Positions 1 through 64,000 of a stretch of DNA of 64,000 nt are shown in pieces. A model generated the notes under the pieces. The model did not search any database. It was not told the DNA's origin and saw only the letters and a list, made by a program, of their open reading frames with translations. Numbering within the stretch: the stretch's first letter is position 1; each line of letters starts with the position of its first letter. The DNA is from Evansella clarkii (GTDB lineage: Bacteria > Bacillota > Bacilli > Bacillales > Salisediminibacteriaceae), in the NCBI RefSeq assembly GCF_002019695.1, contig NZ_KV917376.1:5028774-5092773 (forward strand), written 5' to 3'. Made by a program: the position numbers and the translations under genes.

Positions 1-296
1 TCCCATGAGACCGATCTAATTGAGATCCCATATTTCCTTATAACTTCATTTTGTGAAAATCTGCCGGAGAGATAGTCACGAACGGCTGCCTGCTTTAGTT
101 CGGCTGAATAAGATGTATGACTCCTTATTGGTTCCAGGCTCTCAGCGCCGGACTCTTCATACAGAGCCCTCCAATTCCTAATGGTTCTTGCATTAAGACT
201 ATATTTTCTGGCTACCTCTTCACCAGGGAGGTCCCCTTCGTTATATTCAGCGATAATCCTAAGTTTTTCTGATGCCGTAAAGTCTTTTCTAGACAC
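1..296 (-). CDS. IS3-type transposase OrfA, 3' end outside window
   Basis: Read leftward from a GTG at 296, the frame stays open to the window edge (98 codons). It encodes a basic helix-turn-helix protein starting VSRKDFTASEKLRII, with KYSLNARTIRNW as recognition helix and a second HTH-like segment (RKYGISIRS) near residue 88. This is the InsJ/OrfA layout of IS3/IS150-type elements. OrfA binds the terminal repeats and is usually joined by frameshifting to an OrfB with the DDE catalytic triad, which would lie left of the window. A GGGGGAG ribosome binding site sits five bases before the GTG, inside an inverted repeat described separately. Family is seen from the HTH pattern; whether the element is intact cannot be told. 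Confidence 0.75.
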   Translation of the reverse strand, partial: MSRKDFTASEKLRIIAEYNEGDLPGEEVARKYSLNARTIRNWRALYEESGAESLEPIRSHTSYSAELKQAAVRDYLSGRFSQNEVIRKYGISIRSVSW

Positions 297-301
297 AAAA
301 A

Positions 302-357
302 CTCCCCCAAAGGTAAACAGATTTTGTTTATTTCATCTGTCTACCTTTGGGGGAGCA
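302..357. repeat. Inverted repeat at the IS end covering the transposase RBS
   Basis: Arms CTCCCCCAAAGGTA (from 302) and TACCTTTGGGGGAG (to 355) are complementary across a roughly 20-base loop. On the leftward transcript the promoter-proximal arm would pair with the GGGGGAG ribosome binding site of the transposase. The outer arm ends in TG/CA at 356-357, as IS3-family ends do, so the element boundary is probably there. Confidence 0.6.
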
Positions 358-462
358 TATCAGCAGCCGGTGCTTTTCTTTTAATTTAATTTCCTTTATT
401 ACTTTGCTTAACTCCCCTTTTTTGTGTCCCGGTATAATTAAATTGCTTATAATTTAAAAAGC

Positions 463-567
463 TCAGTATACAAAAACAGCACCCAAAATAACTAACAGTA
501 TGAAAATAATTATTACAAGCATAAACGCTGAACCGTGTTCAACTACTGAATCTTTACTATGAGACAT
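463..567 (-). CDS. YjcZ/SscA-like small sporulation membrane protein
   Basis: A 34-residue protein (MSHSKDSVVEHGSAFMLVII to ...GAVFVY) begins at 567, seven bases after a GGAGG. A short polar serine/glycine/histidine head precedes one hydrophobic helix (about residues 15-34) that ends in a tyrosine. That is the pattern of the YjcZ family of tiny proteins, common in Bacillaceae and often made in sporulating cells or incorporated in spores. Family assignment rests on this head-helix pattern and size. No partner gene is obvious; it stands alone between the IS end and a small membrane protein. Confidence 0.65.
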   Translation of the reverse strand: MSHSKDSVVEHGSAFMLVIIIFILLVILGAVFVY

Positions 568-641
568 GAAACAAGCCTCCTTTTGTAGGTTCAGTTATAT
601 ACTATGCTAATGACTATTTTTCGTTTGGGCACTATACACAT

Positions 642-902
642 TCACCCTCTGAAAAGCGTGAGTATAACTATAAGGAACGCAAATAAAGAACATAGTGTCA
701 CCAGATAAGCATAAGGATAACGTTCTTTTCCCCTGGTCCATTCAAAAACAGCCCACGCGCCAAAACCTAACCCGAGAAGAAACACATGTCTGGGAAAATC
801 CCATGTTCTTTCTGTATCAGTAAAAAAGGAGATAACAATTGCCGCCGACACTACAAGAAAAATGCCTGTCATCATTCCGTACCACATTTTTTCTGAAGAC
901 AT
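642..902 (-). CDS. Small membrane protein, function unknown
   Basis: 86 residues with three hydrophobic segments (about 10-28, 43-60 and 66-84) and a short basic loop (WTRGKERYP) between the last two. I chose the ATG at 902 because AAAGGAGG lies about eleven bases upstream. An in-frame GTG at 926 would overlap that site and has no site of its own. I do not recognise the family. The neighbours on either side, a YjcZ-like gene and divergent prfC, give no functional hint. Confidence 0.6.
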   Translation of the reverse strand: MSSEKMWYGMMTGIFLVVSAAIVISFFTDTERTWDFPRHVFLLGLGFGAWAVFEWTRGKERYPYAYLVTLCSLFAFLIVILTLFRG

Positions 903-1085
903 ATCCTGAACTGCCTCCTTTCCCACTCCATAAAGTATCTTATATATCCTTTCCCTTCAGGTACTGCATATAAAATCATTTAAGCAGAAAAATAAGTTTT
1001 ACATAAATTATAGGGTGATTCTTCATGTAATTTTGTTTATAATGAGGAATTGGAGCATTTAACTTAACGAGGAAGGACCATGTAT

Positions 1086-2630
1086 ATGTCTAATGAAACA
1101 CCACGCCGGACATTTGCGATTATATCCCACCCTGACGCAGGGAAAACAACTTTAACAGAGAAACTCCTGTTCCTCGGTGGAGGAATTCGCAGCGCCGGAA
1201 CAGTAAAAGGTAAAAAATCAGGCAAATTCGCTACTTCAGACTGGATGGAGATTGAAAAGCAAAGAGGTATTTCTGTTACTTCCAGTGTAATGCAGCTTAT
1301 CTATAATGACGTACAAATTAACATTCTTGATACACCTGGCCACCAGGATTTCAGTGAAGATACGTACCGTACTTTAACTGCCGTCGATACAGCGGTAATG
1401 GTAATTGACAGTGTAAAAGGAATCGAAGCTCAAACTCTGAAACTTTTTAAAGTTTGCCGCATGCGCGGTATCCCTATTCTCACCTTTATTAACAAACTGG
1501 ACCGTGAAGGAAAAGAACCGCTTGATCTTCTGGCAGAGATTGAAGAAGTTCTTGAGATGGAAACCTATCCAATGAACTGGCCGATCGGAATGGGAAAAAC
1601 ATTAAAAGGAATCTACAGCATCCCGGATGAAAAAATTGAAGTTTTTAACGAGTCCCATGAACGTGAAATTGTCTCCTACTCCGAGCAGCATGTTCTTGCA
1701 GATTATGAAAAAGAAAAACTGGAAGAAGATATTATGCTTCTTGCAGAAGCAGGAAACGAATTCACAATGGAAAAGGTACAGAAAGGGCAGCTCACTCCTG
1801 TATTTTTCGGTAGTGCCCTCTCAAGTTTTGGTGTTCAGTCTTTCTTAGATCAGTTTGTGAAACTGGCAGCTGAGCCACAGCCAAGAAAGGCCTCCGGAGA
1901 GCTGCTTGAACCGGAAAGCAATAAATTCTCAGCGTTTGTTTTTAAAATTCAGGCGAATATGAACCCAAACCACCGGGATCGGATTGCCTTTCTCCGTGTC
2001 TGTTCAGGCAAATTTGAGCGTGGAATGGAAGTACTCCTTTCCCGTACAGGCAAAAAGATGAAACTCAACCAGTCACATTCTTTTTTCGCTTCTGATCGTG
2101 CATCCGTTGATATTGCTATGCCAGGCGATATTATTGGTATTTACGACTCAGGCAACTTCCAGGTTGGTGACACGATTGTTACTGGAAATGAACGTCTTGT
2201 TTATGAAGAAATGCCGCAGTTCCCTCCTGAGAAATTCGCAAAGGTCTATGCTAAGAATGCATTGAAACATAAGCAGTACCATAAAGGGATGGAACAGCTC
2301 GTTCAGGAAGGTACTATTCAGCTCTATAAAACTCCGTACTTTGAAGACTTTATCATCGGAGCTGTCGGTGAACTGCAGTTTCAGGTATTTGAGTACAGAA
2401 TGAAAAATGAATATAACGTAGATATTGAATTCCATCATATGACCCACGAGCTTGCCCGCTGGGTAACCGGCGGCGAAGTTACTGACAAAATGACCGACAG
2501 CCGTAAAATGCTTGTTAATGACAGCCAGGGACGTCCGGTTATATTGTTCGAAAATGAGTTTGCCCTCAGATATTTCCAGGATAAACATCCGGACCTGAAG
2601 TTATCAACAGGCTGGGAGCTGCTGGAATAG
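1086..2630 (+). CDS. prfC: Peptide chain release factor 3 (RF3)
   Basis: RF3 is a translational GTPase that removes RF1/RF2 from the ribosome after peptide release. The GTPase domain shows HPDAGKTT (residues 15-22), the switch segment [17 protein letters not shown] (82-89) and NKLD (136-139). Domain II and the RF3-specific C-terminal domain follow, and 514 residues is normal for the family. AGGAAGG lies nine bases before the ATG at 1086. Another in-frame ATG at 1080 is only three bases from that site, so I prefer 1086. The gene is monocistronic, with a strong hairpin terminator directly after the stop. To my knowledge B. subtilis lacks RF3, so its presence separates this organism from that species. 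Confidence 0.95.
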
Positions 2631-2632
2631 AA

Positions 2633-2667
2633 AACTGGAGAGACCATGCTGGTCTCTCCAGTTTTTT
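2633..2667 (+). terminator. prfC terminator
   Basis: A perfect 13-bp stem, AACTGGAGAGACC with GGTCTCTCCAGTT, has a five-base loop and runs into six Ts. It starts two bases after the prfC stop codon. Confidence 0.9.
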
Positions 2668-2698
2668 GTATTTCTGTGTATTCAAACCTCAGGCAGCT

Positions 2699-2842
2699 TT
2701 ACATTGTTTTCTCTTCCTTTTTGTAAACTTTTCGACCATGGCCATGACAAAAGCGGCAGGAAACTTTTTTCGAAACAAACCAAAGCCTTCTCTCAACCGA
2801 ACCAGTACCATTACAATTCTTGCAAATGAAAACGATGGCCAT
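2699..2842 (-). CDS. 47-residue DnaJ-type CxxCxGxG zinc-finger protein
   Basis: Reading leftward from an ATG at 2842 (GCGGGGA seven to eight bases upstream) gives 47 residues with two cysteine pairs: CKNCNGTG at 7-14 and CRFCHGHG at 29-36. A basic stretch (VERRLWFVSKK) lies between them and a lysine-rich tail follows. CxxCxGxG is the zinc-binding repeat of DnaJ cysteine-rich domains and of small adaptor proteins such as the BSD2 and TrpP-associated types. Two such repeats are enough to hold one zinc ion. There is no J domain, so it is not a full co-chaperone. It may bind unfolded protein or nucleic acid. Function is inference; the motif pair is directly visible. Confidence 0.65.
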   Translation of the reverse strand: MAIVFICKNCNGTGSVERRLWFVSKKVSCRFCHGHGRKVYKKEEKTM

Positions 2843-2992
2843 GTTTATTCCCCGCTTTCCATAGTTTTGTTATTATTATTATAACCGTTTTAATGGAATT
2901 TGATACTAAAATGTTTAAAGATTCTGATAATTTAACAGTGATTTTAACTCTTGCTAATCATAGAACAGCAAAGAGAAAAGTTCCAGTCCAGA

Positions 2993-3025
2993 ACAAAAAG
3001 CACAGGTGCTCCTGTGCTTTTTGTA
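2993..3025 (-). terminator. Terminator of the DUF1538/PII operon
   Basis: AAAAGCACAGG and CCTGTGCTTTT form an 11-bp stem with a four-base loop, flanked by A and T runs, so it can work in both directions. It lies just beyond the last PII-like gene. Confidence 0.85.
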
Positions 3026-3039
3026 TTCTGTATTGTTTA

Positions 3040-3405
3040 TTAACTATTTTCATTGTTATACTTCTCATTAACCATTCTGTTTAAGACATGGTTAATTCCA
3101 ATGGTACGCTCAACGTCTAATACAAAAGCTATCCCTCTTCCTGGCTTATTTAATTCTGCATTTACCATAATGGATTCTAATACACCATCCGTCTTTTCCT
3201 TATCTATTAGAGTCAGAATCAGCTCTTTTTCTGGCTCTATAGCTATATTAAAGAGTTTTGCCTGTTCATGAATGCCTGTACCTCTTCCATACAGAATAGT
3301 ACCACCTTCAGCTCCTGCTTCCTTTGAAGCTTCTACTACTGTTTCTGCATAACCTTTATTAACCACTGTGACAATTAAATCGTAAGATATAACTTTATCT
3401 TCCAT
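3040..3405 (-). CDS. PII-like signalling protein, second copy
   Basis: 121 residues starting at an ATG preceded by AGGAGGT; an upstream in-frame start at 3423 lacks such a site. The sequence matches the small PII-like regulator fold: LIVTVVNKGYAETVVEASKE, then a glycine-rich AGAEGGTILYGRGTG loop, an IEPEKELILTLI strand and a GRGIAFVLDVER segment. PII proteins are trimers that bind nucleotides and small metabolites and switch a membrane or enzyme partner. It overlaps the 3' end of its paralogue by 11 bases and closes an operon after two DUF1538 membrane proteins, so the membrane proteins are the likely partners. The ligand is unknown. Confidence 0.85.
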   Translation of the reverse strand: MEDKVISYDLIVTVVNKGYAETVVEASKEAGAEGGTILYGRGTGIHEQAKLFNIAIEPEKELILTLIDKEKTDGVLESIMVNAELNKPGRGIAFVLDVERTIGINHVLNRMVNEKYNNENS

Positions 3406-3763
3406 TGTTACCTCCTGTTTCACTGCTTTGCAGGTTAAGTAAATGCGCTATCCCGGCAACTCGCTTTACATCAACTACAAAACCTATTCCATACCCAGGT
3501 TTATCTAAGTTGGCAGCCTTTTCTACTGCCCTAATTACGATATCCAGCTTCTCCATTGGAATTAAAGTCAGTACTGCTTCTTTTTCAGGCTCAATACTAA
3601 TACCAAGGAACTTCCTGTTTTCATGGATGCCAGTTCCTTTACCATAAATAACTGTTCCGCCCTCCGCCCCAGCTTCTTTAGACGCTTTAAGAATTTTTTT
3701 GGCATTCCCTTTTTTTACAATTGTGACGAGCAATTTATGATGATTTCTCAAATGTTCGTTCAT
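3395..3763 (-). CDS. PII-like signalling protein, first copy
   Basis: 122 residues beginning at an ATG with AAGGAGA eight bases upstream. It is a clear paralogue of the next gene, sharing the KASKEAGAEGGT segment, the YGKGTGIHE loop, the IEPEKEAVLTLI strand and the GYGIGFVVDVKR core. The start lies inside the 3' end of the upstream DUF1538 gene and its own end overlaps the second PII gene, so the four genes are translationally coupled. Two different PII-like subunits next to two different membrane subunits suggest either a matched pair for each channel or a hetero-trimer. Neither can be decided from sequence. Confidence 0.85.
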   Translation of the reverse strand: MNEHLRNHHKLLVTIVKKGNAKKILKASKEAGAEGGTVIYGKGTGIHENRKFLGISIEPEKEAVLTLIPMEKLDIVIRAVEKAANLDKPGYGIGFVVDVKRVAGIAHLLNLQSSETGGNNGR

Positions 3764-4484
3764 TTTCTTTCTCCTTCCGACCATAAAGTAACCCTAAAGT
3801 TAAAACAGATAAGATGGGGGCAAGTGCAACTAATGCAATCATTCCAAACCCATCAAGTAAAGGGTCACGCCCTTCCATAACTGTAGCAATCCCTACAGAC
3901 ATTGCAACAATAAAAGTTACTGTCATCGGTCCTGTAGCTACTCCCCCTGAATCAAAAGCAACAGAGGTAAATGTTCGTGTAGAAAACTTAATGAGAACGA
4001 GCGCTAAAATGTACCCTGGTATTATAAAGTACCATAATGGAATTCCGGCAATTATTCTCACCATTGATAATGCTATAGATATACCAACACCAATTGACAG
4101 GGTGTACAGCATCACTTTCCCAGGTATATATCCTCCCGAGACCTTTTCAACTTCATGATTTAATATGCGGACTGCAGGCTCAGCAAATGTTGCAACGAAA
4201 CCTAAAATAAACCCTACGGGAATTAATACCCACAAGTATTCCATTTGTCCCAGTATTGTGCCCATCATTTCTCCTGCAGGTAAAAACCCAACATGAACTC
4301 CTTGCAGGAAAAAGGCAAGTCCCCAAAAAGTAAGAAACATCCCCTTTAGTATGTCAGCTAGTTTTTTAACTGGTAATTTTAAAATAAAGAACTGAAAAAA
4401 CAAGAAGAATATTAACAGCGGGATAAGAGCAAATGCAACCTCATATAACACATGTCCAAACCCTTCAAAAATTTTAATGTTCAT
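3735..4484 (-). CDS. DUF1538 integral membrane protein B
   Basis: 249 residues with about seven hydrophobic helices. Diagnostic segments are LQGVHVGFLPAGEMMG near the middle of the first half, the FVATFAEPAVRIL block, and AFDSGGVATGPMTVTFIVA in the second half. All are shared with the upstream gene, so the two are paralogous subunits. DUF1538 proteins look like ion or small-molecule carriers with conserved Glu-Pro and Gly-rich elements in the membrane, but I know of no established substrate. The start is the ATG after GGGGTGAT, overlapping the upstream stop by four bases (ATGA). The 3' end overlaps the first PII gene, which would be its regulator if the usual PII logic holds. Confidence 0.85.
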   Translation of the reverse strand: MNIKIFEGFGHVLYEVAFALIPLLIFFLFFQFFILKLPVKKLADILKGMFLTFWGLAFFLQGVHVGFLPAGEMMGTILGQMEYLWVLIPVGFILGFVATFAEPAVRILNHEVEKVSGGYIPGKVMLYTLSIGVGISIALSMVRIIAGIPLWYFIIPGYILALVLIKFSTRTFTSVAFDSGGVATGPMTVTFIVAMSVGIATVMEGRDPLLDGFGMIALVALAPILSVLTLGLLYGRKEKENERTFEKSS

Positions 4485-5173
4485 CCATAAATCACCCCTA
4501 ACACTAAAACAGCCAGTATCGGTCCTATGGAAGCTAAAGCTACCAAACCAAAGCCATCTGTAGATGCTGATTTCCCTCTCAATACGGAAGCAACCCCTAC
4601 CCCCAGAGCTAAAATGAATGGTACAGTCATCGGCCCGGTAGTTACACCACCAGCATCAAAGGAAATTGGAATAAAATGTTGAGGAGTGAAAGCTGCTAAT
4701 AAAAACACTATCCCATAACCCCCAACTAACAGATATGTGATAGGAATATTCAACAGTATTCTTAGCATAGCCAGACCTACAAAGATAGCAACACCCAGAG
4801 CTACTGTGTATATTAGCAGGTTTCTTGAAACAACACCATCGGAAACCAGATCCACTTGCATGGCTAAAACCCGTACATCTGGTTCTGCTATTGTCGCAAC
4901 AAACCCTAATAAAAAGCCAAAAAATATGACTAACCAGGCTTTACCCATTTTTGGCAATGCAGATCCTATCATTTCACCAACCGGCAACAGCCCGATATGA
5001 ACTCCTAACAAAAATAAGATTAAACCAATCGAAACCAAAACAACACCAATAATAAATTGCAAAAACATTTCCATTGGCATTCCAATGAGCGTAAATTGCA
5101 AAAATACGACAACTAACGATATTGGCATGACTGCGTACACTACTTCTTTCACAGTATCCTTAATGTTTTGCAT
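4481..5173 (-). CDS. DUF1538 integral membrane protein A
   Basis: 230 residues, first gene of the four-gene operon. It has the same conserved pieces as the next gene: LLGVHIGLLPVGEMIG, the FVATIAEPDVRVLA block (an acidic residue inside a hydrophobic context) and SFDAGGVTTGPMTVPFILA. The repeated GGxxTGPMTV and AEPxVR elements, charged residues within membrane segments, point to a transport function rather than a structural role. It starts at an ATG with AGGGGGAT about five to eight bases upstream. The roughly 240 bases upstream separate it from the divergent EamA gene and must hold its promoter, which I could not fix with confidence. Confidence 0.85.
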   Translation of the reverse strand: MQNIKDTVKEVVYAVMPISLVVVFLQFTLIGMPMEMFLQFIIGVVLVSIGLILFLLGVHIGLLPVGEMIGSALPKMGKAWLVIFFGFLLGFVATIAEPDVRVLAMQVDLVSDGVVSRNLLIYTVALGVAIFVGLAMLRILLNIPITYLLVGGYGIVFLLAAFTPQHFIPISFDAGGVTTGPMTVPFILALGVGVASVLRGKSASTDGFGLVALASIGPILAVLVLGVIYG

Positions 5174-5414
5174 TACATCCCCCTCATACTGTTTGATTTA
5201 TTTTATCTTAGATGCCTTAATCGCAGACTGTATGGAAAAACATTCGGAGTGAGACTTTGAAACCTTTTGTATTTTCAAATATCCTCATTTTCTGAAATCT
5301 CCCTATAATAAGTATACCTTAGCTTCTTTTTACTGAGTATAGCTGATTACCTTATTTTCTTTCGTCCTCCTGAATACCCGGAGTTATGTTATAGTTTTTC
5401 TGGGGGTGATATTT

Positions 5415-6347
5415 TTGAGTCTGCATCCTTATTTAATCCTGACAATGGCGATGTTATTTTTCTCTGGAAACTTTATCGTGGGAAAAGCCTTCGAAGGAGT
5501 GATTCCGCCTTTTACACTGGCTCTGTTCCGCGCTGCATCAGCTTCACTAGTTCTTTTGCCACTTTGTTATAAAACTATTAAGCTTAACCATCCATTATGG
5601 AAAAAAGAATGGAAACCTTTGCTGGGACTGTCTCTGTCAGGTATCGTTCTGTTTAATGGTTGTCTGTACCTGGCAGTTAATTATACAACAACAATAAATG
5701 CTGCTATCGTTGATGCCATGACACCTGCAGTTGCAGCAATAATGGGGTATATACTGTTAAAAGACCGGCTGACAAAACTGCAGACTTTCGGAATCTTCAT
5801 TTCCTTTTTTGGAGTTTTGTGGATTATAACGGGAGGATCATTTAGTACATTAATGACTTTAACATTCAATACAGGGGATATTATTATGCTCGCAGGAATC
5901 ATTTTCTGGGCTGTTTATTCTGTTATCATTAAAAAGCACAGTCATAAATTCCCCAGTGTGGCAGGTCTTGTAATGACGATGATTATCGGAAGTGTATTCC
6001 TGATTCCAATCGCGGCTGTTGAGTGGGTTGTCATTGGTTTCCCTTCTGTATTTAACTGGGAAATCCTGCTTGGAATTGCCTATATTGGTATCTTTCCATC
6101 AGCCCTTGCTCTCCTTGCCTGGTACAGAGGTGTAGCTGAGATAGGGCCGTCTAAAGCGTCTGTCTTTTTTAATCTTGTACCTGTTTTTACAACTATAATG
6201 GCAGTTCTGTTTCTCGGAGAAGTCTTTACTTATCATCAGCTCTTTGGCGGTATTGTAGTTTTAACAGGTGTTTATCTGTCCAGCAAGCAAGCAGCCAGAA
6301 GCAGAGTCTCCTATCCTTCCCGGACTGCAGCAAAAAAAGCACCTTAA
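5415..6347 (+). CDS. EamA/DMT-family transporter
   Basis: 310 residues forming ten hydrophobic helices in two EamA repeats (about 8-140 and 155-295). Family features include WYRGVAEIGPSKASVFFNLVP in the second repeat and FLGEVFTYHQLFGGIVVLTG near the end. Members export or import metabolites such as amino acids; the substrate cannot be predicted. I chose the TTG at 5415 because GGGGGTGA lies five to six bases upstream, whereas an in-frame GTG at 5406 is inside that site. The basic tail after the last helix is cytoplasmic. It is a single-gene unit whose stop codon lies inside the loop of its own terminator. Confidence 0.85.
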   Translation: MSLHPYLILTMAMLFFSGNFIVGKAFEGVIPPFTLALFRAASASLVLLPLCYKTIKLNHPLWKKEWKPLLGLSLSGIVLFNGCLYLAVNYTTTINAAIVDAMTPAVAAIMGYILLKDRLTKLQTFGIFISFFGVLWIITGGSFSTLMTLTFNTGDIIMLAGIIFWAVYSVIIKKHSHKFPSVAGLVMTMIIGSVFLIPIAAVEWVVIGFPSVFNWEILLGIAYIGIFPSALALLAWYRGVAEIGPSKASVFFNLVPVFTTIMAVLFLGEVFTYHQLFGGIVVLTGVYLSSKQAARSRVSYPSRTAAKKAP

Positions 6348-6358
6348 AGGGTGCTTTT
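6335..6358 (+). terminator. Terminator overlapping the EamA stop codon
   Basis: AAAAGCACC and GGTGCTTTT pair across a short loop that contains the TAA stop of the transporter. Confidence 0.8.
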
Positions 6359-6414
6359 ATCTGGATCTATTAATGACAAGTGTGCGTTTTATATAAAATA
6401 AATTGATTGTAGAT

Positions 6415-6522
6415 AAAAGTGCGATACGCCTTCGGGAAAAGCAATCGGCGAAGATCCCGGAGGAAGTGCTTTTTTCCCTTCCGAGGAAGCTGAGGCAATG
6501 CCCGAGGCAAGCGAGTGTCTTT
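6415..6522. repeat. GC-rich structured intergenic element
   Basis: A purine-rich 100-base stretch stands out from AT-rich flanks. GGGAAAAGC (6434-6442) can pair with GCTTTTTTCCC (from 6469). CCTTCGG near the left and CCGAGG near 6480, with repeated GAGGAAG / GAGGCAA blocks, suggest further pairing. No coding frame with a start signal covers it. It resembles interspersed repeats common in alkaliphilic Bacillaceae genomes; that likeness is from memory. Confidence 0.45.
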
Positions 6523-6567
6523 TAACGAAAATCAACAAATTTAACAAAGCCTTTAATTAGGTTATAT

Positions 6568-6774
6568 TTAATTCACGTAGCCAAGAGTTCCTTCATAGTC
6601 AGCGCTGTTTTCACTGCAGCTTGCAGATATGCGTCGGTATATATTCAGCAGATGATCTAACTCCTGGCTGTATCGAACAGTTTCATCAGAAGTAAAACCA
6701 TTTTTATATGCTGACTGGACCATTTGTTTTCTCTTTACTTCCATTTGCCTTTTCAGGTAATAATGGGACCCCAT
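6568..6774 (-). CDS. Spo0E-like aspartyl-phosphate phosphatase
   Basis: 68 residues folding as a helical hairpin. The second helix carries SQELDHLLNIY, matching the SxELD signature with which Spo0E-family phosphatases dephosphorylate Spo0A~P or a related response regulator, so it should restrain sporulation. The preceding segment QMVQSAYKNGFTSDETVRY is typical of the first helix and turn. I prefer the ATG at 6774, eight bases after TGAGG; the ATG at 6780 is too close to that site. The target cannot be told: paralogues act on Spo0A or on other regulators. No neighbouring kinase or regulator is seen. Confidence 0.8.
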   Translation of the reverse strand: MGSHYYLKRQMEVKRKQMVQSAYKNGFTSDETVRYSQELDHLLNIYRRISASCSENSADYEGTLGYVN

Positions 6775-7067
6775 CGTCATGCCTCATTTCTATAGTGATA
6801 CATGCCCTGCGTTTTGAATAAATGATGTAATCTCTTATATTTTACTCTAAAACACCAATACTTAAAAGCTTTTCCCTTAATTTATTTGAGTATTTTTATG
6901 TTTCTTTTGAGCAATGAAAAATGTTTAACTTGAGCCAGGAAGTTAAACTGCAGAACATAATTTAAAGTATTTGCAGGAGAAATTCAGGTAACGAGAAAGT
7001 TTAGCTTGTCTTTTTCGTCATATTGAATTATTTTTAATATAAGTAAGAGAAAGGGGCTGATCCATGA

Positions 7068-7985
7068 ATGAAGCCTAATTTCATAAAACTCCGCACCGAA
7101 CCGCTTGAAGTAACTCTTCTTAAACTTCTCCGTTCCCGCTTCGTACTCTCTGAAGAAACCAACAACTATTATTTAAGCAAAGTAAAAGGTTATGAAGGCG
7201 AGTGCTGCCTGGACTCCCAGCTGGCAACTTTAACAAGCAACTCTCTCATCCTCGGCGACCTCCTCTTTGAGCAAAGCAACACTACTTTTCAGATCGACAC
7301 CTTGCTTCTCTCTCAAAAGACCATCTATCTTTTTGAAGTGAAAAACTTCGAAGGCGATTATTACATTAAGAATGGTGACTGGTTCAGAAAATCGACAGGC
7401 AAGGCAATAACTAACCCAGTCCACCAGTTAAAACGCTGCGAAACTCTTCTTCGCTCGCTCCTTCATTCACGGAATATCAGGATGGAAATCGAACCTTACC
7501 TTGTTTTCACAAACCCTCTTTTCACCCTATATCAAGCCCCGCTTGATCTGCCTGCCTTTTTCCCGGGACAGTTAGATTCAATGTTAAAAAAACTGAATCG
7601 ATCCCCTTCTGAATTGAATGGCAGCCATCAACAACTGGCGCAATTCCTTTTAAGCAAACATGTAATTGACAATCCATACAGCCGTCTTCCGGAATACCGG
7701 TATGATGATCTCAAAAAAGGGGTTACGTGCAGGAAGTGCATGTCACTGAATGTGGCGGTGACCAGATATACTACAAAATGTAGCGCATGCGGCCATGCGG
7801 AGCAAAACACATCAAGCATCCTGCAGACGGCAAAAGACTTGAAACTACTGTTTCCAGATAGGTTGCTAACTCCAAACGCCATAGATCACTGGTCCAATCA
7901 CATGTACAATAGAAGAGTAATTCAAAATGTCCTGAGAGCCAACTATCAATTAATTAATAAAGGGAAAAACTCGTATTATTTATGA
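7068..7985 (+). CDS. NERD nuclease-related protein with C-terminal zinc ribbon
   Basis: 305 residues. The NERD domain (about 40-150) shows a PD-(D/E)xK-like core: D77 in QIDTLLL and E90-x-K92 in LFEVKNF, followed by GDYYIKNGDW. A C-terminal zinc ribbon has C221, C224, C238 and C241. NERD proteins are predicted DNA-processing nucleases of unknown physiological role. Start is the ATG ten bases after AAGGGG; an ATG four bases earlier hits a stop. The gene is monocistronic and followed directly by the 52-bp repeat array. Any link between nuclease and repeats is only positional. Confidence 0.8.
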   Translation: MKPNFIKLRTEPLEVTLLKLLRSRFVLSEETNNYYLSKVKGYEGECCLDSQLATLTSNSLILGDLLFEQSNTTFQIDTLLLSQKTIYLFEVKNFEGDYYIKNGDWFRKSTGKAITNPVHQLKRCETLLRSLLHSRNIRMEIEPYLVFTNPLFTLYQAPLDLPAFFPGQLDSMLKKLNRSPSELNGSHQQLAQFLLSKHVIDNPYSRLPEYRYDDLKKGVTCRKCMSLNVAVTRYTTKCSACGHAEQNTSSILQTAKDLKLLFPDRLLTPNAIDHWSNHMYNRRVIQNVLRANYQLINKGKNSYYL

Positions 7986-8077
7986 AGAACGTGCATCATG
8001 CTCTCTGTTTTAATGCAGGTAAATCATCCAGTGTACAATACCATACCTTCATTTAAAGCAATTCCTGCGGTCAAGGG

Positions 8078-8469
8078 ATGAATCGGACTCTTTCTGGAAT
8101 TCAGAGGGGACTGTTACCGATCTCAACGTATGAATCGGTCTCTTTCTGGTATTCAGACGTGGCTGTTACCTTTCTCAACGCATGAATCAGCCTCTTTCTG
8201 GAATTCAGACGTGGCTGTTACCTTTCTCAACGCATGAATCGGACTCTTTCTGGAACTCAGAGGGGACTGTTATCATTCTCAACGTATGAATCGGTCTCTT
8301 TCTGGAATTCAGACGTGGCTGTTACCGATCTCAACGCATGAATCACACTCTTTCTGGAATTCAGAGAGGACTGTTACCGATCTCAACGTATGAATCAGTC
8401 TCTTTCTGGAATTCAGAGGGGATTGTTACCGATCTCAACGTATGAATCGGACTCTTTCTGGTATTCAGG
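8078..8469. repeat. 52-bp direct repeat array, 7 full units plus a partial
   Basis: Units begin at 8078, 8130, 8182, 8234, 8286, 8338, 8390 and 8442, always exactly 52 bases apart, with no spacers. Invariant pieces are ATGAATC, CTCTTTCTGG, TTCAG (or CTCAG) and TCTCAACG. Variable positions cluster at unit bases 8-10, 28-33 and 42-44, with two main sub-types (AGAGGGGACTG and AGACGTGGCTG) interleaved. In most units CCGAT and ATCGG across a unit junction form a small hairpin. A 52-base period shifts frame each unit and stops interrupt it, so it is not coding. Confidence 0.9.
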
Positions 8470-8755
8470 TAGTACAGTTGCTAATAAAACCGGCAGTTAA
8501 TTAACCTAAACTATTTTCGACCTCCGAAGCCAAACGTCCAATCCAAAACGGCTCTTCATTCATCGTTATTCCGCGACTCTTATGCTGAAGAGAAAGTGAA
8601 CAAGTGTCACATTAAAACACTTCCTTCTTATGCTTCCCACTCCAGTAAAAACCTGCCTGGCTCTTTTTTAACTTTTCCCAGACCCAAAACAAGCAAAAAT
8701 GCTACTCACTGGAGCAACCATACCTTTGCTCGCCCCGTCGCAAAAACAATACTAA
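8470..8755. other. Intergenic segment without recognised content
   Basis: Between the repeat array and the glpD terminator I see no convincing gene. A 74-codon rightward frame (8596-8820) lacks a ribosome binding site and runs through the terminator. No clear promoter or further repeat was found. Confidence 0.5.
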
Positions 8756-8782
8756 GGACAGCTCCATTAAATAGAGCTGCCC
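8756..8782 (-). terminator. glpD terminator
   Basis: Read leftward, GGCAGCTC and GAGCTGTCC pair across a nine-base loop and are followed by a T-rich tail. It lies about 30 bases past the glpD stop. Confidence 0.75.
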
Positions 8783-8809
8783 TCTGTCTGCTTCATGAAC
8801 TGTCCTGCT

Positions 8810-10504
8810 CTATTGACTGACATTTTCTTTTAGATTGAATAAACTGCTGTCTACATCTTCTTCTGGTTTTTCAGCATATGCTATTTCTCTGTTAAGCTCA
8901 AGAAGGTGTTTTTCCTTTTCTCCATCCGTCCAGTTAAATCTTCCCGCCATATAGTCTGTCACTTCGTCTTTCCATTGTTTTACCCAGTTAATGTTGAAGA
9001 AAAGAGCGCCTGTACGTCTGTTAAAGAAATCAAGAGGTGTTGCTGCCATTTCCTCTTCAATTCCATAAACTACTGAAGCAAATACTCCGGCAGGCAGTTT
9101 ATAATTTTTCGCTTCCTCACCGGCTGTCTCAATTATTTCAAATATTCTCGAGACATTTGAACCATACAGGTTTGCCAGATGTTCTGCTTCGGATTTTTCT
9201 AGGCCAAGATCCTGTCCACGTTTTGCCTGTTCTTGAATAAACGCCTTCATGTTTTCAGAACCGCCTATATCGCCGCCAGAAAGTTTAATGTTTTCTGTGA
9301 TGCATTTTGATTGTACTCCCAGGTCATTACACACAAGGTTGACAATTTTCTCAGCCATTTTCCTGTAGCCTGTCAATTTTCCTCCAGCGATGGAAATGAG
9401 TCCTGATGATGAAGTGAACACTTCATCTTTTCTGGAAATTTCAGATGCACTTTTTCCTTCTTCGTGGATAAGCGGACGAAGGCCAGCCCAGCTTGATTCC
9501 ACATCTTCTTCTGTCAGGCGGGAAGAAGGGAACATATAATTTGCTGCCTCGATCAAATAAGTTAAATCTTCACGAGTCATTCTTGGTTTAGCTATATCGC
9601 CTTTATAAACTGTGTCGGTTGTCCCTATATAAGCTTTTCCGCCCCTTGGGATGGCAAAGATCATTCTTCCATCGTCCTTCGTGTCAAAATAGACAGCCTG
9701 TTTAAGAGGAAAACGAGACTGGTCCACAACAATATGAATACCTTTAGTAAGGTGAAGGTACTTCCCTTGTTTTGAACGGTCGGACTCACGAAGAGTATCC
9801 ACCCATGGACCGGCTGCATTGACAACTTTCTTAGCCCTTACCTCATACTCTTTTCCTTTGAGAAGGTCTTTTGCTATAATCCCAACAACCTTCCCGTCTT
9901 CGTATAGGAATCTTTCTGCTTTCGTATAATTCACCCCATCTGCCCCTCTGGATATCGCTTCCTTAATTACTTCCAGTGTCAGGCGGGCATCGTCAGTTTT
10001 ATATTCTACATAAACCCCGCTTCCCTTCAGCCCCTCTGTTTTTAACAGTGGTTCTTTTATGAGAGTCTCATTTTTGCTGAGCATTTTACGTGATTCATGG
10101 CGCTTAACTTTTGCTAAAAAATCATAAACTTTTAATCCGAGGGAGGTAGAAAACTTTCCAAAAGTCCCCCCCTTCATAATTGGCAACAGCATCCATTCAG
10201 GATTAGTCACATGAGGAGCATTTTCGTAAACGATAGCTCTTTCTTTTCCAACCTCGGCAACGATTTTAACCTCAAGCTGCTTAAGATACCGGAGGCCGCC
10301 GTGAACGAGTTTCGTAGAACGGCTGGAGGTGCCTGCAGCAAAATCCTGCATTTCCACAAGACCGGTAGATAACCCTCTTGAAACAGCATCAAGAGCTATT
10401 CCTGCTCCTGTTATCCCTCCGCCAATAATTAATATATCAAGCTCTTTGCTGCTCATTTTTTCAAGTGTAGTGTTTCTCTGAATAGCTGAAAATGGTTTTA
10501 CCAT
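8810..10504 (-). CDS. glpD: Aerobic glycerol-3-phosphate dehydrogenase
   Basis: GlpD oxidises glycerol-3-phosphate to dihydroxyacetone phosphate with FAD and passes electrons to the membrane quinone pool. The 564-residue protein has the N-terminal dinucleotide motif GGGITGAG (28-35), the SSRSTKLVHGGLRYL segment typical of GlpD, AAGPWVD, and the C-terminal GlpD cap domain. The ATG at 10504 follows AAAGGA by eight bases; a longer frame to 10555 runs into the leader terminator and is rejected. It is a separate transcription unit behind glpFK, with its own promoter and GlpP-type leader. Confidence 0.95.
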   Translation of the reverse strand: MVKPFSAIQRNTTLEKMSSKELDILIIGGGITGAGIALDAVSRGLSTGLVEMQDFAAGTSSRSTKLVHGGLRYLKQLEVKIVAEVGKERAIVYENAPHVTNPEWMLLPIMKGGTFGKFSTSLGLKVYDFLAKVKRHESRKMLSKNETLIKEPLLKTEGLKGSGVYVEYKTDDARLTLEVIKEAISRGADGVNYTKAERFLYEDGKVVGIIAKDLLKGKEYEVRAKKVVNAAGPWVDTLRESDRSKQGKYLHLTKGIHIVVDQSRFPLKQAVYFDTKDDGRMIFAIPRGGKAYIGTTDTVYKGDIAKPRMTREDLTYLIEAANYMFPSSRLTEEDVESSWAGLRPLIHEEGKSASEISRKDEVFTSSSGLISIAGGKLTGYRKMAEKIVNLVCNDLGVQSKCITENIKLSGGDIGGSENMKAFIQEQAKRGQDLGLEKSEAEHLANLYGSNVSRIFEIIETAGEEAKNYKLPAGVFASVVYGIEEEMAATPLDFFNRRTGALFFNINWVKQWKDEVTDYMAGRFNWTDGEKEKHLLELNREIAYAEKPEEDVDSSLFNLKENVSQ

Positions 10505-10547
10505 TATTCTCATCCTTTCCGATCTCATATAGAAGGCCAAAAGAAAA

Positions 10548-10610
10548 GAGACCACAACATCCCCGGCAGTATGGTTATTAACCTGATACCCGCCAGAGTG
10601 TTGTGGTCTC
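10548..10610 (-). promoter_or_regulatory. glpD leader terminator/antiterminator (GlpP target)
   Basis: In the leader transcript a perfect 12-base arm pair, GAGACCACAACA and TGTTGTGGTCTC, closes a loop of about 39 bases and is followed by TTTTCTTTT. In Bacillus, GlpP bound to glycerol-3-phosphate lets polymerase read through such a leader terminator. The glpF leader shares GAGACCA and CAAGTTAATAA with this one, supporting a common RNA target. Confidence 0.8.
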
Positions 10611-10647
10611 TCCTTTTCTCCAGACCGTTCTTTATTAACTTGATTTA

Positions 10648-10677
10648 ATTATAACATAGATCATACTTCTGTGTCAG
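10648..10677 (-). promoter_or_regulatory. glpD promoter (sigma-A)
   Basis: Leftward -35 CTGACA (10672-10677), 18-base spacer, -10 TATAAT (10648-10653). CAAGTTAATAA follows immediately (10632-10642) and is repeated in the glpF leader. Confidence 0.7.
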
Positions 10678-10734
10678 CATTTTGACTGTATCGAAAGCTT
10701 TTCCCCTGGAAAAAGAAACACTTTATATACCGGA

Positions 10735-13091
<2,357 letters not shown>

Positions 13092-13131
13092 ATTATGACA
13101 TCCCTTCCTTGATGAAGACTGACAACAAAAA

Positions 13132-13196
13132 AAGACCAGCAGAAAATCCTTACCTGGTTCTATTGCAAAAGCCAGATAAGTATCCCCGATGGTCTC
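13132..13196 (-). promoter_or_regulatory. glpFK leader terminator/antiterminator (GlpP target)
   Basis: GAGACCA (13190-13196 read leftward) pairs with TGGTCT (13133-13138), followed by seven Ts. Internal pairing involves TACTTATCTGGC and CCAGGTAAGGA. GAGACCA is also the outer stem of the glpD leader terminator. This is the expected site for GlpP read-through control. Confidence 0.75.
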
Positions 13197-13229
13197 CTGA
13201 TCTCAATCGAAATTATTAACTTGTTTTCT

Positions 13230-13258
13230 ATTAAATCATACGCTGTAAGCGGTGTCAA
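13230..13258 (-). promoter_or_regulatory. glpFK promoter (sigma-A)
   Basis: Leftward -35 TTGACA (13253-13258), 17-base spacer, -10 TTTAAT (13230-13235). CAAGTTAATAA follows at 13213-13223, as in the glpD leader. Confidence 0.75.
13244..13257. promoter_or_regulatory. CcpA operator (cre) on the glpFK promoter
   Basis: TGTAAGCGGTGTCA matches the cre consensus TGWAANCGNTNWCA at every position. It overlaps the -35 hexamer and spacer, so bound CcpA would block polymerase. This is expected for glycerol genes repressed by glucose. Confidence 0.8.
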
Positions 13259-13293
13259 TATTTTCCCATAAGAGTGATACCTTGGAACTTATT

Positions 13294-13845
13294 TTACTTT
13301 AAATCCCACAATTCCGATTTTGACGTGGTTACCGCAGCAGCCCCTGCATTAATAGCAGCTATCGCTTCTTCTTTCGTCCGGATAAGCCCTCCGGCAATAA
13401 CCGGCTTGTTGGAGTTTTCATGAATCTCCTGAATAATATGAGGGATAACCCCAGGTAAGACTTCAATGCAATCAGGCTGAATTGCTTCCATCATATTATA
13501 ACTTGATTCCAGAGCAATGGAATCAAGGAGAAAAACCCTCTGAACAGTGATCAGTTTATTTTTTTTAGCTGTAAGAAGGACGCTTTTCCTTGTGGACACC
13601 AGTCCGTCAGGTCTTATATATCTGCATAAAAACTGAGCTCCGTATTCATCACTTTTAAGTCCCTGGACTAAATCTGCATGAAGGAGGACTTTTTTATTAT
13701 TTTCGTGAAGCATTTTTATAATGCTTTTTAGCTGGCCTATATGGGAATTAAGCAGTACGACAAACTCATGGTCATACTTTATTACCTTGTCTAAATCCTT
13801 TAAGTCTCTTACAGCTGGCAGTATATTTGAGTTATTAAACAACAA
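13294..13845 (-). CDS. glpP: Glycerol-3-phosphate-responsive antiterminator
   Basis: GlpP is an RNA-binding protein with a TIM-barrel-like fold that, with glycerol-3-phosphate bound, prevents termination in the glp leaders and stabilises glpD mRNA. The 183 residues include EVLPGVIPHI, KPVIAGGLIRTKEEAIAAINAG (phosphate-binding end of the barrel) and AVTTSKSELW, all characteristic. Translation probably starts at TTG 13845, seven bases after AGGAGGGG. It lies just upstream of the two leaders it should act on, as I recall for B. subtilis. Confidence 0.93.
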   Translation of the reverse strand: MLFNNSNILPAVRDLKDLDKVIKYDHEFVVLLNSHIGQLKSIIKMLHENNKKVLLHADLVQGLKSDEYGAQFLCRYIRPDGLVSTRKSVLLTAKKNKLITVQRVFLLDSIALESSYNMMEAIQPDCIEVLPGVIPHIIQEIHENSNKPVIAGGLIRTKEEAIAAINAGAAAVTTSKSELWDLK

Positions 13846-13969
13846 CCTCAGTCCCCTCCTGACTTTCTGTTGACAGCTCTGCCGCCTTTAACTTCCTCTC
13901 TTCTCCTGCAGATCATGGCAGCTCAAAACAGCTGCTGATTTTTATTTACATCCTGTTTAGCTCTTTTGA

Positions 13970-14404
13970 CTACAGAACGCTGATTTTCAGCGGAAAGGTT
14001 CGATGCTCCTTGTTCAGGTATATGAACGCCTCACCAGTCCAGTCCCCGTGAGAAGAAAAAATAGCCCTCGATTCATAAAGACCATCTTCCACATGATAAA
14101 AATCCAGGCTCAATTCTTTGTCCTGGTATCTGAGGCTGGCATTAACCTCTGCGTTATCTATCCAGTTACCCCGGCTGTCTAAAATGATAATATGAAGCAC
14201 AGCTGGCACTTCATTTAAAACAGGGTATTGTTTCGGTGCAAAATGAAAAGAGATATCATCCGTGCCAGGAATTTCTGGCTGGGTGTCATGCCTCTCAGCA
14301 GTTAAATTAATTAGCAAATAGCCTGTAAATAATATTTTAAAGAACATTCCCAGCATTAGTAAATGGAAAACCTTTTCTTTACTGACTACCTTTTTCTCAG
14401 TCAA
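13970..14404 (-). CDS. Membrane-anchored FixH/YtkA-like protein
   Basis: 144 residues from TTG 14404 (AAGGGGTGG about six bases upstream); a longer frame reaching 14554 crosses the terminator of the previous gene and is rejected. A single N-terminal hydrophobic helix (about 14-32) is followed by an extracytoplasmic beta-sandwich. LHIIILDSRGNWIDNAEVNA, YHVEDGLYES and SHGDWTGEA correspond to the D..G..v.gA.V, e.G.Y and G.W blocks of YtkA-like/FixH domains. These domains often accompany copper or redox proteins, but no such partner is adjacent, so the role is unknown. Confidence 0.6.
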   Translation of the reverse strand: MTEKKVVSKEKVFHLLMLGMFFKILFTGYLLINLTAERHDTQPEIPGTDDISFHFAPKQYPVLNEVPAVLHIIILDSRGNWIDNAEVNASLRYQDKELSLDFYHVEDGLYESRAIFSSHGDWTGEAFIYLNKEHRTFPLKISVL

Positions 14405-14472
14405 TATTATCCACCCCTTCATTAACAGGGTAGACATTATGATTTTGCCATAAACAGAAATTAAAAAAAATT

Positions 14473-14493
14473 GTGCGGGGTCTGGCCCCGCAC
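14473..14493 (-). terminator. Terminator of yhcX; copy 1 of the GTGCGGGG palindrome
   Basis: Arms GTGCGGGG and CCCCGCAC with a five-base loop; leftward it runs into eight Ts. The same palindrome recurs at 32445-32465 and 33383-33403, each time after a leftward gene. Confidence 0.9.
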
Positions 14494-14495
14494 TT

Positions 14496-16031
14496 TTAGC
14501 AGTCGTAGTTGATTTTATAAAGATCTTTTCTCCTGTCCCTCCACTGGGTAACATTCCCGTTTTTACGATGCCTTCGGAGAATTTCCAGGTCTACATCCCC
14601 GATTACTACCGTCTCGATATTAGGAGCGCATTCTCCTTCGATTCCGTCCCTTGGAAAAGTGAAATCTGAAGGGGTAAAAATCCCCGACTGTGCATACTGG
14701 ATGTCCATGTTTTCTACATGAGTAAGGTTCCCAACCGTCCCTGTAATCATTGTATAAACCTGATTTTCCACTGCGCGGGCCTGGGAACAGTATCTGACAC
14801 GCAAATATCCCTGACGGTCATCCGTACAGAACGGGGTAAAAATAATGTTAGCCCCTTTTTCCGTTGCGATTCTCCCAAGCTCCGGGAACTCAATGTCGTA
14901 ACATATCTGGATGGCGATCTTTCCGCAGTCAGTATCAAATACTTCTACTTTATCGCCCCCGTGGATCCCCCAGAACTTTCTTTCATTAGGGGTGATATGA
15001 ATTTTATACTGTTTTTCTATCGTACCGTCTCTGCGGAATAAATAAGCGATATTAAATATCTTTCCTTCTTCTTCCACAAAGTGAGACCCGCCGATAATAT
15101 TAACATTGTATTTAATTGCCAGCTCCGTGAAGAGATTAATATAATCCTCTGTAAATTCAGTCAGCTTTCTGATCGCCTGGCTCGGGCTCTTCTCCTCAAT
15201 AAAGGATAATAGCTGGGTAGTGAAAATTTCCGGAAACACTACAAAATCAGACTGGTAGCTCGCCCCTACGTCTGCGTAATATTCACATTGCTGAGCAAAT
15301 TCCTCAAAGGAATCAATCTTCTTCATCATATACTGTATGGCACAGATACGAACCGGAAAGGAAGTTTTAAAGACACGCTTCGACCTTGGCTGGAAATCAA
15401 CATTATTCCATTCCATCAATGTGGCATACTTCATAGATGCTTTATCATCATCCAGATAATTTTTATTAACCCGCTTCAGGGTAAAGCCATTCATGATCTG
15501 AAAGGTAAGAACCGGGTCGAATATATTATGGAGAGTAACTTCCTCAACATATTCTCTCGGTGTGAGCTTATCGGCATGCTTATTATAATTAGGTATCCTT
15601 CCACCGATTATAATGCTTTTAAGGTTAAGTCTGCGGGCAAGATCTTTTCTTGCTTCATACAGGCGTCGCCCGATTTTCATTCTCCTGTATTCAGGGTGTA
15701 CTGCTACCTCAATACCATACAGATTATATCCTTCAGGATCATGGTTTGTTATATATCCTTCATCTGTTATCTCATCCCACGTATGCTGGTCGTCATACTC
15801 TTCAAAGTTAATAATCAGGCTGGAGCACGAACCGATAATTTCACCCTCTACTTCTACACAAAACTGCCCCTCCGGAAAAACTTCAATATGGCTCATCAGC
15901 TGGCTTCTTTTCCAGGGATCCATCTTAGGAAAACTTAATTTAGACAATTCAATAATTTTATCTATATCATCTTCACGTATATTACGAATGATGACCTTTT
16001 TTTCAAACTTTGACATATCTAAAGGAGACAA
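14496..16031 (-). CDS. yhcX: GNAT acetyltransferase fused to a nitrilase-type amidohydrolase
   Basis: 511 residues in two parts. Residues about 10-215 form a GNAT domain with VHPEYRRMKIGRRLYEA (acetyl-CoA loop). Residues about 226-480 form a carbon-nitrogen hydrolase with the triad E268 (VVFPEIF), K343 (QYKIHITPNE) and C377 (AIQICYDIEFPE). This fusion is YhcX of Bacillus; the substrate, an amide to be hydrolysed or an amine to be acylated, is not known to me. A TTG at 16031 with GGGTGA six bases upstream is the best start; the ATG 15 bases later has no site. It sits just upstream of the glp genes, as in B. subtilis. Confidence 0.85.
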   Translation of the reverse strand: MSPLDMSKFEKKVIIRNIREDDIDKIIELSKLSFPKMDPWKRSQLMSHIEVFPEGQFCVEVEGEIIGSCSSLIINFEEYDDQHTWDEITDEGYITNHDPEGYNLYGIEVAVHPEYRRMKIGRRLYEARKDLARRLNLKSIIIGGRIPNYNKHADKLTPREYVEEVTLHNIFDPVLTFQIMNGFTLKRVNKNYLDDDKASMKYATLMEWNNVDFQPRSKRVFKTSFPVRICAIQYMMKKIDSFEEFAQQCEYYADVGASYQSDFVVFPEIFTTQLLSFIEEKSPSQAIRKLTEFTEDYINLFTELAIKYNVNIIGGSHFVEEEGKIFNIAYLFRRDGTIEKQYKIHITPNERKFWGIHGGDKVEVFDTDCGKIAIQICYDIEFPELGRIATEKGANIIFTPFCTDDRQGYLRVRYCSQARAVENQVYTMITGTVGNLTHVENMDIQYAQSGIFTPSDFTFPRDGIEGECAPNIETVVIGDVDLEILRRHRKNGNVTQWRDRRKDLYKINYDC

Positions 16032-16178
16032 TACGGATCACCCTTTCACTCGTTCATATCTCGTTATTTTCGTACAAGTTTTAATTTAATATGCCGGAGA
16101 CGGAAATGCAACATGAATTACTTATGGTCCAGGGAATTCCCCTTTATCTAGTTTAAATTCATAATGTTTCCTCTTTAT

Positions 16179-16318
16179 CTGGACAAATCTTAGAGTTTTT
16201 ACATTGATTTGTCCAGCAACTTCTTTTTTCTGGACAAATGTTATTCCGCCCAGACAAATTAGTCCAGCCAACCTTTGTGGCGGGGCAAATCATTCTCGAT
16301 CGTCTGAGATTTGTCCAG
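16179..16318 (-). repeat. 51-bp tandem repeat, three degenerate units with inverted half-sites
   Basis: Read leftward, CTGGAC(A/T)AAT recurs at 16318, 16267 and 16216, 51 bases apart. Each unit also holds an opposed ATTTG(T/C)CC half-site, so it can fold back on itself. The period is 17 codons and one frame stays open, giving three WTN...ICP... repeats of 17 residues. That frame has no ribosome binding site and its start lies in the nup terminator, so I treat it as non-coding. Confidence 0.75.
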
Positions 16319-16354
16319 ATAGCAGCGGTAAAGAACAAGTTAATAATATAGTAA

Positions 16355-16380
16355 AGCACTCCCGCTGCTGCAGGAGTGCT
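16355..16380 (-). terminator. nupNOPQ operon terminator
   Basis: AGCACTCC and GGAGTGCT form the stem, 14 bases downstream of the nupQ stop, leading into a TTACTATATT tail. Confidence 0.7.
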
Positions 16381-16393
16381 CATGAAATTTTAT

Positions 16394-17356
16394 TTACCGG
16401 CTGCCTTTTTCGTACGGTTTACCGATTGCTTTTGGTCCTTCCGCTTTTCCAACAAAGCCTGCAAGCGCCAGGATTGTAAGAACATAAGGAAGTATTAACA
16501 TATATACCTGAGGTATTTGTGCTAATGCCGGAATCTGCTGGGCGGATATACTTAATGCCTGTGCCAGACCAAAGAACAACGCAGCTCCCATAACACCGAA
16601 TGGATGCCATTTACCAAAGATCAACGCAGCGAGTGCCATGAACCCTTGTCCGACAATTGTGTTTCCGGCAAAGTTTCCGGCAGTAGTAATTGCGAAGACA
16701 GCTCCCCCAATACCACCGAAAGCTCCACTCAGCATTACAGCGATATACCGCATTCTGTTTACTTTAATTCCCATTGTATCAGCCGCCATAGGGTGTTCAC
16801 CAACAGAACGGAGGCGAAGGCCGAACGGCGTTTTAAATACTACATACCAGACAATAACCGCAAGAATAAAAGCGATGTATGTTGTCACGTATATTCTGCT
16901 GAAAAACATAGGTCCCAGGACAGGTATGTCACTTAAGAAAGGAACGTTTATTCTGAATATACGGGCAGAGATGTAGTCTGTCTGGCCCCGCTCGAAAATC
17001 TCCCTTACGAGGAATACAGATAACCCGACTGCTAAAAAGTTCAAAGCAACACCACTTACAATCTGGTCAGCACGTAATGTTATTGATGCAACAGCATGGA
17101 ATAAAGAGAACACAGCACCTACTACCATAGCAACAAGTAAAGCCAGCCATGGAGAGGCAGCCCCCATTCCAAGCGTCTCAAACCATAACGTAGCAAGGAT
17201 CCCGCTGAACGCTCCTATTACCATTAAACCTTCCAGGCCAATGTTTACTATTCCGGCCCGTTCACTGAAAAGACCTCCTAAAGCAGTAAACAGAAGGGGA
17301 GTAGCTGCAATCAATGCGGCTGGAACAATGGTATATAAAATCGATAATATGTCCAT
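16394..17356 (-). CDS. nupQ: Nucleoside ABC transporter permease
   Basis: 320 residues with about nine membrane helices, of the BPD_transp_2 permease type. Family landmarks are FTALGGLFSERAGIVNIGLEGLM (15-37), VGEHPMAADTMGIKVNRMRY before the coupling loop and VGQGFMALAALIFGKWHPFG. It should pair with NupP to form the channel for guanosine and related nucleosides taken in by this importer class. The ATG immediately follows the nupP stop, with GAGGGG inside the end of nupP as ribosome binding site. It is the last gene of the operon, before a terminator. Confidence 0.88.
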   Translation of the reverse strand: MDILSILYTIVPAALIAATPLLFTALGGLFSERAGIVNIGLEGLMVIGAFSGILATLWFETLGMGAASPWLALLVAMVVGAVFSLFHAVASITLRADQIVSGVALNFLAVGLSVFLVREIFERGQTDYISARIFRINVPFLSDIPVLGPMFFSRIYVTTYIAFILAVIVWYVVFKTPFGLRLRSVGEHPMAADTMGIKVNRMRYIAVMLSGAFGGIGGAVFAITTAGNFAGNTIVGQGFMALAALIFGKWHPFGVMGAALFFGLAQALSISAQQIPALAQIPQVYMLILPYVLTILALAGFVGKAEGPKAIGKPYEKGSR

Positions 17357-18427
17357 TTATTTCCCCTCCTTATTGTTCTGCAGTCTCGTCATTATCCAGC
17401 GGATCAAATAACTTGAAGCTACAAAGAAGATAATTAAGGCGATAATAATCTCAACCAGTTCCGGAGCTACTCCGGCTGCCGCCTGCATGTTACTGGCACC
17501 CTCTTTTAACCCGCCAAACAGGAAGGCAGAGAGTATAATCCCGATAGAAGTGCTTGCACCGAGCAGTGCAACGGCTATTCCATCGAAACCAAGATTAGTA
17601 AAGGACGGAAGGATGTTTGCATACTGGTAAGTGCCAAGACCGACCATAGCCCCGCCGATTCCTGCGAAAGCTCCTGATATAACCATCGATAAAACAATAT
17701 TAGTATTAACATTCATTCCGGCATAGGAAGATGCATGCTTATTATATCCTACTGCCCGAAGTTCAAATCCCTTAGAGGTTTTCCAGAGATAGAACCACAT
17801 GAAAATTGCTGCTGCAATAGCGATAAAAAATCCCCAATGCAGCCTTGAAAAATCCGTTAATGAAGATAAAAAATCAGACTCAAGAGAAGCACTGCTGTTA
17901 ATAAAATCAGTCCGCTGCCCTGAAGCAAGAAGATAGGTACGGATGATGCTGTTGCTTACATGCAGTGCAACATAGTTCATCATTATAGTTACAATTACTT
18001 CGTGCACCTGGAACCTTGCTTTCAAAATACCTGGAACAAAGCCCCAGAGTCCTCCGGCAATTGCACCTGCCAGGATTGCGAGAGGGAGGTGAACAATCAT
18101 AGGAGCGTCCATGGCCACCCCCACATAAACTGCAGCAAGCCAGCCTACAATCAGCTGTCCCTCTACCCCTATATTTAATAGTCCGGTCCGAAAAGCGAAA
18201 GCTACTGCAAGACCGGAAAAGATGAGAGGAGTCATTCTCTGCAATGTCTCACCAAAATAATACCTGTCACCAATAACTCCCTGAATCAGAGCTGTGTAAC
18301 CTGTAATTGGATTATTACCGCTTAGCAGCATGATGACAGCACCTGCCAGAAAGCCAAATGCAATAGCAATCAAAGGGATTGCCAGACCAGTGAGAACCTG
18401 TTTTGTCTTTTTCTGATTATCACTCAT
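17357..18427 (-). CDS. nupP: Nucleoside ABC transporter permease
   Basis: 356 residues with eight to ten membrane helices. The LIFSGLAVAFAFRTGLLNIGVEGQL block and RAVGYNKHASSYAGMNVN coupling segment identify the larger permease of BMP-type nucleoside importers. I use the ATG at 18427 because AGGTGA precedes it at a proper distance; the GTG at 18436 lies in that site. The start overlaps the end of nupO, indicating coupled translation. Its partner NupQ follows with no gap. Confidence 0.88.
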   Translation of the reverse strand: MSDNQKKTKQVLTGLAIPLIAIAFGFLAGAVIMLLSGNNPITGYTALIQGVIGDRYYFGETLQRMTPLIFSGLAVAFAFRTGLLNIGVEGQLIVGWLAAVYVGVAMDAPMIVHLPLAILAGAIAGGLWGFVPGILKARFQVHEVIVTIMMNYVALHVSNSIIRTYLLASGQRTDFINSSASLESDFLSSLTDFSRLHWGFFIAIAAAIFMWFYLWKTSKGFELRAVGYNKHASSYAGMNVNTNIVLSMVISGAFAGIGGAMVGLGTYQYANILPSFTNLGFDGIAVALLGASTSIGIILSAFLFGGLKEGASNMQAAAGVAPELVEIIIALIIFFVASSYLIRWIMTRLQNNKEGK

Positions 18428-19949
18428 GCTTTTCACCTGCTTCCCTCGTACCGCCAGCCATTAATAAACCAAGCTCTTGCTCATTCGTTTCTTTGGCATT
18501 AACAATGGCCACAATTTCTCCTTCATAGATAACTGCGATACGGTCACTGACGTTTAAAACTTCATCTAATTCAAGGGAGACGAGTAGAACACCACGTCCT
18601 TTATCCCTCTCTTCTATAAGCTTTCTGTGAATAAACTCAATAGCTCCCACATCCAGCCCCCGCGTCGGCTGAGCAGCTACAAGAAAATCCGGAGAACGGT
18701 CTACTTCACGGGCTATAATAGCTTTTTGCTGGTTTCCTCCTGACAGCGCTCTTGCCGGAGTTCTTTCGTTTGGCGTACGGACATCATACTCTTCTATTAA
18801 CTGCCGTGCTTTATCGTACATCTTCTGGTAGTTTAAAACACCGGACCGGGAATATGGATCCTGGTAATACGTCTGAAGCAGTATATTTTCACCGATCGTA
18901 AAATCAAGCACAAGCCCGTGTTTATGACGGTCCTGAGGAATATGCCCGATACCTGACTCAGTTACTTTTCTCGGTTTGAATTTCGTAATGTCTGTACCGC
19001 TCAGGGTAATTGTGCCTCCGGATGAATCACGAAGCCCCGTTATTGCTTCAATCAGTTCTGTCTGGCCATTTCCTTCAACCCCGGCTACACCAACCACTTC
19101 ACCGGCTTTGACATCAAGGTTCAGCTTATTCAGAGCTTTAACCCCTCTGGTGTCCTGAACTTCAAGATCTTTAATTGAAAGGACAATTTCCCCTGGATCA
19201 GCTTCCGTTTTTTCTACTTCAAAGCTTACTTCCCGTCCGACCATCATAGCTGCAAGCTTGCTTTCATTTGTATCAGCAACATTTACAGTGCCGATACCTT
19301 TTCCTCTGCGGATTACTGTACAGCGGTCACATACAGCCATAATTTCTTTCAATTTATGTGTAATTAAAATAATCGACTTACCTTCTTTTATAAGACTTTT
19401 CATAATATTAATAAGTTCTTTGATTTCCTGAGGGGTAAGGGCTGCTGTGGGTTCATCAAAAATTAAAATTTCTGCTCCACGGTATAAAGTTTTCAGTATC
19501 TCTACACGCTGCTGCATCCCCACGGATATATCTTCAATTTTCGCTTTAGGATCTACCCGCAATCCGTACCGGTCAGAAATTTCCTGAACTTCTTTTTCTG
19601 CTTTACGTATGTCAATAGATGTTCCTTTTAATGGTTCACTGCCAAGTATAATATTTTCAGTTACTGTAAATTTCTCAATCAGCATAAAGTGCTGATGCAC
19701 CATGCCGATACCAAGATCATTAGCTACATTAGGGTCTGTGATCTCAACCTTTTCTCCTTTAACCTTGATCTCACCTTTTTCGGGTTGGTACAAACCGAAC
19801 AAGACGTTCATTAATGTTGATTTCCCAGCTCCATTTTCTCCTAGTAAGGCATGAATTTCGCCTTGTTTGACTTGTAACGTAATATTGTCATTGGCAACGA
19901 TACCGGGAAACTCTTTACGAATATTATTCATCTCGATTACGTATTCCAA
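18420..19949 (-). CDS. nupO: Nucleoside ABC transporter ATP-binding protein (two NBDs)
   Basis: A 509-residue double ATPase. The first domain has a full Walker A (GENGAGKST, 37-45), signature SVGMQQRVEIL and Walker B LIFDEPTA. The second has a degenerate P-loop (GVEGNGQTE), signature LSGGNQQK and a DVGAIEF switch, as is normal for sugar/nucleoside-type duplex ATPases. A TTG at 19949, with AGGAGTG upstream, gives the N-terminus MEYVIEMNNI, like YufO as I recall it. It follows nupN after an intergenic hairpin that should lower its level relative to the binding protein. Confidence 0.92.
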   Translation of the reverse strand: MEYVIEMNNIRKEFPGIVANDNITLQVKQGEIHALLGENGAGKSTLMNVLFGLYQPEKGEIKVKGEKVEITDPNVANDLGIGMVHQHFMLIEKFTVTENIILGSEPLKGTSIDIRKAEKEVQEISDRYGLRVDPKAKIEDISVGMQQRVEILKTLYRGAEILIFDEPTAALTPQEIKELINIMKSLIKEGKSIILITHKLKEIMAVCDRCTVIRRGKGIGTVNVADTNESKLAAMMVGREVSFEVEKTEADPGEIVLSIKDLEVQDTRGVKALNKLNLDVKAGEVVGVAGVEGNGQTELIEAITGLRDSSGGTITLSGTDITKFKPRKVTESGIGHIPQDRHKHGLVLDFTIGENILLQTYYQDPYSRSGVLNYQKMYDKARQLIEEYDVRTPNERTPARALSGGNQQKAIIAREVDRSPDFLVAAQPTRGLDVGAIEFIHRKLIEERDKGRGVLLVSLELDEVLNVSDRIAVIYEGEIVAIVNAKETNEQELGLLMAGGTREAGEKHE

Positions 19950-19977
19950 TGTGAACACTCCTAACAAACTCACCAAC

Positions 19978-20002
19978 AAAGGCTAGTGAATCACTAGCCT
20001 TT
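19978..20002 (-). terminator. Attenuator hairpin between nupN and nupO
   Basis: A perfect 12-base inverted repeat, AAAGGCTAGTGA / TCACTAGCCTTT, lies between the binding-protein gene and the ATPase gene with only a weak T tail. It can stop part of the transcripts or protect the 3' end of nupN mRNA. Confidence 0.65.
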
Positions 20003-20038
20003 GCGGATGTCATATTTAAAGGAACCATCTTGTTTCAA

Positions 20039-21172
20039 TTAAAGTGATGCTTCGAACTCCTCAAACTCTTCGTCTGTCTGTGGAACGTCGATATCACCAT
20101 CTAAAATTTGCTGTTTATAATCTTCTACAGCGTCGAGGCTTTCCTGCTCTACATTGTCAGTAGTTTCCGCGATGCCGACACCTTGATCTTCAAGTCCGAA
20201 TTCAAGGATCTCTCCGCCCGGGAAGTTGCCTTCTAATGTCATTTCAGACACCTGGTATACAGCCTGGTCCACACGCTTCACCATAGAAGTGAGTGTTACG
20301 TTGCCGTCATCCCACTGCCCTTGTGCATGCTGATCCTGGTCCACACCAATTACCCACACATTTTCGCCGTTACGTGCACGGTCAATTGCTTCTGTGAAAA
20401 CTCCGTTACCAGTTCCTCCAGCTGCATGGTAGATTACATCCGCGCCGTTACCATACATTGTGTCAGCAATTTGCTGGCCGCGGGAAGCATCGTTGAAATC
20501 CTGAGCATACTGGATACTGATTTCAGCATCAGGGTTTACAGAAAGAACTCCTGCTTTAAAACCATTTTCGAACTTTTTAATAAGCGGGCTTTCTACTCCC
20601 CCGATAAATGCAACATGGTCGCTTTCAGTCTGAAGGCCTGCAACAACCCCTACAAGGAATGAACCTTCATGTTCAGCGAATGTAATGTTTGCCAGGTTAG
20701 AAAGTGTGTTTCCATCGTCGTCAGTTACTACTGTATCAACAATTGCAAAGTTCATATCTTCATGGCGCTGAGCTACATCACGAATATCATCTTCCATTAG
20801 GAAACCGATTGCAAAAGAGATTGAAGTGTTGTCACGTGCTAAACGATTTAAGTTAGGTGCATAGTCAGAGGCATCTGAAGACTGAATATAGTCAACTTCT
20901 ACATCGAAGTCCGCTCCAAACTCCTGAAGCCCGTCCCACGCTGATTCGTTAAAAGATCTGTCATCCACGCCGCCAACGTCCGTAACCATTCTTGCAGAGA
21001 AGTCCCCGGTTTCTTCCTGAGTTACTTCTTCCCCGTTATTATTATTGTCGTTGTTATTGTTGCCGCCGACAGGTGTTGTGTCGCCTTCGTTGTTGTCACC
21101 CTCACCACACGCAGCCAGCAGCGTTCCTGCTGCCAATACACTGGTCAGAAGCGTCATAAATCTTTTCTTCAT
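20039..21172 (-). CDS. nupN: Nucleoside-binding BMP-family lipoprotein
   Basis: 377 residues. The signal peptide ends in LLAAC (lipobox, Cys22), followed by an Asn/Asp-rich flexible linker (about 35-50). The PnrA-like binding domain begins around residue 58 with RMVTDVGGVDDRSFNESAW, then FAIVDTV and GVDQDQHAQGQWDDG. The lipoprotein sits on the outer membrane face and hands nucleosides to NupPQ. The strongly acidic surface is common for exported proteins of halophilic or alkaliphilic bacilli. It is the first gene of the operon with a 487-base upstream region. In B. subtilis this operon is under CodY, which I could not confirm here. Confidence 0.9.
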   Translation of the reverse strand: MKKRFMTLLTSVLAAGTLLAACGEGDNNEGDTTPVGGNNNNDNNNNGEEVTQEETGDFSARMVTDVGGVDDRSFNESAWDGLQEFGADFDVEVDYIQSSDASDYAPNLNRLARDNTSISFAIGFLMEDDIRDVAQRHEDMNFAIVDTVVTDDDGNTLSNLANITFAEHEGSFLVGVVAGLQTESDHVAFIGGVESPLIKKFENGFKAGVLSVNPDAEISIQYAQDFNDASRGQQIADTMYGNGADVIYHAAGGTGNGVFTEAIDRARNGENVWVIGVDQDQHAQGQWDDGNVTLTSMVKRVDQAVYQVSEMTLEGNFPGGEILEFGLEDQGVGIAETTDNVEQESLDAVEDYKQQILDGDIDVPQTDEEFEEFEASL

Positions 21173-21659
21173 AATACAAATCCCCCTTGTTATATAGTAT
21201 CTTTTTGCCTCTGCACATTCCGTCCTGAAATTTTAACCAGACGCAACAAACAGCTGGCAGTACTGCCATTATTATGACACATTAGGACATAATAATTCAT
21301 CTAAAACGTTTACAAAATAACAGCTGAACTCGTACGATGTCTGACAACTAATTGAGCATGCTATTAATCTGACCACAATTCTAGAATCGAATATAATATA
21401 TCATTAAATGTGTTAGGAAGAAACTATTTTTTAATCAAAATTATGATATTTTTAATAACATATTTACCTTTCTCAGTATTACAGTAATAAAAAGCTGAAA
21501 TACAGTCATGGAACCTGGGATGCATCATACTATTTTCTTAAGGTGGACCCTTCCCATTAATGCCAGAATGTTACTGTCATCTTTGAAACAGTTTCGTAAT
21601 GATTCAGAAAGGGTATGGAAATATTAAGTTAACCACAAGCCGTATGGAGGAGGTCAAAG
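21173..21659. other. Intergenic region between nupN and a rightward small gene
   Basis: 487 AT-rich bases hold the control region of nupN and of the divergent gene. CTAAAACGTTTACA at 21301-21314 is a weak cre-like match with two mismatches. No convincing reading frame or strong promoter was identified. Confidence 0.4.
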
Positions 21660-21926
21660 ATGGTCAAAAATCCTAAGCTGTGGCTCCGTTATCATAATTT
21701 TATGTATAACTGGCACCATATAAAATTATATTATTACGGAACCTCACGGCACGAAAAGAAAATGGAGAAACATAAGAGTAAAGCTGAAAAAATAAAGCTT
21801 GAAATTACTTCATCATCGGCCGCCCAGAATATTAATGAGCAGGATCCAGCTGCATCCGCCAGGGAAAATTCTTCATGGCTTAATAAAAATAACCGTCTCC
21901 AGAAACGGAAGCCTGTGGAAGAGTAA
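21660..21926 (+). CDS. Small basic protein, function unknown
   Basis: 88 residues starting at an ATG seven bases after GGAGGAGGT, the strongest reason to believe it is translated. The N-terminal third is aromatic and basic (WLRYHNFMYNWHHIKLYYYG). The middle is a lysine/glutamate helix and the tail is serine-, asparagine- and arginine-rich and probably disordered. It has no cysteines, signal peptide or membrane helix. I do not recognise a family. A terminator follows at 21990. Confidence 0.5.
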   Translation: MVKNPKLWLRYHNFMYNWHHIKLYYYGTSRHEKKMEKHKSKAEKIKLEITSSSAAQNINEQDPAASARENSSWLNKNNRLQKRKPVEE

Positions 21927-21989
21927 TGATATATCCTTTTCTCTCACTGAGAATAAACCAGATAAACCGAGAAGATATTAAAAATTGAC

Positions 21990-22018
21990 AAAAACTCCGA
22001 TTTTACGGAGTTTTTTTC
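21990..22018 (+). terminator. Terminator after the 88-residue protein gene
   Basis: AAAACTCCG and CGGAGTTTTTTT pair with a five-base loop and a long T tract. Confidence 0.85.
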
Positions 22019-22078
22019 TATTCTGATTTCTCTTTTGTGGTACTATGGAAACATAGGTAAATTTCAGGAGGAAACATT

Positions 22079-22969
22079 ATGGACGAACGTATACAGGCCG
22101 GGGAAATGATCAGGCTGCTTCGGAAGACTGACGGAATTTCACAGGCAGATTTGGCTGAGGGCATATGTACTCAGGCAGAAATAAGCCGGATTGAACGTAA
22201 TATTACAGTGCCGAGCGCAGACACTCTGTTTCGTATATCCGAAAGGCTTGGGGTCGATTTAAACTTCTTTTATGAAGTCAGGAAAACATCCAGGCTTAAT
22301 TATATCGAAGATACATTTTCTCTCCTCAGAAAATTTATTGAAGATAAAAATTACAACGAAGCGGCCATTATTCTCGATGCAGAAAGACAGAACCCTTTGA
22401 TAAGAAAACCGCTCTACCGGCAATTTTTTCAGTGGCATGAGGGCTTAGTTGAGTTCTATGTAAACAACAACTTCCATAAAGCCGTAAGCATCCTCGAGAA
22501 TGCGCTGAAAATATATGAGCCTGATATTCATCCTACGGAAACCCAGCTTCAAATATTCATATCACTCGGGAATATATACGGGGAAAGAGGCATGTTTGAT
22601 GAGGCCTTCTCCTGTTATGAAAAGTGCCGCTCAGGCTACCAGAAACTTACCCGGATCAATAATTATCAAATACAGATCAGGCTTCTGTATAACATGGCAC
22701 TTACCCTTAACAACGCAGATAAAATCCAGGAAGCCGCAGAGGTATGCCAGGAAGGAATCTCTCTGTGCAAAGAATCCAGGTCATTTTATTTACTTGGGGA
22801 GTTTTATTACCAGTACTCATACTCCTCCCGCCTCCTTGGAAGGTCTCATATGTCAATTGAATACTTAAGAAAATCGATTACTATTTTTGAGATAACAGGT
22901 AATGAAACGTCGAAAGCTCTTGCTGAAAAAGAAATGGAACAGTTAATAACAGAAACTGAAAATGTATAA
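22079..22969 (+). CDS. XRE-HTH regulator with TPR repeats (RRNPP-like)
   Basis: 296 residues from an ATG after CAGGAGGAAA. Residues about 8-63 are an XRE helix-turn-helix (GISQADLAEGICTQAEISRIE, recognition helix at TQAEISRIE). The rest is tetratricopeptide-like helical hairpins, with LGNIYGERGMFDEAFSCYEK and LLYNMALTLNNADKIQEAAE as clear units. This is the layout of PlcR/NprR/Rgg-type regulators that bind short secreted peptides. I found no adjacent signal-peptide gene; a terminator follows directly. It could instead respond to a protein partner. Confidence 0.8.
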   Translation: MDERIQAGEMIRLLRKTDGISQADLAEGICTQAEISRIERNITVPSADTLFRISERLGVDLNFFYEVRKTSRLNYIEDTFSLLRKFIEDKNYNEAAIILDAERQNPLIRKPLYRQFFQWHEGLVEFYVNNNFHKAVSILENALKIYEPDIHPTETQLQIFISLGNIYGERGMFDEAFSCYEKCRSGYQKLTRINNYQIQIRLLYNMALTLNNADKIQEAAEVCQEGISLCKESRSFYLLGEFYYQYSYSSRLLGRSHMSIEYLRKSITIFEITGNETSKALAEKEMEQLITETENV

Positions 22970-22981
22970 TATTTCCTTCAG

Positions 22982-23024
22982 AAAAAAGTTATGAGCCTCC
23001 CTCCGGGAGGCTCATAACTTTTTT
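22982..23024 (+). terminator. Terminator of the XRE-TPR regulator
   Basis: AAAAAAGTTATGAGCCTCCC pairs with GGGAGGCTCATAACTTTTTT; long, perfect and usable in both directions. Confidence 0.9.
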
Positions 23025-23029
23025 ACACT

Positions 23030-23126
23030 TTAAGAAAGCATAAAATTTTTGCGATGAAGTTGATTCGACGCAGTGAAAATTTTTAAGGCTAAAGTATAAG
23101 TGCAACTACGCATCTGGCATCGCCAA
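23030..23126. repeat. Imperfect palindromic intergenic element after eutH
   Basis: AAAATTTTTGCG (from about 23042) and a reversed GCAGTGAAAATTTTT (to about 23086) flank a centre around GAAGTTGATTCGAC. The segment next to the eutH stop (CTACGCATCTGGCATCGCC) is GC-richer than its surroundings. No terminator T-run is evident. It looks like a dispersed intergenic repeat, but only one copy lies in this window. Confidence 0.35.
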
Positions 23127-24215
23127 TCAGCTAGTTTTCTTTAGCTTACTGCCTGCATAGAAAGCAGCTGCTCCGGCGGCTGCCACCCCTGCAATGATCT
23201 TTCCCGCAATCATTGGTATAAGCATTTCCGCTTCCACCGACGCTGTAAAACCAAGATGCCCCCCAAGAACAAAAGCTCCGCTCACTGCAAAAGCTATATT
23301 AACCAGCTTTCCCTTTTCATCCATCGTATGAAGCATTTTAAACATTGGTATACTGTGAGCAAGAGATGAGACGAGACCAATAAGAGCATTCTCATTCATA
23401 TTTAATCTGTTTCCCAGTGGAGTCAACACACTTGACAGCACCTTCTTTAAGAAATGCACTAATGGAAAAGCCCCTGCGAGAGTAATAGCGATTATCCCTA
23501 CTATATAGACACCTTCCGTTAAAGGAAGCATTCCAGGAATTACTGAGAATCCTGTCAATGTTTCAATAATACTGAATGCCAGAGAAATCGTAATTAACAC
23601 TACAATTCCTTTTCCAAACAGAACAAACCCTTTAATCATTAATCCCGGGGTCGTTACTAGACCCCCGATTATAAACGCAGAAAATAAAACTACAGGAATC
23701 AGCTGAAACATCAGGAAGGAGGCTGGGAAACCTGCAATAAGACCACCTGCAAAAGCCCCGAGAGGCACCGTAGTTAAACCGATCAGAATACCTCTGGCAA
23801 AAATTGCTTCGTCCTTTTTTTGTATTAAACTAAGCGCTACCGGAATAGTAAAAACGAACACCGGGCCAATTAATGTGGAAATTATAATTCCTGCGAAAAG
23901 TCCTGCCATTTCTGTTTCGCCAAGCTCCATCGCAAGGGGATACCCTCCCATATCAATTGCAAGAAGTATACCTGCAAACATAGCCGGATCTGACCCAATA
24001 GCCGTAAAAAGAGGTGTCACTGCCGGTCTGAGAAATTCTGCAAGAACAGGCGAAATAGTAATGATCCCTATCATTGACAGAGCCAGAGGTCCCATTGCCA
24101 TAAATCCATCTTCAAAAGCTTTTCCATACCCTCGTTTATTTCCTGTTATTTTATCAATCGCCCCAATAAACATAAAAATTACTAGAATCCATACAACTGC
24201 TTCATTCATCCACAT
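23127..24215 (-). CDS. eutH: EutH-family ethanolamine permease, isolated
   Basis: 362 residues with ten to eleven membrane helices. Conserved EutH stretches are IDKITGNKRGYGKAFEDGF (about 20-38), LLAIDMGGYPLA, GLTTVPLGAFAGGLIAGF and LAHSIPMFKMLHTMDEKGK. EutH carries ethanolamine across the membrane at low pH or low supply. The ATG at 24215 follows AGGTGA; the GTG nine bases earlier is inside that site. No eutABC lyase, shell or other eut genes are within the window, so the substrate would feed a distant pathway or differ from ethanolamine. Confidence 0.88.
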   Translation of the reverse strand: MWMNEAVVWILVIFMFIGAIDKITGNKRGYGKAFEDGFMAMGPLALSMIGIITISPVLAEFLRPAVTPLFTAIGSDPAMFAGILLAIDMGGYPLAMELGETEMAGLFAGIIISTLIGPVFVFTIPVALSLIQKKDEAIFARGILIGLTTVPLGAFAGGLIAGFPASFLMFQLIPVVLFSAFIIGGLVTTPGLMIKGFVLFGKGIVVLITISLAFSIIETLTGFSVIPGMLPLTEGVYIVGIIAITLAGAFPLVHFLKKVLSSVLTPLGNRLNMNENALIGLVSSLAHSIPMFKMLHTMDEKGKLVNIAFAVSGAFVLGGHLGFTASVEAEMLIPMIAGKIIAGVAAAGAAAFYAGSKLKKTS

Positions 24216-24322
24216 TAGTATCACCTGGTACGTCTCAAGTTTTATTTTTTCTGAAAGTGCTGATTATTTCATTGTACGGATTACTTATTTAATTAACAAG
24301 AAGAATACAAGAACAAGAGAAA

Positions 24323-25213
24323 TTATATTTTTGATGAAAGGATAAGTCGCATTGCGATTTCCCGGAAATTTTCATGGGATATTCCAGGGGCAAATGCTTC
24401 AGGTATTTCATCCAGATCCGGTACCGGCTCCCCTTCTGGTGTTCCCTGAATAACTTCCAGCTCGCTGCCGTCCCGCGGGTGCCCCCCTTTCCAGATCTTC
24501 GCCAGTTCCGTATAATTCTGTGAACTGTAAGTATAAAGCTTCCTGTGTTCATCCTCAGCTTCATATTTTACAGCTGCAGTAAACTTATTAGTATCAAGTT
24601 CCGGAACAGGCAATACTTTACTTAATTCCGCTCCCGTCATTATTTCAAGGGCTTTGCTGAATGCCAGTATATGGACTTCAGATCGAACGAGGAGATAGCC
24701 GATCATTTCCCGTGCAGTAGGATGATCGGTCATTTCATAGATTCGCATTTTGTGGATCCTCGCTCCCCATTCATGATAAAAGTTATGAAGGAAATCAAGA
24801 ACAAGGTTACCGCTGCTGGAAACATTATCCCCATTCCAGGCTTTCCCCATGGAGTCAACTGGCATCGCTGTCTGTCCAGCTGCAATAAAGTGCCGGGTGT
24901 TCCGTTTATCCTTTCCCTCCTTCATCGGAGTCACATCAGGATCTCCCGGGAAGGTAGAACCTGCAAGCATAAGATTAATCGCATTAGATACCAGCTCTGC
25001 ATGGCCAAGTTCCTCAGCTGCCATACTCGCGACTAAATCATAAAAAGGCCTGAACTTCTGTTTATTGCGAAAATTGAATGACTGGAATAGGTAGTTGTGT
25101 AAGAGGGACATCTCGCCATATTGACCGCCGAGCAGCTCCTGAATTACTGAGGCTCCGTCAGGATCAGGTATTTTTGGGGCAGGAAGACTAACAGGAAGTC
25201 TGTTTATTCGCAT
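24323..25213 (-). CDS. Manganese catalase (non-haem)
   Basis: 296 residues of the dimanganese catalase family, which splits hydrogen peroxide. The ferritin-like bundle supplies metal ligands in QYGEMSLLHNY (Glu34), AAEELGHAEL (Glu68, His71) and RSEVHILAF. Length and the C-terminal tail (EVIQGTPEGEPVPDLDEIPE) agree with bacillar enzymes; relatives include the spore-coat protein CotJC. GGAGGGTGAT precedes the start; an in-frame TTG at 25219 is at a slightly better distance than the ATG at 25213, so the true start may be six bases upstream. It stands alone between eutH and a transporter. Confidence 0.9.
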   Translation of the reverse strand: MRINRLPVSLPAPKIPDPDGASVIQELLGGQYGEMSLLHNYLFQSFNFRNKQKFRPFYDLVASMAAEELGHAELVSNAINLMLAGSTFPGDPDVTPMKEGKDKRNTRHFIAAGQTAMPVDSMGKAWNGDNVSSSGNLVLDFLHNFYHEWGARIHKMRIYEMTDHPTAREMIGYLLVRSEVHILAFSKALEIMTGAELSKVLPVPELDTNKFTAAVKYEAEDEHRKLYTYSSQNYTELAKIWKGGHPRDGSELEVIQGTPEGEPVPDLDEIPEAFAPGISHENFREIAMRLILSSKI

Positions 25214-25307
25214 GAACAATACAATCACCCTCCAGCATTAAGCTTGTAAAATATATTGCTTATATATATGGAGGGAAAAGTCTGTCTTAATACAGCATGG
25301 GATTTTC

Positions 25308-26168
25308 TTATTCGGTACTTTCTGAAGTAACCTTATGAATGGAAACGATCATGGCAGTGCTCAAAATTAAAAATATCCCGATCCACTCCCGCAGCACAGG
25401 AACTTCGAAAAAAATGACGGAAGCCGCCGCAATACCATAAACTGGTTCCAGGGATGCAATAATGCTCGCGGTTCTTACATTTAATTTCGTCAGCCCCTGG
25501 ATAAAAACAACATGGGCGATCCCTGTAAATAAAACGCCTAACAGCAGGAGCATAGAGAGATTATATAGAGAAATCTGCTGCATTAACAAGGGCAGGAATG
25601 GCACGAGACAAAAGAAGGCAAAAAAGTTCTGGTAAAAGCCGATCACAAGGCTGGAATGGTTTTTCACAAAAGCCCGGTTTAATATGGATAAAACAGCAAA
25701 GGTTACAGCTGAAACAAGCCCCCAGACTGCCCCTTGTGTATATTCGTTTGTAAGATCAAAATCAGGAACAATAAACAGAACACCTGTAAAAGTGATCGCA
25801 GCAAAAACTACACTTTTCCCAATAAATTTTTCTTTAAGAAAAATCGGTTCAAGAAAACTGGCGAAAACAGGAAAGGTAGCGAATGTTACAAGGCCTACAG
25901 CAACAGAGGAAAGCTGAATAGCATGAAAAAAACTGCCCCAGTGGACAGCAAGCACCGCCCCTAATAACAGAAAAGGAACATACCCCTTTAATGACGGCAG
26001 CAGAATTTTTTTCTTCAGAAGAAGGAGGATAAGATACAGAAAAAACGCAGCAAAAAAGACCCTCCCTAATACTATTGCAGGAGCTGGAAGTGGAATCCAG
26101 TTTGCAAACAAACCTGATAACCCGAATAACAGAACAGCTATATGTACATAAATTAATTCTCTTTGCAT
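25308..26168 (-). CDS. EamA/DMT-family transporter
   Basis: 286 residues with ten predicted helices in two EamA units (about 4-135 and 148-280). Typical segments are LRKFIG-like loops after FLEPIFLKEKF and LEPVYGIAAASVIFFEVP in the second unit. The substrate is unknown. It is a different subfamily member from the one at 5415 and shares no neighbours with it. The ribosome binding site before the ATG at 26168 is weak. I see no strong terminator. Confidence 0.82.
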   Translation of the reverse strand: MQRELIYVHIAVLLFGLSGLFANWIPLPAPAIVLGRVFFAAFFLYLILLLLKKKILLPSLKGYVPFLLLGAVLAVHWGSFFHAIQLSSVAVGLVTFATFPVFASFLEPIFLKEKFIGKSVVFAAITFTGVLFIVPDFDLTNEYTQGAVWGLVSAVTFAVLSILNRAFVKNHSSLVIGFYQNFFAFFCLVPFLPLLMQQISLYNLSMLLLLGVLFTGIAHVVFIQGLTKLNVRTASIIASLEPVYGIAAASVIFFEVPVLREWIGIFLILSTAMIVSIHKVTSESTE

Positions 26169-26295
26169 TGGAAGCCCAGCCTTTTATGTATCTATGCAGC
26201 CACCTTGCCCCTGATGGATCTGGCCATAGGAAAGTTATTAACTATTTCTGTTAAAACAAGGCCTTTTCCTTTATTAATATCAATTTCGGTTAAAA

Positions 26296-27027
26296 TCACT
26301 GATCGGATTTTGAACTGACAGGTATTTCTTCAACAATTTCCATACCTCGAAGAGTAACTTCACTTCGCAGCCCCAAAAGATGTACACCCGCTTTGTCAGC
26401 TTCTGAAAGTGCTGCGGCAAACTCAGGATCTATATGCTCAGCTGGTGATACAGAAGCAATATCGCTTCTTTGTGTAACAAAAATGAGGGCACTCTCCCAG
26501 TTATCTTCCAAGGTTATTTCAGCAAGTTCCCGTACATGCTTTGCCCCCCGCTTGGTAACAGCATCAGGGAATAAGCCTTTCCCTTCTTCCGCCAGGCTGA
26601 CCCCTTTTACCTCCACCGCCATTTGCCGCCCGTCGTTTGAAGAAAGGAGCATATCCCATCGTGACTTTCCTTTGGTGAATTCGGAGCGTATATAGTTCCA
26701 GTCTTTAAGACTGTCAAGTACACGATTCTTTACTGCCAGTTCCGCAAGTTTATTAGGCATGATTGTGTTTACCGAAACAAATCCAGCCCCATCCTCCCGT
26801 TCAATAATAACAGCCGAATATTTCGTTTTTCTTTTTGGGTCATCCGATTTGCTAAGATAAATAACCGTATCAGGAACCAGAAGCTCAAGTAACCTTCCAG
26901 GGTCTGGAAGATGTGCTTCAGCGAGTTCATTTGATTCCTCAATATGGCATTTGACTATGAAACGGTTCGGTCTCTCAATAAACTTTGCTCTAATCAGATT
27001 TTCTGGAAACGATGTGAACGTTCTCAT
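26296..27027 (-). CDS. sfsA: SfsA-family protein
   Basis: 243 residues, normal for SfsA. An N-terminal OB-like part contains HLPDPGRLLELL (41-52). A C-terminal nuclease-like part contains RWDMLLSSNDGRQMAVEVKGVSL (Asp and E-x-K positions of a PD-(D/E)xK core) and DAVTKRGAKHVREL. SfsA was described as a sugar-fermentation stimulator and DNA binder in E. coli; the conserved nuclease-like core suggests an enzymatic role on nucleic acid. It starts after AAAGGGGTAAGG, 21 bases behind the upstream lipoprotein gene, and may be co-transcribed with it. Confidence 0.93.
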   Translation of the reverse strand: MRTFTSFPENLIRAKFIERPNRFIVKCHIEESNELAEAHLPDPGRLLELLVPDTVIYLSKSDDPKRKTKYSAVIIEREDGAGFVSVNTIMPNKLAELAVKNRVLDSLKDWNYIRSEFTKGKSRWDMLLSSNDGRQMAVEVKGVSLAEEGKGLFPDAVTKRGAKHVRELAEITLEDNWESALIFVTQRSDIASVSPAEHIDPEFAAALSEADKAGVHLLGLRSEVTLRGMEIVEEIPVSSKSDQ

Positions 27028-27048
27028 TCCTTACCCCTTTCCAACCAC

Positions 27049-27588
27049 TTATTCCACCTGTATCATAATACTAGTATAATAATGATGCCGCTGTCTTTCT
27101 TCGTCAGCAGTATAAAATTCAGTGTTAAGCTCTATTTCATATTCTCCGCTGGGGAATCCGTCATGAGAATAAAATTCTGTTAAAAATTCGTTTTCCTCAA
27201 AATTGTTTGCCATGCTTTTACTGTATGTTTCTCTATGCCATGTTTCCCGAATAAGAGTTGTTTCTCCGGAATCATTTTCTGCACCGGCAGGGATATCGAT
27301 TCCCCTGGTAACTTCGCGAATTTCAAATATAAATGGGGAGTCAGCATGAGTTATATGTATTTCTTCCTCATCCCCGGTATACTTTATTTGTGCCCCAATT
27401 CTTATTTGTTCGTCCTGTTTATAGTAGCCACGCTCAGAAACGAGCCTTACCGTAAAATCCCCCGCCTCTGTTTCAGATATTACCGGAGACCGTTCAGCAT
27501 TTGCTTCATTCAGGTCATTTTCAGGAGTGCATGCCGATAATAATACTAATAAGGCAAATATACTAAGATAAATGTTCAGCTGTTTCAC
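27049..27588 (-). CDS. Lipoprotein, function unknown
   Basis: 179 residues. The signal peptide ends in LLSAC (lipobox, Cys20). After an acidic linker (to about 42) comes a likely beta-rich domain with an immunoglobulin-like rhythm: VRLVSERGYYKQDEQIRIGAQIKYTG, then PFIFEIREV, ending in GEYEIELNTEFYT. This resembles domains that measure or coat rather than catalyse. The GTG start follows AGGGGG. It lies immediately upstream of sfsA but that link is probably transcriptional only. Confidence 0.65.
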   Translation of the reverse strand: MKQLNIYLSIFALLVLLSACTPENDLNEANAERSPVISETEAGDFTVRLVSERGYYKQDEQIRIGAQIKYTGDEEEIHITHADSPFIFEIREVTRGIDIPAGAENDSGETTLIRETWHRETYSKSMANNFEENEFLTEFYSHDGFPSGEYEIELNTEFYTADEERQRHHYYTSIMIQVE

Positions 27589-27995
27589 ATTTCATACCCC
27601 CTGTCCGGATGTTTACCTGTCTGGTAACTTCCGTCTTCCTTTCCTGCCATAGCGTTCCTCATGTATTATTTCCCTTAATTTTAATGTCAGAAACAAACTT
27701 GCAAAAGCCGCCACCGATCTAAAAACTAAAGCCTGACGTAAAAATATACTCAACATATATAACCATAAAGGAGAACTGTTAGTCAATCACTCTTAACAGA
27801 GTGTACATAAAAGGCCCAGAGGAACACTAAATTAGCCGTAAGTTAAAAACTCGCCGGACAGTGAGGCTTATTAACCAGGAACTTCTGCAAAGGTTCCTTG
27901 AAATCTCATATACTTGCAGATCTTTCTGGAGATCTGCAGGGGCTTGCTTAATGAGAATCTCGTTGTTTTTCTTTAGAACCATGTTCACTGATATA
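27589..27995. other. Non-coding region with stem-loops
   Basis: GGAAC/GTTCC around 27877-27896, GCAGATCT/AGATCTGC around 27917-27938, and an outer ATCTCAT/ATGAGAAT pair give three possible stems within 90 bases. No reading frame with a start signal is present. Either strand could make a structured RNA; I recognise no known family. Confidence 0.35.
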
Positions 27996-28000
27996 ACACA

Positions 28001-28038
28001 AAAAACATGCGATTCCTGAGTTGAAATCGCATGTTTTT
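28001..28038 (-). terminator. Terminator of the DUF1028 gene
   Basis: AAAAACATGCGATT pairs with AATCGCATGTTTTT; A and T tracts on both sides make it usable in both directions. It lies about 70 bases past the stop. Confidence 0.85.
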
Positions 28039-28108
28039 GCTTACGAGTGGTTTTGTTTGTCCTCTGAGTAATCCGTTACTCTGAAAATACTGCGTCATTT
28101 TACAGTAC

Positions 28109-28990
28109 TTAGCTGCCCCTCTGTTTACTTTTCATAAACTGGAGCACATACGGATCCATCTTGTCATCCTCACGCCACCGCTCTTCAAAATTTTCCTGCA
28201 TATAGTATGTCTTCACGCTTTCTTTCACTGTATTATTATAGCTGTCATGTTTTTTCTCAAGGAGCCCTTCATTTATAAGACAATCCTGTACATCCCGGAG
28301 AACTTCTCCTTCCATCTCAAGTAATTCACTTTCCTGAGCCCTGCTGAAATACAGCTGATGGAGGTGGTATAGTCTTTTCAGTTCTTTAATCGGCTCCAGG
28401 TGGTCATCTACCCGGAGATCGTACTTCCTGTCATTATACCCCCCGTATCCACCTTCTTCCTGCACGATAAACAGAGCAGCTGACTGTTTCCCTCTTGAAT
28501 CTCCTCCTGCCTGCTGTCCCTGGTCAAGTGCCTCGAGGAGACGTTCAGCTAATGATCCTTCTGTATTCTCAAATGCTGAAACCATAGACTGAACGGTTTC
28601 TTCGCTAACAAGAATATTCCCCTGCGCGGAACAATATGTACCTTGAGTGTGACCTGCCCAGTCATAGCAAGCATCCCCAGTAAAGGCAGCAGTCATTCCA
28701 TCGGCATCCATTACAGCAAACTGGCGGAGGTCCTTATCCTCATCATTTTCAACGAGAAGTTCAATAACTTCCTCAGGTGGCTTGCCTTCCTTAAGGTAAG
28801 TCAGACCTCTTGGCCCGAAGCTTGTATTCGCGAATGACTGGGTTGCCACTGCTCCAACTCCTGCTTCAGCCCAGGGCACAACCGCCCCAACACTTAAAAA
28901 TTTTGACTGGACTGCTATTCCTGTTTCTTTTGTTACAGGGTCGTATCCTATAATTGAAAACGTGGCAACTAATGGCAGGTTTTCCTTCAA
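28109..28990 (-). CDS. DUF1028 putative Ntn-type hydrolase
   Basis: 293 residues. The DUF1028 core (about 6-215) begins ATFSIIGYDPVTKETGIAVQSKF and includes VGAVATQSFAN, GDACYDWAGH and GDSRGKQSAAL, motifs of this family, which resembles Ntn hydrolases and is often linked to peptidoglycan or amino-acid-derivative breakdown. A helical extension of roughly 80 residues follows. GAGGAGTGA indicates the TTG at 28990 as start; a GTG at 28999 falls within that site. It is monocistronic; the substrate is unknown. Confidence 0.82.
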   Translation of the reverse strand: MKENLPLVATFSIIGYDPVTKETGIAVQSKFLSVGAVVPWAEAGVGAVATQSFANTSFGPRGLTYLKEGKPPEEVIELLVENDEDKDLRQFAVMDADGMTAAFTGDACYDWAGHTQGTYCSAQGNILVSEETVQSMVSAFENTEGSLAERLLEALDQGQQAGGDSRGKQSAALFIVQEEGGYGGYNDRKYDLRVDDHLEPIKELKRLYHLHQLYFSRAQESELLEMEGEVLRDVQDCLINEGLLEKKHDSYNNTVKESVKTYYMQENFEERWREDDKMDPYVLQFMKSKQRGS

Positions 28991-29252
28991 ACGAATCACT
29001 CCTCTGTATTAATATTAAATCCCTGGCAGAGCTCATCAGCACACTTTATTTAAAGTAATATTGATAATTCTGAGCAATAGGGATACTCATATAATATAAT
29101 AATAGTTCCTAAAAATATTAGTGGTCAATCAGGAACTCAGAATATATGAAATAACCAGAATGTTTCGTTCTGAACGATGTAATTGCAAGGGCATGTGCTA
29201 CAGCTTATAATTAATAACAGGAACGTTTATTCAGGACAGGAGGAATTAATAA

Positions 29253-29495
29253 ATGTTCAAATTGAAGAACCTTAGCAGAGAACAGAAAATTGAGTATGTA
29301 ATTGTGTTTTCCATATTTGTTGTTTCTATTATTGTTGGTATCCTCGTAGGAAGAAATGAAGAATGGTTCAGACCCGCATTCTTTTCAGCAGGATATATGT
29401 CCGGATCCTTAATTACATGTTTATTATTATTCTCCGTTTACAGGTCTGTAAGCTACATTCTCGGACTTTTCAACAGAAAAACCGCGGAAAAATAG
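29253..29495 (+). CDS. Small two-helix membrane protein
   Basis: 80 residues from an ATG after AGGAGGA. Two hydrophobic helices (about 15-33 and 43-65) are joined by a short charged loop (GRNEEWFRPAFF), with basic residues at both ends, so both termini are likely cytoplasmic. I do not recognise the family. It is monocistronic, with a strong shared terminator downstream. Confidence 0.6.
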   Translation: MFKLKNLSREQKIEYVIVFSIFVVSIIVGILVGRNEEWFRPAFFSAGYMSGSLITCLLLFSVYRSVSYILGLFNRKTAEK

Positions 29496-29551
29496 GATAC
29501 AAAAACAGTTAAGAAAGTGCAATGCTCCGTTCAGTATCTTTTCTTTTGCAC

Positions 29552-29592
29552 AAAAAAGGTTCCAATCAATTTATGATTGGAACCTTTTTTTA
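29552..29592. terminator. Shared terminator for converging genes
   Basis: AAAAAAGGTTCCAATCA and TGATTGGAACCTTTTTTT form a long perfect stem with A/T tracts. It serves the 80-residue membrane protein (+) and typA (-). Confidence 0.9.
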
Positions 29593-29630
29593 ATGAGATT
29601 TTTTATCTCACGCCTCTTTTTTACTGCTTG

Positions 29631-31466
29631 TTACTGGTTTGCGTATTTTTTCTTCTTAAGAAGTCTTTCCCGTTCATTTTTATCAAGAATCTTCTTACGG
29701 AGACGGATAGACTCAGGAGTCACTTCGCAATACTCATCTTCATTCAGATATTCCAGAGCTTCTTCCAAAGTCATTATCCTCGGTTTTTTCATCGTTACTG
29801 TCTGTTCTTTCGTAGCAGAACGCATATTAGTCATCTGCTTAAGCTTAGTAATATTGACAGTAATATCATTTTCCCGGGTATGCTCCCCTACGATCATTCC
29901 GGAGTATATTTCTGTTCCTGGTTCTACAAAAATTGTTCCACGGTCTTCAACCTGCATGATACCGTATTGTGTTGCTTTTCCATTTTCCATAGATACCATT
30001 ACACCTTGTCTTCTGCCGCCAACCTGGCCTTCTGCCATTGGCTGATAGCTGTCAAAGGAATGGTTAATGATGCCGTACCCTCTCGTTTGAGTCAGGAATT
30101 CAGTTGAATAACCAATCAGCCCGCGTGCAGGCACCATAAATTCAAGGCGAACCTGGCCTGTCCCATGGTTAGTCATATTGAGCATTTCACCTTTTCTCGC
30201 ACCAAGAGATTCCATGACAGCACCAGTATATTCCTCCGGCACATCAATCTGAACACGTTCCACAGGTTCACATCTCACGCCGTCAATTTCACGAACGATA
30301 ACTTCCGGTTTGGAAACCTGCAGCTCGTATCCTTCTCGTCTCATATTTTCAATAAGGATAGAAAGATGGAGCTCTCCTCTTCCTGATACAGTCCAAACAT
30401 CAGGAGATGAAGTGTTTTCTACTTTTAAACTAACATCCGTTTCCAGTTCTGTGCGAAGACGTTCCTCGATTTTTCTGCTCGTAATATATTTCCCTTCTCT
30501 TCCGGCAAACGGGCTGTTGTTAACAAGGAAAGTCATTTGCAGAGTAGGCTCGTCAATTCTTAAAATCGGAAGAGGATCCTGATTGTCTGTTGGGCAGACT
30601 GTTTCCCCTACGTTAATTTCTTCCATACCGGAAACAGCAATAATGTCCCCTGCTTTTGCCTCATCGATTTCAATTCTTTTCAGGCCAAGGAATCCAAACA
30701 GCTTCGTAACTCTGAACTGCTTTACGGAACCGTCGAGCTTCATCAACGCTACTTGCTGGCCTACTTTGATAGTGCCGCGGAATACCCGGCCGACACCAAT
30801 TCTTCCAAGGTAGTCATTATAGTCCAGAAGGGTGATCTGGAACTGAAGCGGCTCTTCACTGTTATCTGCAGGTGCCGGAATGTTCTCAATGATAGATTCG
30901 AAAAGTGCCGACATATCTTCGTCCTGCTTTTCAGGATCTACACTGGCAGTTCCGTTGATTGCAGATGCATATACTACAGGGAAATCCAGCTGATCTTCTT
31001 CTGCGCCAAGGTCGATGAATAAGTCGATGACTTCGTCGACTACTTCTTCCGGTCTTGCAAAATCCCGGTCAATTTTATTTACAACTACAATCGGCGTAAG
31101 CTTTTGCTCAAGTGCTTTTTTCAGTACGAATCTTGTCTGAGGCATTGTGCCTTCATAAGCGTCGACAACGAGAAGTACACCATCAACCATTTTCATGATA
31201 CGCTCAACTTCTCCGCCAAAATCGGCGTGTCCAGGAGTATCCATGATGTTAATGCGCTTTTCTCCATAATTAATCGCAGTATTCTTCGCAAGGATTGTAA
31301 TTCCACGCTCTTTTTCAAGGTCGTTGGAATCCATCGCCCGTTCTGCTACCTGCTCATTTGTGCGAAATGTTCCTGACTGATGCAGCAATTTATCTACTAA
31401 AGTAGTCTTACCATGGTCTACGTGTGCAATGATCGCAATATTTCTTATATCTTCACGAATTTTCAT
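29631..31466 (-). CDS. typA: Translational GTPase TypA/BipA
   Basis: 611 residues, the usual length. The GTPase domain has AHVDHGKTT (14-22), the RGITI switch (54-58), DTPGHADF (76-83) and NKID. EF-G-like domains follow, then the TypA-specific C-terminal domain ([16 protein letters not shown]). TypA binds ribosomes and helps 50S assembly and growth under stress and cold. It begins at an ATG with AAGGAGAG upstream and is monocistronic. Confidence 0.96.
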
Positions 31467-31576
31467 TCTGTAAATCTCTCCTTAAGAGTCGGATGAACAA
31501 CTGTATTATTATACCACAATTTCAGGAATAATAAAGGATTATATTTGAAATAGTTGTGAAAAGAGAGATTATTCTG

Positions 31577-32350
31577 CTAAAAAGAGGGGGTTTGCCCGAT
31601 GATGCGTGCAAGCATAGTAAGTGTTTTCGGGCCGGCAATTCCGTCGATATTAAGCCCATGTTTTCTCTGAAAGCTTCTCACTGCCGATTCTGTTTCCTGT
31701 CCGTAAATACCGTCAGCCCCGTATTCAGGAAGCCTCTCTCCTGCAAGGACGAGTAAGTTTTGGAGATCCCTTATTTTTGCCCCCTTCATCCCTCTTCGAA
31801 AAATACCATTCATTTCTTTCAGGAGAATGGAAGCTTGTTCATTTTTTCTGTTTGCAGTTAATTTGCTGTTCCGCTGATAAAGGCCCGTTCTCACAGCAGC
31901 CATATTCATGCCGGGGCAGCTTGTGTGCTGCCCTGGATGTTCGTTGTGGCCAAGTACATTTCTTACTGGTATTTTAAATTGGCCGGTTAACAGAATGAGG
32001 AGCCTGTCCAAGGATACAATCTGGCTAAGAGTAAAACTTCCCACTCCTGTGAGGCATACCCCTATGTTTCCGCTGTTTTGTCCGCCAGTATGATAACTGA
32101 CTGTCTCCAGGCTGTTTGTCCATTGTAGAGTCCCGTTTCTTGTAATAACAAAGTGATAACCGATTCCCGGCCAGCCATGATGCCGGACATGATAATCCGC
32201 AAAAGAGAAAGCATCTCCGGAAGATGTACCGCTATGATGCAGTGTTATATACTGAATTCTGCTGAGGTCCTGTTTTCCGTACTTTTTGTGAGGGTGTTTT
32301 CTTACTTGTTGTCTTACATCCTTTAGTCCTTGCATCTTTTCGAAACTCAT
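31577..32350 (-). CDS. N-acetylmuramoyl-L-alanine amidase with PG-binding domain, no signal peptide
   Basis: 257 residues. The amidase_2 domain (about 28-160) has zinc ligands at H38 in ITLHHSG and at H142/C145 in HPGQHTSCPG. A PG_binding_1 domain (about 185-250) contains GIYGQETESAVRSFQRKHGL. It cleaves the bond between muramic acid and stem peptide. The ATG at 32350 follows GAGGAGG; the longer frame to 32467 has no start signal. There is no export signal, as with phage endolysins and some mother-cell lysins, so it would need lysis or a holin-like route. No phage genes are nearby. Confidence 0.88.
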   Translation of the reverse strand: MSFEKMQGLKDVRQQVRKHPHKKYGKQDLSRIQYITLHHSGTSSGDAFSFADYHVRHHGWPGIGYHFVITRNGTLQWTNSLETVSYHTGGQNSGNIGVCLTGVGSFTLSQIVSLDRLLILLTGQFKIPVRNVLGHNEHPGQHTSCPGMNMAAVRTGLYQRNSKLTANRKNEQASILLKEMNGIFRRGMKGAKIRDLQNLLVLAGERLPEYGADGIYGQETESAVRSFQRKHGLNIDGIAGPKTLTMLARIIGQTPSF

Positions 32351-32444
32351 CCGTACTTCCTCCTCATGCGCAGCAACAGCTGCTCTTTCTGTATATGTAC
32401 AAAAAAACAGGAGGAAAGTATGGCTGTGGTTCAAATTAAAAAAA

Positions 32445-32465
32445 GTACGGGGCCAGACCCCGCAC
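32445..32465 (-). terminator. Terminator of the ZIP-like gene; copy 2 of the GTGCGGGG palindrome
   Basis: Read leftward, GTGCGGGG pairs with CCCCGTAC (one variant base) and is followed by seven Ts. It begins 32 bases past the upstream gene's stop. Confidence 0.88.
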
Positions 32466-32496
32466 AATTTATCTAAACCATTGTTTTTTAAAAAAA

Positions 32497-33237
32497 TTAT
32501 AGTAACAGGAGCTGCAGTAATACGATATAACCCGCCGCTCCGGAGACAAAGGCGCCAAGACTGCTTTCCCTTTCGTCAGGCAGCTCTTCTTTTAATACGT
32601 TGAGAATGATGGCCCCTGACAAGAACGCAAATACTAAAGCAAAAATTTCCTCCGGGATAATTGCAAAGCTTCCTGCAGCGGCTCCAATAATAATAGCTAC
32701 AGCGAGAACCCAGCGTCCGTATTTGTCATAAGTCTCTTCATGATGAAATCTCAGGCCAAAGTCAGTCACGAGAAAATGCAGAGCCATCACAATGACAAAT
32801 AACAACATACCTATCCATCCATCTTCAGACTGGTAAACAAGTAAGTAGCCAATCAAGGCGTTATAGAAGAAAAACAATGCAACATGGTTCCAGAAAGCCT
32901 CTATGTGCGGAGAACTTTCGCCGGAAGCCTTTTTATTTGCTTTATGGGATTTTTTCACATATTTTTCTATGCTATAAAAAATGATTAATCCTAGTAATGC
33001 TGTAACGTATACATGATGGGCTAGGTAGTTGAAGATCCCTGCAGTTAACTCTTGTGCCACAGTTTCCTGATGTTCTTCCAGCTCAGGAAGAATGTGCAGG
33101 AAAACATACGCTACTGAAATACCGCCTGCAATAGATAAAAATCGGCTTCTTGGAATATGTTCAATGAAATGAAGCCTTCCTACGGTGAGATGAACTACTG
33201 CCAGAAGCACTGAAGCACCAATTACAAGCCAGTTCAC
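32497..33237 (-). CDS. ZIP-like integral membrane protein
   Basis: 246 residues with seven to eight helices. An early helix has HILPELEEHQE after a glycine-rich segment, as in ZIP metal carriers. The penultimate helices carry LSGAIILNVLKEELPDERESS, which resembles the ZIP GxxLYxxxxELxP signature. A His-containing MALHFLVTDFGLRFHHEE segment may bind metal. Overall identity to classical ZIP proteins is not certain, so metal transport is inference. The gene starts with AGGAGGTGATTCC upstream and ends in a repeated-type terminator. Confidence 0.55.
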   Translation of the reverse strand: MNWLVIGASVLLAVVHLTVGRLHFIEHIPRSRFLSIAGGISVAYVFLHILPELEEHQETVAQELTAGIFNYLAHHVYVTALLGLIIFYSIEKYVKKSHKANKKASGESSPHIEAFWNHVALFFFYNALIGYLLVYQSEDGWIGMLLFVIVMALHFLVTDFGLRFHHEETYDKYGRWVLAVAIIIGAAAGSFAIIPEEIFALVFAFLSGAIILNVLKEELPDERESSLGAFVSGAAGYIVLLQLLLL

Positions 33238-33382
33238 CAGGAATCACCTCCTTCACTGAGAGGTTACCCAAGTTGCCGGATTTTGTAACATTTCCTCATA
33301 TTGCGCCGCTCACCACCAACCTTAAAAGCTTATTGAACATGCCCCTCCCTTCGAGAGTTTCTTTCCACCACACAAGAAAATT

Positions 33383-33403
33383 GTGCGGGGCCAGACCCCG
33401 CAC
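33383..33403 (-). terminator. Terminator of yhbH; copy 3 of the GTGCGGGG palindrome
   Basis: GTGCGGGG and CCCCGCAC with a five-base loop, extended by AATT pairs on both sides, and a leftward T-rich tail. It starts 16 bases past the yhbH stop. Confidence 0.88.
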
Positions 33404-33418
33404 AATTTCGTGAACATG

Positions 33419-34585
33419 TTAATGAATGAGAGTTTCTTCTTCTTTTCGAAAGAACCATTTTAAGGAACGGTATACATCAGCTTTTTCCCGAAGGATATAG
33501 TGTCTGAAGCGCTCATCTTTAATGTTTTTATACGCACTCATTAAGGTGGAAGGACGGTTATACTGATTTACTTCCCCGTAACCGAACATGCTGGATAAAT
33601 CCATAAGCTCTCTAACCAGCGCAAGACACCGCTGATTATCCGAAGTTAAATTATCCCCATCAGAAAAATGGAATGGATATACATTATATCTCGAAGGCGG
33701 GTATTTACTGTCAATGAGTTCGAGGGCTTTCCTGTATGCGGAAGAGCAGATTGTACCTCCACTCTCTCCCTTCATAAAGAAATCTTCCTCTGAAACAACT
33801 TTAGCTTCTGTATGGTGAGCGATAAATTCAATTTCCACTGTTTCGTACTTTGTCCTCAGGAAACGTGTCATCCAGAAAAAATAGCTTCTCGCCATAAATT
33901 TTTCCCACCGGCCCATAGAGCCGGAAGTATCCATCATCGCGAGCACAACAGCCTTAGATTCAGGCTTTGTTTTTTCCTCCCATGTCTTAAATCTGAGATC
34001 ATCGTTGTAAATCGGCGCCACTCCCGGTTTTCCGCTCAGTGCATTACGCTTAATTGCCTCTAAAATAGTCCGCCTTTTATCAATATTTCCCATCAGGCCT
34101 TTTTTACGGATATCATTAAATTCAATGCTTTCAATTACAATATTATCTTCTTCTTTTTCCTTAAGATTTGGCAGTTCCAGCTCCTGGAACAAGATGTTTT
34201 CCAGTTCTGCCAGTGACACCTCAGCTTCATAATAATCCTCGCCAGGCTGATTGCCTGCTCCTTCACCTTTACCGGCCCCTTTTTCAGGAGTCCCATCCCG
34301 CGCAACTACATCACCTATCTCACTGTCCCCAGAGCCCTGGCCAACATGTTTGTTTTTTTCATAGTTATAACGTATTTTGTATTCATCGAGAGAGCGAATT
34401 GGAATTTTTATAACGTCACGACCATTGGACATAATAATATTTTCTTCACTGACAAGGTCTGGGAGGTTCTTGTTAATAGCTTCCTGAACCTTTTCCTGGT
34501 GACGCTGCTGATCTTGGTATCCTTTTCGGTGGAGGGACCAGTTCTCCTGAGAGACAACGAAATTCTTACCTGCAATGCCTTTCAT
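33419..34585 (-). CDS. yhbH: Sporulation protein YhbH (UPF0229)
   Basis: 388 residues. The N-terminal part is basic; a Gly/Glu-rich linker (about 95-125) precedes a von Willebrand A-like domain with [11 protein letters not shown] (a MIDAS DxSxS motif), HFSDGDN and GYGEVNQY. YhbH works with the PrkA kinase. In B. subtilis it belongs to the mother-cell programme and is needed for efficient sporulation. The ATG follows AAGGAGGGG. In B. subtilis it directly follows prkA; here a signal peptidase gene lies between them. Confidence 0.93.
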
Positions 34586-34854
34586 TTTTTCCCCTCCTTA
34601 AAATTTTGTTCACATTTCTACAAAAGAAGCATATACTATTTTCGATGAGACGCTGTACGTCTGGATAATAGTAAATTGTAAATAGAAGCTTACTCTATCC
34701 TATGCGAAAGATTCTTTAAGTTGACTAAAAAATCTGATAATTAAACAGGCATATTCTCTATAATAGACAGGACAAGCTTTCAGGATCTCGCTCATATGAT
34801 AAAAAACTTTCCCCATCGGGCAGGCTGTATTATTAATTCCCTTCCCTTCACAGC
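34586..34854. other. Intergenic region upstream of yhbH
   Basis: About 270 AT-rich bases that must hold the yhbH promoter, since a terminator (34855) separates it from the signal peptidase gene. I could not fix a sigma-E or sigma-A promoter with confidence, and no reading frame has a ribosome binding site. Confidence 0.4.
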
Positions 34855-34888
34855 AAAAAAAGCACCGCTATGCATAACGCGGTACTTT
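34855..34888 (-). terminator. Signal peptidase gene terminator
   Basis: Leftward AAGTACCGC and GCGGTGCTTTTTTT pair around a ten-base loop, 22 bases past the stop. Confidence 0.85.
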
Positions 34889-34910
34889 CTCAACTGGACT
34901 GCCTGTAAAC

Positions 34911-35507
34911 CTATTGAAAAACACGGAAATTATCTGGCGGCCAATACGATAAATTAGCTTTTCCAACAAGGGTTTCCTTATCTATAAAACCAATTTGGCG
35001 GCTGTCCAGGCTGTTCCTTCTATTATCGCCCAGTACAAAGACTTGTCCTTCAGGAACGACCTCTTCCTTTGTCAGTTCCTCAAGTGTAAAATCTTCTGTA
35101 AACGGTACTTTTCCGTATTCCTCTTTATAACCGTCAAGGAAAGGTTCTTCATATGGCTCACCATTTACATACAATACATCATCTTCGTATGCAATATGGT
35201 CTCCTGGCAGCCCGATAATCCGTTTTATATAATCTGTCTCCTCATCTGCATGGAAGATTACGAGGTCGAACCGCTCAGGACCGCCGTTTATGTCGTATCC
35301 GATCTTGTTAACGATTATCCGTTCTCCGTCCTGGATCGTAGGCATCATTGACTGCCCGTAAACTATATAATTTGTAAATAAGTACGATCTTACAAATAGT
35401 ACAATCAAAACGACAACAGCTATTGTTTTTACCCAGCTCCACAGCTCCCGCTTCCAGACTGATTTTTGTGCGTGCTCCTTATTTTCACTGGCTTCTATAA
35501 TTTTCAT
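34911..35507 (-). CDS. Type I signal peptidase
   Basis: 198 residues. One N-terminal membrane anchor (about 25-45) leads to the extracytoplasmic Ser/Lys dyad: S53 in VYGQSMMPTI and K95 in DYIKRIIGLPGDH. The box near the C-terminus (VFVLGDNRRNSLDSRQIGF) is complete. It removes signal peptides from secreted proteins and belongs to the SipS/T/W-like group with one anchor. The ATG at 35507 follows GGAGGAGAC; the longer frame from 35534 is inside the leader. It has its own promoter and terminator although it sits between prkA and yhbH. Confidence 0.93.
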   Translation of the reverse strand: MKIIEASENKEHAQKSVWKRELWSWVKTIAVVVLIVLFVRSYLFTNYIVYGQSMMPTIQDGERIIVNKIGYDINGGPERFDLVIFHADEETDYIKRIIGLPGDHIAYEDDVLYVNGEPYEEPFLDGYKEEYGKVPFTEDFTLEELTKEEVVPEGQVFVLGDNRRNSLDSRQIGFIDKETLVGKANLSYWPPDNFRVFQ

Positions 35508-35596
35508 GTTGTCTCCTCCATTATTAGCTTCCAATTAAGCTTACGAATGAAAAACTATTCATTAATTGTATTGCCACACACACACTATTTTAAACC

Positions 35597-35624
35597 ATTA
35601 TAATTTGATAATAAGGTTTGTAAA
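35597..35624 (-). promoter_or_regulatory. Signal peptidase promoter (sigma-A)
   Basis: Leftward -35 TTTACA (35619-35624), 16-base spacer, -10 TATAAT (35597-35602), about 90 bases before the start codon. Confidence 0.55.
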
Positions 35625-35726
35625 GCTGCTGTAATCTAAAACCATTAATATTACAATATTCTTCTATAAAAAAATAAAAAACAGGTTTAAAATATTATTA
35701 ATTACACTTTCTAATTGAGAAAATAA

Positions 35727-35765
35727 AAAACACCCTGGCTGGCATCTCTCCCAGCAGGGTGTTTT
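35727..35765 (-). terminator. prkA terminator
   Basis: Leftward AAAACACCCTGCTGG and CCAGCCAGGGTGTTTT form a long stem with one bulge, followed by a T-rich tract. It makes prkA a separate unit. Confidence 0.88.
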
Positions 35766-35800
35766 ACAAATAATCCATTAGGACATTCTGAACAGAATAA

Positions 35801-37696
35801 CTACCGGTTCAGCAGACTTCCTACGTACCGAAGCAGATCATTTGCAGAAACAGAATTATACCCATGTTCATTAATTAGTCTTTCTATAACGTTATTAATC
35901 TTCTTCAGCTGATTCTCATCCGGTATTTTTGTAGATGTAGTAATCTTTACCACATCTTTTAAATCAGCAAACAGCTTTTTCTGGATTGCCTCCCTAAGGC
36001 GCTCATGTGAATTATAATCAAATTTCTTTCCTTTTCTGGCGTAAGCTGAGATACGTATCAGAATTTCTTCCCGGAAGGCTTTTTTCGCATTCTCGGAAAT
36101 ACCTATCTGTTCCTCAATGGAACGCATAAGTTTTTCATCCGGATTCATCTCTTCTCCAGTAAGAGGGTCTCTCAGTTTATTTTTATTGCAGTACGCTTCC
36201 ACATTATCAAGATAGTTATCCATAAGTGTTTTTGCCGACTCTTCATAAGAATATACAAATGCCTTCTGCACTTCTTTTTTCGCGATTTCATCATACTCTT
36301 TCCTTGCGGTGGAAATGAAGTTAAGATAACGTTCTTTATCATCCTTGGAAATGGATGCATGCTGGCCAAGCCCGTCCTTAATTGACCTGAGAACATCAAG
36401 AGCATTTATTGCAGAAAGGTCTTTTCTTATGATCGCTGATGAGATTCTGTTAATTACATATCTCGGATCAATACCCTCCATCCCTTCATCTGAAAACTCT
36501 TTTTTCAGTTCTTCTACATCCTGGGCATTAAAGCCTTCCACACTCTGCCCATCGTAAAGCTTTAATTTTTTCAGTGCGTCCACACCATTTTTCTTCGATT
36601 CCTTCAGCCTCGTAAGGACGGTAAAAATAGCAGCAATTTTCAGGGCATGAGGGGCAATATGGACATCGCCAATATCACTTTCCTTAATCATTTTTTCATA
36701 GATACGTTCCTCTTCACTTACTTTTAAATTATAAGGAATTGGCATTACGATAATACGGGAATGGAGGGCTTCATTTTTCTTATTGGCAATAAATGATTTA
36801 TATTCCGCTTCGTTAGTATGAGCCACGATCATTTCGTCAGCTGAAATTAAGGCGAACCTTCCAGCTTTAAAATTCCCTTCCTGAGTCAGGGAAAGGAGGT
36901 GCCATAGAAACTTCTCATCACATTTAAGCATTTCCTGGAATTCCATCAGACCTCTGTTTGCTTTGTTAAGCTCTCCGTCAAACCGGTACGCCCTCGGGTC
37001 TGATTCCGATCCGTACTCAGCTATAGTAGAAAAATCGATGCTTCCGGTAAGATCAGCAATATCCTGTGATTTCGGGTCAGACGGACTGAAAGTACCAACC
37101 CCTACACGTCTGTCTTCTGATAATACAATTCTTTCCACAAGCACATCTTCAATTCTGCCGCCGTATTCCTGTTCAAGCCGCATCATATTAAGAGGCGATA
37201 AATTCCCTTCCACCCTTACACCATATTCCTGATAAAAATCATGCCGTAAATGCTGGGGAATAAGATGAAGGGGATCTTCATGCATCGGGCAGCCTTTAAT
37301 CGCATAGACCGCCCCCTGATCTGTCCGGGAGTACTTCTCCAGCCCACGCTTAAGCATAGTAACAATCGTGGACTTACCACCGCTCACCGGCCCCATTAAC
37401 AGCAAGATCCTCTTCTTGACGTCCAGCCGTCTTGCAGCAGAATGAAAATATTCTTCTACAAGCCTTTCCAGTGCATCTTCCAGACCAAAAATCTGGTCTT
37501 CAAAAAAGCGATACCGTTTCTTCCCGTCCTTTTCTTCTACACCTGCATCTTTAATCATGTTATAAATCCTTGCATGCGCAGTCTGGGCAACTTCCGGCCG
37601 CTCACGCAAAATTTCCAGATAGTCAGCGAATGTCCCTTCCCATTTCAGGCCTTCCTCTTCTTCCCGGTGTCGTTGAATTTTATTTAATATATCCAT
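35801..37696 (-). CDS. prkA: PrkA serine protein kinase / AAA protein
   Basis: 631 residues, as in B. subtilis. An AAA-type core has Walker A GPVSGGKST (102-110). The PrkA-specific segments KCDEKFLWHLLSLTQEGNFKAG and ADEMIVAHTNEAEYKSF follow, and the C-terminal kinase-like region includes DNYLDNVEAYCNKNKLRDPLTGEEMNPDEKLM-type motifs. PrkA acts in the mother cell during sporulation, reported as a kinase and as an ATP-dependent protease. The ATG follows GAGGAGGAGAC. Its usual partner yhbH lies two genes downstream. Confidence 0.95.
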   Translation of the reverse strand: MDILNKIQRHREEEEGLKWEGTFADYLEILRERPEVAQTAHARIYNMIKDAGVEEKDGKKRYRFFEDQIFGLEDALERLVEEYFHSAARRLDVKKRILLLMGPVSGGKSTIVTMLKRGLEKYSRTDQGAVYAIKGCPMHEDPLHLIPQHLRHDFYQEYGVRVEGNLSPLNMMRLEQEYGGRIEDVLVERIVLSEDRRVGVGTFSPSDPKSQDIADLTGSIDFSTIAEYGSESDPRAYRFDGELNKANRGLMEFQEMLKCDEKFLWHLLSLTQEGNFKAGRFALISADEMIVAHTNEAEYKSFIANKKNEALHSRIIVMPIPYNLKVSEEERIYEKMIKESDIGDVHIAPHALKIAAIFTVLTRLKESKKNGVDALKKLKLYDGQSVEGFNAQDVEELKKEFSDEGMEGIDPRYVINRISSAIIRKDLSAINALDVLRSIKDGLGQHASISKDDKERYLNFISTARKEYDEIAKKEVQKAFVYSYEESAKTLMDNYLDNVEAYCNKNKLRDPLTGEEMNPDEKLMRSIEEQIGISENAKKAFREEILIRISAYARKGKKFDYNSHERLREAIQKKLFADLKDVVKITTSTKIPDENQLKKINNVIERLINEHGYNSVSANDLLRYVGSLLNR

Positions 37697-37875
37697 AGTC
37701 TCCTCCTCTCAACACCAAGCAATGCCAATAGACATCCATGGTTCATCTTATGCATTCACCCAGAGGATGATTCTGGCTGTTTGTTCAAAGAAATTGAAAA
37801 CTCTTTCCAATCTCTGCTGTTTTTAAGTAAAATAATAGATAATTCGACATACATATATTGAAAGTTGGGACATCC

Positions 37876-39750
37876 ATGCGTGCAGTGACCGGAAACCTGG
37901 TAATACTTGCTTTTATCGTTATTTTTTCTATTTTAGTGTTTGGAGCAACAAAAGAGTTTTCTGAAGCGCGCCCTCTTGGCGATGTACTGGAGGAAAACAT
38001 AGATTTAAAGACTGTACAGCTTGAGCAGAACAGTTATATCCTGGATAGACACGGTGAGATAGTTTCGGAAATTTACGGACCCGTCAACAGAATCAACCTT
38101 ACGTATGACGAGATACCGGAAAATGTAAAAGGAGCGTTCCTTTCTGCTGAAGACCAGTCATTCTATGAACATAAAGGTTTCGACCTTGCCGGGATTGCCA
38201 GGGCGTTTATCGTCAATTATCAGAACGAAAGTACCTCACAGGGAGGTAGTACGATAACCCAGCAGCTAGTCCGAAATGTGTATTTATCCGGAGAAAAAAC
38301 GTATGAAAGAAAATTAACCGAGCTGTTATACGCCTATCAGCTTGAACAGAAATTATCAAAGGAAAAAATTATTGAATTGTATGTAAACGCAGTTTATTTC
38401 CATAACGGTATTTATGGGATTGAGGCTGCAAGTAACTACTATTTCAGTAAATCGGCAGAAGAGCTTTCTTTAGCGGAAACTGCCTTTCTCAGCTCTGTAC
38501 CTAACAGCCCTGAACGATACAACCCTTTAAAATACAGTGAAAGGACTCACGAGAGAAAAGAATGGATATTGCAAAAGATGCTTGAAACAGACTGGATCAC
38601 CAGGGAGGAATTCGATAATGCCCTGGATGAAGAAATAGTTCTTTCACTTCAGGAAAAGACAGACAGTTATCCAGATTATGTAACATATATTCATCATGAA
38701 CTGGAGCAGCTTATCAGTGAAAAGGAAGGCTATTCAGCACAACTGAGAAATGCCGGATCGAGTGAGGAAAGGCAGGAGACAGAGCAAAGGCTTAAAGAGC
38801 GAACAAAAACAATTTTAAATCAGGGAGTAATTATTGAAACAGCTCTCAATCCTGAGCTGCAGGAGCAAGCTGCAAAAATCGTGAGACTAAATACGGGCGG
38901 CTCTCTTCAGGCAGCAGCAGTTATCATTGATCATACAGAAAATGAAACAGCAGCTATAACCGGAGGGACAGATTATCAGAAATTTAATTTTCACAGGGGA
39001 TTTCAGGCTTACAGACAGCCAGGGTCTTCACTAAAGCCACTTCTTGTGTTTGCACCTTTTATTGAAGAAACAGGACTGAAGTCGAAAGACATTATTGATG
39101 CCTCCCCGTTCAGTAAAAACGGGTACAATCCGAAAAATTCCGGGGGCGGTGTATACGGGAGAGTCGCTATGGAAACAGCGTTTATGAATTCATATAATAC
39201 AGCGGCTGTACGAATGATGGATACAATTAGTCCTGAAACAGCCTTTTCATACATGAGAGGCTTTGACTTCACCCATCTGAACAATCATGAACCTGTCCTT
39301 CCTGCAGCGCTTGGCGGGCTGGGGAATGGCGTCTCAGTACTGGAAATGACACAGGCTTATACCGCATTTGCCAATGATGGAAAGTACAAGGCCCCGCGGG
39401 GTATCCGGAAAGTAACAGATCTTCATGGAAATACACTCTATGAATGGAGTTCTCGCAATAAAGAGGTCTGGAGCCCGGAGACAGCAGGGGAAATTAATAA
39501 AATGATGAATAAAACAATTACTTCAGGGACCGGGAGGCAGGCAGCATTTTCAGCACAGGGGTTTATTGGAGGAAAAACAGGGACAACGAATGATTATTAT
39601 GACCTCTGGTTTATCGGTTCCTCGAATAAGTATACTTCAGGGGTCTGGGTTGGCTACGACACACCTGCGCCAGTTCCTGCCGGCAGCCGGCAGTCACATC
39701 TTCACATATGGAAACAAATTATGATGGAAGCACAGAAGATTAAACAATAA
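37876..39750 (+). CDS. Class A penicillin-binding protein
   Basis: 624 residues: one N-terminal membrane helix (about 6-24), a GT51 glycosyltransferase domain (about 60-240) with catalytic E92 in AEDQSFYEHKG and GGSTITQQL, then a transpeptidase domain (about 340-610) with SSLK (S384-K387), SYN (439-441) and KTG (566-568). It polymerises and cross-links peptidoglycan outside the membrane. A 50-residue helical insert (about 275-320) joins the domains. The ATG at 37876 is preferred; a TTG at 37858 has no better site. It is shorter than PonA and may be a specialised, perhaps PbpG-like, enzyme. Confidence 0.9.
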   Translation: MRAVTGNLVILAFIVIFSILVFGATKEFSEARPLGDVLEENIDLKTVQLEQNSYILDRHGEIVSEIYGPVNRINLTYDEIPENVKGAFLSAEDQSFYEHKGFDLAGIARAFIVNYQNESTSQGGSTITQQLVRNVYLSGEKTYERKLTELLYAYQLEQKLSKEKIIELYVNAVYFHNGIYGIEAASNYYFSKSAEELSLAETAFLSSVPNSPERYNPLKYSERTHERKEWILQKMLETDWITREEFDNALDEEIVLSLQEKTDSYPDYVTYIHHELEQLISEKEGYSAQLRNAGSSEERQETEQRLKERTKTILNQGVIIETALNPELQEQAAKIVRLNTGGSLQAAAVIIDHTENETAAITGGTDYQKFNFHRGFQAYRQPGSSLKPLLVFAPFIEETGLKSKDIIDASPFSKNGYNPKNSGGGVYGRVAMETAFMNSYNTAAVRMMDTISPETAFSYMRGFDFTHLNNHEPVLPAALGGLGNGVSVLEMTQAYTAFANDGKYKAPRGIRKVTDLHGNTLYEWSSRNKEVWSPETAGEINKMMNKTITSGTGRQAAFSAQGFIGGKTGTTNDYYDLWFIGSSNKYTSGVWVGYDTPAPVPAGSRQSHLHIWKQIMMEAQKIKQ

Positions 39751-39756
39751 ATAGAA

Positions 39757-39810
39757 GGGGGTGTCCTAAAAGATCGCATATTGCATGATTTAAAGGACAA
39801 CCTCTTTTTT
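39757..39810 (+). terminator. Terminator of the penicillin-binding protein gene
   Basis: GGGGGTGTCCT and AGGACAACCTC pair across about 25 bases and run into TTTTTT, seven bases after the stop. The left arm also forms one end of the inverted-repeat element below. Confidence 0.7.
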
Positions 39811-39952
39811 CGTATTTTGTTTTTGGTTTATTAAGAGCTGAATCCATTATCCTGCCTCCGACGTGAACGATTCGAGCGGACTTATTAAATCAACTCCAAT
39901 TAATTATAGAGAATGGGGTGTCACCAAAACCACGGCTTTTGGTGACACCCCC
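39757..39952. mobile_element. Possible MITE-like element with GGGGGTGTC ends
   Basis: The ends GGGGGTGTC-C-TAAAAG (39757) and, reversed, GGGGGTGTCACCAAAAG (39952) are near-identical terminal inverted repeats about 196 bases apart. The right end also has its own perfect 15-base inner palindrome (39915-39951). No protein is encoded. Similar GGGGTGTC ends occur on IS1182-like elements of bacilli, from memory. Target duplications are not clear. Confidence 0.45.
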
Positions 39953-39960
39953 TTTTTTAT

Positions 39961-40518
39961 TCATATAGGAAGACTGGCGACAATACTGTTATATACTTTT
40001 AAGAGTGCATAAATCACAGCCAGCCCGAAGGAAAACCAGAAAAATATATGAAAAAACACCAGACCGACAAGCCCGGGGGTTGTCAGTGATTTACTTACTT
40101 TATAAACAAAAAACACAAAATAAGCAAAACAGGACAAAATAAATACCGCGACAAATAAGATAGGGTTAAATACAGCAAAAACGGACAGGATTCCCCCGGA
40201 CAGAAAAATCCAGCTTCCCCCACGAAGACTTTTAAGGTCTGTCCCTTCTGCATCCTGGGAAAAGAATAAAAGGGATAGCTCATTAACTGTATCAGCAATT
40301 AATTTTAATGCGGAAAACACCATAAAAAAGAACAACCAGAGTAAAAAAAGCAATGTGAGATGGATTCCCTGCTCAGAAAAAAACTCGATCATGCCACTGT
40401 ACAGACCAATGTCAGTCAAATATCCGACTAACAGCCTTTCCGTATATACAGCCAGTGAGAGGCTGAACAAAATAAGTGAAATGAGCGGAAAATGGCTCGT
40501 TAAATATGTATTTTTCAT
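39961..40518 (-). CDS. DUF5366 (YufK-like) membrane protein
   Basis: 185 residues with five to six hydrophobic helices. The N-terminal MKNTYLTSHFPLISLILFSLSL and the GLYSGMIEFFSEQGIHL segment resemble YufK of B. subtilis, as I recall it; that is the main basis for the family call. There is no charged residue cluster that would suggest transport or catalysis. It starts at an ATG with AGGAGC upstream and is monocistronic. Function is unknown. Confidence 0.6.
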   Translation of the reverse strand: MKNTYLTSHFPLISLILFSLSLAVYTERLLVGYLTDIGLYSGMIEFFSEQGIHLTLLFLLWLFFFMVFSALKLIADTVNELSLLFFSQDAEGTDLKSLRGGSWIFLSGGILSVFAVFNPILFVAVFILSCFAYFVFFVYKVSKSLTTPGLVGLVFFHIFFWFSFGLAVIYALLKVYNSIVASLPI

Positions 40519-40611
40519 ATTAAGCTCCTGTGTAAAATAATCTGTAACTGATACAGAAAGAAAATAAGCAGCGAACAGGTTTAGTTTCGCTGCCCCGGTA
40601 TCTGCATAATT

Positions 40612-40917
40612 TTACAGATGATGAACGGCTTCATATGTATAAAGCTGGTTACCTGAAGCTGTATCCTCTTTACTCTCAGCACGGCGTTTTTTGTGAGCCG
40701 CTTTGAACTGGTCGCTGTTTACCCATGCCTCATAAGCTGCTTTTGACTCCCATTTCGTGTAAACGAGCTGGTAGTTACTTTCGTCTTCCGGATTCAAAAA
40801 CATAAAATCAAGGCAGCCTGGAGTGTTTTTCATCTTTTCAGCGCTTTCTCCAAAACGTCCTGCTACGGCTTCCCTGTTTTCTTTCGGAACATGCAATTCA
40901 TTAATTACTACGTACAT
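40612..40917 (-). CDS. IsdG/HmoA-like antibiotic-biosynthesis monooxygenase domain protein
   Basis: 101 residues of the dimeric alpha-beta barrel (ABM) fold. The N-terminal VINELHVPKENREAVAGRFG carries the Asn typical of haem-degrading IsdG/HmoA enzymes. YTKWESKAAYEAWVNSDQFKAAHKK holds the Trp and His of the active site. By family these enzymes open haem and release iron. I saw no Fur box upstream and no haem uptake genes nearby, so iron regulation is not shown. AGGAGAG precedes the ATG. An alternative is another ABM-type oxygenase. Confidence 0.8.
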   Translation of the reverse strand: MYVVINELHVPKENREAVAGRFGESAEKMKNTPGCLDFMFLNPEDESNYQLVYTKWESKAAYEAWVNSDQFKAAHKKRRAESKEDTASGNQLYTYEAVHHL

Positions 40918-41091
40918 TACAAATCACTCTCCTTATTTGCATTATACGACAAGAAAGGAATGTTTTAAATTAGAATGAGGAATATATGTATATATTTCTT
41001 ACAGAAAGCTTCCACCTTAAAGGTGAGCCTTTTCTTCTAAAATAAAACATGGTATATTTGACTATAGAGAACATCAAAGGAGGAATTTTTG

Positions 41092-41181
41092 ATGGCATTA
41101 CTATTAATTCTCGGGGTTTGTGTTGCCTTTATGGCGGCTATCCTTACTGCAGGATACAACGATAACCCGCATAAAAATTAA
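41092..41181 (+). CDS. 29-residue single-helix membrane protein
   Basis: MALLLILGVCVAFMAAILTA followed by a polar tail (GYNDNPHKN) starts nine bases after AAAGGAGG, and a strong terminator follows seven bases past its stop. The pattern of one hydrophobic helix plus short charged tail is that of small membrane proteins which often bind larger membrane complexes. No partner is visible. The start signal and terminator make a real gene likely. Confidence 0.6.
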   Translation: MALLLILGVCVAFMAAILTAGYNDNPHKN

Positions 41182-41185
41182 TTGG

Positions 41186-41226
41186 GAAAGCTGCTTTGCC
41201 GTAATACGGACGGGCAGCTTTTTTAA
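41186..41226 (+). terminator. Terminator of the 29-residue protein gene
   Basis: AAAGCTGC and GCAGCTTTTTT pair around an 18-base loop that contains CCGTAATACGG. Confidence 0.8.
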
Positions 41227-41357
41227 TTTTCTTCCTATCCCTCCGCCTGCCTCCTTTCTGATTTCCCCTCCGCACAAACAGTACTTAAAAAAAAACAGTC
41301 CTATTTTTTGCCTGTCCGAATAAGTGTATAAGGACAATAGAACAAGGTGGGATATAT

Positions 41358-42659
41358 ATGAGATGCTTCCTTTACCCGGATATCGGCCTGATCGATGAGC
41401 AGCTGAGCCTTCATACTGAGGGTTTTTTCCCCGATGAACCAGTAAATATAAAGGTTACTATGAGTCATGCAAAAAATAGTGTATGGTCTGCATCTATGCG
41501 TACTTTTGCTGACAGCAGCGGAAAAGTTATTTTTGGAGAACAAAAAGGTGATGTAAACGAATTGACCAGACTGCTCTGGAAACTTAGACCTGAAGCTAAT
41601 ACAGTTAATTCTTCTGCACAGACTTTCCGTTCAAAAACAACGCAGCTTTATTTTACAATAATCGGTGAATCCAGTGGTACTTCATTTACCAGGGAAGTTA
41701 TAAGGCTTGCGAAAGAGGATAATCTGTTACATGAAAAATATGAAGGTGTTGGAGCTAATGGAGAGTTTTTTTGCCCGGAAGGAGAAACAAACCTCCCTTG
41801 CCTGATCGTCCTTGGCCAGTCTGGTGAATCACTGCCTCCACAATTAATCGCTGCCATGCTGGCTTCTCACGGCTGGGGGACACTGGGGCTCACCTTGCAA
41901 GTGGAAAATGAGAATAGGCAAGGCTCAGCTATTGAGATCGAAACCCTGCACAGAGCTGTCGACTGGCTCGAAAAACACCGTTATTCCGACGCCAGCCGTA
42001 TCTTTATTTATGGTGCTTCACATAGCGGAACTCTAGCTCTTTATACCGCTGCAAAAAATCCCAAGGTTAAAGGGGTCATTGCTGTAAACGCATCCAGTCA
42101 TATTTTTCAGAAGCCGGAACAAGCATTGAGTAATAACTCTCCAGTTATGGAACAGGGAGAGGCAGTACCCTTTGCAGGATTCTCTTTTGCCGATAAATGC
42201 AAAAAATACTTCAGACTGATTACAGGCGGTGAATCAGATTATGAACAGTTTTATTTTCGTGCTCTTGAAAAAAACAAAAAATCCGGCAGAACAGACACAG
42301 CTGTTCCTGCAGAAAATATAAATGGTCCCCTGTTGCTGATCAGCAGCAAAAGTGACAAGTACTGGCCATCTTTTCGAATGAGCCAGGAAATAATCGGCCG
42401 TCTTACGCAGCATTCATTTAAATTTCCATCAAAAAATATAATCCTGGAAACCTCCGGCCATCAGCTTGTCCTGCCGTTTCTTCCTTATAAATATTTTATG
42501 GAATCTTCAGGAGATGCAAATGGGTCCGGAGAAATGGAAATCTGCTCTGAAGGTGAAAAAGCATGGAGGGCAATCCTGCACTTTCTGAATAAATATTGTC
42601 CACCCGCGCCACTCCAGCAAACAGCCCCGTTTTCCCGCGAAAAAGAACATGCCAGGTAA
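41358..42659 (+). CDS. BAAT-family acyl-CoA thioesterase / hydrolase
   Basis: 433 residues. An N-terminal immunoglobulin-like domain (about 1-130) belongs to acyl-CoA thioester hydrolase/bile-acid acyltransferase (BAAT) proteins. An alpha/beta-hydrolase domain follows (about 135-425) with nucleophile S221 (YGASHSGTLAL), an acidic residue in ISSKSDKYWPS and His in ETSGHQLVLP. Members cleave or transfer acyl groups from CoA, or are resistance-type hydrolases; the substrate is unknown. The ATG follows AAGGTGGG. It converges with trmL on a shared terminator. Confidence 0.85.
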   Translation: MRCFLYPDIGLIDEQLSLHTEGFFPDEPVNIKVTMSHAKNSVWSASMRTFADSSGKVIFGEQKGDVNELTRLLWKLRPEANTVNSSAQTFRSKTTQLYFTIIGESSGTSFTREVIRLAKEDNLLHEKYEGVGANGEFFCPEGETNLPCLIVLGQSGESLPPQLIAAMLASHGWGTLGLTLQVENENRQGSAIEIETLHRAVDWLEKHRYSDASRIFIYGASHSGTLALYTAAKNPKVKGVIAVNASSHIFQKPEQALSNNSPVMEQGEAVPFAGFSFADKCKKYFRLITGGESDYEQFYFRALEKNKKSGRTDTAVPAENINGPLLLISSKSDKYWPSFRMSQEIIGRLTQHSFKFPSKNIILETSGHQLVLPFLPYKYFMESSGDANGSGEMEICSEGEKAWRAILHFLNKYCPPAPLQQTAPFSREKEHAR

Positions 42660-42661
42660 TA

Positions 42662-42694
42662 CAAAAAGCGAGCGCGTTGTGCGCTCGCTTTTTT
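42662..42694. terminator. Shared terminator for the BAAT gene and trmL
   Basis: AAAAAGCGAGCGC pairs with GCGCTCGCTTTTTT with a five-base loop; A and T tracts allow both directions. Confidence 0.9.
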
Positions 42695-42702
42695 CAACAG
42701 GA

Positions 42703-43182
42703 TTAAGTTAAATCCCCGAACTGCTGCTGCCTTAATGCTTCATATACAATAATTGCAGCTGTATTCGATAAATTTAACGACCTGATTTTATCGGTCTGTG
42801 GTATACGAAAGCATCTGTCCTTGTTCGCCTCAGTCAGCTCAGCAGGAAGTCCCTTCGTTTCCTTCCCAAACACAAAAAAATAATCTTTATCAGGTATACT
42901 GTAATCAAATTCGTGGTAATATTTTTCCCCTATCGTCTCGATGAAAAAGAATTCACCATGGGGAAACTTATTAAATAGTTCATTAATATTGTCATAATGG
43001 CTGATATTAACATTAGGCCAGTAATCGCATCCGGCTCGTTTCAGCATACGATCATCAGTTGAAAAACCTAGAGGATGGATTAAATGGAGAGACGTATTAG
43101 TTCCTGCGCAAGTTCTTGCTATATTCCCTGTATTAGCAGGTATTTCAGGTTCATGTAGTACAATATGCAATCCCACTGTCAA
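42703..43182 (-). CDS. trmL: tRNA (cytidine/uridine-34 2'-O)-methyltransferase
   Basis: 159 residues, a minimal SPOUT methyltransferase that methylates the wobble base of tRNA-Leu. Signatures are LHEPEIPANTGNIARTC, the trefoil-knot strands FFVFGKETKGLP and RSLNLSNTAAIIVYEAL. TTG 43182 sits five bases after GAGG; a GTG six bases further in is possible. It is CspR of B. subtilis and keeps the same neighbourhood (yhbA-yhbB-cspR-prkA-yhbH). The methylated tRNA-Leu anticodons (UAA, CAA) are both encoded at 56921-57127 in this window. Confidence 0.93.
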   Translation of the reverse strand: MTVGLHIVLHEPEIPANTGNIARTCAGTNTSLHLIHPLGFSTDDRMLKRAGCDYWPNVNISHYDNINELFNKFPHGEFFFIETIGEKYYHEFDYSIPDKDYFFVFGKETKGLPAELTEANKDRCFRIPQTDKIRSLNLSNTAAIIVYEALRQQQFGDLT

Positions 43183-43268
43183 TTTCACCTCAAAATTTAA
43201 TTAAACTGTATCATTACTCAACTATACTTTATTATGCCCGGAAAAAGAAAAAGAAGGCTTCCCGGCAA

Positions 43269-43802
43269 TTATTGTGGAACAGCCTCCAGCCTTTCAGTAA
43301 TTTTCCTGATATCCCCCAGTGTAGCTTCTTTTCCAATCACCTGATACACCGGTATATTTTCCAGAGAACCAAAAAGGTTTTTCTTATTTACAAAAGTATA
43401 CTGTATCGTTGGCACTGGTTCATCAAAGGAAATGAGTTCACCAATAAAATCAGAAAATTCCTGAATGGTTATACCACTTTCAATCAGGTCCTGGCTTGTG
43501 TTCCCGGAAATAATATAATTCCTTAGTGTATACAGTTCCAGTCCCTGGATGTTCTGGTCCTGCACTAATTCAATTCTGCCCCCGTCCCCTGTATCATAGC
43601 TGACTACAAGAAGTTCTTCATCATATACTGTTTCTGAAATCTCCCAGCCTTCCGGAAGCTCATCAGGGAGCAAAACCGGAAATGGAAGTTCCCTGACTGC
43701 CTGATTAAAAGTCATATCGGAACTTGAGCATGCAGTTAATAAAAGAAAAATAACTGCAGCTGATATTTTTAACACAATATTACAGGGTATCATTTTCGGC
43801 AT
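43269..43802 (-). CDS. Lipoprotein, function unknown
   Basis: 177 residues. The signal sequence ends in LLTAC (lipobox, Cys25), followed by SSSDM. The mature part begins with the PFPVLLPDELPEGWEISE segment and later shows DGGRIELVQDQ, typical of DUF4367-like extracellular domains found with sporulation sigma factors, but the match is loose. It is acidic and beta-rich. It could act in the spore or cell envelope. The ribosome binding site is weak; another ATG at 43793 is possible. Confidence 0.55.
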   Translation of the reverse strand: MPKMIPCNIVLKISAAVIFLLLTACSSSDMTFNQAVRELPFPVLLPDELPEGWEISETVYDEELLVVSYDTGDGGRIELVQDQNIQGLELYTLRNYIISGNTSQDLIESGITIQEFSDFIGELISFDEPVPTIQYTFVNKKNLFGSLENIPVYQVIGKEATLGDIRKITERLEAVPQ

Positions 43803-43924
43803 CCATTCTTTCTAATAATAAAGTTAGCATATTAAGGATACTATAGTTTTCGCTGCTAGTGAAGCCCTGGAGTAAAACAGAGTAAACTAAGTATTGCTGT
43901 TTCTAACCGGGGATTTTTTATCTG

Positions 43925-44827
43925 TTAAAAATCCCGGTCAATTATATGGAAGAATTTATACTTAATTTCAGGGGTCCATGCAGTGGAATCTTCATAGGCC
44001 CAGTACCTCATTCTGCTGTTAGTCGTCTGGGCATTTACAAGAGGCATATTTTCTTCATCTTTTGCAGTGACGATTGTCGTATGCTGCCAGCGGCCATCAC
44101 CGTTGAAATCATAACAAATGATGTCTCCATTAAGCAGATCCTCCGGACGTTCAACCTCTACAGCCTGAAGGCCTTCTTTTGCTCCGCTCAGATACCACCT
44201 GAGTGCATGAGCAACAGACCAACTGAAACTCCAGCTATTATTACGATACCACCAGCCTTTTGTTCTTTGAGGAATTCCCCACATTGGAGCTCCCCCAGCC
44301 ATCAAGCATTGCGACACATAATTCGTACAATTGTTTTCAAAAACTTTATAAGCAGGATTATAATCATTCCACCACCGCTCTGCATAGCGGACAACAGCCA
44401 TCCGGTCATAACTGTAGGCAGGTGAAGATCTCCTGCTTCCTTCAAACGGTAAAAGTGAGCTGCCGTTTCGATCCCCCTCTTCACTTGCTCCTTCCCTGTA
44501 TAAAACATAATCATCTATTATTTCTCCACCTTCAGTAACTGCACGCCTGACCTGAACTTGTTCTTCAATATACAGCCGCTTCCCCCTGCGGATAACATTT
44601 TGCATTTTAATCCCGTAATCAATAATCGTTTTTCCTTCTATCGACCTTTCTGTAATAATGCGTCCGTCTACAATGTTTTTCACTATTTCAGCCTTGCTGC
44701 TTTTTAATCTCTCCTGTTTTCTTCTTAACGCTTCTTTTTCGTCCTCTCTGATAAATACAGATTCGTTTACTGTACTCACATAGCATTTATGAAGATCTTC
44801 AACATGCCTTTTTAACTGGTTAATCAC
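43925..44827 (-). CDS. yhbB: Amidase_6-domain protein YhbB
   Basis: 300 residues. The first 130 are charged and helical with no catalytic motif. The putative amidase domain (about 140-298) has C167 in FENNCTNYVSQCLMAGG, a nucleophilic cysteine in a CHAP-like fold, and His in DGRWQHTTIV. No signal peptide is evident, so an intracellular or mother-cell role is likely. Its place between trmL (cspR) and queG (yhbA) is as in B. subtilis. Substrate unknown; a peptide or amide bond of the cell wall is the family inference. Confidence 0.85.
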   Translation of the reverse strand: MINQLKRHVEDLHKCYVSTVNESVFIREDEKEALRRKQERLKSSKAEIVKNIVDGRIITERSIEGKTIIDYGIKMQNVIRRGKRLYIEEQVQVRRAVTEGGEIIDDYVLYREGASEEGDRNGSSLLPFEGSRRSSPAYSYDRMAVVRYAERWWNDYNPAYKVFENNCTNYVSQCLMAGGAPMWGIPQRTKGWWYRNNSWSFSWSVAHALRWYLSGAKEGLQAVEVERPEDLLNGDIICYDFNGDGRWQHTTIVTAKDEENMPLVNAQTTNSRMRYWAYEDSTAWTPEIKYKFFHIIDRDF

Positions 44828-44913
44828 TTTATCATTCCCCCCGCCTGTTTATACACTTTATTCGTTCACAAGGAGAATTAATGAGTAAATTCTTTTAAGT
44901 TTCCGGCTGAATA

Positions 44914-44965
44914 AAAAAACTGCCTTCTGTCGTTAATAACTTAATTAACAACAGAAGACAGTTTA
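44914..44965 (-). terminator. ogt terminator
   Basis: Leftward AAACTGTCTTCTGT and ACAGAAGGCAGTTTTTT pair with an internal TTAAT/ATTAA second step. Confidence 0.85.
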
Positions 44966-44979
44966 AATGTCATTTATAT

Positions 44980-45510
44980 TTATGATATTTTTTCAATTGC
45001 CCCTTCCAGCGTAAGAAGCTGCACTTTCTTATCCAGCCCTCCACCGTAGCCTACCATAGAACCATTGCTTCCAATAACACGATGGCACGGAATAATCAGA
45101 GGGACAGGATTCTGATTATTAGCTCCTCCGATGGCACGGACGGCTTTCGGAGCCCCTATCTCCATGGCAATGTGCTTATAAGATCTGGTCTCCCCATATG
45201 GTATAGTTTTCACCTGGTTCCATACTAAATTCTGAAACTGCGTTCCTCTCAGGTCAAGGGGGAGATCAAAATCTCTTCGCTCACCCGAGAAATACTCGTT
45301 AATTTGCATTGCTGCCTCATGCAGCTGTTCAGTATCTTCAACGAGTTTTACATTCATCAGCTTTGACTGGAGCCATTTTTCAATCAGTGGCTTTGTCTCT
45401 TCACTGCTTCCAAATTCAACAAAGCAAATTCCTTTTTCTGATTTCCCTACAGTTAACTTTCCAATTGGACTGTCCATTTCAGCATAATAGATGAATGGTT
45501 TTTTTAACAT
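44980..45510 (-). CDS. ogt: Methylated-DNA-protein-cysteine methyltransferase
   Basis: 176 residues. The suicide enzyme takes O6-methyl from guanine onto C142 (IPCHRVIGSNG). The Arg finger is R125 (PKAVRAIGGANNQNP) and the DNA-recognition helix is at YGETRSYKHIA. The N-terminal domain (10-80) is of the Ogt type. It follows queG on the same strand by 66 bases and may be co-transcribed. Repair of alkylated DNA is independent of its neighbours. Confidence 0.93.
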   Translation of the reverse strand: MLKKPFIYYAEMDSPIGKLTVGKSEKGICFVEFGSSEETKPLIEKWLQSKLMNVKLVEDTEQLHEAAMQINEYFSGERRDFDLPLDLRGTQFQNLVWNQVKTIPYGETRSYKHIAMEIGAPKAVRAIGGANNQNPVPLIIPCHRVIGSNGSMVGYGGGLDKKVQLLTLEGAIEKIS

Positions 45511-45576
45511 TCCTAACCCCGCTTTCAGTCAAGCCTTTGCTACTATACTACTTTACCTCTCCCGCTGTTTCCATCC

Positions 45577-46719
45577 TCATATGAGGTTATTTTCAAGCAT
45601 TTCCAGTCCTTTTTCTATTTCTATCTGGACATTTTTATCTTTTTCTCTTTCTTTCGCCTTCATCAGCATGCTGTATGACTCTTTAGTGCCAATTTTCCCG
45701 ATAGCCCATGCGGCAGTTCCCCGGATGACCGGCCTCGGATCAGTCTCTAACAAATCATTAAGTTCAGGGACAGCATCTTCTTCTTTAAAGTGAGCAAGAG
45801 CGATTATCGCATTCCTTTGTATCGGCTTTTTCCCTCTCCATGATCCTGAAATCGGACCAAATTTTTCTTTGAATTCCCGGTTGCTGATTTTAAGGAGCGG
45901 AATCAGTTTAGGTTTTACCACCTCATGGTCCGGCTCCATTTCCGGATGGTGATGTGTGTCCTTCCCCTTATTCACAGGACATACTACCTGGCACGTATCA
46001 CAACCATATAATCTGTTCCCCAGTTTCTGTCTGTATTGTTCTGGGAGAAAATCTTTTGTTTGTGTTAAAAATGCAATGCATTTATTTGAATCAAGCTGTC
46101 CACCTTGCACTAAAGCTCCGGTAGGACAGGCTTCAACACATTTATTACATGTTCCGCACTGATCTTCAAGTGGAATATCAGGCGGAATATCCAAGGTTGT
46201 AATCATCTCACCCAGATAAACATAAGAGCCGAATTCAGGAGTAATAATGGCACAGTTTTTCCCACTCCAGCCTATCCCTGCCCTTTCAGCCACTGCCCGG
46301 TCAGAAAGCTCCCCTGTATCAACCATAGAAACGCATTTTTCACCAGGAACTTTTTCTGCTATAAATTCTTCAAGCATCTTCAGTTTTCTCCTGAGAATAT
46401 TATGATAGTCCTCTCCCCAGGAGGCACGGCAGAACAAGCCTCTTCGCTCCCCTTTTTTAGAACGGGGAGCGTTTTTTAATTTAGATGGGTAGGCAAGCGC
46501 GATGGAAATAATGGACTTTGCCTCAGGAAGAGTCTGCTGGGGCTCTGTACGCTCCTGGATCGTACCTTTTTCAAAACCCGACTGATAGCCTAATTCCTGC
46601 TGTGTCTCAAGCCTGGATTTCAATGATACGAAGGGATCCGCGGAGGCAAAGCCAATCTTATCAATCCCTATAAGCTTACTATATGCAATAATATCTTCTT
46701 TCAATTGGGCATTTGCCAC
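45577..46719 (-). CDS. queG: Epoxyqueuosine reductase
   Basis: 380 residues. A cobalamin-dependent enzyme carries out the final step of queuosine synthesis on tRNA (epoxyqueuosine to queuosine). The N-terminal domain is followed by two 4Fe-4S sites: CGTCNKCVEACPTG and CDTCQVVCPVNKG. C-terminal HEAT-like repeats start near residue 280 (NAIIALAHFKEEDAVPELNDL). A GTG at 46719 sits at a good distance after GAAGGTGA. This is YhbA of B. subtilis, in the same neighbourhood. Confidence 0.93.
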   Translation of the reverse strand: MANAQLKEDIIAYSKLIGIDKIGFASADPFVSLKSRLETQQELGYQSGFEKGTIQERTEPQQTLPEAKSIISIALAYPSKLKNAPRSKKGERRGLFCRASWGEDYHNILRRKLKMLEEFIAEKVPGEKCVSMVDTGELSDRAVAERAGIGWSGKNCAIITPEFGSYVYLGEMITTLDIPPDIPLEDQCGTCNKCVEACPTGALVQGGQLDSNKCIAFLTQTKDFLPEQYRQKLGNRLYGCDTCQVVCPVNKGKDTHHHPEMEPDHEVVKPKLIPLLKISNREFKEKFGPISGSWRGKKPIQRNAIIALAHFKEEDAVPELNDLLETDPRPVIRGTAAWAIGKIGTKESYSMLMKAKEREKDKNVQIEIEKGLEMLENNLI

Positions 46720-46824
46720 TGGAATCACCTTCTTTCTTTTTTAACTGTTCTGCAATAAAATACATTTTTATAAGGTCTCGCATGAGGACCACGCAGCAGC
46801 CTGCTTGATCGCATGTTTAAACAT

Positions 46825-46862
46825 TAAAAAAGCAGCGACTCCCTGCAGGACCACTACTTTTA
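46825..46862 (-). terminator. tRNA-Gly terminator
   Basis: Leftward AGTAGTGGTCC and GGAGTCGCTGCT form an imperfect stem and run into TTTTTT, about 30 bases after the tRNA. Confidence 0.65.
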
Positions 46863-46891
46863 TTCTCTGTATCATATTTAAATTAAGATGA

Positions 46892-46965
46892 TGGAGCGGG
46901 TGATGGGAATCGAACCCACGACATCAGCTTGGAAGGCTGAGGTTTTACCACTAAACTACACCCGC
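46892..46965 (-). tRNA. tRNA-Gly (TCC), CCA encoded
   Basis: Complete cloverleaf: acceptor GCGGGTG / CACCCGC, discriminator T and encoded CCA, anticodon loop CTTCCAA, T-arm GGTTCGATT. Its 5' end is the boundary of the 154-bp repeats described next. Confidence 0.97.
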
Positions 46966-47282
46966 ATGATTTTCTGGGGAGACTTCGGCTGCTTTCCACG
47001 GCCGGACATGTCTCTTCCTCTTCAAGCTTATGCTCCGTAGCGTATACGTCGAGACAACACGCTGCTGTTGCATAGATGCTTTGCTCGTGGCTGAGGTTTT
47101 ACCACTAAACTACACCCGCATGATTTTCTGGGGAGACTTCGGCTGCTTTCCACGGCCGGACATGTCTCTTCCTCTTCAAGCTTATGCTCCGTAGCGTATA
47201 CGTCGAGACAACTCGCTGCTGTTGCATAGATGCTTTGCTCGTGGCTGAGGTTTTACCACTAAACTACACCCGCATGATTTTC
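46935..47282 (-). repeat. 154-bp tandem repeat carrying the 5' half of tRNA-Gly
   Basis: Units at 46935-47088 and 47089-47242 and a partial third at 47243-47282 repeat with period 154 bases; I noticed one base difference between the two full units (near 47060/47214). Each unit has the 31 bases of tRNA-Gly from the 5' end into the anticodon stem, plus upstream flank, joined to a 114-base segment with GTCTC/GAGAC inverted pairs. On the leftward transcript two truncated tRNA 5' halves precede the intact tRNA. Confidence 0.9.
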
Positions 47283-47462
47283 AGCTGATTTATGGTATTT
47301 ATTTTACAAGGTGAAAGCTGGATTGTCAAATGAAGCTGGAAGGAAGACCTTTAGATTTCTTCCGGTACTTCAACAGAACACATTACCTTGTGCAGGGACT
47401 GCAAGATCCCGACGAAGTGTGGCAAGGCAAGAATATTATAAACTTATCTTTTAATTTACTAA
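47283..47462. other. Short intergenic stretch without recognised features
   Basis: No reading frame with a start signal, no strong hairpin. It may hold the promoter for the tRNA-Gly unit. Confidence 0.35.
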
Positions 47463-47493
47463 AGGGTCTGGTTATTCCCATCTCCAGACCCTT
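47463..47493 (-). terminator. Hairpin after the 27-residue gene
   Basis: GGGTCTGG and CCAGACCC with a 12-base loop, 22 bases past the stop, with a short T tail in the leftward direction. Confidence 0.5.
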
Positions 47494-47514
47494 CAGCCCT
47501 TAGCTGCTGCCCAT

Positions 47515-47598
47515 TTACCTTCTGCCTCTCGTCACTCTTCTCATCAGCCCTCTGAACAGCCTGTACATAACATATTTCTTAAATAAACGAACCAACAT
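47515..47598 (-). CDS. 27-residue arginine-rich peptide
   Basis: MLVRLFKKYVMYRLFRGLMR followed by RVTRGRR: eleven basic residues alternating with hydrophobic ones, an amphipathic helix pattern. GGCGGTGA lies about five bases before the ATG and a hairpin follows. Such peptides can bind RNA or membranes, or be toxic; no antitoxin-like RNA is apparent. Coding status is moderate. Confidence 0.4.
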   Translation of the reverse strand: MLVRLFKKYVMYRLFRGLMRRVTRGRR

Positions 47599-47696
47599 CT
47601 TTTCACCGCCATTCTTTTGGTAGACAAATTCATACATTTCTTATTTTGTTTATTTCCCGGGAATTATATATAAAAAACAATTATTAATGCCTGGAA

Positions 47697-47731
47697 GAAA
47701 AAATGACCGTTCTGAACTGAACGGTCATCTT
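47697..47731 (-). terminator. Terminator of the DUF2188 gene
   Basis: ATGACCGTTC and GAACGGTCAT pair around a six-base loop and run into TTTTTTC. Confidence 0.85.
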
Positions 47732-47739
47732 GTATTTAA

Positions 47740-47949
47740 TTATTTATAAACATGCTCATCCACAATTTCGTGCAAGTGATTATAGATGACTAAGCGGCTT
47801 GGCTTATTTTCTTCCGCCAGCTTCTTTCCTTCCGCGATGGCATCGTCCAGATTATCAAATGAAGAAGTTGGTGCAGTATTTTCTATCTTAACATACCAAT
47901 GCTCCACACTCTCGCCAGTTTTTTCTGCTCTCACTGTATATTCTCTCAT
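47740..47949 (-). CDS. DUF2188 stress-type protein
   Basis: 69 residues. The DUF2188 pattern is complete: VEHWYVKIENTAPTSSFDNLDDAIAEGKKLAEENKPSRLVIYN followed by LHEIVDEHVY. These small proteins are widespread and of unknown action, often under general stress control. AGAGGTGAG precedes the ATG. A sigma-B promoter lies 37 bases upstream of the start codon, paired with a divergent one for the SDR gene. Confidence 0.85.
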   Translation of the reverse strand: MREYTVRAEKTGESVEHWYVKIENTAPTSSFDNLDDAIAEGKKLAEENKPSRLVIYNHLHEIVDEHVYK

Positions 47950-47985
47950 GAATGCTCACCTCTTTTTTAACTGTTTAGTGAGGCT

Positions 47986-48011
47986 CTACCCGTTCAAAAA
48001 AATCTTTAAAC
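47986..48011 (-). promoter_or_regulatory. Sigma-B promoter of the DUF2188 gene
   Basis: Leftward GTTTAA (48006-48011), 14-base spacer, GGGTAG (47986-47991), against the sigma-B consensus GTTTAA-N12-15-GGGTAT. Confidence 0.75.
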
Positions 48012-48026
48012 GCAATCACGTTTCTG

Positions 48027-48052
48027 GTTTAAGTCCTCTTAAGATAGGTTAT
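48027..48052 (+). promoter_or_regulatory. Sigma-B promoter of the SDR gene
   Basis: Rightward GTTTAA (48027-48032), 14-base spacer, GGTTAT (48047-48052). It starts 15 bases from the divergent sigma-B promoter. Confidence 0.75.
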
Positions 48053-48108
48053 TCAAAACTAAATAAGGCAATATAAACTATGAGATTCATTAAGGAGGAT
48101 GAGACAAT

Positions 48109-48987
48109 ATGGAATACGATAAAATTAAGAACAGACAGAAAGATGGACAGCCTGCTCAGGAACAGGACCGACAGCCTGGTTTTGAAAATGAAATGAATCC
48201 GGAACCTATATACGACGATCCTGATTATAAAGGAAGCGGGAAGCTGAAAGGAAAAGTAGTCCTTCTTACCGGCGGAGACAGTGGTATTGGGCGCGCAGCC
48301 GCTATAGCTTTTGCGAAGGAAGGGGCAAAGCTGGCCATAGTATATAAGGACGAGCATGAAGATGCTGAGAAAACAAAGTCCGAGGTTGAAAAGTATGACA
48401 GCGAATGCCTGCTCCTTTCAGGTGATGTTGGTGAGGAAGACTTTTGTCAGGATGCAGTTCAAAAAACGATCGATCAGTACGGGAAATTAGATACGTTAGT
48501 TAATAATGCTGCAGAACAGCATTATCAGGAAAAAATTGAGGATATTTCTACAGAGCAGATGGAAAGGACTTTTAAAACAAATATTTTCTCTGCATTCCAT
48601 TTTATTAAAGCTGCCATGCCTCATCTAAAAGAAGGAAGCACTATTATAAATACTGTTTCGGTTGTTCATTACAAAGGGATGCCAGTTTTAATGGATTATG
48701 CTGCTACAAAAGGAGCACTCGTAGCACTAACTCGTTCCCTTTCCCAGAACATCGTCTCTAAAGGGATCAGGGTAAATGCGGTAGCGCCTGGGCCAATCTG
48801 GACTCCGTTAATACCTTCTTCCTTCCCTTCTGAAAACGTTGAAGAATTTGGACTAAACAGCCCAATGGGACGTCCAGGGCAACCGGCAGAACTTGCTCCT
48901 GCGTATGTATATCTCGCTTCAGGCGACTCTTCTTATGTATCAGGACAGGTGATTCATATCAATGGCGGCGATATAGTTAATGGTTAA
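48109..48987 (+). CDS. Short-chain dehydrogenase, general-stress type
   Basis: 292 residues: a 45-residue polar N-terminal extension (KNRQKDGQPAQEQDRQPGFE), then an SDR domain with the cofactor motif TGGDSGIG (54-61), NNAA (133-136), and catalytic S185, Y198 and K202 (YAATKG). The C-terminal end SSYVSGQVIHINGGDIVNG is typical. The N-terminal extension and gene type match YhxC/YdaD-like stress proteins of B. subtilis. Substrate unknown; cofactor probably NAD(P). AAGGAGGATGAG precedes the ATG. Under a sigma-B promoter. Confidence 0.93.
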   Translation: MEYDKIKNRQKDGQPAQEQDRQPGFENEMNPEPIYDDPDYKGSGKLKGKVVLLTGGDSGIGRAAAIAFAKEGAKLAIVYKDEHEDAEKTKSEVEKYDSECLLLSGDVGEEDFCQDAVQKTIDQYGKLDTLVNNAAEQHYQEKIEDISTEQMERTFKTNIFSAFHFIKAAMPHLKEGSTIINTVSVVHYKGMPVLMDYAATKGALVALTRSLSQNIVSKGIRVNAVAPGPIWTPLIPSSFPSENVEEFGLNSPMGRPGQPAELAPAYVYLASGDSSYVSGQVIHINGGDIVNG

Positions 48988-48996
48988 TAAATTATT

Positions 48997-49027
48997 AAAA
49001 AGGTTCCCTAATTGGGAGCCTTTTTTT
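48997..49027 (+). terminator. SDR gene terminator
   Basis: AAAAGGTTCCC and GGGAGCCTTTTTTT pair with a five-base loop (one mismatch). Confidence 0.88.
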
Positions 49028-49112
49028 GAGCAGTCTGTATGTAATGCCTATCCTTTAATTCACGTATGAAAAAAAGCCTTTTGGAGAAATTATCATTAGG
49101 GAGGTGAAAATC

Positions 49113-49301
49113 ATGAGCAGACAAAATGAACGCAATAACCGTAATAACCGCAACAACAGAGCAGACAACAACAACGCAGCAGCTGGCAACAGCCAGGAAC
49201 TAAACCTGGATAATGTAAGCACTGAATTTGCAAGTGAAAATGCTGCAAACAACAACAGTAACAACAGAAATAACAGAAACAACAGAAATAACAACAATTA
49301 A
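49113..49301 (+). CDS. Gamma-type SASP-like spore protein
   Basis: 62 residues, mostly Asn/Arg/Gln with repeated NNRNNRNN blocks at both ends. In the middle VSTEFASENAANN matches the TEFASE(T) core of gamma-type small acid-soluble spore proteins, which are broken down at germination as an amino-acid store. Normal SspE has two such repeats; here only one remains, flanked by low-complexity sequence. GGGAGGTG precedes the ATG at 49113. Alternatives are a coat-type Asn-rich protein. Confidence 0.55.
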   Translation: MSRQNERNNRNNRNNRADNNNAAAGNSQELNLDNVSTEFASENAANNNSNNRNNRNNRNNNN

Positions 49302-49321
49302 TTTGTTTACTTAACCTAATT

Positions 49322-49348
49322 GAGGACCACCGATTACCGATGGTCCTC
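49322..49348 (+). terminator. Hairpin after the SASP-like gene
   Basis: GAGGACCA and TGGTCCTC with an inner CG/CG step; the following T-run is weak. Confidence 0.55.
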
Positions 49349-49405
49349 TTCCAAAGTCTTTATAATCCTCTTAATATATTGTATGGAGAACCCTGGTCTT
49401 GGGTT

Positions 49406-49567
49406 TTAATCAAAGTCATCAGGGTTTTTCTCAGAAGTATGTTCCCCAGGTGTAGAGCCCTTTTCCCCTCTTTGAGAAGAAATATCTTCGGAGTGCTCTT
49501 TCTTTTTCTTTTGTTCAATTGAGTCCTCTTGTTTTTTTTCTGTTTCTCTGGTATTTTCATTGCTCAT
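49406..49567 (-). CDS. 53-residue charged hydrophilic protein
   Basis: MSNENTRETEKKQEDSIEQK and further Lys/Glu/Ser/Asp-rich sequence, ending NPDDFD. AGGAGGTG lies eight bases before the ATG, the main argument for translation. Entirely hydrophilic, probably disordered, similar in style to small spore or stress proteins. I do not recognise a family. Confidence 0.5.
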   Translation of the reverse strand: MSNENTRETEKKQEDSIEQKKKKEHSEDISSQRGEKGSTPGEHTSEKNPDDFD

Positions 49568-49671
49568 ATTAAGGCACCTCCTGTAGTCCTCTATCACACC
49601 GCTTAAGTTCTCCTGTTTTGTCGTCCGGAAAGACCATCCGGAAAACTGCCTTTTGTGCTTTTCCGCATTTT

Positions 49672-49740
49672 TTACAGTAGAGAAAGAATCAGACTAATTA
49701 CTACAATTGCACCTACGATCATTAGAATAGTTCTTAACAT
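49672..49740 (-). CDS. 22-residue hydrophobic membrane peptide
   Basis: MLRTILMIVGAIVVISLILS followed by LL forms one membrane helix with a single arginine at the N-terminal side. GGGAGGA lies upstream of the ATG. Such peptides occur widely in Bacillaceae and may be regulators of membrane complexes or type-I toxin-like products; no antisense RNA is evident. It is the shortest plausible gene in the window. Confidence 0.45.
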   Translation of the reverse strand: MLRTILMIVGAIVVISLILSLL

Positions 49741-50233
49741 AACTATACGTCCTCCCTATTGTTAATTTGGTTCTGTTGATTTAATTGCTGACTTGCTGGC
49801 AGCCGTTGATTGACCATTACATTACTTGGCTTTTAAGCGGCGCCAGGTTGTCAGCCTAATTACATAAAAATAAATTAATTTTATTCAAAACCAGTCTTTC
49901 ATTGGTTTAATTATCGTTTCCCATATGTAGAGATAGCTAAACCCCTGCTTAATTATTTTAGGAATAGAGCCAGGGTCCTTAACAGCCAGTATGCTGTCAC
50001 TCAGGTAAATCTGTGGTAAATGTCGGATTTATGCCATTTTTACCCTTCTCATTATATTGAATATTCCATCAATTATTATATAATGAACTTAAAGGTTCTT
50101 TCTAACGAACGGCCAATTATTGAATTCTCCTTATTTTTTCAGACAATAACATACAAACAAATCAATGACCCTTGTGCAACCCGGCTTCAATATTTTTCGT
50201 TATATAAACAAAAATAGAAATGGGGAGTTAAGT
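49741..50233. other. Long region upstream of the first L,D-transpeptidase gene
   Basis: About 490 bases with no convincing gene. GCTGAC (49787) and GTCAGC (49855), with TGGC/GCCA inside, form an imperfect 69-base stem-loop. I looked for a c-di-AMP type riboswitch, common before cell-wall enzymes, and did not find its conserved elements. Confidence 0.4.
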
Positions 50234-51220
50234 ATGAAAAAATTGTGGGCATTGTCTTTCATTGGTTTGTTGCTGTTTCTCTGGTATGCTCCGGCAGTTG
50301 CTGCAGCTTCAGGTGATCAGCTTATTATTATTAACAAAGCTAATAATGAACTGGCATTCTATGAAAATAATAAGCTGGCAAAAACCTTCAGTGTTGCAAC
50401 CGGGAAAACTTCCAAATTAACGCCGGAGGGGAAATTTAAAGTAGTTAATAAGGTAAAGAACAGACCATTTTATAAACAGAACATCCCTGGCGGTGATCCG
50501 CGTAATCCCCTTGGAGCACGCTGGATTGGTTTCAACGCGAAAGGCACTAACGGAAACACTTATGCTATACACGGAAACAACAATCCCTCGTCTATTGGAA
50601 CCTATGCCAGTAATGGCTGTGTAAGGATGCATAATGAGGAAGTAATATGGCTGTATGACAAAGTAAAAATGAATACAGCAGTTGTTATTGTCTCTACAAA
50701 AGATTCTTTTGATACAGTTGCCAAAAAACATGGTTATAAAGTGACCGAGCCTTCTTCTAAAGAACAAACCAAATCTGCCACTTTAAAGGTCGGCAGCAAG
50801 GGCGAAGCTGTAAAAAAACTGCAGAAAGATTTGACCTCACTTGGTTACAGCACAAAAGGAACAGATGGAACTTTCGGTCCGAATACAAAGGCGGCAGTCC
50901 AGAAATTCCAGCGGGACAATAAATTGAAAGCCGACGGTGTTGCCGGATCAAAAACACTTAGTTTAATAGAAAGTAAGACTGCCAAAAAGCCAGCTTCTGA
51001 ATCTGCCACAAAATACGGTACTTTAAAAGCAGGTAGTAACGGGCAGCAAGTTAAAGACTTGCAGCAAAAACTTACTTCCCTGGGTTATAACACTAAAGGG
51101 GTTGACGGTAAATTCGGGCCGGCTACCAAATCGGCAGTCCGGAAATTTCAAAAAGACAATAAATTAAAAGCTGATGGCATTGCAGGACCTGCCACACAGA
51201 AAAAACTGTACAGCAAATAA
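50234..51220 (+). CDS. Secreted L,D-transpeptidase with two PG-binding domains, copy A
   Basis: 328 residues. Signal peptide to about residue 25 (AVAAA). A YkuD domain (about 28-155) has H113 in AIHGNNNPSSIGTYASNGC and nucleophile C129 in SNGCVRMH. Two PG_binding_1 repeats follow (about 195-250 and 268-326), each with DLxSLGYxTKGxDGxFGPxT and KFQ(R/K)DNKLKADGxAG. It forms 3-3 cross-links or anchors proteins in the wall, likely in spore or stationary-phase wall. GGGGAG precedes the ATG. It is 60-70% like copy B by eye. Confidence 0.93.
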   Translation: MKKLWALSFIGLLLFLWYAPAVAAASGDQLIIINKANNELAFYENNKLAKTFSVATGKTSKLTPEGKFKVVNKVKNRPFYKQNIPGGDPRNPLGARWIGFNAKGTNGNTYAIHGNNNPSSIGTYASNGCVRMHNEEVIWLYDKVKMNTAVVIVSTKDSFDTVAKKHGYKVTEPSSKEQTKSATLKVGSKGEAVKKLQKDLTSLGYSTKGTDGTFGPNTKAAVQKFQRDNKLKADGVAGSKTLSLIESKTAKKPASESATKYGTLKAGSNGQQVKDLQQKLTSLGYNTKGVDGKFGPATKSAVRKFQKDNKLKADGIAGPATQKKLYSK

Positions 51221-51221
51221 A

Positions 51222-51249
51222 CCACCATAAAGGTGGCCTTTTTTTTTTT
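51222..51249 (+). terminator. Terminator of L,D-transpeptidase A
   Basis: CCACC and GGTGG stem with flanking A/T pairs and nine Ts. Confidence 0.8.
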
Positions 51250-51408
51250 GCAATAAACCATTACTCTTCCACTTCCTGCCCTTTGTCTGCTGTTCATTGC
51301 CCTTCTTTTGATCACTGTAAAAAATGTGCGAACTCTTTTGTTTCAAATTAGAAATTAGCCAAGCTGTCTCACATATATATGGAGGGTGATTAAAAAAGGA
51401 AAGAAGGA

Positions 51409-52407
51409 ATGGCATTGAAAAAAATTTTGTCCTGTTTTTTAGTTGTTTTCCTGGTCTTATCTTGGTCTCTTCCCTCCGTATCAGCAGCCAGTGATCAATT
51501 AATTATCATCAACAAATCAAACAACCAGCTCGCTTTTTATGAAAACGGAAAATTTGTCCGTTCATTCCAGGTAGCAACCGGCCGGAGCCAGAACTTGACT
51601 CCTGAAGGTAAGTTCAAGATTGTCAACAGAATTGTAAACCGGCCTTATTACAAAGAGAATATTCCCGGGGGCGACCCCAGGAACCCATTGGGAAACAGGT
51701 GGCTTGGAATTAATGCAAGGGGAACGAACGGAAATACTTATGCTATTCATGGGAACAACAATCCAGCTTCAATTGGTACCTATGCAAGCGCTGGATGTGT
51801 GAGGATGCATAACGAAGAAGTACGATGGCTTTTTGATAAAGTAAAGGTCAACACTCCAGTAGTTATTACATCATCTTCAAGCTCATTTGAATCTATCGCA
51901 AAATCTAATGGGTTTAAAGTGAGCGGCGGCCCCTCAGCCAGCCAGAGCGGAGGAACTCTGAAACAAGGAAGCAGAGGAGAAAGTGTAAAAGAGCTGCAAA
52001 AAAATCTCAATACACTTGGTTATAATCCTAACGGAATAGACGGTGTGTTTGGGCCTGGTACTGCGTCAGCAGTAAAGAAATTTCAGAAAGACAATAAATT
52101 AACGGTGGACGGCGTTGCAGGTACCAAGACAAAGAACTTAATAGAGGAAAAACTAAAAGGTAAAAAGAAGCCCGCAAGTACTACAACTGGGCAATTGAAA
52201 ACTACGACTCTCAAATCAGGCAGCAGCGGTTCAGCTGTTAAAGATCTTCAGACCAAGCTCACAGGCTTAGGGTATAGTACGAAGGGAGTAGATGGTAAAT
52301 ATGGACCGAACACCACAGCTGCAGTTAAAAAGTTTCAGCGTGACAATAAATTGACTCCTGATGGAATTGCAGGTCCTAAGACCCTGGAAAAACTAAATAA
52401 CAAGTAA
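51409..52407 (+). CDS. Secreted L,D-transpeptidase with two PG-binding domains, copy B
   Basis: 332 residues. Signal peptide to about residue 27 (PSVSAA). YkuD domain with H114 and C130 (SAGCVRMH), then two PG_binding_1 repeats (about 190-248 and 270-330) separated by a Lys/Thr linker. The catalytic core GGDPRNPLGNRWLGINARGTNGNTYAIHGNNNP is nearly the same as in copy A, so the two arose by tandem duplication. The ATG at 51409 has AAGGA seven bases upstream; a TTG at 51415 is a second choice. Each gene has its own terminator. Confidence 0.93.
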   Translation: MALKKILSCFLVVFLVLSWSLPSVSAASDQLIIINKSNNQLAFYENGKFVRSFQVATGRSQNLTPEGKFKIVNRIVNRPYYKENIPGGDPRNPLGNRWLGINARGTNGNTYAIHGNNNPASIGTYASAGCVRMHNEEVRWLFDKVKVNTPVVITSSSSSFESIAKSNGFKVSGGPSASQSGGTLKQGSRGESVKELQKNLNTLGYNPNGIDGVFGPGTASAVKKFQKDNKLTVDGVAGTKTKNLIEEKLKGKKKPASTTTGQLKTTTLKSGSSGSAVKDLQTKLTGLGYSTKGVDGKYGPNTTAAVKKFQRDNKLTPDGIAGPKTLEKLNNK

Positions 52408-52416
52408 TTTACGAAC

Positions 52417-52461
52417 AAAAAAACAACCACCTGTTCCTTTTTTAACAGGTGGTCGTTTTTT
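52417..52461 (+). terminator. Terminator of L,D-transpeptidase B
   Basis: AACAACCACCTGTT and AACAGGTGGTCGTT pair, with A and T tracts outside; usable in both directions but more than 50 bases beyond tenA's stop. Confidence 0.88.
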
Positions 52462-52518
52462 ATACATTATTAAATCAAACACGCGAATTAATTAACTGTT
52501 ATCATGAGTCACCAGACC

Positions 52519-53199
52519 TTATAGCTTAATCGGCCAGTCTTCTTTATTTTCCGCCATATCCCAGAACATATATTCAAATAAACTAGTTTTTACTACTATC
52601 TCTTCCAGTTCCGCTAATTCCCTTTCTGGTTTTCCCTTCGCTATTTCATTCATCAGGTTCTTACAGTCTTCCGCCAGCTCAGTAAACTCATCAGAAGAAT
52701 ACATTTTCACCCAGTGTCCGTAAAATTCATGATCCATTGCTCCGGGCCATTTAGCAAGCTCTTTACCTATAAAATTATAGCTCCATGCACACGTAAGGAC
52801 AGATGCTATCACATTCTCAACCCCGCCGCGCTGCGATACGTTAAGCATATAGCTCGTATATGCTGTAGTAGTTGACCCAGCTTCTGTTGCCTCAAGCTCC
52901 TCATTAGAAATATCGAATTGAGCAGCATACTGGCGGTGAAGATCCATTTCTATATCCAGAGTGCCATGGAGAAGCTTTGCAAATACTGTCATTGTTTCAA
53001 GATCCTGCGCTTTTGCACTTCCTATGGCAAAGAGCCTGCAGTATTCAATTAAGTAAACATAATCCTGTTTCATCCAATGTCTGAATTTATCCTTTTCCAG
53101 CCACCCCTCGCCAAGGCCTTTTACAAAAGGATGTTCCAGAAAGGTATTCCAAATAGGTTCCACCCGATGCCATAATCGATCTGTAAATAAAGTACTCAT
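52519..53199 (-). CDS. tenA: Thiaminase II / aminopyrimidine aminohydrolase
   Basis: 226 residues. TenA hydrolyses aminopyrimidine breakdown products of thiamine so the ring can be reused. Catalytic residues are visible: D46 (MKQDYVYL), Y50-E52 region, C137 in SVLTCAWSYNFIG and a glutamate near the C-terminus (AENKEDW). GAAAGGGGA precedes the ATG at 53199; the longer frame to 53241 is in the leader. It is the only thiamine gene here and lies after a TPP riboswitch. Confidence 0.93.
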   Translation of the reverse strand: MSTLFTDRLWHRVEPIWNTFLEHPFVKGLGEGWLEKDKFRHWMKQDYVYLIEYCRLFAIGSAKAQDLETMTVFAKLLHGTLDIEMDLHRQYAAQFDISNEELEATEAGSTTTAYTSYMLNVSQRGGVENVIASVLTCAWSYNFIGKELAKWPGAMDHEFYGHWVKMYSSDEFTELAEDCKNLMNEIAKGKPERELAELEEIVVKTSLFEYMFWDMAENKEDWPIKL

Positions 53200-53283
53200 T
53201 TTATTTCCCCTTTCTAAATTAACATGGTGAAATGTAAGCATTAAGAAGCTTCAGAACTACATCACCTCTTTGTCAGGGGAGAA

Positions 53284-53322
53284 AAAATACAAAACCCATT
53301 TACCTGCAAAAAGGAAATGGGT
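53284..53322 (-). terminator. tenA riboswitch terminator
   Basis: CCCATTT and AAATGGG with an inner CC/GG step form a stem running into TTTTGTATTTTTT. It lies between the TPP aptamer and tenA and would stop transcription when the aptamer is filled. Confidence 0.8.
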
Positions 53323-53354
53323 GCCGCACTGACCATAAAAAGCCATAAACATGC

Positions 53355-53446
53355 GATTCCACTTCCCTACGCTGGTGTTACCCAGATCAGGTTCAAAGGG
53401 TCGATATTCCATCTCTCAGCATTTCCATGCTCCCCTAGCCGAATTG
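53355..53446 (-). promoter_or_regulatory. TPP riboswitch (THI element)
   Basis: Read leftward, GGGGAGC, GCTGAGAG, ACCCTTTGAACCTGAT, CTGGGTAACACCAGCG and TAGGGAAGTGG appear in the fixed order of the thiamine pyrophosphate aptamer (P2/P3 thi-box arm, then the pyrophosphate arm). With the terminator it forms an off-switch for tenA. Confidence 0.96.
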
Positions 53447-53551
53447 TTATTAAATTAGTTTCCAGTTATAAGTATAATCCTCTGAAACCCCATAAATCAA
53501 ATTATTTGAAAATTTCGCGAGAGGTTTTCGACATATCCTTTCTTACCATAA

Positions 53552-53582
53552 AAGAACCTCCTGTCTCCTGACAGGAGGTTTA
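53552..53582 (-). terminator. RND pump terminator
   Basis: AACCTCCTGTC and GACAGGAGGTT pair around TCCT/AGGA; the leftward tail is TTCTTTTATGG. Confidence 0.8.
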
Positions 53583-53592
53583 TGAATATTTA

Positions 53593-56500
53593 CTATGCCA
53601 CGTCAATTACCGTTTTTTCTTTATCCTTATTCTTCCGCTTAAAAAGCTTCCTTAAACCGTTCCCTATATCTTCAAACAGCATATAAACAGAAGGGATTAG
53701 CAAAAGCGTTATTAAAGTGGCAAATAACAACCCGCCAATTATAATTGTTGCGAGAGGCGCCTGATAGGCACTGCCGCTGCCAGAAGCTAAAGCAAGGGGG
53801 AGCATTCCACCAACAGTTGTTAATGTAGTCATAAATATTGGGCGGAGTCGGTTCTTACCCGCTTCTTTAACTGCTTCATCCGCAGTCAGTCCTTCCTTTC
53901 TAAGCTGTTTAGCCCTGTCAATTAACAGGATAGCATTATTCAGCACTATACCAATCAGCATCAGCACCCCTAGAGCAGATATCACACTTAGTTCCCGCTG
54001 AGTAATAAGCAAAGCGAGAATTGCCCCTATAAGAGTCATTGGAATTATTGACATTACAATAATTGGATGAGACAGGCTGTTAAACTGAACGGCCATAACT
54101 AAATACACGAGGAATATAGATATCCCCACAACAACAAGCAAATCCATAATCATCTCTTGCTGGGCTTCCAAATCTCCCGCCATCGCTATTGTATATCCGG
54201 AGGGAACATCAAAGTTTCTTAATACACTTTGCACATCCTTTGAAACAGAACCCAGGTCCCTGCCCTCTACTTCGCCTGAAACTGTTACATACCTTTCCCC
54301 ATTATCACGGTCAATTTTAACCGGCATACTTATCCTTTCAAGACTCATATAATCGGATAATGGATTTAGGCCAGCACTGCTTAAAACTTCAAAGTCTGCA
54401 AGCGCGTCCTCACTGTCAATAACTTTGTTTGTTTTTGCCTTAATCGGAATTATTTCATCACTTACAGCGGCTTCCCCGATTGGTATTGGTGAAAAGGACC
54501 CCTGCAGCTGTCCAAAAATATCTATGGTTGTCAGGCCATTTTCATCAAGCGCTTTCTCGTTAAAAACAAATTGCAGCTCTTCAGTAGTATTTTCCACCGA
54601 AGTGCCAACATTAACCAGTCCTTCAATCTCTTCGAGTTCGGTAGTCAATTTTCCGCTTATTTCTTCAATTTCAGCCAGGCTGTCTCCTTTAATCATCAGC
54701 TGTACCGGTGCTCCCCCCATTGGGCCCATAATCATGCCTGCTCCTGCTACGGGATATTCATCTTCCAGTTCCCGGAGAGCTTCATTTATCGCCGTATTAA
54801 CTTCTTCCTGCGGAGTAGTTATGTTATCTCCCTTTGTCATATTAACCAGGGTCAATAAATATTGGGGGTCATCAATAAAGATAGTTGTTTCTACATCCGG
54901 GACAGAAGCCAGCTTTTCATGTGCTGCTTTTACTATTTCCTCCCGCTCTGCTGGTGTCAGACCATCTTCAAAAGCAACACCGGTTTCAAAGTATCTGTCA
55001 TACACATCGGGCATTAAAGTAATCGGTACTTTCGTCGTTAACGCAACCGATGCGCCAAAAACAAGGAAGAACATTAAAATCAGACTGTATCGTCGGCGTT
55101 TTTTTCCACATAGCCAGCTGATCAAACTTCCGTAAAGCTCGGTAATACTGCCAGTTTTTTTCAGCTTTCTGTCTTTCTTTCTCAGTCTGAGAAAGTTCTC
55201 GGAAAGCGCTGGAATGAGTGTAAACGATACTACAACTGAACTTACTAACGCGATAACTACTACGACGCTTAAAATCAGAATAAAGACTCCGAAATCGCCG
55301 CCAAACAGCCCCACAGGCACAAAGACCACCACTGTGGTAAGCATGGATGCAATTACAGCTCCAGCTACTTCTTTAACACCTTTAGTTACTGCTTCTGTAC
55401 CTGTATAACCTTGTTCTTTTTTTCGGTAGATTGATTCGAGTATAACAATCGATGCATCAACCATCATTCCTATTCCTAGGCCCAGACCAATTAAAGTTAA
55501 CATATTCAGGCTGTATCCAAACATCCACATGACAGCAAACGTCAGCAATATGGATACAGGAATAGCAAGCCCGATAATTGAGGTAGCCCGTAAATTCCTT
55601 AAAAATACTACTAATGTAAGCAGGGCAAGTACGCTTCCAATAAGAATGTTTTGTGAGACCCCATCAAGGGAAGAACTGACATAATCTGCCTGATTTACGA
55701 TTTCATTAAATGAAAAATTAAGGCCGGATTCTTTAATATCCCCTACTTCCATACGGATCTCATCAGCCATTTCAAGCTGTGTATAACCATCTGCTCTTCC
55801 TATTTCTACAAATATAAAATCACGGCTTCCGTCCTTCCAGGCCGCTGAGGAATTCTGGTTAGTCTCTACACTTATTTTTGCAACGTCTTTCAGGTTAACC
55901 GGGCCTGCTCCTGAAGGGATTTTAGTCTCTTCGATTTGTTCTGTCGATGAAAATGCAGTATCCCATCTGACTGACGTATTATTTTCTTCTGCACTTAATT
56001 CACCCAGGGTTGTATCAAGATTTGATTGCTGGAGCAGTCCGGCTGTCTGAGTGATATCCAGCCCGTGGTCATTTAATTTTTCCAAATCGAATTCAATAAT
56101 ATATTCTTTTTCTTCGAGTCCGCTCAACTGTACATCCCGGACAGAAGAGAGGCTCTCAATTCTTGGTTCCACTACAGTTCGTGCAAACTCACTCATCTCT
56201 TCCATGGACCCGCCTGAAATTTCCATAAAAAACTCATAGCCCTGGTCAGTACTCATTGGGGTAACGTGAATAAAATTCACCCCATTAATCTGGCTTTCCA
56301 GGCTGCTTGAGCCAGCTTCAATTAAACCCCTTACATCATTCAGACGGCCTTCTTCAATCTCAACAAAAACCGAACTGCTCCCAACCATAGAGGATGATTG
56401 GAACGACTTTACTCCATCTGTCTGGTTCAGCATATTCTCCAGCGGCCCGGTTACTCTTTCCTCTACTTCAGATACAGGCATATTTCCAGCATTAACACTG

Positions 56501-56634
56501 ATCATCACCATGTCAAAATCAATGGATGGAAGTAATTCCTTATCGAGTTTATTAATTGAAAATACTCCCACTATTAAAACTAGTACAACCATAAGACCTA
56601 CAGCAATCTTCCGTTCTAGCAGCAATTTGAACAA
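53593..56634 (-). CDS. swrC: RND efflux protein, SwrC/AcrB family
   Basis: 1013 residues from TTG 56634; the frame extends to 56700 but GGAGGGAG sits just before the TTG. Twelve helices, two large extracytoplasmic loops (about 30-330 and 540-840) and the family motifs: LPSIDFDMVMISV, GIGMMVDASIVILESIYR (the central GxxxDxxxx helix) and GIVLNNAILLIDRAKQLR in the second half. SwrC (YerP) exports surfactant peptides and other amphiphiles in B. subtilis. Proton-driven. No accessory subunits are nearby, as usual in Gram-positives. Confidence 0.9.
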   Translation of the reverse strand: MFKLLLERKIAVGLMVVLVLIVGVFSINKLDKELLPSIDFDMVMISVNAGNMPVSEVEERVTGPLENMLNQTDGVKSFQSSSMVGSSSVFVEIEEGRLNDVRGLIEAGSSSLESQINGVNFIHVTPMSTDQGYEFFMEISGGSMEEMSEFARTVVEPRIESLSSVRDVQLSGLEEKEYIIEFDLEKLNDHGLDITQTAGLLQQSNLDTTLGELSAEENNTSVRWDTAFSSTEQIEETKIPSGAGPVNLKDVAKISVETNQNSSAAWKDGSRDFIFVEIGRADGYTQLEMADEIRMEVGDIKESGLNFSFNEIVNQADYVSSSLDGVSQNILIGSVLALLTLVVFLRNLRATSIIGLAIPVSILLTFAVMWMFGYSLNMLTLIGLGLGIGMMVDASIVILESIYRKKEQGYTGTEAVTKGVKEVAGAVIASMLTTVVVFVPVGLFGGDFGVFILILSVVVVIALVSSVVVSFTLIPALSENFLRLRKKDRKLKKTGSITELYGSLISWLCGKKRRRYSLILMFFLVFGASVALTTKVPITLMPDVYDRYFETGVAFEDGLTPAEREEIVKAAHEKLASVPDVETTIFIDDPQYLLTLVNMTKGDNITTPQEEVNTAINEALRELEDEYPVAGAGMIMGPMGGAPVQLMIKGDSLAEIEEISGKLTTELEEIEGLVNVGTSVENTTEELQFVFNEKALDENGLTTIDIFGQLQGSFSPIPIGEAAVSDEIIPIKAKTNKVIDSEDALADFEVLSSAGLNPLSDYMSLERISMPVKIDRDNGERYVTVSGEVEGRDLGSVSKDVQSVLRNFDVPSGYTIAMAGDLEAQQEMIMDLLVVVGISIFLVYLVMAVQFNSLSHPIIVMSIIPMTLIGAILALLITQRELSVISALGVLMLIGIVLNNAILLIDRAKQLRKEGLTADEAVKEAGKNRLRPIFMTTLTTVGGMLPLALASGSGSAYQAPLATIIIGGLLFATLITLLLIPSVYMLFEDIGNGLRKLFKRKNKDKEKTVIDVA

Positions 56635-56875
56635 TTTAAATACAACTCCCTCCAAATACCTCTCATTTAACCACCATTGATACTTACGCTTTGAAAGCAA
56701 AATGGTTTCTTACTTTTTAGAATTTTTCTAATGCTTTTTAAGCATACTTAATCGAATAGGCAGCAGCTTCCGTCGGGAGACTATTATTTTCTAAGACTTT
56801 AGGCGTATTTCTGTAGAAATCTTTTAATAAGAGGAAAAACAGACCTATGACTGTAGCAGCGGAATTATTTCAAAC
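56635..56875. other. Intergenic region between the RND pump and the tRNA array
   Basis: About 240 bases with the pump's promoter region. No reading frame with a start signal and no further hairpin stands out. Confidence 0.4.
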
Positions 56876-56907
56876 GCAAAAAAACTCCTCATTTATTGAG
56901 GAGCTTT
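56876..56907 (-). terminator. Terminator of the rrn-tRNA operon
   Basis: GCTCCTCA and TGAGGAGT pair around ATAAA and run into seven Ts, 14 bases after the last tRNA. Confidence 0.9.
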
Positions 56908-56920
56908 AATATATGTATGT

Positions 56921-57006
56921 TGGTACCGAAGGCCGGACTTGAACCGGCACGCCCGTGAAGGCAGTAGATTTTGAGTCTACCGTGTCTGCCATTCCACCAC
57001 TTCGGC
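56921..57006 (-). tRNA. tRNA-Leu (CAA)
   Basis: Class II tRNA with long variable arm; anticodon loop CTCAAAA; CCA encoded. Last of 16 tRNAs in the operon. Confidence 0.97.
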
Positions 57007-57038
57007 AAGCTTAATTTAAAGTTTAATTAAAATAAAAA

Positions 57039-57127
57039 TGGTGCCGAGGGCCGGACTTGAACCGGCACGGTAGTCACCTACCGCAGGATTTTAAGTCCTG
57101 TGTGTCTGCCAATTCCACCACCCCGGC
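57039..57127 (-). tRNA. tRNA-Leu (TAA)
   Basis: Class II tRNA with long variable arm; anticodon loop CTTAAAA; CCA encoded. Confidence 0.97.
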
Positions 57128-57147
57128 AGGACTTGTAAATATTAAAT

Positions 57148-57222
57148 TGGAGGCGGCAACCGGATTCGAACCGGTGCATAAGGGTTTTGCAGACCCGTGC
57201 CTTACCACTTGGCTATGCCGCC
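57148..57222 (-). tRNA. tRNA-Cys (GCA)
   Basis: Acceptor GGCGGCA / TGCCGCC, anticodon loop CTGCAAA, CCA encoded. Confidence 0.97.
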
Positions 57223-57233
57223 GAACAAAAAAA

Positions 57234-57308
57234 TGGAGCGGAAGACGGGATTCGAACCCGCGACCCCCACCTTGGCAAGGTGGTGTTCTACCACTGAACT
57301 ACTCCCGC
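57234..57308 (-). tRNA. tRNA-Gly (GCC)
   Basis: Acceptor GCGGGAG / TTCCGC, anticodon loop TTGCCAA, CCA encoded. Confidence 0.97.
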
Positions 57309-57316
57309 TCGGTAAA

Positions 57317-57391
57317 TGGCTGGGCTAGCAGGATTCGAACCTGCGAGTCACGGAATCAAAATCCGGTGCCTTACCGCTTGGCTATAGCCCA
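57317..57391 (-). tRNA. tRNA-Gln (TTG)
   Basis: Begins with T (TGGGCTA / TAGCCCA), as usual for bacillar tRNA-Gln; anticodon loop TTTTGAT; CCA encoded. Confidence 0.97.
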
Positions 57392-57403
57392 TCGTTATTT
57401 ATC

Positions 57404-57480
57404 TGGGGCGGCTGATGGGAATCGAACCCACGAATGCCGGAACCACAATCCGGTGCGTTAACCACTTCGCCACAACCGCC
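57404..57480 (-). tRNA. tRNA-His (GTG)
   Basis: Encodes the extra 5' G that pairs with discriminator C, the histidine-tRNA identity element; anticodon loop TTGTGGT; CCA encoded. Confidence 0.97.
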
Positions 57481-57496
57481 ATACTGAAAAGTATAC

Positions 57497-57570
57497 TGGC
57501 AGGGGCAGTAGGAATCGAACCCACACTGGAGGTTTTGGAGACCTCTGTTCTACCGTTAAACTATGCCCCT
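57497..57570 (-). tRNA. tRNA-Trp (CCA)
   Basis: Acceptor AGGGGCA / TGCCCCT, anticodon loop CTCCAAA, CCA encoded. Confidence 0.97.
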
Positions 57571-57600
57571 GTATGAAAAAAACGGCAGATTCAAAGAAAA

Positions 57601-57685
57601 TGGTGGAGGGGGACGGATTCGAACCGCCGAACCCTGAGGGAGCGGATTTACAGTCCGCCGCGTTTAGCCACTTCGCTACCCCTCC
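57601..57685 (-). tRNA. tRNA-Tyr (GTA)
   Basis: Class II tRNA with long variable arm; anticodon loop CTGTAAA; CCA encoded. Confidence 0.97.
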
Positions 57686-57745
57686 AAGAGAGACAATTAT
57701 TATGTTACAAAATAAAATTAAATTAGTCAAGGAATTTATTAAGAA

Positions 57746-57821
<76 letters not shown>

Positions 57822-57833
57822 AAGAGGTTAAAG

Positions 57834-57909
<76 letters not shown>

Positions 57910-57933
57910 TTAAATTGTTTGATGAATTTAAAA

Positions 57934-58009
57934 TGGCGGTCCCGACGGGAATCGAACCCGCGATCTCCTGCGTGACAGGCAGGCATGTTAACCGCTACAC
58001 CACGGGACC
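57934..58009 (-). tRNA. tRNA-Asp (GTC)
   Basis: Acceptor GGTCCCG / CGGGACC, anticodon loop CTGTCAC, CCA encoded. Confidence 0.97.
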
Positions 58010-58010
58010 T

Positions 58011-58087
<77 letters not shown>

Positions 58088-58108
58088 ACGATATTATTAG
58101 TACTCTAA

Positions 58109-58184
58109 TGGTGGAGGATGACGGGCTCGAACCGCCGACCCCCTGCTTGTAAGGCAGGTGCTCTCCCAACTGAGCTAATCCTCC
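58109..58184 (-). tRNA. tRNA-Val (TAC)
   Basis: Acceptor GGAGGAT / ATCCTCC, anticodon loop CTTACAA, CCA encoded. Confidence 0.97.
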
Positions 58185-58191
58185 ATATATG

Positions 58192-58266
58192 TGGTGACCC
58201 GTACGGGATTCGAACCCGTGTTACCGCCGTGAAAGGGCGGTGTCTTAACCACTTGACCAACGGGCC
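58192..58266 (-). tRNA. tRNA-Glu (TTC)
   Basis: Acceptor GGCCCGT / ACGGGTC, anticodon loop CTTTCAC, CCA encoded. Confidence 0.97.
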
Positions 58267-58282
58267 AGATTAATAAGTAATA

Positions 58283-58376
58283 TGGCGGAGAGCGAGGGAT
58301 TTGAACCCTCGAGACGGCTTCATAACCGCCTACACGATTTCCAATCGTGCTCCTTCGGCCACTCGGACAGCTCTCC
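58283..58376 (-). tRNA. tRNA-Ser (GGA)
   Basis: Class II tRNA with long variable arm (TAGGCGGTTATGAAGCCGTC); anticodon loop TTGGAAA; CCA encoded. Confidence 0.97.
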
Positions 58377-58379
58377 ATA

Positions 58380-58454
58380 TGGCTCCACAGGTAGGACTCG
58401 AACCTACGACCGATCGGTTAACAGCCGATTGCTCTACCACTGAGCTACTGTGGA
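58380..58454 (-). tRNA. tRNA-Asn (GTT)
   Basis: Acceptor TCCACAG / CTGTGGA, anticodon loop CTGTTAA, CCA encoded. First tRNA after 5S rRNA. Confidence 0.97.
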
Positions 58455-58462
58455 ATAAAAAG

Positions 58463-58578
<116 letters not shown>

Positions 58579-58654
58579 ACTATAAAATTGAAAGGTTGCC
58601 CTCTCAAAACTGGATAACTTTTCTGATTGATAATCTTGCTTAGTAAGACTTATT

Positions 58655-61587
<2,933 letters not shown>

Positions 61588-61976
61588 GTTTTTGCGGCAG
61601 ATAACCGTCGGATATCTTCGTCAACTGCGCCTTCTCGTTCCTGTCGCGTATTGGTATACGCTCAGTCACTCGAAAGCTTGTTTCCTCGATCTCCTTGGTT
61701 CTCCTTGCAAAAACCTTAATAAAAGGTTTTTTACGCAATTATGGCGTCTACATTCAGCCTTATCTAAGACACTCGGTTGCACTCATTAAAAGTTTGCACT
61801 TTTAATTATAACAACCGGTGATCATCAATCAGTTAATCGTTATCCAGTTTTCAAAGGGCAAAAGAATAACCTTCCTCTGGAAAGAGGAAAATCATTTTTG
61901 AGAGTATGACCTCTCAAAACTAAACAAAAAGTACCAAGCGAAGCTTTAAAAAGGTATGAGCCTTTTAAGCTCCTTA
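61588..61976 (-). other. 16S-23S internal transcribed spacer without tRNA
   Basis: About 389 bases. I searched both strands for tRNA-Ile or tRNA-Ala and found none. It carries the 3' arm of the 16S processing stalk and the 5' arm of the 23S stalk. Confidence 0.85.
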
Positions 61977-63545
<1,569 letters not shown>

Positions 63546-63694
63546 ATTGAAACGAGTTTGATGTCTCTGACATCATTTAATTTGAAAGATTACTCTTTCG
63601 ATTGACGGGATATTTAAAATATCCCACTTCGCTTGGCTTTTTGTTTAGTTTTCAAAGGTCAAAATGTTCAGCTGTCGTTTTTGGCGACTTTATT

Positions 63695-63723
63695 ATCTTA
63701 TCACTTACAAAAACAAAAGTCAA
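63695..63723 (-). promoter_or_regulatory. rrn promoter P2
   Basis: Leftward -35 TTGACT (63718-63723), 17-base spacer, -10 TAAGAT (63695-63700), followed by AATAAAGTCGCC. About 140 bases before 16S. Confidence 0.8.
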
Positions 63724-63781
63724 CATCTTTATTCGATTTATTTTACGCTCGCTCTGTCGCTTTGTTACGGCGACATTTAAT

Positions 63782-63810
63782 AATTTAACATTATTCATAA
63801 CAAAAAGCAA
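63782..63810 (-). promoter_or_regulatory. rrn promoter P1
   Basis: Leftward -35 TTGCTT (63805-63810), 17-base spacer, -10 TAAATT (63782-63787), followed by ATTAAATGTCGCC, which resembles the start region of P2. Confidence 0.6.
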
Positions 63811-63840
63811 CCCCTGGTTTATAAAAAATAAATTAAACAT

Positions 63841-63862
63841 GCAGGCATAGTACTATGCCTGC
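63841..63862 (-). terminator. Perfect hairpin upstream of the rrn promoters
   Basis: GCAGGCATAG and CTATGCCTGC with a two-base centre; the leftward tail is T-rich. Probably insulates the rrn promoters from upstream transcription. Confidence 0.6.
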
Positions 63863-63878
63863 TAAAGCCGAAAAAACG

Positions 63879-63920
63879 TTACCTGCCTGAATCGCAGATT
63901 AAAATGTAAACAGGCAGTCA
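63879..63920 (-). terminator. Terminator of the gene entering from the right edge
   Basis: CTGCCTG and CAGGCAG pair around about 21 bases and the leftward tail reaches TTTTTT. Confidence 0.55.
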
Positions 63921-63930
63921 TCTTCTTTTT

Positions 63931-64000
63931 CTATTTTTCTTCCTTATTATAATCATGCTGATTCAGCATATATTTCCGGTGAAAGATTTCCTTTCCTTTA
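63931..64000 (-). CDS. 3' end of a leftward gene, start outside window
   Basis: Twenty-two codons stay open to the TAG at 63931, encoding a charged tail (EIFHRKYMLNQHDYNKEEK), and a terminator follows. In B. subtilis I recall ygxA upstream of rrnD; since gene order is otherwise kept, this could be its end, but the fragment is too short to tell. Confidence 0.35.
   Translation of the reverse strand, partial: KGKEIFHRKYMLNQHDYNKEEK

Follow-up and report, generated by a model that had tools for sequence, protein, structure and literature searches.

The tRNA-Gly locus and its upstream units

The 64,000-nt stretch of Evansella clarkii DNA analysed here (hereinafter referred to as the window) contains a tRNA-Gly gene preceded by two 154-nt units (Table 1). 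In transcription order, each unit consists of a 9-nt leader, nt 1-31 of the tRNA and a 114-nt segment composed of an 80-nt core and a 34-nt linker. An identical 40-nt sequence (leader plus tRNA nt 1-31) was found at 46935-46974, 47089-47128 and 47243-47282, and the 154-nt stretches at 46935-47088 and 47089-47242 were 99% identical (TRF score 689). Together with the gene predicted by ARAGORN, these repeats confirmed the two units that a first-pass annotation of this DNA had reported before tRNA-Gly(TCC). That the duplicated part is the 5' side of the tRNA, and not the 3' side as at usual integration sites, had also been recognized correctly. The same annotation had placed the cut inside the anticodon stem and had described the 114-base segment as a palindrome. 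Neither held: the last base of the fragment, nt 31, is the first base of the anticodon loop, and the segment, being core plus linker, is not a DNA palindrome over its full length.

Table 1. Features of the tRNA-Gly(TCC) locus, in window coordinates and in transcription order.
Feature	Position	Strand	Basis or remark
Sigma-70-like promoter TTGACA-17-TAAAAT, 5' of both units	47301..47329	-	11/12 matches
Leader copy 1, 9 nt, precedes fragment 1	47274..47282	-	Repeat comparison
tRNA-Gly 5' fragment 1, nt 1-31, 3' end ..CAGCC (AGYN)	47243..47273	-	Repeat comparison, junction motif
Core 1, 80 nt, ACGAGC...GAGACA	47163..47242	-	Family alignment, covariation
Core 1 internal strand CGAGTTGTCTC	47205-47215	-	Complementary to 47238-47242 (two G-A pairs) and 47163-47168
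Linker 1, 34 nt; base 1 (T) is the native tRNA-Gly continuation, base 2 differs	47129..47162	-	
Leader copy 2, 9 nt	47120..47128	-	Repeat comparison
tRNA-Gly 5' fragment 2, nt 1-31	47089..47119	-	Repeat comparison
Core 2, 80 nt; one base (47059) unlike core 1	47009..47088	-	
Linker 2, 34 nt	46975..47008	-	
Leader adjoining the intact gene, 9 nt	46966..46974	-	Repeat comparison
Intact tRNA-Gly, anticodon TCC	46892..46965	-	ARAGORN; Rfam RF00005, 73.5 bits

A promoter scan 5' of fragment 1 gave one site, with an average of 0.7 sites in shuffled sequences. Because this likely promoter lies 5' of the first fragment, transcription from it would cover both units, and the expected transcript would run fragment, core, fragment, core, tRNA. 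This agrees with the earlier proposal of three 5'-half copies on the primary transcript. An Rfam scan of positions 46000-48500 (E≤1) returned the tRNA and one sub-threshold plastid match, and a scan of nine loci at gathering thresholds returned tRNA and rRNA only; membership in a known Rfam family was therefore not supported, as no family other than tRNA or rRNA exceeded its gathering threshold in the stretches scanned. The reading frame 3' of tRNA-Gly (45577-46728) presumably belongs with QueG (epoxyqueuosine reductase), which we take it to resemble. Elsewhere in the window, TRF detected a 52-bp tandem repeat with 7.7 copies (8071-8468).

Distribution, position and structure of the core

A BLAST search of the window locus against its own genome gave 50 matches. 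A covariance model (R1) was built from an alignment of 51 core copies; its flanks contain CAGNN, and AGYN contexts may be favoured. The first-pass annotation had proposed looking for the 114-base unit elsewhere, and its 80-nt core indeed proved to be dispersed, with at least 120 copies in the own genome (R1, E≤0.01; a lower bound, with 150 candidates scored). R1 matches were found in 38 of 60 relatives, the own genome included; within the order, 72 of 199 genomes, representing 40 of 98 genera, had one (E≤1e-8). In a sample of the phylum, only the own genome among 149 carried the core. A search with the junction pattern (D-loop or Gly) yielded 73 named stretches with 13 genus names; the pattern demanded CTCAGYY, so that Gly and D-loop classes are over-represented among them. 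The tally of matches across loci was 107, including 6 in own loci. The 114-nt segment gave no plasmid or phage match (blastn, E≤0.01) and the exact core pattern was absent from IMG/VR viral records; a phage or plasmid origin of the core was rejected as far as these phage, plasmid and IMG/VR records reach.

Regular-expression extraction identified 220 distinct cores in the loci studied, of which 143 had a tRNA gene at most 1500 nt downstream; the other 77 were non-tRNA copies or lay at locus ends. In 141 of the 143, the core was preceded by a 5' fragment of the same downstream tRNA, and the whole gene, predicted complete by ARAGORN, then followed. One of the remaining two (L131) resembles a degraded Phe fragment and the other (L184) a truncated first unit. 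The fragments comprised the first 12 to 31 nt of the tRNA. Gly units with the core after nt 31 were the commonest class (55/141), followed by cores after nt 17 in Lys (22 units), Ala (16), Phe (9), Val (7) and Arg (5). Three different CAT tRNAs were occupied after nt 14 (12 units; presumably the initiator), nt 12 (3) and nt 27 (3). Further cores lay after nt 12 in Lys (3) and Phe (2) and after nt 26 in Phe (3) and Thr (1). Counting Phe 26 and 27 as one site, since the predicted gene start was off by a base, gives 15 tRNA/site classes, and the occupied tRNAs cover eight amino acids. The 5'-half duplication had been called unusual: the 5' side is indeed the part duplicated, but the arrangement is common to many genera and to tRNAs for eight amino acids. 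At G003, a tRNA-Arg(TCT) behind a core unit (L152, approximately 974-1343, minus strand) contained an anticodon-arm insert resembling a group I intron by its look. At L089:2162-2400 and L105 (minus strand), two cores were present per tRNA-Lys pseudo-copy, and the bases between them include the native CAGTTGGT.

The fragments were closely similar to the intact genes, with 109 of the 141 units identical, 25 with one mismatch, 5 with two and 2 with three. Outside the motif, 18 mismatches in 1722 nt were counted in 98 units with the CTCAGYY junction (8 of 106 cores were unplaced, 7 running off locus ends and one having an insert in its tRNA). In 68 single units, the leaders of fragment and gene were alike above control over approximately 11 nt, and identity over the last 8 bases was 0.56-0.82 vs 0.39-0.68 in controls.

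The fragment 3' end was AGYN in 141/141 units and 15/15 classes, the background frequency being 10.7% at positions 10-40 of these tRNAs. Pattern and model flanks together favour CAG contexts, but the junction pattern did not demand the classes at nt 12, 14 and 26/27. Past the core, agreement of bases 1-5 with the native tRNA continuation was 0.96, 0.88, 0.68, 0.70 and 0.41 with classes weighted equally, compared with 0.43, 0.30, 0.30, 0.23 and 0.25 in controls (comparison with other classes), and reached control level from position 6. Unweighted, over all units, the values were 0.98, 0.58, 0.36, 0.47 and 0.38. Native continuations included GGATAG (Arg), GAGGAC (Phe) and GACGG (Met); Gly units agreed at the first base only. 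Because the next four to five bases tend to be native tRNA, the core reads, at the level of sequence, as a seamless insert behind AGYN in most classes, with Gly agreeing at one base. A D-loop pattern matched 15 of 397 genomes, and none of the 10 loci examined through it was a simple insertion, in which the entire tRNA remainder would follow the core; L195 and L196 were cores with approximately 10 native bases and the other eight were not cores. At 44 non-tRNA copies, no duplicated flanks beat the best control score.

The internal strand CGANTTGTYYC is complementary to the core start (ANGAG), where two of the five pairs would be G-A, and to the last six bases (GRRACA). Across 208 cores, the N7-N38 pair was CG in 175, AT in 26, GC in 5, TA in 1 and CT in 1; thus, all four Watson-Crick types occurred and 207 cores carried one of them. 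The six-base helix was found in five compensated states (139, 32, 13, 12 and 3 cores), with 9 imperfect. In alignment A3 (131 of 190 non-redundant cores, nine pairs), 99.8% of cells pair, and 57 double-sided changes were counted vs 7.5 ± 2.3 in shuffles (0/500 as high), counts that kinship among the sequences inflates. Slid versions of the alignment had a paired fraction of 29-60%. The regular expression behind A3 fixed the pairs 6-39 (except A/G at 6), 10-35 and 40-96, and 45-91 on one side, and left 7-38 and 41-95 to 44-92 free; base 47059, at which the two cores of the window differ, is an A position of the internal strand that it fixes. In this model, the core ends would come together at a single point and bring the tRNA fragment and the 3' flank with them.

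Among 45 own-genome copies away from tRNAs, the six-base helix was perfect in 39 and imperfect in 6, and the N-N pair was kept in all 45; compensated variants were present among them. Since pairing is kept in both tRNA and non-tRNA settings, the structure probably serves the element, not one tRNA. No convincing helices were found in the variable core stretches. Unusual stability was rejected for the 114-nt segment, which was no better than shuffles (z -0.74), and for the leader (z -0.49). Pairing of bases 5 and 98 (83% paired vs 61% expected) was set aside as explicable by tRNA type, and the idea that core and tRNA must form a D-arm-like hairpin (GCTC..GAGC) was given up, as Met-CAT units with GGAGCA before the core lack it.

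Copy number and copies away from tRNA genes

The orthologous site of the window, recognized by matching flanks, was empty in two genomes (G004 and G005) and occupied in six (G001, where a contig end cuts it, G002, G003, G006, G007 and G008). It held three units in G002, two in G008, and one plus a degenerate remnant in G003. Elsewhere, arrays of three (L128), eight (L189) and ten (L112) units were found, and units within one array were often identical. The last of these, from Litchfieldia alkalitelluris (L112:5364-6640), repeats a 128-nt unit, made up of a tRNA-Val 5' fragment and a core, ten times in tandem ahead of a tRNA-Val; the locus terminates in the start of a 16S rRNA gene.

In the own genome, inserts of 199, 326 and 544 nt with one, two and three cores, respectively, were missing from the sister genome G003. 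A target duplication of approximately 10 nt was present at the 199-nt insert and of approximately 5 nt at the 544-nt insert, and G003 has 9 unaligned bases at the site of the 326-nt insert. In these inserts the core is cargo. The cores of the 326-nt (L153:7605-7930) and 544-nt (L154:930-1473) inserts stand in inverted arrangements, and the ends of the former, like GGCTCTGTTAA, are presumably ISL3-like. At L035:550-730 and L038:440-500, cores were interrupted by a tandem short repeat containing GCGACGAGTAACCGCAGGAGCA, which has a REP-like look and occurs in several further loci.

In genomes with 1 to 10 listed copies, 20 of 20 fetched loci (18 genomes; picked from the listed matches, with G119 and G039 duplicating named records) lay directly upstream of a tRNA. 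Because all of these low-copy loci are tRNA leaders, the setting at tRNAs seems to have come first and that as cargo later, as far as this picked sample allows. For 101 distinct cores from named and own loci, the nearest neighbour was in the same genus and site for 37, the same genome at another site for 19, another genus and site for 19, another genus at the same site for 14, and the same genus at another site for 12. Since similarity among cores tracks both site and host, many copies are inherited, and the neighbours point to both site inheritance and within-genome spread.

Origin of the units and relation to known elements

We consider a selfish, mobile, structure-dependent insertion element, tolerated since an intact tRNA follows, to be the probable origin of the units. 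Each unit would be a partial tRNA copy (short leader plus nt 1 to p) with an 80-nt structured element inserted seamlessly after AGYN; past the element would come a few native tRNA bases, the linker and the same tRNA gene in full. The 15 tRNA/site classes, plus the cargo in dispersed own-genome inserts, suggest that the element is or was mobile, and the internal strand, complementary to both ends, would bring both insertion junctions together. Insertions at tRNA genes would be tolerated, and persist, because the intact gene lies directly downstream, and recombination between the repeated tRNA pieces would then raise or lower the number of units (0 to 10). The comparison of loci establishes the anatomy of the units, their junctions and target motif, the covariation, the copy-number variation and the empty sites; we infer mobility at tRNA genes, with the splinted ends as the moving form (single-stranded DNA or RNA). 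Selective survival of insertions with an intact tRNA left behind would not suffice as an explanation unless the duplication belongs to the same event.

Several observations argue against a mobile element. No enzyme has been linked to it, and a Y1 match is absent from 4 of 29 core-bearing genomes. Fragments stay nearer to the intact tRNA (109/141 identical) than expected of idle debris, which gene conversion could explain. In addition, the D-loop-pattern loci examined included no simple insertion, and the Gly units appear native at one base only. The likeness of cores by site, a sign that many copies are inherited, likewise counts against it.

The main rival is a regulatory leader, which we regard as rather unlikely: the tRNA 5' fragment and core would form a functional leader RNA that controls how the downstream tRNA folds, how RNase P processes it or how abundant it is, e.g. 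through an alternative 5' half. It is in accordance with the retention of the unit upstream of same-strand tRNAs in many genera and with fragments that are well conserved where the duplicated leader bases are just moderately alike. Folding predictions also lean this way, since pairing of the acceptor was 0.985 for the lone gene vs 0.062 for its own 5' strand in the full window transcript, and the upstream fragment was predicted to out-pair the own 5' strand for the 3' acceptor in 62 of 70 units. However, shuffling core and linker left the fragment the winner in 45 of 60 units vs 54 of 60 native (the 70 and 60 units were taken in file order). The predicted win thus mostly reflects the model and the layout. 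The competition between 5' halves suggested in the first-pass annotation may occur; the model prefers the fragment, but shuffled sequences largely reproduce that preference. A regulatory role is further opposed by two of the five own-genome Gly-TCC genes (L004 and L005) being without a unit, by the empty orthologous site in two congeners, and by the pairing that cores keep away from tRNAs (39/45 perfect helix, 45/45 N-N pair).

It is quite unlikely that the core is a non-autonomous REP/IS200-IS605-type element that travels as single-stranded DNA through the action of a Y1 (HUH) transposase, a reading that would specify the enzyme for the mobile element proposed above. Members of the IS200/IS605 family insert seamlessly behind a short target and have structured ends; the core likewise shows seamless junctions, a short target and paired ends. 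A Y1_Tnp match was present in 25 of 29 core-bearing genomes (E≤1e-10), which speaks to presence alone and not to action on the core, but no match was obtained at this threshold in G041, G046, G049 and G158, two of which carry more than 10 cores. No element with a transposase between core ends is known to us, and a Y1 transposase leaves the tRNA 5' duplication without explanation. Two own-genome frames with a Y1 transposase domain (G000:C1:1951473-1951805 and 1576808-1577131; 265 and 214 aa) scored below the best IS200-type matches in relatives and are possibly RAYT-like.

That the units arose by ordinary tandem duplication, with slippage or unequal crossing-over taking in a tRNA start by chance, is very improbable. 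The frequent identity of units in one array and the variable array number fit it, but one core stands behind 15 tRNA/site classes and also far from tRNAs, and the bases past the core continue the tRNA; tandem duplication accounts for array growth, not for the origin of the unit. An assembly artefact, favoured by nothing more than the near-identity of the two units, can be dismissed with near certainty, as the same arrangement occurs in many separately assembled genomes and, at the orthologous locus, six genomes carry units where G004 and G005 have none.

Among known systems, members of the IS200/IS605 family resemble the mobile element that we favour in that the core is inserted without target duplication behind a short target, with contiguous tRNA bases in most classes; to our knowledge, duplication of a tRNA 5' part is not a feature of this family. 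The parallel otherwise draws on the general features of the family (cf. PMC6006769 and PMC8266576). REP/REPIN sequences with RAYT (TnpA-REP) are, like the core, short, structured, present in high copy and thought to be non-autonomous mobile DNA (cf. PMC3733652). Inverted pairs among the non-tRNA core copies add to this likeness, whereas the 80-nt core differs in the internal strand that pairs with both ends and in the tRNA 5' fragments. The type I repeat Bhal-1 of Bacillus halodurans, a 74-nt stem-loop with 36 copies listed, is similar in size, dispersed, structured and from a related species, a likeness at the level of description (PMC2267715). In that work, tRNA genes had been masked and clusters related to tRNAs discarded, which would have hidden the tRNA arrangement; the dispersed core copies may already have been catalogued, e.g. 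as Bhal-1.

Other systems share single features with the unit. Group I introns in bacterial tRNAs are likewise seamless inserts in tRNA sequence, but here the core is followed by no 3' exon and, further on, by the whole gene; group I/II intron covariance models had no match in window positions 46000-48500 (E≤1) or in nine loci (gathering thresholds). The rtT RNA or tyrT repeats of E. coli are tandem units beside a tRNA gene, each holding a piece of the tRNA; these pieces are the 3' end, located downstream, whereas core units hold a 5' fragment upstream of the gene. At integrase-type tRNA sites a piece of the tRNA gene is also duplicated, but on the 3' side and around a large element, compared with the 5' side and an 80-nt core here. 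Some own-genome cores, as cargo of the 199-, 326- and 544-nt inserts (two of three with a short target duplication), are reminiscent of MITEs; unlike in MITEs, the core ends A[N]GAGC and GRRACA are not mutual inverted repeats, and target duplication is absent in tRNAs. A DDE-transposon reading of the tRNA units was ruled out, as they have no terminal repeats and tRNA bases continue past the core.

No tested family matches all defining features of the tRNA unit, and no description of the tRNA 5'-fragment arrangement was found in searches of the open-licence literature; in our judgement, what is new is the tRNA 5'-fragment insertion unit. A more specific form of the mobile-element reading, which we put forward tentatively, is a minimal intron-like mobile element whose internal strand splints both ends, which would insert seamlessly after AGYN in tRNA 5' halves, the insertion process itself leaving an entire tRNA downstream. 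If true, an intron-like element could occupy essential genes without destroying them.

Mobile DNA classically targets tRNA genes, and the tRNA-targeting elements known to us so far rebuild the 3' end. An order-wide element in tRNA 5' parts, with a short target and covarying, splinted ends, points to an undescribed insertion process. Further, many Bacillales tRNA transcripts may bear extra 5' halves, which would provide a natural system for the folding and processing of tRNA precursors under competing 5' halves.
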